Positions 1-39,660 of a stretch of 39,660 nucleotides of DNA are shown here, piece by piece. This stretch comes from a virus, in the IMG/VR virus record IMGVR_UViG_3300032242_001167, positions 1 to 39,660 of that record; one strand, given 5' to 3'. The notes below the pieces were generated by a model, which saw only the letters and a program-made list of their open reading frames with translations, ran no database searches and was not told the DNA's origin. Position 1 is the first letter of the stretch. Every line of letters begins with the position of its first letter. The translations under genes and the position numbers were made by a program.

Positions 1-162
1 CTCCGAGTCAATTCGGTACCTCTTATAATCCCGGTCAATTTAATAGTACCTATGCTCCGAGTCAATTCGGTACCTCTTATAATCCCGGTCAATTTAATAG
101 TACCTATGCTCCGAGTCAATTCGGTACCTCTTATAATCCCGGTCAATTTAATAGTACCTATG
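1..162 (+). repeat. Three perfect 54-bp tandem repeats (coding)
   Basis: Copies lie at 1-54, 55-108 and 109-162 and are identical base for base. A diverged partial unit begins at 163. Each copy holds two related 27-bp halves (CCGAGTCAATTCGG and CCCGGTCAATTTAA types), encoding 9-residue half-repeats. The array is cut by the window edge, so the true copy number may be higher. Confidence 0.97.
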
Positions 163-1058
163 CTCCGGGACAGTTCAACGCGCAGACGGTTACTAACCCT
201 AACCTGACTAATTATCAGGCAGCGGGGCCGCAGCAGTTCGATCAGTCGGCTGTTCAGCAGTACATGTCTCCGTACATGCAGAACGTCATGGACGTTCAGA
301 CCAAGGAGGCACTGCGCAACGCGCAGATTAATAACCTCAAGGGTAACCTTGGGCAGGCGGCTAGCGGCTCCTATGGTGGCAGTGCCTCGGCGCTTATGAA
401 TGCGGAAAACAACCGCAACCTACAAACTCAGCTTGATACCATTCAGGCTACTGGCCTTCAGAGTGCGTATGCCAATGCGCAGGATGAGTTCAACAAGCAG
501 AATGCGCTGCAGCAGCAGAATGCATTAGCTAACCTGCAGGCTAACTTGGGCGTTCAGCAGCTTGGCTCCGGTCAGAATATGCAGGCGCAACTTGCTAATC
601 AGGCGTCGGGGCTGCAGGCGCAGCAGTACGGCGAGCAGGCTAAGCAGTTTGGGGCTAACCTCGGTATGCAGGCGCAGCAGTACGGTGAGCAGGCTAAGCA
701 GTTTGGGGCTAACCTCGGGCTTCAAGGTCTGACGCTGGCTAATCAATCTGCCTATAACCTCGGCGCTCTCGGGCAGCAGCAGAACGCGACTAATCTCGCT
801 AACCTCAACGCTCAGACGCAGGCGGGTGCACAGCAGCAGGCGCAGATTCAGCAGATTCGCAATCAGCAGTACCTTAACTTTGCGCAGCAGCGCGACTATC
901 CGATGCAGATGCTTAGCTACTATAGCGGTCTCTTGCATGGGTTGCCGGTCACGCCTAACACTGTGTCTACATCGTATATGGCGGCTCCATCGAGTCTTTC
1001 GCAGCTTACTGGTGCTGGGTTAGGGGCGGCTAGTATCGCTAAGCTTACGGGGCCTTAA
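1..1058 (+). CDS. Q-rich, repeat-containing virion structural protein (5' end outside window)
   Basis: The frame is open from base 3, so the gene begins upstream of the window; the first internal ATG is at 264. The visible protein opens with three identical 18-residue repeats, each made of two related 9-residue units of the form (A/N)P(S/G)QF(G/N)xxY. The middle is rich in Gln, Ala and Asn and predicted to be helical. It includes a second, unrelated 18-residue repeat in two copies (612-719) containing QQYGEQAKQFGANLG. The block with YMSPYMQNVMDVQTKEAL and SGSYGGSASALMNAENNRN resembles a family of structural proteins common in marine podovirus-like phages, placed near tail or internal virion genes. 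It ends 3 bases before the transglycosylase gene. Role inferred: tail-tip or internal virion protein. The family resemblance is from memory, so the exact function is uncertain. Confidence 0.8.
   Translation, partial: PSQFGTSYNPGQFNSTYAPSQFGTSYNPGQFNSTYAPSQFGTSYNPGQFNSTYAPGQFNAQTVTNPNLTNYQAAGPQQFDQSAVQQYMSPYMQNVMDVQTKEALRNAQINNLKGNLGQAASGSYGGSASALMNAENNRNLQTQLDTIQATGLQSAYANAQDEFNKQNALQQQNALANLQANLGVQQLGSGQNMQAQLANQASGLQAQQYGEQAKQFGANLGMQAQQYGEQAKQFGANLGLQGLTLANQSAYNLGALGQQQNATNLANLNAQTQAGAQQQAQIQQIRNQQYLNFAQQRDYPMQMLSYYSGLLHGLPVTPNTVSTSYMAAPSSLSQLTGAGLGAASIAKLTGP
612..719 (+). repeat. Two 54-bp tandem repeats (coding)
   Basis: Codon-aligned copies at 612-665 and 666-719 encode 18-residue units that differ only at the first residue (L versus M). 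At DNA level they differ at the first codon and two synonymous third positions. The sequence is unrelated to the repeat at 1-162 but has the same 18-codon period. Confidence 0.93.
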
Positions 1059-1061
1059 TCC

Positions 1062-2927
1062 ATGGAAAATAAGCCGTTCTCGATCCAGTCCCCCGAAAAC
1101 ATTGCCATGCAGTATGGCGGTGATAAGCAGAAAATTGCGCAGGCCATGCAGGTGGGGATTGTTGACCCTACGGCTGGTATCCTCGCGGGTATGTTCATTG
1201 ACCGCATGCGTAGCGCAGCGCAGGTGGAACAGGCACCTCATGCCTCGGTAGCCCAGCAGGTTATGGCTCCGCCGCCTCCGCCTCAGGCGGCTGGCCTCGC
1301 GGCTGCCGCACACCCCATGCCCCAAGCACCGCAGGGTGCGCCGGTACCGCCTACTGGGCTCGCTCCCGCTCCGCATCCCATGCCTCAGGCTCCCACTGCC
1401 CCTAGGTTTGCAGATGGCGGCGTTGCTAGCCTGCCCATCCCTAACTCCATGTTTGACGAACCCACTAACGGCGGGTTCAACGACGGCTACGCTGGCGGCG
1501 GCATCGTTGCTTTTGCAAGCGCTGGGGAAGTTCGTGGGGATACAGGTCCGGGTACTCCTAGCGTCGTAGACCCTGTTGTTGCTCAGATGATCCAGCAGAT
1601 TTGGAACAATGAAAACGGCGGATTGGGCAACTTTAACAAGTCTGGTAAGCCCCTTACTTCACCTAAGGGCGCGCTGTTTGGTATGCAGGTTATGCCGTCT
1701 ACCGCAGCTAATCCGGGTTTCGGGGTGATGCCTGCCCGCAATAAGACTCCCGAAGAGTATAACCGCGTAGGCCGAGACTTGGCTCAAGCGATGTATAAAA
1801 AGTACGGTAATGTTGCCGACGCTATGGGCGCGTATAACTGGGGTACTGGTAACTTCGATAAGTGGGTTGCAGCGGGACGCCCCGCTAATGCCCTACCCCA
1901 AGAAACCCAGAATTACATGGCTAATGCGCCCGTCACTACCCCAGCAGATGGTGCGACTACGGCAGCGCAGTATGCATCAGCCGCTGCTACACCAGTTATT
2001 AACACGATGATGCAGGGTGCCCAAGCGGGTCTTAATGTTGCCCCTAAGATTGCGCCTAATCTCCCTATAGACCCAGCCCAGATTGCAAAGGGTATAGGGG
2101 CAAGTGGTCTTAGCTTCGCAGATGCGCGTAATGCAATTATCTCGAATACTCCAATCAGTCAGGATTGGCAGAACAAGATGATGGCGGAATACGCGCGGCA
2201 GCAATCCCCCGAGTACCAGAAGCAGCAGAAGCAGCAGGCACTTTGGTCCACTCTTGCGGATGTCGGGGCTACACTGGCTAACACTCCGGGGGGCTTCATG
2301 CGTGGCCTCGCTGCCGCATTGGGTAAGGGCGGTCAGGATGCAGCACAGGCTCGTAAGGACCTGCAGACGCAGCAGCTTGCTGCTATGCAGAATGCTGTGG
2401 CCCTAGAAAACGCACGGAATACGCAGCAGTTGGGTATTAGTGACGCTGCGTCTAGAGCCTACGACGCTGATGCGCGCCTCGCCATGGGGCTAAATGATCC
2501 GGAGTACCGCCGTGCCACGGAACAGGCTCAAATACAGGCTAATCTTGCTGCGGCAGGGGCTGGGCATGCTGTCCAAGGGGCTACTACGCTCGCTGGCACT
2601 CAGGCGCACGAGGACGCCGAAACCCGACGCGCTAAAACCCAGACGGATGCACTTGCCCAAAAAAATCAGACTACGCTTATGCAGGCCAGAGCGCGGGCAC
2701 AGGCTATTGCAGCAAAAGCTACGCCTCCGCTAATGGGTAAGCCTATGACTGCTGATGAACTTATTAAGTGGCGCAATGCCTATGCTGAACAACTTACTCA
2801 GCATATTGTTAACGGCGGTAGCGAAACTGATCTCCCTACACCTAATGGTGTCGGGCCGTTAACTGCTGGTACTACACCTACACCTAGCGGAGATACGGCT
2901 GGCTGGGGTCAAGCGCAGGTACACTAA
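1062..2927 (+). CDS. Virion-associated lytic transglycosylase (SLT domain)
   Basis: 621 residues. Residues about 60-150 are Pro/Ala rich and include a repeated HPMPQAP and an FADGG segment. A soluble-lytic-transglycosylase-like domain spans about 172-285: the likely catalytic Glu is E184 in NNENGG, followed by SPKGALFGMQVMPSTA (200-215) and AYNWGTG (257-263), the order seen in goose-type/SLT transglycosylases. The C-terminal half is Ala/Gln rich and helical. Such proteins cut the glycan strands of peptidoglycan to help DNA cross the cell wall during ejection. The gene starts 3 bases after the preceding stop and is followed 16 bases later by the large polyvalent protein, as in ejection-protein blocks. 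Exact substrate range is not visible. Confidence 0.85.
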   Translation: MENKPFSIQSPENIAMQYGGDKQKIAQAMQVGIVDPTAGILAGMFIDRMRSAAQVEQAPHASVAQQVMAPPPPPQAAGLAAAAHPMPQAPQGAPVPPTGLAPAPHPMPQAPTAPRFADGGVASLPIPNSMFDEPTNGGFNDGYAGGGIVAFASAGEVRGDTGPGTPSVVDPVVAQMIQQIWNNENGGLGNFNKSGKPLTSPKGALFGMQVMPSTAANPGFGVMPARNKTPEEYNRVGRDLAQAMYKKYGNVADAMGAYNWGTGNFDKWVAAGRPANALPQETQNYMANAPVTTPADGATTAAQYASAAATPVINTMMQGAQAGLNVAPKIAPNLPIDPAQIAKGIGASGLSFADARNAIISNTPISQDWQNKMMAEYARQQSPEYQKQQKQQALWSTLADVGATLANTPGGFMRGLAAALGKGGQDAAQARKDLQTQQLAAMQNAVALENARNTQQLGISDAASRAYDADARLAMGLNDPEYRRATEQAQIQANLAAAGAGHAVQGATTLAGTQAHEDAETRRAKTQTDALAQKNQTTLMQARARAQAIAAKATPPLMGKPMTADELIKWRNAYAEQLTQHIVNGGSETDLPTPNGVGPLTAGTTPTPSGDTAGWGQAQVH

Positions 2928-2943
2928 AAACTAGGGTTAAGCG

Positions 2944-5900
2944 ATGCCGACATACACGATCACTGCGCCCAACGGACTTACATATAGTATTACTGGTCCC
3001 GCAGGGGCTAGCCAGCAAGATGTAATTAATCAGGTGCTTGCCCAGCATCCCGATGCTGGTACGCCGCGCCAGAAAAACTTTGTAGAGCAGATACCGCTTG
3101 TTGGCGGTTTAGTGAACTATGCTGTTGATCCCGGACTGACCGCAGGTAGCGCACTTGCCGGTGCTGTTGGTTCGTCCCTCACGGGCTTATTTGGGGCCAA
3201 CAATACTGCGTCTAATCTAGCAAATGAGGCTGCATCCGGGCTTTCCAGTCTAAGGTCTTCTACGGCGCGAGCTAATGCAGATAGACAGGCCGCTATTCTG
3301 CAGCAGGGGGCGAAGCAGGGCGTACTCGGGGGTATTACTTCCGCAGCGCGGGCTGCTACCATTGATCCTCTAGATACCGCTGCGAATGTAATCGGCGAGC
3401 TGCTGCCGTATGCTGCTGCTGAAGTTTTTACTGAAGGTGCGGCTACTCCAGTGGTTATGGGCGCACTTGGTGCTACCTCGGGCGCGGGTGATATCAAAAG
3501 CCGTATTTACGATGCTACCAAGGAAGAGTTCCTTAAGCACGGTGCGTCTAAGGAAGACGCAGAAGCAGCAGCCCAAAAGGCACAAGCCTATGGCGGCTCT
3601 AACACCGGTATGATTGCGCTAGGCGGCGTTATCGGTGGTGTCGCTGCTAATATGGGTCTGGCTAAGGGCGTAAGCGAAGCAATAGCCAGCCGGGTAGCGA
3701 CTAGAGCCCTTACCGACGAAGCAGCGGAAAGCTTTGGTAGGGCTGCCATCAAAGGTGCGGCGGAAGCCGGTGGTCTCGGTGCCCTGCAAGCAGGTCAGGC
3801 CCGCGTAGCGCAGAACATAGCGTTGCAAAATGCCGGGTCTAATACTCCTACCTTTGAGGGTGTTGCGCAGGAAGCTACTTCGGCGGCTATTCCCGGTGCT
3901 ATTCTCGGCGGCGCGCTAGGCGGATTTGGTCGTAACCGTGGCGTGGAACCGGCTGGTGAAGCTGGCGAAGCCGGTAAGAAGCCGAGTACACCCCCTACGC
4001 CGCCCAGCGATAACGCTGCCACAGAGCGGGCGTTTAACCAGCAAGTAGAAGCGTTTATGCGCGATAGCGCAGAGCGCGGCGAACCGATTGATTTGCATAC
4101 AGCGATGAAGACCGTAGGCCGGTCGTTTGTCGAACCTACAGAGTCCGTAGAACCTACGCGTGAGCAGGCTGCTCCTTTGGTGGACGAGCATGCACGCCTT
4201 ACTAGTCTTCTTCAGGACCCCCAAGCAATGGGTGCGTTCGCCAAGCAGATTGGGGATACGCCAGAGACGGCAACTAGTTTCGTCCGCAACCGCCTGCAGG
4301 ATATTAGCAATGCACTCGGTGTCGATACACCGGAGATGGTGCAGATCGCTAACCAGTTGGAGAAGCTGAAGACTCAGCGTGATAACGCACGCCAAGCGCT
4401 GAATGATCCCGAGTATATGGCCGATCAAGTTGCCAGCGGGGCACACCCCGACGATGTGGCGGCGGGGCTTAACAAGTATATCGACAATATCAATACGGAG
4501 ATCGAAAAGCTTAACCCGCCCGTAGAGGATACAAATGCTCCGCAGCTTAAGTATATGGCTGGTCGGCGTGCTAAGGATACTCTGACTCCATCGTTGTTTG
4601 GCGAAGAAGAAGCTCCTAAGGTAGAGCAGGGTCAGCTCGACAAGCGCGAGCAGTTTGAGCAGGCAAAGCTCGAAACGAGTCGGGAAGAGCGCGTAGCCGC
4701 ACAAGAAGAGGCCGCGCAGCAGGCAACAAAGAAGGGCCAAGAGCGCGCGGAGCAGCTAGAGCAACAGACGCGCGATACCCTTGACAAGCTTGAGTCCAAA
4801 TTGCGTGCGGAGCATCCGGATAATAGCAACTACCAGATTGTCTATAACAAGGACCAGACGTTCCCGTTCAAGCTTATGGGCTCGGACGGCGTACTGCGTT
4901 TTGAGTCACGTAACCTCGATGACTTCCAGAACCGTATCTACGAGGGCATGAAGCCCGATGCCGAAGAGCCGCTGACTCCGTATATTGAGACCCCTAGCGG
5001 TGGGCGCGTAGAGAAAACGCCGTCTCCCTATAACGAAGAAATCCAGCAGCTTACGTCGGATATCGACGAGCATGTAGGTACGAACATAACCCCGAATGAA
5101 CGGGCTGAACTGCTTGGCATGCTCAAGTCGGATGCTGCCATCACTGGTAACCGTAAGGGAACCTATAAGGGTCTTGAGCAGAAGTACCGCGAAGCGGAAA
5201 GCGCGCTGCGCAACGCTAAAAGTGAAGCAGACCGTAAAGCAGCGCAAGCCGAGCTTGTGGAAGCGGCGAATAACCTTCGTAGTGCTACGCGTAGCAGGAT
5301 TACGGACCCCATCCGTGCGCGCCTGCAAGAGATCATTGAAAACCGTCAGGACGAGCAGTTCGGTGCTAAGCAGCGTGGCGAAGCCGCCAAGGTGCAAGAA
5401 CGCCTCGGCCAGATGGAAGGTGCTGGCACCGCAGCCGAAGAGCGCGAACAGCGCGAAGCGGCCATCGACCTCAGGGAGTCTATCCCACAGAAGTACCGTG
5501 CGGGCGAGAAGGAAGCTGGCGGCATCAAAGCGGATGAAGCTCAAAAGGTGGTGGCCGACATCACCAAAGGCTGGAGGAGCGATGCCAAGGTAAACGTCGT
5601 CCAGTCGGTAGCTGACCTACCCCCGGATGTTCAGCGTGCTATCGAGCGAGACGGCCAGCAGGACGCACTGGGTATTATCACTCCGGATGGCACCGTCCAC
5701 CTTACCGCCGACAACATGCACTCCTTGGAAGATGCTAAGGCTGCGCTATTCCACGAGACGCTGGGCCATCTCGGCCTAGAAAAGTTATTCAGAGACAATC
5801 TGGATAACGCGTTAGAGGCGATGTATCGCGGTAACAAAAAGCTTAGGGAAGATACTGACGCTTGGCGCGAGCAGAACTCCGACGCCTACAAGGATGATGC

Positions 5901-8900
5901 TAACCCCCTAGCCCGTGCCGTAGAAGAAGTCCTCGCTGGTCGGTCGGAAGCTGGCAGGATTGAGGCTTCGCTGCTTACCCGCATCGCGGGAGTTATCAAA
6001 AACTTTGCCCGCCGTATGGGCTTTAAGCTTGATATGTCGGATAGCGAGATCAACGCTATCCTGTCTGCGGCCCACGACCGAGTGGTAAACGGCGAAAATG
6101 AAAGCGCCTTCGTCAAGGGCCTGCGGTATATGGCAGCAAAGCGCCCCGCAGATATCGGCCTGAACGAAAAGAATGCCGAAGAGAAGATTGCTAAAAGTCA
6201 GAACCCGCGTGAAATAGCCGGGGGGGTGACCACTCTTGTCAAGGCATCGCATGATCCCGATGGATTTAAGCGAGTATTTAACGCGCGTTATAACACGCTT
6301 AGCAAGAAAGCTATCCGGCTTGTCTCGACTGCGCTCGACTCTAATACCCTAGTCTGGCTGGTTAGGGATCGTATTCCGGCTCTCGGCAATATCAAAGATA
6401 AACTGGACGCGATGCGCTCGACTATCTTTGGCTACACCAAGGATATTAACGCTACGCATCGCGAATGGGAGTATTACAACCGGAAAAACCCGGAAGGGGG
6501 CGAAGCCCTTGCCAACCTTATCCATTACTCGCGTCTTACTCAGGTAGACACTTCTCTGCACCCCAACGCCGCAGAGTATATCAAGAACGATCCGTGGGTT
6601 AATTCTCCTGCCGTTACGGACAAATCAGGCCGTATCGCCAATATTCAGTATGCGTATAAGCTGCGCAGCGAGATGGAGGCGGCGGAAAACAGCAAAGGTG
6701 CTGGGCTTGACCTCTATAAGCGTGCCCGAGACGACTACGCACGTATGTTCGACAAAGAACGGCAACTGCTGCTCCAGAAGATCAACGCGTATGTCACTGA
6801 CCCCGCAGAGAAGATTGCCCGTACCAAGGCAGTGAATGACTTTTTTGCGGAGACTAAGCAGCCGGTTATCTACTTCCCGCTTGGCCGCTTTGGTAAGTAC
6901 CAGATGCGTGTTGGGTCTGAAGTACAGCACTTTGAGTCTGAGTTTAACCGCGATTTAGCAGTTGAACAGGAAAAGGCTAAGCAGGCAAATAGCAAGAAGC
7001 CTAAGCAGGTTACCGCTGTAGACTTAAGCGATGATCCGCTTAATCAGGGTGCCATGACTGGGAGGGAAGGTGCGTCAGCGGCGTACACTAACGTCCTTAA
7101 ACTGCTGGAGTCTAATAAAGCTTCGAGCGTTGACGACTTAAAGGATCAGTTACGCCAGTTACACGCGGACAATCTCGGCTCGTTTAACCCTCGCAAGCGT
7201 ATGATCCATTCTGAAAACCGTGCTGGTTTTACCGCCGACGCGGCGCGCGTGTACGTTAGCCACATGACGAGTAGTGCTTATCGGCTCGCCCGTATGGAGC
7301 ATGCAGATCAAGTGCGTGGGGCTATCGGGTCTGCCTACGCTTCGCTGGCGGGTAATCCGGATAGAGGGAAGCTTTCTATCTACGTAGACGGGCTGGCGAG
7401 GCAGATTGCATTTGAGTTGGCCCCGAGCAGCCGCCGTAATATCGGGGGTATCGACTGGAATAAGTGGGCTAGCATCGGCACCAAGGCCACGTATATGTGG
7501 TTCCTGTCAAGTCCGAAGGCTTGGCTCATGCACCCGACGCAGCTTGTAGTCTACGGTACTCCTGAACTAGCTAAGCGTTACGGAGTCGCTGCCACTACGG
7601 CTATGATGGGTAAGTACGCGAAGATCATCTTTAGCGGGCGCGGCCTTGGGTTCGACCGTGTGGACCGGGATGGGCAGCTTGTTCGCGTGTGGGATGATGG
7701 GCCGTCGTTTGCCCAAGGCCAATACTTCGCTGGACTGAAGGACGCGAACCTTAAGGACGCGTTGTCCTATTCATATGACGTTGCGGAGTCCAGAGGCACA
7801 CTGAATAACACCCTTGTGCGCGGGCTGATGGACAAGTCCAGCAAGTCAAGCGAACTCTACGCCAACAAGGGTCCGGCTATGTGGCTGCCTAATGCAACCA
7901 AGGCAGTCTTCGACTTCATGAGCGAGGGCTTCCACCAGTCTGACCGCATTGCGCGCCAGATCATGCTGGCCTCGGCTACTGAGCTTGCCTACAAGAAGGC
8001 AATCGGCGAAGGGCTGTCGCACACTGATGCCCGCGAGCGTGCAGCTAAGGAAGCTAACGAAGCTACGCTTAACGCGATGTTTGACTATTCGCAGTTCAAC
8101 CGTCCTGCTGTGCTTAAGAACCCCTTGGGTCGTCTCGTCGGGCAATTCCAGACCTACACAATCAACTCGACCACCTACATGATGCGGAATTTCCGTGACA
8201 TGTTTAAGCGCATAGCGCCGCAGGACCGTCCCGGTGCCGCTAAGGCGTTCTTGGGTACAATGCTCATGTCGTTCATGTTTGCGGGTACCACGGGTAGTCT
8301 GGGGTATGGTGTCGGTGCTGGTATGGCGCAGGCATGGCTCGATGAGTTCTATCCGGACAGGCCCCCCGAGATGCGTGATGTAAACCTATGGTTCCGTACG
8401 CATTTTATCCCTGAGCATTTCGGCGGGCAGGGGTCAACGCTTGCTCGCGCTATCGAGATGGGGCCTGCCTCTGCGCTCACTAATATGAACCTGCAGGAGG
8501 CAGCGAGCTTGCCCGGTGCGTGGCTATACGGCGGTGCAGAGTCCAAGACTGACCGTGATTGGCTAGATAACACCCTGCTAGATGCGTTTGGCCCCGCTGT
8601 CGGTCTGGCTCGCAGCACGGCACAGGCGTTCGATGACTTTAATCGCGGCGATGTAGCGCGCGGCCTTGAGACCATGAGCCCCGCTCTGATTAAAAACGCC
8701 CTTAAGGCGGAGCGCTATGCAACTGAAGGTAACGTAAACCCTTACTCGCAGGGTGTTATCCGCGACGCTGCAGACTTCGGCGCTGGCAGGCTGCTATGGC
8801 AAGCGTTTGGTGGCACGGCCACGGACGATGCCCAGCTTGAAAAACATGTAATGCTCGCCAACAACGAGATTAAGCGCATGGAAAACCAGAAAAAAGCGGC

Positions 8901-9168
8901 TACCGAGCCCTTTGTCCTCGCGTATATGAAGTACCAAGCCAACCCTACGGATGCCGGTTACGAAGAGTATGTACGTCGCCTTGCGGCCATACATAAATAT
9001 AACGAGCGTAATGCCAGCAACCCGACTATGCAGATTACCGAAGAATCTCTGCAAAGCAGCTTAAACAACAAGCTCAAGAACAAGGAGCTTTCGACCAGCA
9101 TGCACGGTATGTCGGTCACGACCAAGAACGCCCCGCTGGCGGCGCAGCTACTCAACGAGAACCAATAA
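2944..9168 (+). CDS. Large polyvalent virion protein with HETLGH metallopeptidase-like motif
   Basis: 2074 residues, the largest gene in the window. It starts with a small domain (about 1-38, TITAPNGLTYSITGP then GASQQDVINQVL) seen at the N-terminus of many phage ejected proteins. An Ala/Gly-rich, partly hydrophobic segment (about 45-330) follows, then long charged coiled-coil stretches (about 430-900). A zinc-protease-like FHETLGH sits at residues 936-942. The C-terminal region (about 1500-2070) contains SPKAWLMHPTQL and NPLGRLVGQFQTYT blocks typical of large polyvalent protein-associated domains. Known polyvalent proteins are packaged and injected with the DNA to act on host targets; that role is inferred here. 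Ile/Gly-rich patches (e.g. about 1765-1790) may be membrane-active. The terminator hairpin starts 5 bases after its stop. Confidence 0.8.
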   Translation: MPTYTITAPNGLTYSITGPAGASQQDVINQVLAQHPDAGTPRQKNFVEQIPLVGGLVNYAVDPGLTAGSALAGAVGSSLTGLFGANNTASNLANEAASGLSSLRSSTARANADRQAAILQQGAKQGVLGGITSAARAATIDPLDTAANVIGELLPYAAAEVFTEGAATPVVMGALGATSGAGDIKSRIYDATKEEFLKHGASKEDAEAAAQKAQAYGGSNTGMIALGGVIGGVAANMGLAKGVSEAIASRVATRALTDEAAESFGRAAIKGAAEAGGLGALQAGQARVAQNIALQNAGSNTPTFEGVAQEATSAAIPGAILGGALGGFGRNRGVEPAGEAGEAGKKPSTPPTPPSDNAATERAFNQQVEAFMRDSAERGEPIDLHTAMKTVGRSFVEPTESVEPTREQAAPLVDEHARLTSLLQDPQAMGAFAKQIGDTPETATSFVRNRLQDISNALGVDTPEMVQIANQLEKLKTQRDNARQALNDPEYMADQVASGAHPDDVAAGLNKYIDNINTEIEKLNPPVEDTNAPQLKYMAGRRAKDTLTPSLFGEEEAPKVEQGQLDKREQFEQAKLETSREERVAAQEEAAQQATKKGQERAEQLEQQTRDTLDKLESKLRAEHPDNSNYQIVYNKDQTFPFKLMGSDGVLRFESRNLDDFQNRIYEGMKPDAEEPLTPYIETPSGGRVEKTPSPYNEEIQQLTSDIDEHVGTNITPNERAELLGMLKSDAAITGNRKGTYKGLEQKYREAESALRNAKSEADRKAAQAELVEAANNLRSATRSRITDPIRARLQEIIENRQDEQFGAKQRGEAAKVQERLGQMEGAGTAAEEREQREAAIDLRESIPQKYRAGEKEAGGIKADEAQKVVADITKGWRSDAKVNVVQSVADLPPDVQRAIERDGQQDALGIITPDGTVHLTADNMHSLEDAKAALFHETLGHLGLEKLFRDNLDNALEAMYRGNKKLREDTDAWREQNSDAYKDDANPLARAVEEVLAGRSEAGRIEASLLTRIAGVIKNFARRMGFKLDMSDSEINAILSAAHDRVVNGENESAFVKGLRYMAAKRPADIGLNEKNAEEKIAKSQNPREIAGGVTTLVKASHDPDGFKRVFNARYNTLSKKAIRLVSTALDSNTLVWLVRDRIPALGNIKDKLDAMRSTIFGYTKDINATHREWEYYNRKNPEGGEALANLIHYSRLTQVDTSLHPNAAEYIKNDPWVNSPAVTDKSGRIANIQYAYKLRSEMEAAENSKGAGLDLYKRARDDYARMFDKERQLLLQKINAYVTDPAEKIARTKAVNDFFAETKQPVIYFPLGRFGKYQMRVGSEVQHFESEFNRDLAVEQEKAKQANSKKPKQVTAVDLSDDPLNQGAMTGREGASAAYTNVLKLLESNKASSVDDLKDQLRQLHADNLGSFNPRKRMIHSENRAGFTADAARVYVSHMTSSAYRLARMEHADQVRGAIGSAYASLAGNPDRGKLSIYVDGLARQIAFELAPSSRRNIGGIDWNKWASIGTKATYMWFLSSPKAWLMHPTQLVVYGTPELAKRYGVAATTAMMGKYAKIIFSGRGLGFDRVDRDGQLVRVWDDGPSFAQGQYFAGLKDANLKDALSYSYDVAESRGTLNNTLVRGLMDKSSKSSELYANKGPAMWLPNATKAVFDFMSEGFHQSDRIARQIMLASATELAYKKAIGEGLSHTDARERAAKEANEATLNAMFDYSQFNRPAVLKNPLGRLVGQFQTYTINSTTYMMRNFRDMFKRIAPQDRPGAAKAFLGTMLMSFMFAGTTGSLGYGVGAGMAQAWLDEFYPDRPPEMRDVNLWFRTHFIPEHFGGQGSTLARAIEMGPASALTNMNLQEAASLPGAWLYGGAESKTDRDWLDNTLLDAFGPAVGLARSTAQAFDDFNRGDVARGLETMSPALIKNALKAERYATEGNVNPYSQGVIRDAADFGAGRLLWQAFGGTATDDAQLEKHVMLANNEIKRMENQKKAATEPFVLAYMKYQANPTDAGYEEYVRRLAAIHKYNERNASNPTMQITEESLQSSLNNKLKNKELSTSMHGMSVTTKNAPLAAQLLNENQ

Positions 9169-9172
9169 AAAA

Positions 9173-9196
9173 CCCCCGGCGAATTAACGCCGGGGG
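9173..9196 (-). terminator. Rho-independent terminator at convergent gene ends
   Basis: A 9-bp perfect stem CCCCCGGCG / CGCCGGGGG (9173-9181 with 9188-9196) has an AATTAA loop. On the minus strand it is followed directly by six T (9172-9167), so it is a classical terminator for the leftward replication operon. Read on the plus strand the stem is preceded by A6 and lacks a following T-tract, so plus-strand termination would be less efficient. Confidence 0.9.
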
Positions 9197-9240
9197 CAGA
9201 GGTCCAACCATGGAAGGAGCAAACTTCCGTGTCCCTCATA

Positions 9241-9435
9241 TCACACGCGCCAGATTCGTAAACCACGTATGCCTTCGACGATGACGACTTTCGTGATTAT
9301 ATTCATCCGTAGTCGTCTAGTAACGTCTAGCACCGTCCGCTTAGCGCGCACTGGGTCGAGGCAGGGTATGAACACCGACCTGCCCCTCTTGAACTGTCTC
9401 CAGTCTATCTCGTAATTAACGTTCTCCACTTGCAT
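9241..9435 (-). CDS. Small conserved-type phage protein, unknown function
   Basis: 64 residues from ATG 9435. A TTG-initiated form would start at 9450, but GAGG lies 6 bases before the ATG. It overlaps the 3' end of the primase-helicase gene by 20 bp, so it is probably translationally coupled. The protein is basic with a pattern EIDWRQFKRGRSVFIPCL then VVIVEGIRGLRIWRV that looks like an alpha/beta fold. Similar short proteins are common in phage replication regions, but I know no function. It is the last gene before the terminator. Confidence 0.7.
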   Translation of the reverse strand: MQVENVNYEIDWRQFKRGRSVFIPCLDPVRAKRTVLDVTRRLRMNIITKVVIVEGIRGLRIWRV

Positions 9436-12235
9436 CTTCGGCCTCGGCAAACCCGCTCATATCAATGAAATCCGGGTTGCTAGCATCGAGGATATGGCAC
9501 GAAACACCCGGTACATTGACGGGGAGGCCCTTGCCAATACGCTTATTGGTTGTGTCGATCAGGAGCCCCTTCTGCTTCAGGGACTCGATAGTTTCCTTGT
9601 AGCTGATCTGATGGCGAACGCAGTCTGCCTTGAACGCATTGGCAACGAGGAACAACCGCTTAGTATCTGGCTCGTACCGGATAAGAAGCTCACCCTTCGG
9701 TTCCCGCTTCGGGAACTGCGGTTCCTTGCTGCGGCGATCTACCCCGTCGTCCACGACGAGAATATTCTGGATATGCCGGTTGATGTAGTCACCCACAACC
9801 TGCACCGTATCGTTGACTGGCGCTTTAACATCGTTACGGGAGTCGGCGATTAGTGTAGTGGCATATTCGTAAACATTCTTCATGTTCCAGTCGAGCAGAC
9901 CAATGCGCTTGGCGATGAGGCCCCCGGCGAGGTTAGCTGCGAGCAGTGCCGACCAGAAGCGCTCGCGTGAGGTAAGCTGCAACTCTCGGTCGATCTTAGC
10001 CTGCAGGCTGAGTAGGGCGTCTTTAGCTTCTTCAAGGTTGTTGATGAGCCACCGGGCATAGATCGGCCCAGCATGCCCGTAGTTGTTGAGTAGCTGGTGG
10101 TCGAACATCGCCTTGGCGAGTTCCGCGTCAATGATCTTAGACGGGCTAATCTTATACTCGATAAGCCGCATCATCTCGCCATCCGGGGACTTCTTGAGCG
10201 TAGTTAGCTTCTCGTAGAAAGACGCGTTTGACGAGCAGAGTGCGATTGTCTGCCATGTCGTGTTATTCGCGCGAAGCTCGTTGCTTGATGCCTTAACGCG
10301 GTCTTTACCGCGACCCTGCGAGATGCCGTAGATGAGGGTAGAGAACTCCTCCGCCTTCATGTTAGTCATTTCGTCCACGGTGAGCGGCAGGTTGTTCATC
10401 ACACCCAGACGCATGATTTTCGCATTGAGCGTATCGTCCTTGGTGGCGCAGAGACGCGCCGGGTTGCCCCACACTGAGTTGCACATGTGCAGGATCGTCG
10501 TCTTACCCGTACCAGACGTAGGGTGGATGATATTGATGAGCGCGCCGCTTTGCCCAAGGAACCGCAGCAGAGGCGCACCGAAGGCGGTCAGCGCCGCAAA
10601 GGCATTGGGCTCAAGACCCGCTCTGCCATAGAGGTTGAACACTTCCTTCCACTTATCGAAGTCGCCCACTGGGCCAAGCTGGGCAGCAATGTTCTTGGTA
10701 ATGGTAGAAGGCGGGCTATGGAAGTCTCCGTCCTTGTTGTATTCTACGTCACCAACGATGAACTTGCTTTCGTTATCGGCCCATCCGAACTGCATTCTCA
10801 TATGCTCTGCCTTGTGTGTGTTTTGGATATACTTGACTGACATCTGTATGTAGTCAACGATGAGTTTGAAGTTAGTCTTGTTAGCTACTACACCCCGACT
10901 AGCCAGCACTTTGCGTATCTCGGCGTCGTCGTAGAGCTTACCAGCCGATAGGAAAAATTTACGCAAGCCGTCTGTTGGCATATGCAGGTGGATTAGAATT
11001 ACATCTCCGTCTTCCGGGTCCCATAGGCGCTTAACCACATACAAGTCGTTCTCGTATACGTAGATAGGGTCCGACTCTTCGTTAGCTGCGGGGCGGCGGT
11101 ATATTCCGCCGTTCTTGCCCCGGTAGTATGGGTCCGGGTAGGACGGCACAACGAAGGTCTCAACTTCCCCGTCAGCGGCCTCGGTGATGATAACGCTGTC
11201 GTCTTCCGTGGCTTCCGGAACTACGATGCCGAGCCTCTTGGGGCTGCTAATCCGGCCCTTGTGTGGGCAGTCCGCGCACCCTTCTGGGTTGGCCTCTTCA
11301 AACTTGATACACCCCGTGGCGAAGCTGAGCCCCGCCGCCTTCTGCTCCGTCAATGCCGGGTCGTACTCGGAGTGCCCGTCAGACACAGTATGGATAGCGG
11401 TCTCGCGGTCCTTGCAGGCCGAAGCCACAGTCAGCGCACGGAACCAGCTATCGTAGTCAGCGCTCTCCTTGTTCTCGTAGTAAAGCTTTAGCTGGTTACA
11501 GCCGGTGCCGTCTAAGCTACGCTTAAGGATACGCTCGAAGTGGTACTCGTTATTATCCTCCGCCTTCTTCTGGAGGTACGACATCTCGCGGCGTTTGGGT
11601 GTGCCGAAGAGCCGGGATAGCTCATCGTCTTCTACCCCCAGTATCCGCTTAAACTCCGCTACGGGAGTGGCGGGCGCCCCTTGGTTAACCACTGTAACCT
11701 TAAGCGGCTCCTCACCCTTGAAATTGTAGGTGCCGGGAATGCGCAAGACCCGCGCTGCCTCAAAGCACGCTGGGTCCGCATAAAGCTTGTGGATATTGCA
11801 TAGCTGCTTAAGCCGGGAGCAAATCGGCTCCCACTCGGCGATAGAGATCGCCTCGACTAGCGGCCAGTACGCGTGTATACCGCGCCCGGAGTCCACCAGT
11901 ACCGGCCTAGGCAGTCCGATATGCTTGAAGAACTTATGCAGCGCCTCCGCGCCTTCCATCTGGTCCGCGTACGGCTTGTTCTCGCCGCAATCCAAGTCGA
12001 GCCAGAATGACTTGAGGGATTTGACATTATCCTTGGTGCGCCCCTTATCGGTGGCAAACTTAGCTACCCCGAAGAACGCGTTGCGCCCCTGAGACACAAA
12101 CATCTCTGCCAGAGCTTCGACCTCCTCACGCGAGGCAACTAGCACCTGCTTTGGCGGGTGCCCGTCCTTTAACCCGACAACGGCGAACCAGCCATCGTTG
12201 GGTTGCACTGCAGTAAGGAGGTCGAAGTCTGTCAT
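9416..12235 (-). CDS. Primase-helicase (AEP prim-pol domain plus P-loop helicase)
   Basis: About 939 residues from ATG 12235; a GTG two codons upstream (12241) is also possible. The N-terminal part resembles archaeo-eukaryotic primase/RepB-type primases: LDLDCG (about 79-84) supplies the metal-binding acidic pair, and SGRGIHAYW (about 116-124) the active-site His. EAARVLRIPGTYNFK follows. A CADCPHKG segment near residue 320 may bind zinc. The C-terminal half carries a Walker A motif, HPTSGTGKTT, near residue 575, as in primase-linked helicases. The protein would unwind and prime phage DNA. It is encoded downstream of the HTH, SSB-like and helicase genes in the same leftward operon. Domain assignment rests on motifs, and the boundary between the two activities is approximate. 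Confidence 0.88.
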   Translation of the reverse strand: MTDFDLLTAVQPNDGWFAVVGLKDGHPPKQVLVASREEVEALAEMFVSQGRNAFFGVAKFATDKGRTKDNVKSLKSFWLDLDCGENKPYADQMEGAEALHKFFKHIGLPRPVLVDSGRGIHAYWPLVEAISIAEWEPICSRLKQLCNIHKLYADPACFEAARVLRIPGTYNFKGEEPLKVTVVNQGAPATPVAEFKRILGVEDDELSRLFGTPKRREMSYLQKKAEDNNEYHFERILKRSLDGTGCNQLKLYYENKESADYDSWFRALTVASACKDRETAIHTVSDGHSEYDPALTEQKAAGLSFATGCIKFEEANPEGCADCPHKGRISSPKRLGIVVPEATEDDSVIITEAADGEVETFVVPSYPDPYYRGKNGGIYRRPAANEESDPIYVYENDLYVVKRLWDPEDGDVILIHLHMPTDGLRKFFLSAGKLYDDAEIRKVLASRGVVANKTNFKLIVDYIQMSVKYIQNTHKAEHMRMQFGWADNESKFIVGDVEYNKDGDFHSPPSTITKNIAAQLGPVGDFDKWKEVFNLYGRAGLEPNAFAALTAFGAPLLRFLGQSGALINIIHPTSGTGKTTILHMCNSVWGNPARLCATKDDTLNAKIMRLGVMNNLPLTVDEMTNMKAEEFSTLIYGISQGRGKDRVKASSNELRANNTTWQTIALCSSNASFYEKLTTLKKSPDGEMMRLIEYKISPSKIIDAELAKAMFDHQLLNNYGHAGPIYARWLINNLEEAKDALLSLQAKIDRELQLTSRERFWSALLAANLAGGLIAKRIGLLDWNMKNVYEYATTLIADSRNDVKAPVNDTVQVVGDYINRHIQNILVVDDGVDRRSKEPQFPKREPKGELLIRYEPDTKRLFLVANAFKADCVRHQISYKETIESLKQKGLLIDTTNKRIGKGLPVNVPGVSCHILDASNPDFIDMSGFAEAEDASGER

Positions 12236-12294
12236 GGGCACAACTCGTCGGGCGCGCAGCGCCAGTGATGGGCGGGTTTAGGGTAGTTCGAGGA

Positions 12295-12525
12295 TCAAGA
12301 CAGAGCGGTAATATATATCTCGACCTGCGAGGCGATATTGCTACCCGGCTCCCCGTTGCCCCTGAACCAGTTGTAGACTGTCTGCCGGGTTACCCCAAAC
12401 CGCTTAGCTACGACTGCTACAGGGACACTATGCTTAATACATAACCTACCAAGACGTACGCCTAGCCTCCGACCATCGGCGGTACTGTTCTGTTCGACGA
12501 GGTTGAGACTATACCCTTGGGCCAT
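12295..12525 (-). CDS. Small HTH DNA-binding regulator
   Basis: 76 residues, with a helix-turn-helix at about 30-55 (VPVAVVAKRFGVTRQTVYNWFRG) like Cro/XRE or homeodomain-like phage regulators. A short C-terminal helix follows. It lies between the SSB-like gene (2 bp away) and the primase gene (59 bp away), so it is co-transcribed with replication genes. It is the only compact, dedicated DNA-binding regulator visible in the window, which makes it a candidate for binding the dispersed palindromes; that link is pure inference. Confidence 0.8.
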   Translation of the reverse strand: MAQGYSLNLVEQNSTADGRRLGVRLGRLCIKHSVPVAVVAKRFGVTRQTVYNWFRGNGEPGSNIASQVEIYITALS

Positions 12526-12527
12526 AC

Positions 12528-13427
12528 TTAGTCCTCATCGCCCCACTGGTTAAGGTACTCAGTGAGCTTAGCCTTCGGGGCGGGGGCCTCTTCAGACTTC
12601 TTGCTTGCTCGCTTCGTGGGTGTCGAAGCGACCGGGGGAGTTTCTTCCTCCTCATCCTCAAACACCGGAGCGACCTTGGCGACTGGCTTAGCGACCGGCT
12701 TCTCGGCAGTGCTGCCTTCCGCACTCACGTTAAGCTGAATATACCGCTGGGTATCCGGGTCGGCCTGTGCTGCATCCACCAAGTCGGCTTCTTCTTGCGT
12801 CAGGTGGCGCACCGCGCGGAACTTCAGGGTCATGGTATCCGCATCAAGGTCGTACATAACCTTGGTAACTACGGTATCCAGCCCCTCGCCGTTAGCACGG
12901 AGGTAGTTCTTGTAGCTCTCGAACGGATGCACCGCACCAACACCCTTGCCGAACAGCGACTTTGCCGGGATGTTAAGCTGATACACTTCACCCGTGTGGT
13001 CACCTTCGGCGATCACTGCGATACGGCGCTGGAAACGGCAAGCTTTGCCACTGCCACGATTGCCCGACCCGGCTACGTTCTGTGGGCACGTTGCGCACGT
13101 TTCACCCTGCGGGTCCTTAGCCTTGGGGTCAGGCTTGTCGCCGAGATTAGACCAGCAATCAGGCATGGTCGGCTTAGCGTTAGGATCGTACTCACCTGCA
13201 TAGAACGTACGTGATACGTCCTTAAGGAAGTCAACGACGATCACATTGAGCATGTGGGGGATAGCCTTGCCGATCTGCTCCCCGTTAACGATGCGCTTGA
13301 ACGTACCGTTAGTGTTGAGGCCGATACGACGGATGCCACCTCCACTGCCCATCTTATCGGTGAGCTTAGAGGTACGCTGCACCGTGGGGAGAGAAGTAGT
13401 CTCTTCAAAAATAGCAATATTGCTCAT
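12528..13427 (-). CDS. Putative single-stranded DNA-binding protein
   Basis: 299 residues. A basic N-terminal region holds GGGIRRIGLNTNGTFKRIVNG. A Cys-rich segment follows (CWSNLG...ETCATCPQNVAG...KACRF, about 90-133) with four or five Cys that could bind zinc. A central beta-rich part comes next, then a Pro/Ala/Lys linker with DEEEE and a C-terminal tail ending NQWGDED. An acidic tail after a flexible linker is typical of SSBs, which recruit partners through it. Position in the replication operon between a phage protein of unknown role and the HTH gene fits. Possible alternative: a recombination mediator. The SSB call is from architecture and context, not from a recognised OB-fold. Confidence 0.6.
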   Translation of the reverse strand: MSNIAIFEETTSLPTVQRTSKLTDKMGSGGGIRRIGLNTNGTFKRIVNGEQIGKAIPHMLNVIVVDFLKDVSRTFYAGEYDPNAKPTMPDCWSNLGDKPDPKAKDPQGETCATCPQNVAGSGNRGSGKACRFQRRIAVIAEGDHTGEVYQLNIPAKSLFGKGVGAVHPFESYKNYLRANGEGLDTVVTKVMYDLDADTMTLKFRAVRHLTQEEADLVDAAQADPDTQRYIQLNVSAEGSTAEKPVAKPVAKVAPVFEDEEEETPPVASTPTKRASKKSEEAPAPKAKLTEYLNQWGDED

Positions 13428-13433
13428 GGCTGG

Positions 13434-13751
13434 TTAGTTTCCCTTGAGGAAGTTGTAGAACTCTTCTGCGATATCGACGGTTTCGCTAGAAGAAAAATCA
13501 CCCGAGTCTTCACTAGTAGTCCAAGCCACTGCGCTACTAAGCGCGGTTTCACGCAGGCTGCGTTCGATCCACGAGAGGTCTTCTAGCGCGGTGCTGAGCT
13601 TGGGGGTATCATGGCAAACTTCTTCGGTATTGGATTTAATCTCCGCTTCGCTTTCGGCAATTACATCTTCAGCGGCGGAAATAACTGCGTTGGCTGCGTC
13701 AATAACGGTCTTCATGTCTTCAATAACTTCTTGTGCGGCACTACCGTACAT
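13434..13751 (-). CDS. Small acidic helical protein, unknown
   Basis: 105 residues, acidic, Ala/Glu/Ser rich and probably coiled coil over the N-terminal half (EVIEDMKTVIDAANAVISAA). ATG 13751 is preceded by AGGAG at good spacing. It is 6 bp upstream of the SSB-like gene and 8 bp downstream of the next gene. I do not recognise a family. It may be an accessory to the SSB-like protein, but this is only context. Confidence 0.65.
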   Translation of the reverse strand: MYGSAAQEVIEDMKTVIDAANAVISAAEDVIAESEAEIKSNTEEVCHDTPKLSTALEDLSWIERSLRETALSSAVAWTTSEDSGDFSSSETVDIAEEFYNFLKGN

Positions 13752-13759
13752 AACTGCTC

Positions 13760-14167
13760 CTACTTACTCGTTGGTTTACGGACTTGGATTACAAACTTGC
13801 GGTCTGCCTGAAGTCCTACAGGCAAAAGGTCTTTGTTCTCTTCGAGGAACTGCTTCATGTTGCCGTTGTGGAGGCGCTGCTCCAGCAGGAACGGTACGTT
13901 ATGCTCACGGATGAACTCGTACATGGACTCCCAATCGCTTGTCCAGTAGCGTGTGTTTACTCGTCGCGTGATAGTTCCTGCCGCCGTGCGAATGCTATCG
14001 GCGCTATTATCTTTGCAGGCTTTGAGTAGCAGGGCACTAAGCCCGTCAAGCTCCTCTTTAAGCTCCGCCACTTCTTCGTTGAATACTGCTTCCTTGTCGC
14101 GGATTGTGTCGCGCACCTTACGGTACTGCAAGACGATCTCATCGAGTGAGGTATTCTCGTCTGCCAT
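13760..14167 (-). CDS. Conserved phage protein with N-terminal coiled coil
   Basis: 135 residues. The N-terminal 50 residues form a charged coiled coil (KVRDTIRDKEAVFNEEVAEL). The rest follows a recognisable phage pattern: SIRTAAGTITRRVNTRYW, then DWESMYEFIREHNVPFLLEQRL, then an EENKDLLPVGLQ segment and a final beta strand. Proteins with this pattern are widespread beside phage SSB and replication genes, but the function is not known to me. It is the first protein gene after the tRNA and the promoter near 14270-14295. Confidence 0.78.
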   Translation of the reverse strand: MADENTSLDEIVLQYRKVRDTIRDKEAVFNEEVAELKEELDGLSALLLKACKDNSADSIRTAAGTITRRVNTRYWTSDWESMYEFIREHNVPFLLEQRLHNGNMKQFLEENKDLLPVGLQADRKFVIQVRKPTSK

Positions 14168-14182
14168 AGCTTGCTCCTGTTG

Positions 14183-14258
14183 TGGTACCGGGAGTGGGGG
14201 TCGAACCCACGCTGAAGGATTTTTAAGACCCTTGCCTCTACCTTTGGGCTACCCCGGC
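14183..14258 (-). tRNA. tRNA with anticodon UAA (Leu codon UUA), short variable loop
   Basis: A full 76-nt cloverleaf with encoded CCA. The acceptor stem GCCGGGG pairs with TCCCGGT (G-U at both ends) and the discriminator is A. The D-stem is GCC/GGC. The anticodon stem is AGGGT/ATCCT with loop CTTAAAA, giving anticodon UAA. The variable loop is TCAGC. The T-stem is GTGGG/CCCAC with loop TTCGACC. UAA should read Leu UUA codons, but bacterial tRNA-Leu normally has a long variable arm and this has only five bases. The charging identity is therefore uncertain. Confidence 0.9.
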
Positions 14259-14267
14259 ACTGGGGGC

Positions 14268-14295
14268 AATCTACGTCCGCATTTTACATTGTCAA
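14268..14295 (-). promoter_or_regulatory. Promoter for tRNA and downstream replication genes
   Basis: On the minus strand, TTGACA (14295-14290), a 16-bp spacer and TAGATT (14273-14268) place transcription start near the tRNA 5' end at 14258. The -35 overlaps a TTTACATTGTCAA dyad (14283-14295 on the plus strand) shared with 21657-21669 and 29431-29443. Confidence 0.55.
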
Positions 14296-15842
14296 GAGGA
14301 ACCGCTCACGATTTGCCGGTAAAGGTCGATCACCTTCTCGTGGTTGTCGATGTTGCTCCGGAGCATGCTGTACAGCCTGCTCTCTACGTCGCTACCGCAG
14401 ATATGCACCACTGCCATGCTGTTCTTCTGGCCGGGGCGGTTGATACGGGCATTGGCTTGGAGATACGTCTCTACGCTCGTAACGGGCGCATACCAGATAA
14501 CAGTGTTAGCCTCCGTCAGGGTAAGCCCATGCGAAGCTGCTGCTGGCTGGATAATCAACACGCGCGGCTCGGGGTTGTTCTGGAACCGCTCAACGATATC
14601 CGCCCGCTTGTTCGGGTTGACCTTACCGTTGATGACATCGCAAGTGATCTTATGCTTCTCTAGGTAGGCGCGCAGTAGCTCGATGGTATGCGTGAAGGGC
14701 ACAAACACCAGCACCTTGTGGCTGGCTTCCTCGACCACCTCTAGCACCGCGTTCAGGCGGTTGCTTACATCGAACTCCAGCACCTCTCCAGTGTCCGTGT
14801 AGACCGCGCCACCCGAAATCTGTAGGAGCTTATTGATCTTAGCCGCCGCGTTAATGGCGCTAACCTCTTCCCCATCAGCTTCCATAAGCATCTGGTTCTT
14901 AAGCTGAGTGTAGTACTTCTTTTGCTGCGGAGTCAGGGGTACATCCCGGTCCATCATCGTAACGTCGGGCAGGTCAAGGCAGTCTTTGCGCTCGAACCGG
15001 ATAGCTGGCTGCAGGACTTTATGCACGATGCTCTCTGCCTGCGGCTTGGATACCCACTTGAACTGTGTCGCCTTATACATGACACTATCGCGGAACTGGC
15101 CGAAATACTTAGGGCAATTCAGGGGGTTAACTAGTTTAGCAAGGCCGTACGCATCGAGTGGGCTCTGTGCTGCTGGCGTACCTGTAAGCATCCACAGTCG
15201 GGGGTTGAGGGCGTCAATGACTTCCTTGAACACCTTCCAGCGGTTTGTCATAGGGTTCTTGTAGGCGTTAGCTTCGTCCACCACGATCAGGTCGAACCCG
15301 CCGTTGATGATCGCATCCTTAACGATAGACAGTCCGTCAAAGTTAATAACTACGAACTCAGACCCAGCGCCGATTATCTTCTCGCGCTGCTTCGCATCGC
15401 CGTATGCCACGCTACAGCTACGGTGCATAGCGAACTTGAACAGGTCCTGCTGCCATGCTGCCTTCATGATCGACAGCGGCGAAAGCACCAACACGCGACG
15501 GACCAAGCCGAGAGACATGAGATAATCCGCAGCCCAGATGACGGATGCCGTCTTGCCAGTCCCCTGCTCATTAAAGCAGAACGCCCGCTCGTGGAGCGTG
15601 AGGAACGAGGCAGTATCCTTCTGGTGCGCGAACGGTGCATACTTGCCCGTCCACTTGTACTTAGCCCTGATGGGGGATGGGACATTAGGGATACCCAGTC
15701 CTGCCAGAGCTTGTGCTTCTTTCTGCCCCCAGTGGACAGCTACAGTGCCCTCTTCGACCAACGCGCTCTTGGGGATGGCATCAGTTATAGCCTCAGGGGC
15801 ATGTGTCTCCACGAGGAGAACTTTATCGTCGATGATCCGCAT
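14292..15842 (-). CDS. SNF2-type DEAD/DEAH superfamily 2 helicase
   Basis: 516 residues, a full-length phage SNF2-like helicase. In order: HQKDTASF (73-80, Q-motif region), Walker A NEQGTGKT (91-98), VLSPLSIMKAAW (motif Ia), DEAN at 189-192 (Walker B, DEAH-box variant) and LTGTPA (219-224). The C-terminal RecA lobe has LIIQPAAASHGLTLTEA and QANARINRPGQ (motif VI). The family uses ATP to move along double-stranded DNA. In phages it is found with replication and recombination genes, where it may remodel forks or remove bound proteins. Its stop lies within the dyad of the tRNA promoter. Confidence 0.92.
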   Translation of the reverse strand: MRIIDDKVLLVETHAPEAITDAIPKSALVEEGTVAVHWGQKEAQALAGLGIPNVPSPIRAKYKWTGKYAPFAHQKDTASFLTLHERAFCFNEQGTGKTASVIWAADYLMSLGLVRRVLVLSPLSIMKAAWQQDLFKFAMHRSCSVAYGDAKQREKIIGAGSEFVVINFDGLSIVKDAIINGGFDLIVVDEANAYKNPMTNRWKVFKEVIDALNPRLWMLTGTPAAQSPLDAYGLAKLVNPLNCPKYFGQFRDSVMYKATQFKWVSKPQAESIVHKVLQPAIRFERKDCLDLPDVTMMDRDVPLTPQQKKYYTQLKNQMLMEADGEEVSAINAAAKINKLLQISGGAVYTDTGEVLEFDVSNRLNAVLEVVEEASHKVLVFVPFTHTIELLRAYLEKHKITCDVINGKVNPNKRADIVERFQNNPEPRVLIIQPAAASHGLTLTEANTVIWYAPVTSVETYLQANARINRPGQKNSMAVVHICGSDVESRLYSMLRSNIDNHEKVIDLYRQIVSGSS

Positions 15843-15858
15843 GTTTGCTCCTAGCGGG

Positions 15859-16116
15859 CTATTTCATAGAATGGTCGGAGTTCCGCTTAAACGACCGGTT
15901 CTTGCTCTTCGGGACGGCGCGTAGGTTTCCGCCTTTATTATTGCCGCCCTTCGAGATCGGCTTGCGGTGGTCAACGTCCTTACCATCACCCTTATGCACC
16001 CGTCCAGCCTTTTCCATCTTGCGGCGGGCTGCATTCCGCATGGCGCGCTTCTTGACCTGATCGGGCTTGCCTTGGTACGTATCGTACTCGGCGCGATAGT
16101 CTCTACTTTTGGTCAT
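15859..16116 (-). CDS. Small HNH-type endonuclease
   Basis: 85 residues, very basic. The core DVDHRKPISKGGNNKGGNL (about 48-66) matches the beta-beta-alpha-metal HNH pattern: a DH pair, then Asn, and another Asn in the helix start. There are no flanking zinc Cys pairs. Such short proteins occur in phage replication operons as nicking enzymes or as free-standing homing-type nucleases. Which one applies here is not visible. It overlaps the following upstream gene by 14 bp, so it is a stable operon member rather than an insertion. Confidence 0.75.
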   Translation of the reverse strand: MTKSRDYRAEYDTYQGKPDQVKKRAMRNAARRKMEKAGRVHKGDGKDVDHRKPISKGGNNKGGNLRAVPKSKNRSFKRNSDHSMK

Positions 16117-16420
16117 CGTAGCCCCCCAGCAGCAGATGTATTTTCCTAAGCAGTGCCAATTCTTCCATCAGCATCTGATGGTCTTGCTTGGCGCGCTCTT
16201 CAGTCTTCCTGTTTAACACATTACCGCCGACCATGATAAGCGGGAGAAGAACTAACTGGAGAAAAGTCTGGGCAATCCACGCTATAAGGGTAGCAATGCC
16301 TGAGTGGATAGCGGCTGGCAGGCTAATCAAAGCTAAGCACGTAAATGCGTATGCGCACCACATCGTGCCTACTCGCTCGGTAATGTACACGGCGATGGCT
16401 TCGTTCAGCTTTTCAAACAT
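16103..16420 (-). CDS. Small membrane protein with two transmembrane segments
   Basis: 105 residues. An N-terminal amphipathic part (1-20) precedes two hydrophobic segments at about 20-38 (MWCAYAFTCLALISLPAAI) and 43-66 (IATLIAWIAQTFLQLVLLPLIM). A charged coiled-coil C-terminus follows. The pattern AYAFTCLALISLPAA with WIAQTFLQLVLLP is seen in a widespread small membrane protein family of bacteria and phages. The size and topology would also suit a holin, but it is encoded among replication nucleases, so a holin role is only a possibility. Confidence 0.7.
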   Translation of the reverse strand: MFEKLNEAIAVYITERVGTMWCAYAFTCLALISLPAAIHSGIATLIAWIAQTFLQLVLLPLIMVGGNVLNRKTEERAKQDHQMLMEELALLRKIHLLLGGYDDQK

Positions 16421-16423
16421 GTA

Positions 16424-17098
16424 CTACCAGCGGCGGGGTTTATAATGTGCGCACTCTACCACAGGGCACCAGCCGCATAAAGGGCTAGTCTTCGCGTTCC
16501 ACACGCCGGTAGCCTGCGCAATATCCAAGCGCTCTAGCTGGTCAGCAAACACGTTAAGGTATTTATTGAGTTCTTCGCGTACGTGCGTTTTCTTGAGGAA
16601 ATCATCACTAACTACATACGCCAGCGCGGAATTGATTTTATTGACTTCGGGGAAGTGTATGAAGACTGCGCCAGCCATAAGGTCTAGCTGCTTCATATCG
16701 GCGTACTTGGAGTTCTTCCCAGTCTTGTAGTCGATTAAGAACGCTCGACTTCCATCGACAATGAGCAAATCAACAATGCCACGGTACCAAACAGCAGCAT
16801 CGAAAAAATCGCAGGGAGAATATCCATCGTCGTTCCTTTGTAAGCCAAGCTTAAGCTCTGTGTGCTTATCGCCGGGGAATGTAGCCAGCTTCTCAACCAG
16901 CGGGGCGATTATCTTGTACTTCTCCGGTACCGGTGTACCACTCTTGATGTAATTCTCAGCCGCCTCATGAACGTCGGTCCCATAGACAGCAGCTTCACCC
17001 GGAGTATCCTTTACGTCCTTAACCACTTTGAGGTGGTAGTACTTCTTAGGGCACTGATCGAAGGTTTTGATGCTGCTATAGGACCAAGCGTTTACCAT
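16424..17098 (-). CDS. PD-(D/E)XK nuclease, Cas4/RecB-like with probable Fe-S cluster
   Basis: 224 residues. Nuclease residues line up as H44 (GTDVHEA), E81, D110 (RGIVDLL) and D123-x-K125 in the DYKTGK motif, followed by QLDLMAGA. Four Cys, one near the N-terminus (C16 in FDQCPKKYY) and three at the C-terminus (C208, C211, C216 in CGWCPVVEC), match the 4Fe-4S arrangement of Cas4 and AddB-type exonucleases. The expected activity is DNA exonuclease for recombination or end processing. No cas genes or CRISPR array are present, so a CRISPR role is unlikely. It sits between the membrane protein gene and the DUF3310 gene with only 3-4 bp gaps. Confidence 0.87.
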   Translation of the reverse strand: MVNAWSYSSIKTFDQCPKKYYHLKVVKDVKDTPGEAAVYGTDVHEAAENYIKSGTPVPEKYKIIAPLVEKLATFPGDKHTELKLGLQRNDDGYSPCDFFDAAVWYRGIVDLLIVDGSRAFLIDYKTGKNSKYADMKQLDLMAGAVFIHFPEVNKINSALAYVVSDDFLKKTHVREELNKYLNVFADQLERLDIAQATGVWNAKTSPLCGWCPVVECAHYKPRRW

Positions 17099-17102
17099 AT
17101 TA

Positions 17103-17576
17103 TTACATATTCCCGAGGTAGTAGTTCAAATACCATGCGGCCTTGGCGAAATCCTCGCTGCCTGTAGCGATACCCTTCTTGCCTGCGCGGCTAGCGTACT
17201 TAAGCGCGTTGCCCCGGCAATAGCCACGGAACTCTTCGGGTGTCAACTTAGCACGGATGTAATCAATCGTCTCGATGCCACCATCAGTGTAGTGGTCGGG
17301 GTGATTAACTGGGTCGGAGTTAAGGGCCATGGTTTCGGTCGATCCTTCAGACATCGCGGCTGCCGCATCCTCAACTAGATTACGCTTGGGCAGTGCAGTC
17401 TCACCGTGCTTAGCAAACTTCCAGCGGTAATTAAAAGCCGACTTACGGCTAATCCTGAACGTACATACCATATCGTCGATAGTGGCAGCCGGATTGCTCT
17501 GCAACCAGTTATAGATATTACGCGATGAACCGTACGGAAGACGCTTAACTTGTGATTTCGTGTACTTGGTAGCCAT
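17103..17576 (-). CDS. DUF3310 protein with N-terminal HTH-like extension
   Basis: 157 residues. The C-terminal part carries the DUF3310 signature: DPVNHPDHYTDGGIETIDY (about 88-106), then GYCRGNALKYASRAGKKG and an ED...KAAWYLNYYL helix. DUF3310 is a common phage family often labelled nucleotide-kinase-like, with no proven reaction that I know of. The N-terminal 50 residues look like a winged or HTH domain (RNIYNWLQSNPAATIDDMVCTF), suggesting nucleic-acid binding. AGGAG precedes ATG 17576, which overlaps the stop of the 38-residue frame upstream (TAATG). Confidence 0.82.
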   Translation of the reverse strand: MATKYTKSQVKRLPYGSSRNIYNWLQSNPAATIDDMVCTFRISRKSAFNYRWKFAKHGETALPKRNLVEDAAAAMSEGSTETMALNSDPVNHPDHYTDGGIETIDYIRAKLTPEEFRGYCRGNALKYASRAGKKGIATGSEDFAKAAWYLNYYLGNM

Positions 17577-17692
17577 TACTTGCTCCTGTTTTGGCTGTTA
17601 TCAGTAGTTTTTGTCGTATCATCGGGTTTGTTTGTAGGTGTATTCTCCTGAGTAGCCGTTTTAGATAGCATATACGTCAAGCGCGTACACAT
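17576..17692 (-). CDS. 38-residue Thr/Lys-rich peptide
   Basis: ATG 17692 is preceded by AAGGA and the frame ends in TAATG, overlapping the DUF3310 start. It fills a gap that would otherwise be about 130 bp without a gene in a very dense operon. The peptide (MCTRLTYMLSKTATQ...) is polar, Thr/Asn/Lys rich and probably disordered. No family is recognised. Coding is supported by the start signal and coupling only. Confidence 0.45.
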   Translation of the reverse strand: MCTRLTYMLSKTATQENTPTNKPDDTTKTTDNSQNRSK

Positions 17693-17706
17693 AAAATCCT
17701 TCTTAG

Positions 17707-18132
17707 TTAGAACGGGGGGTTCGACAAAGTATTGAGAAAAGAACCGGGATAAATAGTATGAGAAGAATTAGCGTAAGGAGACGATGAGATTTGCTGGTAT
17801 GGCGCCTGCCGTGCCTGTTGTATACGCTGCATCTCCTGCATCTTCCATGCATCTTCACTGCTGAATGCCGCCCCGCTTGACTGCTCGCCACCGTTGACGA
17901 CGCGCTTGAGAAGGCGCTTATGCATCTCGTCTAGCTGTATCTCGCGCAAGCGGTTTCTGAACAGGCGCTTCTCTTCAGCGTTCCAGTGCTGCTTAAACGG
18001 CTCATAATCGCTCTGCCACCGAGCCTGCTGAACAAACTCTTCTGGATGGCTGTCCATACGGGCCAGCAACAACTGTACTGCCGGGTGGATTTCCGGAGTG
18101 TTATCCGGGGTATCTTCCACTTCATCCTCCAT
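17707..18132 (-). CDS. Hypothetical phage protein
   Basis: 141 residues. It overlaps the DNA polymerase stop by 11 bp (ATGGAGGATGA), implying translational coupling. An acidic start is followed by IHPAVQLLLARMDSHPEEF, a motif that I have the impression recurs in phage proteins next to polymerase genes. Then come a charged helix (about 50-75) and a Ser/Pro/Gln-rich tail. No catalytic motif is visible. A polymerase accessory role is possible from position only. Confidence 0.7.
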   Translation of the reverse strand: MEDEVEDTPDNTPEIHPAVQLLLARMDSHPEEFVQQARWQSDYEPFKQHWNAEEKRLFRNRLREIQLDEMHKRLLKRVVNGGEQSSGAAFSSEDAWKMQEMQRIQQARQAPYQQISSSPYANSSHTIYPGSFLNTLSNPPF

Positions 18133-19948
18133 AGGTTAGTCCTACCTTGCTCTCACAGTTAAGCGGTAAACCCTGCGCCCACTTGGGGCGGATGCGCATG
18201 CAAGTCTCTACAAACTCTTGCGACAGATCAAGATTATCCTCGGGCACTACCGCAACCACGGCGTCATGCACGGTCATCGCCACCTTGAAGCGCCTAGCTA
18301 CCATGAGCATCTGCTCACCAATAACAATACGAGCGAGGGCTTGGCAAACGTTTTCGACGCACTTGCCGCCGTATATGCGGTTGGGGATGGTAGCCCTCCC
18401 CTTCTTAGTGTCGTACACAAGCTCCGTATGGTTGCTCCCCAGCAACGGCTGCCGCCGTAGGTTTGGGTAGTGTAGGTGCAGTCCGTTAGGTAACTTAATG
18501 CGGTTGCCTTCTACTACCTCAACCACACCCTCAAGCCCGATAGGTGCAGTGCTTCCTTGCATCATAGCTTCCAGTGCCCGCCCAGCTTCCGCCCAAAGCC
18601 TAGGGATGCGGAAATACGTCTCGCGGTACACGTTGATAATGCGCTGACACTCGGCTAGCGGAATATCCACACCGAAGGTCTTAAGCTGTAACTTAAACTT
18701 TGCTGGACCCATGCCGTACCCGGCACCGAGAATGGTTGTCTTGCCTACAAACCGCTCACCCTTGGTTATGTCCTCTACGGGTTTGCCGTAGATAGACGAG
18801 GCCATAATCTTATATACGTCTTCGCCGTTCTCGAATGCCTCGACTAGATCATCCTGCCCCGCCAGCCACGCGAGTGTGCGGGCTTCAATCTGCGCAGAGT
18901 CGCAATCCACCAGCATATACCCTTCGGGCGCTGCGATGCACTTTTTAATGTACGACCCACGCGGCAGGTTCTGGAGGTTAATCTTGTCGTCGCCGCCCCA
19001 GCGGCCTGTGTGTGCAGCGTAGTACCGTAGCGGGATCGGTAGGAGTCCGCGCTGGGAAATGTCGATAAACCGCTGCGTCCGAGTTTCCTCCAACGTGCTT
19101 TTCACGCCCAGCCTAGCTGCAACAAGGGCCTGCACGATAGGATGCTCGTGTTCAAGTAGTGCCCTAAAATCTTCATCGGACTTAGCAAACGCGTAAGTCT
19201 CTTTGCCCGTCGTAGGGCTAATCTTCATTGGCGGCTCTACGCCGCAGTCACGCAGCAAATCCGCCAGCTTGGGATTAGACATTAGGTCGCTTTTATCCAC
19301 GAGGGTTTTGGACAAGAGACCTTCTTTGTTTAGCTTAACAATCGACAAATGCGCATCCAACCCGATTTCATCCAACCGTAGCACCGGCTCGCTGAACATG
19401 CGGATGGTAACGTCAATCAGGTTCATTTCCGAGCGTGATAGTTGCGGCACAAGCTCGACAAACAAATCGTACGTAAGTTCTACGTCGTTGATGCAGTACT
19501 CACCGTACCGTGCCAGTTCTTCTTCGGTAAAATCTATACGGCGCTTACCCAGCGCGTTAAGTACTTCTGTGCCTTTGGCACCAAGCTCGTAGTATTCCGC
19601 CAAGTTCTTAAGGCTCAGACTGATACCCTTACTGCCATGTAAGGCACGAGCCATACTCAGGGTGTCTACGATTTTCTTGGGTTTGATGTCGAAGTGCCAG
19701 CTAAGGATAGCCATGTCGAACATAGCATTGTGCGCCACACACGCGGCGTTGCCCCAGTCAAACTTATCCAGCCAAGCTTTCGTGTCGGCCTTCGTCCCGC
19801 TGAACCACTCGGTTTCCCCATCGTTAACCTTCACGGCTACGCCGATAACCTCGAACGCCGGGTGACGCAGATACTCTTCGGTGGTTAGCTTGGAGAGGGA
19901 TAGCGTAGGGCTGTAGAACGTTTCAAAGTCGATTATGACGGTATCCAT
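18122..19948 (-). CDS. Family A DNA polymerase with 3'-5' exonuclease domain
   Basis: 608 residues. The exonuclease domain shows DFET (7-10), HNAMFD (73-78) and YCINDVELT (about 148-156), which are Exo I-III with their acidic residues. Polymerase motif A is DCDSAQIEAR (about 347-356). Motif B is R(x3)K(x7)YG in ERFVGKTTILGAGYG (about 398-411). Motif C is TVHDAVVAVV (about 556), where the usual HDE is HDA. There is no 5'-nuclease domain, as is usual for phage enzymes. This is the replicative polymerase of the phage. The ATG at 19948 is preceded by AGGA, and the gene overlaps the sulfotransferase end by 16 bp. Confidence 0.95.
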   Translation of the reverse strand: MDTVIIDFETFYSPTLSLSKLTTEEYLRHPAFEVIGVAVKVNDGETEWFSGTKADTKAWLDKFDWGNAACVAHNAMFDMAILSWHFDIKPKKIVDTLSMARALHGSKGISLSLKNLAEYYELGAKGTEVLNALGKRRIDFTEEELARYGEYCINDVELTYDLFVELVPQLSRSEMNLIDVTIRMFSEPVLRLDEIGLDAHLSIVKLNKEGLLSKTLVDKSDLMSNPKLADLLRDCGVEPPMKISPTTGKETYAFAKSDEDFRALLEHEHPIVQALVAARLGVKSTLEETRTQRFIDISQRGLLPIPLRYYAAHTGRWGGDDKINLQNLPRGSYIKKCIAAPEGYMLVDCDSAQIEARTLAWLAGQDDLVEAFENGEDVYKIMASSIYGKPVEDITKGERFVGKTTILGAGYGMGPAKFKLQLKTFGVDIPLAECQRIINVYRETYFRIPRLWAEAGRALEAMMQGSTAPIGLEGVVEVVEGNRIKLPNGLHLHYPNLRRQPLLGSNHTELVYDTKKGRATIPNRIYGGKCVENVCQALARIVIGEQMLMVARRFKVAMTVHDAVVAVVPEDNLDLSQEFVETCMRIRPKWAQGLPLNCESKVGLTYGG

Positions 19949-20559
19949 GGGGTTTGCTTCCTGCGGTTGTAGAAAAACCTATCGTAATCAGCACGGTAGA
20001 TGCTCTCGATATGGTCGAAGGTAGCGTCGGATAGGTTCCAGTCCTGCGGCACTCTAGAAGCTACGTGGCGGGTCTCCGCATCGAAGGGTTGCTCCACACC
20101 CAGTATCTGCTGAATTAGCCCTGTGTGCTTGGCGATGTCCTCGGTGCGTCCGATAAAGTCCAGAGGCAGGTCGAGCATATTCCCATAGACAGTGTGCGGT
20201 TGGGGCGCGCTGCCGTGTTCTGGCTTACCGAAGAAACGATAGTCGTACTCCGTTACAATGTCACGGCCAAACCGCTCATGGTACCCGGTAAAGTCGATAG
20301 TGTCGCCGTCGCGGTGCAGTCCATATCCCTCGCCCATAACTAAGCAGGACAGGGCACGGGCAACAGGGTGTCGGACAAACGAAAACTTGAAGTAGTCATC
20401 CCAGTAATCTGCGTATAGCTCCCTAGCCTGCGAGGCGGTCGGATGCTGCAACTCCGGGTGGGCATCTGCCCAGTTCTTTCCCGTCAGCCATACCTCGATA
20501 CTGGTGCCCCCCGTCCGGGGGATATGGATGAATATGCACCTATGCTTGTGGGAGATCAT
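19933..20559 (-). CDS. Sulfotransferase-family protein (PAPS-dependent type)
   Basis: 208 residues from ATG 20559. The frame is open further upstream (to 20652), but that part overlaps a small gene whose TGA lies one base before this ATG (TGATATG). The 5'-phosphosulfate loop is FIHIPRTGGTSIE (10-22) and the 3'-phosphate motif FSFVRHPVARALS (59-71), the two classical sulfotransferase signatures. Length is close to the small sulfotransferase family 2 proteins. It would transfer sulfate from PAPS to an acceptor such as a glycan, lipid or protein. The acceptor is unknown. Position directly upstream of the polymerase is unusual for a surface-modifying enzyme. Confidence 0.85.
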   Translation of the reverse strand: MISHKHRCIFIHIPRTGGTSIEVWLTGKNWADAHPELQHPTASQARELYADYWDDYFKFSFVRHPVARALSCLVMGEGYGLHRDGDTIDFTGYHERFGRDIVTEYDYRFFGKPEHGSAPQPHTVYGNMLDLPLDFIGRTEDIAKHTGLIQQILGVEQPFDAETRHVASRVPQDWNLSDATFDHIESIYRADYDRFFYNRRKQTPWIPS

Positions 20560-20560
20560 A

Positions 20561-20740
20561 TCAGTCGTCCGGGTTAATCTCTCGCAGCGCCGCGCGCTCG
20601 AAGCGCACCTGCTCAAGTTCGTTCTTAAGCATGAACCCGCTATCCCACTCACCGTTAAGGATAGCGTTCTTAGTGTACGTCTGTATCCACTTAGCAGCGA
20701 GCCGCTGCCGTGCTAATTCTAAGTCGGTTGTGTTGCTCAT
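20561..20740 (-). CDS. Small 59-residue phage protein
   Basis: The frame runs from ATG 20740 to TGA at 20561, ending one base before the sulfotransferase ATG. It starts by ATGA overlap with the previous small gene. The protein is charged and helical (LELARQRLAAKWIQTYTKNA, then EQVRFERAALREINPDD) with GEWDSGFMLKNELE in the middle. No family is recognised. The start/stop overlaps on both sides support coding. Confidence 0.65.
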   Translation of the reverse strand: MSNTTDLELARQRLAAKWIQTYTKNAILNGEWDSGFMLKNELEQVRFERAALREINPDD

Positions 20741-20892
20741 TTCAGATGTTCCTTCGCTTCAATAGCGTCTGCGACCTGACGCTTGCCGTGTTTGAGGAGC
20801 CAAGCCACAATCAAATTACGCTCATGATGCCGCCCCTTTGCAAGACCCAAGTAGTAGATGGCTGTAGAGTCCTCCATTTCCTCGTCAGTCAT
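20737..20892 (-). CDS. Small 51-residue phage protein
   Basis: ATG 20892 follows AGGAG at 7-base spacing. The TGA overlaps the next ATG. The sequence has an acidic start (MTDEEMEDSTAIYYLGLAKG), then RHHERNLIVAWLLKHGKRQVADAI, probably two helices. Function unknown. Confidence 0.65.
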   Translation of the reverse strand: MTDEEMEDSTAIYYLGLAKGRHHERNLIVAWLLKHGKRQVADAIEAKEHLK

Positions 20893-20901
20893 ATCTCACT
20901 C

Positions 20902-21006
20902 CTAAAATCTAATGTCGTCAGCCCCCCACTCGTGGATGTCCCACCCGAAGTTGGTCCAGAGCCACGAGCGTAAGGCGTCCTTCACTTGTTCCTCTCGCTC
21001 ATCCAC
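20902..21006 (-). CDS. Possible 34-residue GTG-initiated peptide overlapping the membrane peptide
   Basis: The frame encodes DEREEQVKDALRSWLWTNFG then WDIHEWGADDIRF, with a protein-like composition and conserved-looking Trp. It lacks an ATG: GTG codons at 21006 or 21018 are the only starts seen. It overlaps the 34-residue membrane peptide in another frame. Coding is plausible from composition and the otherwise empty gap, but weak. Confidence 0.35.
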   Translation of the reverse strand: MDEREEQVKDALRSWLWTNFGWDIHEWGADDIRF

Positions 21007-21086
21007 CGGCCAATCCACATCGCAACCGGGATGGCGATGGCAAAGTAAAGGACGGTTGCAGCAATCATGATAAAAGATTCACGCAT
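20982..21086 (-). CDS. 34-residue single-pass membrane micropeptide
   Basis: AAGGAG lies 8 bases before ATG 21086, and the start overlaps the end of the preceding gene. The peptide has one hydrophobic segment (FIMIAATVLYFAIAIPVAMW) with a basic C-terminus (GRWMSERNK). The architecture is typical of phage membrane micropeptides. Function unknown. Confidence 0.6.
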   Translation of the reverse strand: MRESFIMIAATVLYFAIAIPVAMWIGRWMSERNK

Positions 21087-21309
21087 TGGTATTCTCCTTG
21101 TTCTTAAGTCGCCCGTTGGCATGAGCTTTGTCGTACTTGTTGAACCGCCTTACAGCTTCGGCATACGCTGCCATCTCGTCCGCAGCAAAGATATGTGTAA
21201 GCCTAAGGTTGCGGGGTTTCTTGCTAGTAAGCTGGCAGGTGTAACAGACATCGTACCTATTTAACGAACCACCACCAAGCACCAACCTAACCTCTGTGAT
21301 CTCTCGCAT
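21079..21309 (-). CDS. Hypothetical small phage protein
   Basis: 76 residues. ATG 21309 overlaps the TGA of the VRR-NUC gene (TGATG). The protein has beta-rich REITEVRLVLGGGSLNRYDV, then a CYTC pair, then HIFAADEMAAYAEAVRRFNKYDKAHANG. The last part resembles the small phage proteins at 24011 and 23592, which share an xxADE/AEE followed by an A-rich helix. No known function. Confidence 0.65.
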   Translation of the reverse strand: MREITEVRLVLGGGSLNRYDVCYTCQLTSKKPRNLRLTHIFAADEMAAYAEAVRRFNKYDKAHANGRLKNKENTNA

Positions 21310-21617
21310 CAGGCGTCCTCCCGTTTGAGGTGGCGCACGAACTCCCGTACCATGTCCCAGTTCTCTTCATTAGCGACCACGGCTATGCCGCCCGCCTTGC
21401 GGATGCGTTCAATCTCGCGGACCTGCAGGGCAGTGGGCTTGTTCTTCCCTGCCTTACACTCGATGGCGAGAAACTTACCGCTCGGTACGCAGCATATAAT
21501 GTCGGGCACGCCGCTACGACCGTAGCCATGTGTTGCAGGGAAGAAGTAATACACCCCCTCTTCCTTGAGGATGGCGACGACCTTATCCTTGACGGCTTTC
21601 TCGGGTGTCACTGCCAC
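21309..21617 (-). CDS. VRR-NUC domain nuclease
   Basis: 102 residues with a GTG start at 21617, chosen because AAGGAG lies 7 bases before it; an ATG further up (21656) would contain the ribosome site in its coding part. The nuclease core is HGYGRSGVPDIICCV (PD), then FLAIECKAG (ExK), then PTALQVREIERI. This is the VRR-NUC variant of the PD-(D/E)XK fold. Stand-alone phage VRR-NUC proteins are thought to cut branched DNA or flaps, possibly as Holliday-junction resolvases. It is the first gene after the dyad at 21657-21669. Confidence 0.88.
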   Translation of the reverse strand: MAVTPEKAVKDKVVAILKEEGVYYFFPATHGYGRSGVPDIICCVPSGKFLAIECKAGKNKPTALQVREIERIRKAGGIAVVANEENWDMVREFVRHLKREDA

Positions 21618-21656
21618 GAGTTTGCTCCTTCTTTTCAGGCTTTGTGGTGCCCGCAC

Positions 21657-21669
21657 TTTACAATGTCAA
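21657..21669 (-). promoter_or_regulatory. TTKACANTGTCAA dyad, probable operator/-35 region for the VRR-NUC gene
   Basis: TTTACAATGTCAA (plus strand) reads TTGACATTGTAAA on the minus strand, with the downstream bases GTGCGGGC matching those after the 14283-14295 copy (ATGCGGAC). The -35-like TTGACA is clear; no good -10 is visible 17 bases on (CACAAA). Confidence 0.45.
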
Positions 21670-21676
21670 GTGTTAT

Positions 21677-22555
21677 CTAGCCTGCGTCCGGTTCGGGCTT
21701 CGGGTATACGTAGGTACCACCCTCGGATATGTGTACGCCAAACCCTTCGATGATCGAGCCAATCTCAGTAAGCTTAAGTGTAGCGTGTCGAGCAGCGACC
21801 TCTGTAGGGAGTGTGTCTACTAACTTGCCGTCGAGGAGGAACTTACCGTCGTGATCTGCGACAATATACCCCCTGCTTTTGAGTGAAGATGTGGCTTTGG
21901 CTAGGGCGCAGATGCTTTCGCAGCGGTGGTGTATCCCCGGAATAGCACGAAGCACTTCCTCTGGGACTTTATATTCCGCCGATAGTTTGGGGGCATACTC
22001 TTCCATGTTACTTTCAAGCATACCGATTAGGCAGGGTGTAAGCTGCTCCAACGCCCTATCTCGGGAGAACTCCGCTCGGTTTCTTTCGCTTACTAGTCGG
22101 TTAACTAGCTTGCGGTTAAGCTCGGTATATACTTCTTCGTCAGACATCGGCACGAAGTGTTCGTCGATGATCTTAAGCGCTACAGGTAGCTTAGAGGTTT
22201 TGGAGTCGTTGCCGCGCTGCCTTTTTTCTTGGATGCTGCGGCTAGATAATACGAACTTAGTATCAGTCCCCCAGCCTTCGAGGCTTATCCCACCTAGCTC
22301 TTCACCATTACGAGAGCGCACGATTAACGACCGCACCATTTCTTTTTTGTTCGGGTGGATATCTACGTGTCGTTTGTCGAGCATGCCCGTATTACGCAGT
22401 TTCCAGTCGGGCCTGCGCTTGGTTATCTTGTCGATCAGAGGGCGAAGGCGGCTGTCTATCCCAATGCGCCCTGCAATATCCGTAGCGAACTCCGCCTCCA
22501 CCATGATAGTAATATTAGGGTGGTGGACTTCTACGGGCGTATACTTGTTCGTCAT
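21677..22555 (-). CDS. Hypothetical phage protein (292 residues)
   Basis: GGAGCA precedes ATG 22555. The protein is mixed alpha/beta. Segments include RSLIVRSRNGEELGGISLEG (beta-rich, about 75-94), a basic EKRQRGNDSKTSK patch, a helical ELNRKLVNRLVSERNRAEFSRDRAL stretch, and a C-terminal part with GYIVADHDGKFLLDGKLV that looks like a small winged or beta domain. No motif gives a reaction. It follows the MoxR/VWA cassette and the 80-residue gene, and may belong to that transcription unit. Confidence 0.72.
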   Translation of the reverse strand: MTNKYTPVEVHHPNITIMVEAEFATDIAGRIGIDSRLRPLIDKITKRRPDWKLRNTGMLDKRHVDIHPNKKEMVRSLIVRSRNGEELGGISLEGWGTDTKFVLSSRSIQEKRQRGNDSKTSKLPVALKIIDEHFVPMSDEEVYTELNRKLVNRLVSERNRAEFSRDRALEQLTPCLIGMLESNMEEYAPKLSAEYKVPEEVLRAIPGIHHRCESICALAKATSSLKSRGYIVADHDGKFLLDGKLVDTLPTEVAARHATLKLTEIGSIIEGFGVHISEGGTYVYPKPEPDAG

Positions 22556-22757
22556 GTAGCTGCTCCATATCCGGTAGGTATCCCAGTAGTGTAGTTATAA
22601 TTCTGGGATGTTCTCGTACTAACGCGCCTAACAGTGTTAGGCTGGCCTGCGCCATATACTCAACGTACTCGTTATCAGCACGTTGAATATACTGGTCTTG
22701 CTTGTTCGTGCTGTCTTTAGCGTATCGACTACCATGTATACGCTTTGAGGATTCCAT
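22515..22757 (-). CDS. Hypothetical 80-residue protein with an operator-like palindrome inside its frame
   Basis: ATG 22757 lies inside the end of the 280-residue gene, and the frame ends inside the start of the 292-residue gene, a 41-bp overlap. The composition is protein-like (KDSTNKQDQYIQRADNEYVE, then ALVREHPRIITTLLGYLPDM). The palindrome at 22626-22642 is translated as LTLLG. If it is a true gene, the palindrome is coding; if not, the palindrome lies in a 70-base leader of the 292-residue gene. No clear ribosome site is visible. Confidence 0.5.
   Translation of the reverse strand: MESSKRIHGSRYAKDSTNKQDQYIQRADNEYVEYMAQASLTLLGALVREHPRIITTLLGYLPDMEQLHDEQVYARRSPPP
22626..22642. promoter_or_regulatory. 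17-bp palindrome GCCTAACANTGTTAGGC, copy 1
   Basis: Perfect dyad with central G on the plus strand. It is the only 17-bp copy not just before a ribosome site: 70 bases before ATG 22555 and inside the 80-residue frame. Confidence 0.85.
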
Positions 22758-23571
22758 CAAGCTTGTCCTTCATATCTGCACGAACGTATTCGCTGTCTTT
22801 GATATCGTCGATATCTGCACCCAGCATAGCTACTTCGAGCGCCTTGCGCGCTGCCTCCAGCTTGGGATCGTTCGCCACGTTAAGGTGCGTCAGCATCTGG
22901 CACATCTCCTGTGCATTTGTCACGAACGAATTGTGCCAGCGGGTCTTTTCGGTGAGCGCCAGCTTGTCAGTCATGCCGGTCAGCATCGTATGCAATTTAT
23001 CCCACACAGACTTAGTGGCCTCCACCACACGCTCGTGCATGCTAGCTTCGTACTGCTCGACCAACTCTTGGAGTTCCTGATTGGGTGCGTCGATGCGGAA
23101 GTCGCCGCTAAGCGGCACCGGGGAGAACACCATGCGGAACCCGAACTTGCTATGCACCTCGTCTGCTGACGGATAGTCAGCGGGGTTAAACAGTGCGCCT
23201 GAGTGTGCCTGCGCTTGTGTTACGTGTGTAGCGTAGTTCTTGACGAAATCATCGACCATCTCATGAAACTTATCCCGCCGCGTGTTGGCCTCGCTCTTGT
23301 AGTCAAGGAACAGGCTGGATGGCAGTAGGCGCGGACCCCGATCAGACCACGGGAGCGTACGCGTGTTGTGCCAAGTGCGGCAAGCCGCCGCAAAGTCAGC
23401 GATATCCTTACGGGCACTGGTGCCCGCCATGAGGTTCTTCTTGTACTGCCCTGCATCCGCAGTGGCATTGTTGTCCGCAGCGACCTTGGCGCTGATGTCC
23501 TTGTCGGATACGCTTGCAGTCCACACAGAGATGTTGAGTTCGACAAGCATGGAAGAGTTCTGAATGCTCAT
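22729..23571 (-). CDS. DUF3150-like protein of the MoxR/VWA cassette
   Basis: 280 residues. It starts MSIQNSSMLVELNISVWTA; the xELNISVW opening resembles DUF3150 proteins, which in phages and bacteria are encoded next to MoxR/CobS-like ATPases and VWA proteins. Most of the rest is helical, with RTWHNTRTLPWSDRGPRLLPS and a long coiled-coil region (about 160-270). No catalytic motif is visible. The DUF3150 assignment is from memory of the start and gene order, so tentative; the neighbouring AAA+ and VWA genes are the main support. Probable role: adaptor or substrate of the chaperone-like pair. Confidence 0.6.
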   Translation of the reverse strand: MSIQNSSMLVELNISVWTASVSDKDISAKVAADNNATADAGQYKKNLMAGTSARKDIADFAAACRTWHNTRTLPWSDRGPRLLPSSLFLDYKSEANTRRDKFHEMVDDFVKNYATHVTQAQAHSGALFNPADYPSADEVHSKFGFRMVFSPVPLSGDFRIDAPNQELQELVEQYEASMHERVVEATKSVWDKLHTMLTGMTDKLALTEKTRWHNSFVTNAQEMCQMLTHLNVANDPKLEAARKALEVAMLGADIDDIKDSEYVRADMKDKLDGILKAYTW

Positions 23572-23591
23572 GGTATTTGCTCCTTGGTTGG

Positions 23592-23810
23592 TTATTCGTC
23601 CAGTAGGCGTTTCATTGCCGCTTTTATTCTAGGTAGTACTTCTAATGCATAGGCGTACGCGCCGAGTTCGTCAGGGCCAAACGAAAGAATATAGTCGTGG
23701 ATGTTTAGGTCATCCCGGTAGTATACTCTCCATACATCGTCATGTCCGCGCTCTATACTTAGCGGTACGTATCGTTCGTCACTCTCGTTTTCCTGCGAGC
23801 TTTGCTCCAT
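23592..23810 (-). CDS. Hypothetical small phage protein
   Basis: 72 residues. Its start overlaps the preceding gene. The core reads ISIERGHDDVWRVYYRDD-like beta strands (actual LSIERGHDDVWRVYYRD) followed by FGPDELGAYAYALEVLPRIKAAM, a helix. The layout is like that of the 68-residue gene at 24011. It may belong to a family of small proteins amplified in this region. Function unknown. Confidence 0.65.
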   Translation of the reverse strand: MEQSSQENESDERYVPLSIERGHDDVWRVYYRDDLNIHDYILSFGPDELGAYAYALEVLPRIKAAMKRLLDE

Positions 23811-24024
23811 GGTACGTCTCCGGGCTTAGCAGGGTGAGGGTCAAATCCAATCGGTCCGCGTCGGACCATACGTGATGGGTTCTCTCCTCCCGGTATCCGT
23901 TAGACTCGTAGAACTCAGACTTCGCAAGAATGCCCAGAAACGTCAGCGCGTCGTCTACGTCCATCACTAGCCTGTTATAGCCGAACGGCACTACAGCCTT
24001 TGTAACTGTTTTACATGCGCTCAT
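23779..24024 (-). CDS. Hypothetical small phage protein
   Basis: 81 residues from ATG 24024, chosen over the longer frame because the ATG overlaps the end of the previous gene and GCAGG lies 6 bases upstream. It contains VPFGYNRLVMDVDDALTFLG then YREERTHHVWSDADRLDLTL. No known domain is visible. It lies between two other small genes with overlaps on both sides. Confidence 0.62.
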   Translation of the reverse strand: MSACKTVTKAVVPFGYNRLVMDVDDALTFLGILAKSEFYESNGYREERTHHVWSDADRLDLTLTLLSPETYHGAKLAGKRE

Positions 24025-24217
24025 TGTACACCTGCTTCCTTTCGTATTCGCTCTTGGCTTTCGCCACGAGAGCATGTGCTGCCTCCCGCGCGCCTACTTC
24101 TTCGGCTGCGTATACCCGCGCTTTCACGATATGCTTAGCGCCGTAGTAAGTCACATTCCACCACATCCCAGCGCCGGGTGTTACTGATAGCAGCGTGTAG
24201 GGTTCAGTCTTCAACAT
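24011..24217 (-). CDS. Hypothetical small phage protein
   Basis: 68 residues. ATG 24217 overlaps the VWA gene end by 14 bp. It starts MLKTEPYTLLSVTPGAGMWW, then VTYYGAKHIVKARVYAAEEV and an Ala-rich charged helix. The beta-then-helix layout matches the neighbouring small genes. Function unknown. Confidence 0.65.
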   Translation of the reverse strand: MLKTEPYTLLSVTPGAGMWWNVTYYGAKHIVKARVYAAEEVGAREAAHALVAKAKSEYERKQVYNERM

Positions 24218-29900: not shown

Positions 29901-30590
29901 TCACTTGCTCAGGCGAGGATCACAGCCGAGGACCTTGAGCGCCGCAGTGATATGGTGCTGCGCCATTTCGATCTTCTCGTCGCCTTGCACCTTCTCGTTA
30001 GCCTTCCACAGCTTGAGCAACTCCTCCACATTACGAAGCAGAGGCGAACGCGAGGGGTTAACCTCACCCTTAACCGCGCCGCCTTCGCTACCCTCGCCGC
30101 TGGAGGGAACCTTGACCTTGCTACCGAGGATATCACGCGTACCAGTAGCAAGCTCGCTTGCGTATGTGGCGACACGCTTCCAGTTAGGCGAAGGATTGGT
30201 ACCGATGCCGAGACGCGCGCGAAGGGTGGAGTGATGAGCCACACGCTCGTCGAAGATAGCCAACTCGCTTGCATCAGTGATGCCTTCGCGGCGCTGCGGG
30301 ATATCGCCCAGCATATTGAACCAACCCTTCGGCAGAACCTCGTTCAGCTTGAAGGCGTAGGCCATGTTAGCCTTGCGAACGTCACCAGTGGCAGCAGCAT
30401 AAGCAGACCGGACTTCCGCAAGCGACTGATCCCTAACCGAGGACTCGACAGACGCGAGTAGTTGCATATGTTCCGCTTCCGCAGCAGCCGAGGCTTCCGC
30501 GCTTGCCGCTTGGATAGCCGGGCCGACATCAGGCCGAGCAGCAGCGAGAGCGAGAGGAGCCGAGTTAGCCGCATTAGTGTTCTTTGCCAT
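29901..30590 (-). CDS. First leftward early protein, unknown function
   Basis: 229 residues. It has an Ala-rich N-terminus (MAKNTNAANSAPLALAAARP) and a helical acidic part (SAEASAAAEAEHMQLLASVE). The central part has LNEVLPKGWFNMLGDIPQRR and DERVAHHSTLRARLGIG; the loop SGEGSEGGAVKGE separates a C-terminal helical bundle. It is the first protein gene leftward of the divergent region, with two palindromes in its leader (30614 and 30763) and a terminator downstream, so it looks like a separately controlled early unit. Host take-over or regulation is possible; no motif proves it. Confidence 0.72.
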   Translation of the reverse strand: MAKNTNAANSAPLALAAARPDVGPAIQAASAEASAAAEAEHMQLLASVESSVRDQSLAEVRSAYAAATGDVRKANMAYAFKLNEVLPKGWFNMLGDIPQRREGITDASELAIFDERVAHHSTLRARLGIGTNPSPNWKRVATYASELATGTRDILGSKVKVPSSGEGSEGGAVKGEVNPSRSPLLRNVEELLKLWKANEKVQGDEKIEMAQHHITAALKVLGCDPRLSK

Positions 30591-30613
30591 TAGATTGTAC
30601 CTTTCCAGATATA

Positions 30614-30630
30614 GCCTAACACTGTTAGGC
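30614..30630. promoter_or_regulatory. 17-bp palindrome, copy 7
   Basis: GCCTAACACTGTTAGGC on the plus strand, 23 bases before ATG 30590. Its minus-strand GCCTAA ends the 25-codon leader frame. Confidence 0.92.
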
Positions 30631-30702
30631 CCGAGTGAAGCGAGCCATCCGGCCCGCGAGATAGGTCTCTCCCCATCCTGTTACTGTTATAACCCAACCC
30701 AT
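30625..30702 (-). CDS. Possible 25-residue leader peptide
   Basis: ATG 30702 to TAA within palindrome copy 7, with AGG 8 bases before the ATG. It translates as MGWVITVTGWGETYLAGRMA and ends RFTRA. Two of the confirmed small genes end in the same way inside a palindrome, which supports it as a leader frame. There is no independent evidence of coding. Confidence 0.3.
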   Translation of the reverse strand: MGWVITVTGWGETYLAGRMARFTRA

Positions 30703-30762
30703 TAGATCGACCTAATCGGGCTTAGGCATTCTTTTCTATAGCGCAGCTTTGGCTTTGCGTGA

Positions 30763-30779
30763 GCCTAACAGTGTTAGGC
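30763..30779. promoter_or_regulatory. 17-bp palindrome, copy 8
   Basis: GCCTAACAGTGTTAGGC on the plus strand, 133 bp upstream of copy 7 and about 20 bp upstream of the TATAGA box, so it could act as a promoter operator. Confidence 0.9.
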
Positions 30780-31073
30780 TGGACTATGCGCGAGGCAGAC
30801 GCAGCCTAGCTAGTGAACGACAGAGCCCCGAAATCCAAAAAATTTTTTCATCTTGTCCTGCGAGGTTGCACTAGGTTGCTAGGCTGGACGGGGAGAGGCG
30901 GGATGGGTTGCGTTTCGCCGTCAGCGCCGACCCACCGGGGTGGCACCCCCCGAATGTCAGTTGGGACTCCACCGCTGTACTATACATATTAATCTGCGCA
31001 GCCAGCCACACTCATCTGGGCGTCAAGGGGGGATAACTCCTTACTTACACCCCCCAAGGTATATCCCGCTTTT

Positions 31074-31089
31074 ATACCCCAGAGGGTAT
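31074..31089. repeat. ATACCC/GGGTAT dyad in the divergent region
   Basis: Perfect 6-bp arms with CAGA between. Similar GGTATATCCC and GGGGATAACTCC boxes lie just upstream, suggesting a repeated regulator site for the rightward genes. Confidence 0.45.
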
Positions 31090-31226
31090 CCCCCTACCCC
31101 CCAAGTAAATCTATCTAGTATGCGTATAGCCCGCGCTCCAGAAGACCCCCCGTCAATGGTACCTTGCGTTTTGTTTTGAGTACCCCTACTACATATGTTG
31201 TTAAGTCCCACAAACCGGACCCTACC

Positions 31227-31841
31227 ATGCCAGTAATAAAGATCGAGCCTACTGATGCCCACAAGGTGCCGTTTGATTTAAGCGACGAGCAACCTGCTAC
31301 TTTTATAGACGAGATTCAGGTGGCCGGTGCCACTGCCGAACTACAAGTAGAGATGGGTGCGCCACTGGAAGTGGCGGAAGAGGACGAGGCGCGACAGGCA
31401 CGCCTACTGGAAGAGGTCATCAAGAATAAGAAGTCAGCTAACCTGACTACACAGACTACGGCTTATGCGGCTGCGTCGTTCTTACGGACCTACGGTCAGG
31501 CGCTGGCTTTTGATGCTGCCCAAGCCCGTGCTGCTATTACTGCCAAGCTGATGGATATTGCCGACTGCGGCGACCCTAAGTACGAGTTGCGGGCGTTGGA
31601 GCTTCTTGGCAAGCATTCGGATATCGGTCTGTTTACGAACAAGAGCGAGATCACCGTCAACTATACTAATCCAGAACAGCTTGAGAACGCCATCAAGGAG
31701 CGGGTCAAGCGCCTACTGAACGCCGACATCATCGACGTTACCCCCATAAACATGAACCTAGATGATGAACTCGGCATCGCTAACGCGCCGAGAGGTGCAT
31801 TACTGCTTGAAGAACTCGAAGAGGAAGACGACGGTGAGTAA
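31227..31841 (+). CDS. Terminase small subunit-like protein
   Basis: 204 residues from ATG 31227; the frame is open upstream, but this ATG begins a sensible acidic N-terminus (MPVIKIEPTDAHKVPFDL). The central part has AAASFLRTYGQALAFDAAQA, then LMDIADCGDPKYELRALELL and GKHSDIGLFTNKSEITVNY, the arrangement seen in phage small terminases after their HTH. The acidic end is ELEEEDDGE. It should recognise the packaging site and load the large subunit, whose gene is second downstream. The ribosome site is weak. Confidence 0.78.
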   Translation: MPVIKIEPTDAHKVPFDLSDEQPATFIDEIQVAGATAELQVEMGAPLEVAEEDEARQARLLEEVIKNKKSANLTTQTTAYAAASFLRTYGQALAFDAAQARAAITAKLMDIADCGDPKYELRALELLGKHSDIGLFTNKSEITVNYTNPEQLENAIKERVKRLLNADIIDVTPINMNLDDELGIANAPRGALLLEELEEEDDGE

Positions 31842-32031
31842 GGATAGCGACAACGTTGTACAGCTTAATATCCCGCAACGAGACCCTAAACTCGGTGCGC
31901 TGATGAACGATCTGGCCGAGGTTGTTAATCGCCATGTCGCAGAGGTGCCTGCTGTTGCTGTGATCGGGGCATTGGAGTTCATTAAGCAGGACGTTGCAAT
32001 GCAGGTAATGGACCTGTTCGAAGACTACTAA
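31834..32031 (+). CDS. Small protein between the terminase genes
   Basis: 65 residues with a GTG start at 31834, chosen because AGGA lies upstream and the start overlaps the small terminase stop (GGTGAGTAA). The body reads VVQLNIPQRDPKLGALMNDL, then HVAEVPAVAVIGALEFIKQD. It ends in TAATG, overlapping the large terminase start. Function unknown; a packaging accessory is possible from position. Confidence 0.65.
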   Translation: MSKDSDNVVQLNIPQRDPKLGALMNDLAEVVNRHVAEVPAVAVIGALEFIKQDVAMQVMDLFEDY

Positions 32032-33560
32032 TGCCCAGCCTACTCGATAACATATCCCTGAAGGACATCCCCGCGATCCTTCCTGCCCTGTCCCTTGCGG
32101 AACAGGAGCAGTTGCTTGCTGAGCTTGAGAAGCTTGACCAGTTAAAGGCGAAGAACCTCGCCCAGAACAAGTTCCTCTCGTTCGTTAGGCAGATGTGGCC
32201 GTCGTTTATCGCAGGTCGCCATCACGCTAAGATGGCAGATGCCTTTGAGCGCGTTGCGCGCGGAGAATGCAAGCGGCTTATTATTAATATGCCGCCGCGA
32301 CACACTAAGTCTGAGTTCGCATCGTTCCTTTTACCCGCGTGGTTCCTTGGCAAGTACCCAAATAAAAAAGTTATTCAGACTAGTCACACTGCCGAACTTG
32401 CGGTAGGATTCGGTCGTAAGGTGAGAAACCTCGTAGACACCGAGGCGTATCATCAAATATTTCCGGAGCTAGTTCTTCAGGCCGACTCAAAGGCCGCAGG
32501 ACGCTGGAATACATCGAAAGGGGGTGATTACTTCGCCATCGGTGTGGGAGGTGCGGTTACCGGTAAAGGTGCTGATCTTCTTATCATCGACGACCCCCAC
32601 TCTGAACAAGAGGCAGCATTAGCCGAAGTAAACCCCGAAATCTACGACAAGACCTACGAATGGTATACCTCAGGTCCCCGGCAGCGTCTGCAGCCGGGTG
32701 GGGCTATCGTAGTCGTTATGACGCGTTGGTCCAAGAGAGACCTGACAGCCAAGGTACTTAAGGCCGCTGCCCAGCGTGGCGGCGACGAGTGGGAAGTGAT
32801 CGAGTTTCCCGCCATCCTCCCCAGCGGCAATCCGCTGTGGCCAGAGTTCTGGCCCATGGAGGAGCTTGAGGTACTGCGCGAAGAACTGCCGAACTCCAAG
32901 TGGATGGCGCAGTACCAGCAGAATCCTACAGGCGACTCCAGCGCTATCGTTAAGCGCGAGTGGTGGAAGGTATGGGAGAGCGAGCGCCCGCCGCAGTGCG
33001 ACTTTATCCTGCAGGCATGGGATACTGCCTTCGAGAAAACACAGCGCTCTGACTACTCTGCCTGCACTACGTGGGGGGTATTCTATTACCCTGACGATAC
33101 GGGGGTAGAACAAGCAAACATTATTCTGCTAGACGCGTACCGAGAACGATTAGAGTTCCCTTCGCTTAAGCAGGCCGCACTGGAAGCCTACCGTGAGTGG
33201 CAACCAGATAGCATCATCATCGAAAAGAAAGCATCAGGTGCACCTCTTATATATGAGATGCGCTCTATGGGTATCCCAGTACAGGAGTTCACCCCTAGTC
33301 GCGGTAATGACAAAATCTCCCGCCTTAACGCTGTTAGTGACTTGTTTGCTAGCGGCAGGGTTTGGGTGCCGGATACTTATTGGGCCGAGGAAGTAGTCGA
33401 GGAAGTAGCAAGTTTTCCCGGCTCGGAGCATGACGACTACACTGATACCGTCAGTATGGCTATGATGCGATTCCGTAAGGGCGGTTATATCACTACTAAC
33501 CTAGACGAAGGCGATGAAGTTCAGTACTTCAAGAGCCATAGAGGACAGGGATACTACTAA
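32031..33560 (+). CDS. Terminase large subunit (ATPase and nuclease)
   Basis: 509 residues. The ATPase domain shows the Walker A variant MPPRHTKS (87-94), an adenine/coupling region VIQTSHTAELA, and Walker B LLIIDDPH (183-190). The nuclease domain has AWDTAFEKTQRSDYSA near 330, EKKASGAPLI near 400 and HDDYTDTVSMAMM near 475, supplying the RNase H-fold acidic residues. It powers DNA entry into the prohead and cuts the concatemer. Length and motif order are standard. The start overlaps the preceding stop and the stop overlaps the portal ATG (TAATGG). Confidence 0.95.
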   Translation: MPSLLDNISLKDIPAILPALSLAEQEQLLAELEKLDQLKAKNLAQNKFLSFVRQMWPSFIAGRHHAKMADAFERVARGECKRLIINMPPRHTKSEFASFLLPAWFLGKYPNKKVIQTSHTAELAVGFGRKVRNLVDTEAYHQIFPELVLQADSKAAGRWNTSKGGDYFAIGVGGAVTGKGADLLIIDDPHSEQEAALAEVNPEIYDKTYEWYTSGPRQRLQPGGAIVVVMTRWSKRDLTAKVLKAAAQRGGDEWEVIEFPAILPSGNPLWPEFWPMEELEVLREELPNSKWMAQYQQNPTGDSSAIVKREWWKVWESERPPQCDFILQAWDTAFEKTQRSDYSACTTWGVFYYPDDTGVEQANIILLDAYRERLEFPSLKQAALEAYREWQPDSIIIEKKASGAPLIYEMRSMGIPVQEFTPSRGNDKISRLNAVSDLFASGRVWVPDTYWAEEVVEEVASFPGSEHDDYTDTVSMAMMRFRKGGYITTNLDEGDEVQYFKSHRGQGYY

Positions 33561-36148
33561 TGGCTATTTACAAGTCACTGAGCCAAGCGCCGCTGGGTCT
33601 GCAGCCGGGTGAATTATCGCAGGAACCCGCGCTTGAAATCCATATCGAGGACCCAGAGAGCGTAGATTTGTCGCTGGATGGGCATCATCTGCTCCATATC
33701 GACCCCGATGCGGAGAATGAGGACGATTTCTCCGCAAATCTTGCGGAGCAAATGGATGAGGGGCAGCTTACAGAGCTTGCCGGGGACCTTCTCGGGGACT
33801 TTGACGACGATACTGCGTCACGTAGAGACTGGGTTCAGACTTATGTAGATGGTCTTGAGCTTCTTGGCATGAAGGTTGAGGACCGCACGGAGCCTTGGCC
33901 CGGTGCATGCGGTGTATACCACCCCCTTATGAGCGAAGCGCTGATTAAGTTTCAGGCCGAGACCATGATGGAGACGTTCCCGGCTGCTGGTCCGGTGCGC
34001 ACTGAGATTATCGGAGAAGAAACGCCCGCCGTTGCGGAAGCCGCACGCCGTGTGGAAGCTGATATGAACTACCAGCTTATCGACCGCATGGTTGAGTACC
34101 GTCCGGAACATGAGCGGATGCTGTGGGGCCTTGGCCTTGCCGGTAATGCGTTCAAGAAGGTGTATTTTGACCCTTCGCTTGGCCGTCAGGTCTCTATGTA
34201 CGTACCTGCAGAGGACGTTGTAGTCCCTTACGGTGCCACTTCACTGGAAACTTCGCCCCGTATCACGCATGTGATGCGTAAGACCCCCAATGAACTGCGC
34301 CGTTTGCAGGCTGCAGGCTTCTATCGTGACGTTGATCTGGGCGATCCGACCGATACTTTCGACGAGATTGAGAAGAAAATCGCCGAAAAGATGGGGTTCC
34401 GGGCCTCTACTGATGACCGTTTCAAGCTGCTTGAGATGCAGGTTGAGCTTGTTTTGCCTGATGATAAGGAAGCAGAGGATGAAGCAGCCGATGAAATTGC
34501 CCTCCCTTATATCGTTACTCTGGAAAAGTCGTCTCAGACAATCCTTGCAGTTCGTCGTAATTGGGACCCAGCAGATAAGAAAAAGCTTAAGCGAAATCAT
34601 TTCGTGCACTATTCATATGTGCCGGGTTTTGGTTTTTACGCTTTTGGACTTATTCATCTTATCGGTGCTTTTGCTAAGTCTGGCACCAGCATTATTCGGC
34701 AGCTTGTTGATGCTGGCACTTTATCTAATCTACCGGGTGGCTTTAAGACTAAAGGTCTCCGCATCAAGGGCGATGATACACCTATCGCACCTGCTGAATG
34801 GCGTGATGTAGACGTTGCTTCGGGGACTATGCGTGACAACTTCATGCCGCTCCCCTACAAGGAACCGAGTCAGGTACTGTTTACGCTCCTGCAGAATATC
34901 GTGGAGGAAGGTCGCCGGTTTGCTGGCGCTGCCGATCTCCAAATCAGCGATATGTCGGGTCAAGCGCCAGTCGGGACCACACTGGCTATCCTTGAGCGTA
35001 CGCTGAAGACTACGAGCGCAGTTCAGGCACGCATCCACTACGCTATGAAGCAGGAGTTTCGTCTGCTTCGGGATATCATCCGCGACTACACGCCGGATGA
35101 GTACGACTACACCCCCGTCAAGGCTACGCCCAAGGCCAAGAAGGCGGATTACGACCTTGTAGACGTTATCCCGGTCAGCGACCCTAATGCTGCCACCATG
35201 GCGCAGAAGATCGTACAGTATCAGGCAGTCCTGCAATTGGCCCAGACGGCCCCGCAGATTTACAACCTGCCTTATCTGCATCGTCAGATGCTCGATGTAC
35301 TGGGTATTAAGAACGCAGAGAAGCTTGTTCCGCTCAAGGACGGCGATGATATGCAGCCGCGCGACCCCGTGTCCGAGAACATGGACATCATCAACGGTAA
35401 GCCGGTCAAGGCATTTATCGCGCAGGACCACCAGTCGCATATCGCTGTACATACGTCGGCTATGCAGGACCCGAGCATCATGAAGCTCGTCGGGCAGAAC
35501 CCCAACGCTATGGCTATGCAGGCTGCAATGGCCGCTCATATCAACGAGCATATCGCGTTTGAGTACCGCAAGCAGATTGAAGAGCAGGCGGGCGTCCCGT
35601 ACCCGCCGCCGAACGCGCAGATGGACCAGAACACCGAGGTCCAAATCTCGCGGCTCGCTGCCGCTGCCGCACAGCAGCTTCTGCAGAAGAACCAAGCACA
35701 GGCAGCCCAGCAGCAGGCTCAGCAGCAGGCCCAAGACCCCATCATCCAGATGCAGCAGGCTGAGCTTCAGCTTAAGCATGGTGAACTTGAGCTTAAGAAG
35801 CAGAAGCTTGCTGTCGAAGCAGCAGCCAAAGCGGATCATATCGAGATCGAGAAGGAACGTATTGCTGCCCAGAAGGAGATTGCTGGGCTTCAGGTCGGCG
35901 CGAAGATCGCCACTGATAAGGCGAATATTACCGGTCAGCAGCAGATTGCAGGTCTTAAGGCAGGTATCGACGCGGCGCATAAGGCTTCGATGCTTGAATG
36001 GAACGCCCAACATAAAACTAGCCAGCTTATGCTCCAGCAGCAGCAACAGCAGCACCAGCAGGGGCTCGACTACGCCCAGTTGGCCCAACAACCAAACGAA
36101 GAAGCTGAAGAGCCGGAAGATAACGACCAAGAGGAAGCTAGCGAATGA
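33560..36148 (+). CDS. Portal protein with Gln-rich coiled-coil C-terminus
   Basis: 862 residues, large for a portal. An acidic N-terminus (1-85) is followed by WPGACGVYHPLMSEALIKFQ (113-132), FPAAGPVRTEIIGEE and the clamp/wing region with VPAEDVVVPYGATSLE (about 216-231). HFVHYSYVPGFGFYAFGLIH and DLQISDMSGQAPVGTTLAIL follow. From about 690 the chain is a Gln/Ala/Lys coiled coil. The portal forms the ring through which DNA enters and leaves. Position after the large terminase is standard. The C-terminal extension could be a barrel or core contact. Confidence 0.88.
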   Translation: MAIYKSLSQAPLGLQPGELSQEPALEIHIEDPESVDLSLDGHHLLHIDPDAENEDDFSANLAEQMDEGQLTELAGDLLGDFDDDTASRRDWVQTYVDGLELLGMKVEDRTEPWPGACGVYHPLMSEALIKFQAETMMETFPAAGPVRTEIIGEETPAVAEAARRVEADMNYQLIDRMVEYRPEHERMLWGLGLAGNAFKKVYFDPSLGRQVSMYVPAEDVVVPYGATSLETSPRITHVMRKTPNELRRLQAAGFYRDVDLGDPTDTFDEIEKKIAEKMGFRASTDDRFKLLEMQVELVLPDDKEAEDEAADEIALPYIVTLEKSSQTILAVRRNWDPADKKKLKRNHFVHYSYVPGFGFYAFGLIHLIGAFAKSGTSIIRQLVDAGTLSNLPGGFKTKGLRIKGDDTPIAPAEWRDVDVASGTMRDNFMPLPYKEPSQVLFTLLQNIVEEGRRFAGAADLQISDMSGQAPVGTTLAILERTLKTTSAVQARIHYAMKQEFRLLRDIIRDYTPDEYDYTPVKATPKAKKADYDLVDVIPVSDPNAATMAQKIVQYQAVLQLAQTAPQIYNLPYLHRQMLDVLGIKNAEKLVPLKDGDDMQPRDPVSENMDIINGKPVKAFIAQDHQSHIAVHTSAMQDPSIMKLVGQNPNAMAMQAAMAAHINEHIAFEYRKQIEEQAGVPYPPPNAQMDQNTEVQISRLAAAAAQQLLQKNQAQAAQQQAQQQAQDPIIQMQQAELQLKHGELELKKQKLAVEAAAKADHIEIEKERIAAQKEIAGLQVGAKIATDKANITGQQQIAGLKAGIDAAHKASMLEWNAQHKTSQLMLQQQQQQHQQGLDYAQLAQQPNEEAEEPEDNDQEEASE

Positions 36149-36342
36149 ATGAAAGCCTTTTACTCAAGTACCTTTCAAGCAAGGTACAAGAGGAACTTAA
36201 GGTGATTGAAGCAGATATGGCTATGGGTAATGCCTCTGACTTCGGTGCCTACAAATACGCCTGCGGCATTTATCGCGGTCTGCTTATGGCGAATAATCTT
36301 ATCATGGAAACCGCGCAACGAATGGAACACGACGATGATTGA
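36145..36342 (+). CDS. Small conserved-type phage protein next to the portal
   Basis: 65 residues; ATG overlaps the portal stop (ATGAATGA). Helical: LLLKYLSSKVQEELKVIEAD, then GNASDFGAYKYACGIYRGLL and an acidic end. A short protein with MA.G.ASDF..YKY.CG.yRG is, from memory, regularly found at this place in marine podovirus-like genomes. Function unknown. Confidence 0.72.
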   Translation: MNESLLLKYLSSKVQEELKVIEADMAMGNASDFGAYKYACGIYRGLLMANNLIMETAQRMEHDDD

Positions 36343-36781
36343 ACTTGAAGGGGGTGTTGTCCCCGCCAAGACACCAGATATTTTCCTTGCTAGCAGCGTG
36401 GATGATATCAATAACGTTTCGATTCTCCCAAAAGACGACGAGCAGAAGGCTCGCCAGCTTCCTGACCCTGCGGGCTATCGCCTGCTTTGTGCCCTCCCCG
36501 ATGTCGAGGAGAAGACTGCTGGCGGTATCTTCAAGGCCGATGAGACCAAGAAGTACGAAGAGCTTACCACCCCGGTACTGTTCGTGCTGAAGGTTGGTCC
36601 TGATGCTTTCAAGGACCCTACGCGTTTCCCCCACGGACCGTGGTGCAAGGAAGGCGACTTCATCCTAACGCGACCGCATGCCGGTAGCCGGGTGAAAATT
36701 CATGGCCGAGAGTTCCGTCTCATCAATGATGATTCGGTTGAAGCAGTTGTCGAAGACCCGAGGGGGATTACGCGTGGATAA
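36335..36781 (+). CDS. GroES-like co-chaperonin domain protein
   Basis: 148 residues from ATG 36335. The longer frame upstream overlaps the 65-residue gene in full and is discarded. After an N-terminal extension of about 45 residues, the sequence GYRLLCALPDVEEKTAGGIF follows the GroES start pattern (a beta strand, then a mobile-loop-like EKTAGGI). LKVGPDAF, WCKEGDFILTRPHAGSRVKI and EFRLINDDSVEAVVEDP follow, matching the GroES barrel. It would assist head-protein folding with the host GroEL, like T4 gp31. Its place between portal and scaffold genes fits. A structural role without GroEL cannot be excluded. Confidence 0.75.
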   Translation: MIELEGGVVPAKTPDIFLASSVDDINNVSILPKDDEQKARQLPDPAGYRLLCALPDVEEKTAGGIFKADETKKYEELTTPVLFVLKVGPDAFKDPTRFPHGPWCKEGDFILTRPHAGSRVKIHGREFRLINDDSVEAVVEDPRGITRG

Positions 36782-37688
36782 GGATATGAACGACGACTTC
36801 GATATCGAGATCGAAGGCGAAATCGCTGACATCGAAGTACAGGATGATACTCCTGAGGCAGATCGCGGGCGGGAGCCCATGCCCAAGGATATCGTCGATG
36901 AACTCGAAGCCGATGAGCTTGAAGAGTATTCTGATAAGGTAAAGACTCGCCTTAAGCAGATGAAGAAGGTCTGGCACGACGAGCGCCGCGAAAAGGAGCG
37001 GCTGCAGCGTGAACAGAATGAGGCTATTGCCGTAGCGCAGCGCATTCTCGAAGAGAACCGCCGCCTCAAAACTACTTTGTCCGAAGGCGAGCGTACTTTG
37101 CTCGGTAGCTGGGGTGAAGCGGCTAAGTTACAGGCTGAACAGGCTAAGCGTGCATATAAAGAAGCGTACGAGTCAGGGGACTCTGAAAAGCTTATTATTG
37201 CGCAGGATGCCCTTCAGCAGGCAAATATCCGGCTTAATCAGCTTAGTAACTACCAGCCTACTTTACAGAATGTCGAACCCGAAGTACAGTTGTTCCAACC
37301 GCAAGTGCAAGCACCTCGGTTGGACCCTAAAACTGTTGCGTGGCAAGAGCGTAACGACTGGTGGGGTACTGACCCAGAGATGACCGCATCTGCGCTCGGG
37401 CTACACCAACGGCTCGAAAACGAACGTGGTCAACAGTATGTTGGCTCCGACGAGTATTGGCGTACCATCGACACAACGATGCGTAAGCGATTCCCTGAAT
37501 ATTTCGGGGAGGCCGAAAAGACTTCTGGCGTCAAAACAGCCAGCCGGAATGCGAATGTTGTCGCACCAGCATCCAGAAGTACATCCTCCAAAAAGATCGT
37601 ACTAAAGCAATCGCAGATTACGATTGCGAAAAGACTGGGACTTACTCCTGAGCAGTATGCTCAGGAAGTTATGAAGATGGAGCGTTAA
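36774..37688 (+). CDS. Putative scaffolding protein
   Basis: 304 residues with a GTG start at 36774 that overlaps the preceding stop (GTGGATAA); GGGGG lies 7 bases before. An acidic N-terminus (DDFDIEIEGEIADIEVQDD) is followed by a long charged coiled coil (about 45-165, e.g. DKVKTRLKQMKKVWHDERRE). A Gln/Pro linker, WWGTDPEMTASALGLHQRL, and a basic C-terminal helix-turn-helix-like end (KRLGLTPEQYAQEVMK) complete it. Acidic start, coiled coil, basic tail and position before the decoration and capsid genes fit a scaffold. Sequence alone does not prove it. Confidence 0.72.
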   Translation: MDKDMNDDFDIEIEGEIADIEVQDDTPEADRGREPMPKDIVDELEADELEEYSDKVKTRLKQMKKVWHDERREKERLQREQNEAIAVAQRILEENRRLKTTLSEGERTLLGSWGEAAKLQAEQAKRAYKEAYESGDSEKLIIAQDALQQANIRLNQLSNYQPTLQNVEPEVQLFQPQVQAPRLDPKTVAWQERNDWWGTDPEMTASALGLHQRLENERGQQYVGSDEYWRTIDTTMRKRFPEYFGEAEKTSGVKTASRNANVVAPASRSTSSKKIVLKQSQITIAKRLGLTPEQYAQEVMKMER

Positions 37689-37689
37689 T

Positions 37690-38142
37690 ATGACTCAGAA
37701 CCGACTGACCCGTGAACTGGATACCCGCGAAGAGACTACCCGTCCTAAGCAGTGGCAGCCCGCTTCCGTTTTGCCAGAGCCTGATAAGGCACCCGGATAC
37801 GACTACCGATGGGTACGCGTCTCTACCTTGGGCCAGAAAGACCCCCGCAATTTATCTGCCGCCCTCCGCGAGGGTTGGGAGCCGGTTGGGGTCGAAGAAC
37901 AGCCTAAGTTTCGGATGCTTGCCGACCCGGATAGCCGTTTCAAGGATAACATCGAGATTGGTGGGTTGCTGCTTTGCAAGTGCCCGTCTGAGTTCATCGA
38001 GCAGCGTAGGGAATACTACGCACGTAGCACGCAGTCTCAGACGGAAGCTGTAGACAACAACTTTATGAAAGAAAACGACCCCCGTATGCCGCTGTTCCGT
38101 GAGCGCCGGTCTACTACGTCGTTTGGTTCAGGCAAACTTTAA
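37690..38142 (+). CDS. Head-region protein, unknown function
   Basis: 150 residues, starting 1 base after the scaffold stop. It includes PGYDYRWVRVSTLGQKDPRN, then REGWEPVGVEEQP, and GGLLLCKCPSEFIEQRREYY. The RWVRV...REGWEPV pattern is, from memory, recurrent in proteins encoded between scaffold and capsid genes of marine phages. The end is basic (FRERRSTTSFGSGKL). Likely virion- or assembly-related from position. Confidence 0.7.
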   Translation: MTQNRLTRELDTREETTRPKQWQPASVLPEPDKAPGYDYRWVRVSTLGQKDPRNLSAALREGWEPVGVEEQPKFRMLADPDSRFKDNIEIGGLLLCKCPSEFIEQRREYYARSTQSQTEAVDNNFMKENDPRMPLFRERRSTTSFGSGKL

Positions 38143-38158
38143 GCTAGGAGCTTAATAA

Positions 38159-38752
38159 ATGGCATATCCTTCTGTTGCGGGGCCTTATGGCCTCATCCCG
38201 ATCAACCTGATCGGCGGACAGGTGTTTGCTGGTTCGACGCGTCAAATCCCGATTGGTTCGGGTTCGGCTACCTCGATTTTCTTCGGCGATATCGTCAAGA
38301 TCAATTCCAGCGGCACCATCGACAAGGACACCGGCACTTCGGCGGCTACTCCGATTGGCGTTTTCCTTGGTTGCTCGTTCACCGACCCGGTGTTCGGCAA
38401 GACCTTCCGCCAGTACTTCCCGGCTAACACCGTTGCTGCCGACATCAACGCTTATGTGTCTGATGATCCGGATACGCTGTATAAGGTTGCTGTGGTTTCG
38501 ACCGGCACCACCATCAGCTACGTCACCCGCTCTGCGGTTGGCAACAACACTGCACTGGTCCAGAACGCGGGCAATACCGCTACTGGCGACTCGAACGTGG
38601 CCGTTAGCTCGACCACTGCCACCACCTCGACTCTTCCGGTCCGTATCATCGACGTTATTGCGGAAACGCAGTCGTCTCCGGGTTCGTACACGGAAGTCGT
38701 GGTTAAGTGGAATCAGGGTATGCACCAGTATCTCAACCCGACTGGCGTCTAA
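38159..38752 (+). CDS. Head decoration-like structural protein
   Basis: 197 residues. GGAG precedes ATG 38159. It opens MAYPSVAGPYGLIPINLIGG, then FAGSTRQIPIGSGSATSIFF and GDIVKIN, and is Ser/Thr/Gly/Val rich and beta-rich throughout (ATPIGVFLGCSF, VRIIDVIAE). The layout of an N-terminal strap followed by a beta-barrel suits a capsid decoration or cement protein. It directly precedes the capsid gene, as such genes often do. Codon use is shifted to C/G-ending codons, like the capsid gene, which suggests high expression. Confidence 0.72.
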   Translation: MAYPSVAGPYGLIPINLIGGQVFAGSTRQIPIGSGSATSIFFGDIVKINSSGTIDKDTGTSAATPIGVFLGCSFTDPVFGKTFRQYFPANTVAADINAYVSDDPDTLYKVAVVSTGTTISYVTRSAVGNNTALVQNAGNTATGDSNVAVSSTTATTSTLPVRIIDVIAETQSSPGSYTEVVVKWNQGMHQYLNPTGV

Positions 38753-38764
38753 GGAGTCTAGATA

Positions 38765-39660
38765 ATGGCAATTTCACGCGCACAACTCCTCAAGGAGCTT
38801 CTGCCCGGTCTTAACGCGCTGTTCGGTCTTGAATATGCACGTTACGGCGAAGAGCATAAGGAAATCTTCGAGACGGAGACTTCTGAGCGTTCGTTCGAAG
38901 AAGAAACCAAGCTGTCGGGCTTCTCGGCTGCTCCGGTTAAGAACGAAGGTTCGGCAATCTCCGACGACAACGGGCAGGAAGTTTTCACCGCTCGCTACAA
39001 CCACGAAACGATTGCCCTCGGGTTCTCGCTGACGGAAGAAGCGATTGAAGATAACCTCTACGACTCGCTGTCGGCCCGCTACACCAAGGCTCTGGCTCGC
39101 GCCATGGCCTATACCAAGCAGGTCAAGGCTGCCAACATCCTGAACAACGGCTTCAGCAGCAACTACCTCGGTGGTGACGCTCAGCCCCTGTTCTCGACCG
39201 CGCATCCGACCGTCTCGGGCGGCACCAACAGCAACACCTCGGCCACCAACGCCGACCTGAACGAAACGGCTCTCGAAGCTGCTGTCATTCAGATCGCCGC
39301 TTGGACTGACGAGCGTGGCCTGCTGATCGCCGCGAAGCCCAAGAAGCTTGTCGTGCCGCCGAGCCTGATGTTCGTTGCTACTCGTCTGCTCGAAACCGAA
39401 CTCCGCGTCGGTACCTCGGACAACGACATCAACGCCATCAAGAACAACGGTTCGATCCCTGAAGGTTACGCGGTCAACCACTTCCTGACCAACAACCTTT
39501 CGTGGTTCCTGACCACGGACGTTCCGAATGGCCTGAAGCACTTCGTCCGTACGCCGATGGCGCAAAATATGGATGGAGACTTCGACACGGGCAACGTCCG
39601 CTACAAGGCCAGTGAGCGTTATTCGTTCGGCTGGTCGGACCCCCTTGGTATCTACGGTTC
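38765..39660 (+). CDS. Major capsid protein (3' end outside window)
   Basis: 298 codons are visible without a stop; the gene continues past the window. It starts MAISRAQLLKELLPGLNALF after AAGGAG. HK97-fold type features: an N-arm helix, FETETSERSFEEETKLSGF (about 36-54, E-loop-like strand), ALGFSLTEEAIEDNLYDSLS, ARAMAYTKQVKAANILNNGF, then PLFSTAHPTVSGGTNSNTSA and KKLVVPPSLMFVATRLLETE of the P-domain. TAHP with ILNNGF is typical of Mu-like/HK97-type phage capsids. It builds the icosahedral shell. Codon use is strongly biased to C/G third bases, in line with high expression. Confidence 0.93.
   Translation, partial: MAISRAQLLKELLPGLNALFGLEYARYGEEHKEIFETETSERSFEEETKLSGFSAAPVKNEGSAISDDNGQEVFTARYNHETIALGFSLTEEAIEDNLYDSLSARYTKALARAMAYTKQVKAANILNNGFSSNYLGGDAQPLFSTAHPTVSGGTNSNTSATNADLNETALEAAVIQIAAWTDERGLLIAAKPKKLVVPPSLMFVATRLLETELRVGTSDNDINAIKNNGSIPEGYAVNHFLTNNLSWFLTTDVPNGLKHFVRTPMAQNMDGDFDTGNVRYKASERYSFGWSDPLGIYG

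Follow-up and report, generated by a model that had tools for sequence, protein, structure and literature searches.

Stoperators are known mainly from temperate mycobacteriophages, and in the best-known of them orientation matters for the block to elongation. The cluster A phages, such as L5 and Bxb1, are described as carrying 20–30 short repressor sites, most of them away from promoters, with a phage-encoded binder that has a proposed autoregulatory site and with lineage-specific site sequences that diverge along with the repressor (PMC6550527, PMC9283540). The phages studied here likewise have many sites per genome, most of them not at promoters (among 211 downstream sites, a promoter-like match adjoins 9), and repressor binding is predicted for them. 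Cluster A stoperators, however, are asymmetric 13-mers oriented with transcription and spread genome-wide, whereas the sites here are symmetric, unoriented, often in genes and largely confined to one 10-kb one-sided stretch. The cluster A binder acts as a monomer and combines an HTH with a stoperator domain, whereas the candidate here has no detectable similarity to known families; cluster A phages are temperate, whereas no integrase was found in the 14 records searched here.

Virulent T1-like phages (T1, TLS and Stevie) carry dispersed 21–22-nt repeats in 16–21 copies, which their authors compare with stoperators and leave with function unknown (PMC11447400, PMC4319613). As in our array, a single element recurs many times in phages that are not temperate, or here seemingly not, but these repeats are described as asymmetric, oriented and mostly intergenic, about 76 nt before starts in TLS, and the available text of these reports names no binder (PMC11447400, PMC4319613), whereas the array here comes with a candidate. 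In cluster K mycobacteriophages, the SAS and ESAS repeats are reported just upstream of non-structural gene starts, where the preceding stop codon can fall within them; SAS is non-palindromic, contains AGGAG and is separated from the start by 3–7 nt, and the 17-bp ESAS form imperfect inverted repeats around spacers of 4–13 bp (PMC3203893). The motif here lacks AGGAG and many of its sites are intragenic (105 of 252), unlike the SAS/ESAS-type placement near starts with a ribosome site. In the virulent phage T7, promoters of the host polymerase are repressed by Gp5.7, a small winged-HTH-like DNA-binding protein of the phage; it acts at initiation, and the available text of its report mentions no dedicated site array (PMC5569994). 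For MtvA, a MazE-like antitoxin of plasmid pPAD8, gel shift is reported to show that TAACATTGTTA is its self-regulatory operator, with negative autoregulation (PMC11826091). This 11-bp word is identical to the phage core, so the gel shift indicates that a protein can read it as DNA. MtvA has one promoter site and is MazE-like, whereas the phages here have an array, no PF04014 match in 18 records and a candidate modelled as all-helical.

The palindrome array and its spread

The window, that is, the whole 39,660-nucleotide stretch of viral DNA analysed here, contains eight perfect copies of GCCTAACANTGTTAGGC with identical arms, against 0 expected from 100 dinucleotide shuffles, and no extra 17-mer copy was found in it at up to 3 mismatches. 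As the sequence-only reading had described, all eight copies are confined to the leftward region, within 22.6–30.8 kb (Table 1). Six were said to end 14–23 nt before a start codon, and the distances to the ATG are indeed 14, 18, 18, 19, 22 and 23 nt, one of these ATGs starting a 23-aa ORF. GCCTAA had also been read as the stop codon of three preceding frames; this holds for two credible genes (copies at 27929 and 28834), but three further copies close merely 25–32-aa ORFs, and the figure of three is uncertain.

Table 1 Palindromes and candidate regulator gene in the window (., no strand assigned)
Feature	Position	Strand	Remarks
Palindrome copy 1	22626..22642	.	Centre G; promoter-distal end of array
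Palindrome copy 2	26739..26755	.	Centre C; 19 nt before ATG of AAA ATPase gene 25643-26719(-)
Palindrome copy 3	27929..27945	.	Centre A; TAA stop of gene 27940-28155(-) within it; next ATG at 18 nt
Palindrome copy 4	28834..28850	.	Centre G; TAA stop of gene 28845-29126(-) within it; next ATG at 18 nt
Palindrome copy 5	29141..29157	.	Centre C; ATG 14 nt beyond
Palindrome copy 6	29873..29889	.	Centre T; directly downstream of candidate regulator gene
Palindrome copy 7	30614..30630	.	Centre C; 23 nt before candidate regulator ATG; counterpart of relatives' promoter-downstream operator
Palindrome copy 8	30763..30779	.	Centre G; outermost; ~180 nt upstream of candidate regulator
Related 24-bp palindrome	25584..25607	.	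TAACA/TGTTA half-sites as in array, 2-base centre
Candidate site-binding regulator	29901..30590	-	229 aa; first leftward gene; conserved NPSxxWxRVxxYA helix

A scan of viral contigs with the 17-mer alone returned 82 stretches, 80 of which are relatives of the window phage; the palindrome system is therefore lineage-wide. In the relatives a shorter core, TAACANTGTTA, recurs as many as 21 times; of 19 array-bearing records, 18 have 9–21 copies of the 11-bp core and a fragment (G005) has 3. A de novo palindrome search ranked a form of this palindrome at the top in 19/19. The array is one-sided: it begins a short way upstream of the first leftward gene and thins over ~10 kb. Across 16 records, site density was 2.25/kb at 0–1 kb, 0.64 at 9–10 kb and 0–0.27 farther out. 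Every one of the 16 has a site in the 400 nt that precede the first gene, the most distant upstream site being 189 nt from it at most, and in 10 of them the sites are spaced more regularly than random. The 252 sites of 17 records, window included, comprise 105 that are wholly intragenic and 39 that precede a start codon by 8–25 nt, a position in which 8.6 would be expected. The location next to ribosome sites emphasized by the sequence-only reading is thus a tendency and no rule, and it is more marked in the window phage than in its relatives.

The two half-sites are separated by a single base in 22 records (3–21 copies, with 0–2 of other spacings). The relative G031 has 18 copies with a 2-base centre, 0 with a 1-base centre and one with a 3-base centre; in its sequence the whole set of 18 sites is re-spaced by 1 bp. 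The centre base, read in transcript sense, is A in 122 sites, T in 101, C in 14 and G in 11, and both flanks show mirror-image base preferences, so the motif is symmetric. An integron attC site was considered, as GCCTAAC/GTTAGGC fits the R-box consensus, and was rejected: the outer bases vary freely in relatives and sites lie within conserved genes.

TerL relatives were also collected from genome contigs, where 80 of 97 loci were kept, mostly on contigs of metagenome bins. The regulator, the slot protein of a second lineage (see below) and the 13-mer were in none of these 80 loci, five of which, out of ~1.05 Mb in total, had one lone 11-mer each. Searches for integrase, resolvase and ParB (PF00589, PF00239, PF02195) gave no match in 14 records, several of which are fragments, so lysogeny, the classical stoperator setting, is not supported.

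DNA sites or RNA hairpins

The window sequence had suggested either a repressor/stoperator-type DNA network or a repeated RNA hairpin. Comparison with the relatives backs the first and not the second. Of 220 sites, 85 have complementary bases at ±7, where 88.8 would be expected, and 72 have them at ±8, where 72.0 would be; the outer bases show no covariation. Sites occupy two reading frames across three conserved genes, and there the codons are frozen. In the DUF2201 gene, 4 of 105 amino-acid-invariant columns use a single codon and the site accounts for 3 of these 4; in the AAA gene, 3 of 122 invariant columns are single-codon and 2 of the 3 belong to the site; in the third gene, where the site is in another reading frame, 6 of 76 are single-codon and 2 of the 6 are the site. 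At the level of these alignments, the sites are under selection as nucleic acid. Together with the site upstream of the promoter match (see below) and the re-spacing in G031, the frozen in-gene codons and the flanks without covariation strongly argue that the palindromes are DNA operators rather than RNA hairpins.

That the repeats act as RNA hairpins on translation or mRNA stability is accordingly very improbable. The window 17-mer folds into a 7-bp stem (-7.8 kcal/mol), a fully paired site from a relative folds at -6.1, and the excess of sites before start codons (39/252 vs 8.6) would suit such a role. The outer stem is not kept, however, and four natural sites whose flanks do not pair reach just -2.4 to -2.9 kcal/mol; moreover, the 105 intragenic sites, the 23 of 24 convincing cases in which a site precedes the promoter and the altered centre length in G031 do not fit a hairpin. 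N4 early promoters are hairpins of the 7-bp stem, 3-base loop type, which the 17-mer resembles, and an element repeated before genes could mark T7-like or N4-type promoters, served by an RNA polymerase of the phage. We consider this hardly credible: sites lie inside genes, aligned flanks to +15 have no conserved start region, the stem beyond the 5–6 bp core is not conserved, and no RNA polymerase is among the 20 proteins scanned with Pfam and PHROGs from the window, itself a partial genome.

The first leftward gene and its promoter region

The product of the first leftward gene (29901–30590) is likely the site binder, judging from its distribution and position. Of the 19 array-bearing records 17 have the gene, and of the 13 without the array none has it, a contrast drawn within a single clade rather than from many independent events, with not all 13 records spanning the slot; the two array-bearing records without it both end within the array. 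Conversely, a search by candidate protein recovered 63 loci, of which 62 have the core, including 49 of 50 loci without the 17-mer; in 61 of these 62, a site lies at most 250 nt upstream of the candidate gene. Gene and motif could also co-occur through common descent. The window regulator is 24–34% identical to other members, and a viral-contig search with it found no relative, which indicates that the window member is divergent. No candidate regulator was found in cultured phages with one relative's protein as query, in plasmids with the window protein, or in genome contigs with six exact peptide patterns from one relative's protein.

The candidate is modelled as all-helical (pLDDT 84). None of its sequence matches to Pfam, PHROG or PDB is convincing, fold searches gave nothing significant, with weak fold matches that leave homology possible, and no recognised DNA-binding fold or domain was found in it. 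This last result would favour another binder (a host regulator, a MazE-like protein or the HTH protein encoded at 12295–12525), with the first gene merely co-travelling, as would the report that the MazE-like MtvA binds the 11-bp word elsewhere (PMC11826091). We nevertheless regard another binder as quite improbable. The HTH protein, which had been put forward from the window sequence, does not track the motif, its family occurring in 12 of the 19 records that have the motif and in 8 of the 13 that lack it; no MazE_antitoxin domain (PF04014) was found in 18 records; and a host factor would not predict that site sequence and spacing change between phages or that the slot gene differs in a sister lineage.

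Such a lineage appears among the records without this palindrome. Relatives that keep the genes but lack the palindromes had been named in advance as counting against a control function; in 6 of the 13 records the first slot is occupied by a different protein and there is a separate palindrome array, whose centres are of 3 and 4 bases, and the other seven give no such demonstration. No homology was seen between the first-slot proteins of the two lineages (hhalign probability 0.1), and the second is modelled, with low confidence, as mixed alpha/beta (pLDDT 64, 3 sequences).

In the relatives, one operator lies mostly 120–200 nt upstream of the first-gene start codon and about half have a second at 29–72 nt; the two bracket a sigma70-type promoter match. 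Of 45 regions preceding the candidate gene, 24 have a best promoter match that exceeds 30 shuffles, and in 23 of these 24 convincing regions a site lies upstream of that match. The distance between the bracketing operators is ~110–135 bp in relatives and 149 bp in the window, where no promoter match above shuffles was found between copies 7 and 8. Copy 8 is the counterpart of the relatives' site upstream of the promoter match. GalR, a LacI-family repressor, has two operators that bracket the promoter in E. coli gal, with no long downstream array; the relatives' pair resembles this arrangement, and the phages here add such an array. Along it, 9 of 211 sites (4.3%) adjoin a promoter-like match, a small excess over 2.8% at random points, and from this and the bias to the stretch before start codons, a few sites may act at promoters or starts. 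Judged by eye, with positions offset by 1 nt, neither the upstream operator and the promoter nor the two operators show a clear 10.5-bp helical phasing pattern.

A proposed brake on early transcription

We propose that the palindromes are two-fold symmetric DNA operators, in which RCCTAACA half-sites flank one centre base, and that the first-gene product, which would bind them probably as a dimer, regulates its own gene through the operators around its promoter. The remaining sites would run ~10 kb down the early operon, within and between genes and at falling density. As the protein accumulated, it would close the early promoter, and bound copies would block RNA polymerase already moving along the operon, giving a rapid cutoff of early transcription with increasing polarity. 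This combination of an autoregulated repressor at the early promoter and downstream elongation brakes is, in our judgement, rather probable. Within it, early expression of the leftward unit, repression rather than activation by the candidate and the braking role of the downstream sites are presumed.

An activating role is unlikely. As read by hand, the centres of the upstream operators precede the predicted start of transcription by roughly 55–80 nt, a distance that could also suit an activator, and the outer operator lies upstream of, not over, the promoter match in 23 of 24 convincing cases. An activator or antiterminator would then turn on the early promoter from the upstream site and keep or reload polymerase at the downstream ones, in line with sites occurring in the transcribed direction only. 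Against this, 202 of the 211 downstream sites have no adjoining promoter-like match. Antitermination sites usually work as RNA and in one orientation, whereas the motif here is symmetric with flanks that do not covary.

The sites could alternatively serve a DNA-organising or partition-like protein in the style of ParB or KorB, spreading or bridging for compaction, protection or replication, with secondary effects on transcription. Palindromes dispersed in and between genes, regularly spaced in 10 of 16 records, recall multi-site partition and silencing systems. In plasmid RK2, the OB operators belong to one plasmid-encoded global repressor, KorB, and some are far from promoters; KorB, a ParB-family CTP clamp, is reported to silence at a distance (PMC11790492). 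We rate this alternative as decidedly unlikely, given that no ParB_N domain was found in 14 records of the phages here and that the array is strictly one-sided and fades away from one gene start.

It is a serious possibility, short of a probability, that these seemingly virulent phages use a new kind of transcription switch. A new DNA-binding family encoded by the first early gene would act on ~10–20 symmetric operators forming a one-sided, fading brake array; sites would be written through coding sequence in more than one frame, so that the residues encoded there yield to the needs of the operator; and the set would be re-tunable in concert, as suggested by the 18 sites re-spaced by 1 bp in one relative and by a sister lineage that differs in protein and sites. 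The phage group with the array is little known and environmental. Dispersed repeats of virulent phages, such as the T1-like ones, were previously left as 'function unknown', and the array here has a strong binder candidate. It also offers natural specificity variants (1-base and 2-base centres, and 3- and 4-base centres in the sister lineage) and in-gene sites frozen at the codon level. Variants, candidate and frozen sites make two things directly testable: the proposed braking of a phage's own early operon by a fading series of bound operators, and the joint change in specificity of ~18 sites and a protein.

Two further elements were observed in the window. A single 11-bp core lies at 14498, within the SNF2 helicase gene. 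The related 24-bp palindrome (Table 1) is possibly an off-register site; it also scores terminator-like.

The palindromic site and its lineage

The eight exact copies of a 17-bp palindrome singled out by the sequence-only reading are real and lie far above chance expectation. Viral contigs were scanned with this 17-mer only, yielding 82 stretches; by tblastn (E ≤ 1e-4), 80 of these code for relatives of proteins in the window. Eighteen records from the scan were examined in full and, together with the window, make up 19 array-bearing records. An unsupervised palindrome search ranked some form of the window's palindrome top in all 19, the window among them; for the fragment G005, which has 3 copies, this form was one base further out. 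The strict portion of the site is TAACA-N-TGTTA, commonly extended to CTAACANTGTTAG, and the 17-mer is its fullest form. This 11-bp core occurs 9–21 times per record (3 in G005). Since the array-bearing records all belong to one lineage, co-occurrences among them do not count as independent events. The initial record set was picked by motif; searches with the regulator protein and with the AAA protein were independent of it, and the AAA search returned 20 loci, none with the core.

The window is the entire viral record (39,660 bp), with gene content of the tailed phage type by Pfam and PHROGs matches. Because eight relatives with identical ends measure 60.5–66.5 kb, it is probably a partial genome. 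Early expression of the leftward unit is inferred from the replication genes that it contains.

Features of the window and of one related record
Feature	Position	Strand or direction	Remark
Eight 17-mers	22626–30779		
First leftward gene (candidate regulator)	29901–30590	−	
HTH protein	12295–12525		
Family with in-gene site in relatives	22729–23571		
Large terminase, portal		rightward	gene-content match
Polymerase A, SNF2-type helicase, primase-like protein, PD-(D/E)XK nuclease, AAA ATPase, DUF2201 metallopeptidase/VWA protein		leftward	gene-content match
Stretch without called gene	29160–29750		GC-poor kilobase, flanked by two early genes; possible replication origin
Strong terminator-like site	29755–29729	−	in or near the gene-free stretch
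Repeated end	1–138		initial 30 bases repeated at 55 and 109; 54-bp unit, coding, at contig end
2074-aa protein	2944–9168		partial matches to DarB-like antirestriction (PHROG) and LPD39 (Pfam); possibly injected along with DNA
Two copies of candidate regulator gene in slot	34000–35690 of related record G016 (L018)		

Layout of the array

We measured the layout in 16 records, taking the start of the first leftward gene as zero point. The outermost upstream site lay 28–189 nt before this gene, and none was found beyond it on that side in the sequence of these records. Site density fell from 2.25/kb over the initial kilobase to 0.64 between 9 and 10 kb, 0.27 between 10 and 11 kb and 0–0.2 farther, and gaps between sites were more regular than random (P ≤ 0.05) in 10 of the 16. 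Outer-base quality (maximum 6) was highest in the first 2 kb (5.13) and lowest past 11 kb (3.73); sites upstream of the gene scored 4.65.

Relative to gene borders from a custom gene-calling script, 252 sites in 17 records fell inside genes 105 times (196.9 at random positions), between genes 102 times (41.9), over starts 31 times (8.0) and over stops 14 times (5.3). The earlier proposal that sites precede ribosome sites holds in part: 39 of the 252 lie 8–25 nt before a start (8.6 expected), and 105 are in-gene. Given this placement against random, gene borders are favoured, not obligatory.

Upstream of the first gene, 45 regions were scored for promoters, and in 24 of them a match beat the best of 30 shuffles; the window's region is not one of the 24. 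A site lay upstream of the match in 23 of these 24 (exception, locus L314). Among downstream sites, 9/211 (4.3%) had a promoter-like match, compared with 2.8% of random points.

DNA site or RNA hairpin

The palindrome had been read as either a repressor/stoperator-type DNA network or an RNA hairpin. Covariation was tested on 220 sites of relatives other than the 17-mer, with expectation from shuffled columns. Complementary pairs numbered 85 (88.8 expected) at ±7, 72 (72.0) at ±8, 51 (54.2) at ±9, 47 (50.5) at ±10 and 45 (53.4) at ±11; none of these exceeds expectation, and with G–U pairs counted the test was likewise not significant. Pair ±6 was slightly above chance (187 versus 181.2, P = 0.014). 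Flank preferences mirror each other (R C C before the core, G G Y after), which without covariation is the pattern expected of two half-sites that would be read singly. The centre base (A 122, T 101, C 14, G 11) shows little strand preference.

In array-bearing records, two near-duplicates included, an in-gene site sits at a fixed place in 15/17 AAA ATPase genes, 17/18 DUF2201 genes and 14/17 genes of the 22729–23571 family, where its reading frame differs from that of the other two; the window lacks all three sites. With the window and the near-duplicates left out, single-codon columns among amino-acid-invariant ones numbered 3/122, 4/105 and 6/76, respectively, of which 2, 3 and 2 are due to the site. 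The adjoining amino acid varies (P, S or A; R or S) and the site bases are constant. Among the sites of the relative G031, 18 have a 2-base centre and one has a 3-base centre, and a 1-base centre does not occur. In 22 other records, 3–21 sites have a 1-base centre and 0–2 have any other length up to 7.

The outer bases without covariation, mirrored half-site preferences, centre base, in-gene sites, site upstream of the promoter match and re-spacing all argue for a DNA site over a hairpin; judged from sequence, the palindrome acts as DNA, not RNA. The same argument is served by an identical 11-bp word, TAACATTGTTA, which is reported in an excerpt of PMC11826091 as the operator of plasmid protein MtvA, proven by gel shift. 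Several sites in record G012 (L095, L096) have an altered, asymmetric centre (CTAAC-AAA-GTTAG or its complement CTAAC-TTT-GTTAG).

Candidate regulator, proposed action and parallels

The family of the first leftward gene occurs in 17/19 array-bearing records and 0/13 others, the 13 including some that do not cover the slot. In the two exceptions, G005 and G011, the array runs to the contig end, so the slot probably lies outside these contigs. Searching with the protein gave 63 loci, many on contigs shared with the motif-chosen set; 62 contained the core (mean 5.9 per locus versus 0.004 by chance), and 61 of the 62 had a copy within 250 nt upstream of the gene. The 17-mer was absent at 50 of the 63, and 49 of these 50 had the core. 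The sole locus without it belongs to the re-spaced G031. For the candidate protein itself, structure and sequence were compared. Its structural model is all-helical (pLDDT 84), one helix, NPSxVWxRVRKY, being strongly conserved, and the regulator candidate has no convincing match in Pfam, PHROGs, PDB or a viral model library. The HTH protein suggested earlier as binder is not distributed among the records as the motif is, and a search of 18 records for a MazE-type domain was negative. The array sites likely share one phage regulator.

In six records of a sister lineage without the window's palindrome (three distinct versions), the same slot encodes a 284–297-aa protein with no detectable similarity to the candidate regulator. 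Their array of TAAC-N3-GTTA or TAAC-N4-GTTA is one-sided, beginning 125–156 nt upstream of the slot gene; 8–11 of 12–15 matches fall at −300 to +11,000 (0.4–0.8 expected per record), and the sites are looser than the window lineage's.

A second site 29–72 nt before the start in 22/45 upstream regions gives two putative operators bracketing a promoter, which suggests autoregulation of the first leftward gene. In the simplest reading, the putative operators would serve both to repress initiation, with regulator bound at the promoter, and to obstruct elongation, with regulator bound downstream, as proposed for stoperators. Downstream sites mostly lack a promoter-like match, span gene borders and fade with distance. 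Alternatively, the regulator may activate at the early promoter or have a DNA-organising role. Searches of 14 records for three markers, tyrosine integrase, serine recombinase and ParB_N, were all negative. Judged by these markers, a virulent cycle with early-to-late shut-off by the putative repressor is more likely than lysogeny.

Stoperators, in the excerpts of PMC9283540 and PMC6550527, are asymmetric, oriented sites in temperate phages. The array likewise consists of many sites away from promoters, probably serving a single phage regulator. It lacks that defining asymmetry and orientation and is therefore classed as a stoperator variant, not a member. Other systems compared were the repeats of T1-like phages, described as of unknown function (PMC11447400, PMC4319613), Nostoc phages A-1 and N-1 with 43 and 21 motifs, respectively (PMC4916379), SAS/ESAS (PMC3203893), KorB (PMC11790492) and T7 Gp5.7 (PMC5569994). 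The cultured Planktothrix phage Pag-Yong1 (OL906435; L154, L206), related more distantly through TerL, is a possible culturable parallel: GTTCAGNCTGAAC occurs in it 21 times, in 17 cases as GGTTCAGNCTGAACC, spread across early and late regions and intergenic where inspected by eye. Further over-represented palindromes were TAGTG-N6-CACTA (8 copies in G006; L133–L135), AGCT-N5-AGCT (22 in G030; L195–L198) and GCAG-N9-CTGC (14 in G011; L136–L138). Relatives' terminase genes also appear in metagenome bins assigned to widely differing taxa, among them Euryarchaeota, Saccharibacteria and Bacteroidetes (L207–L242), probably because binning placed phage contigs with a host that is not theirs.
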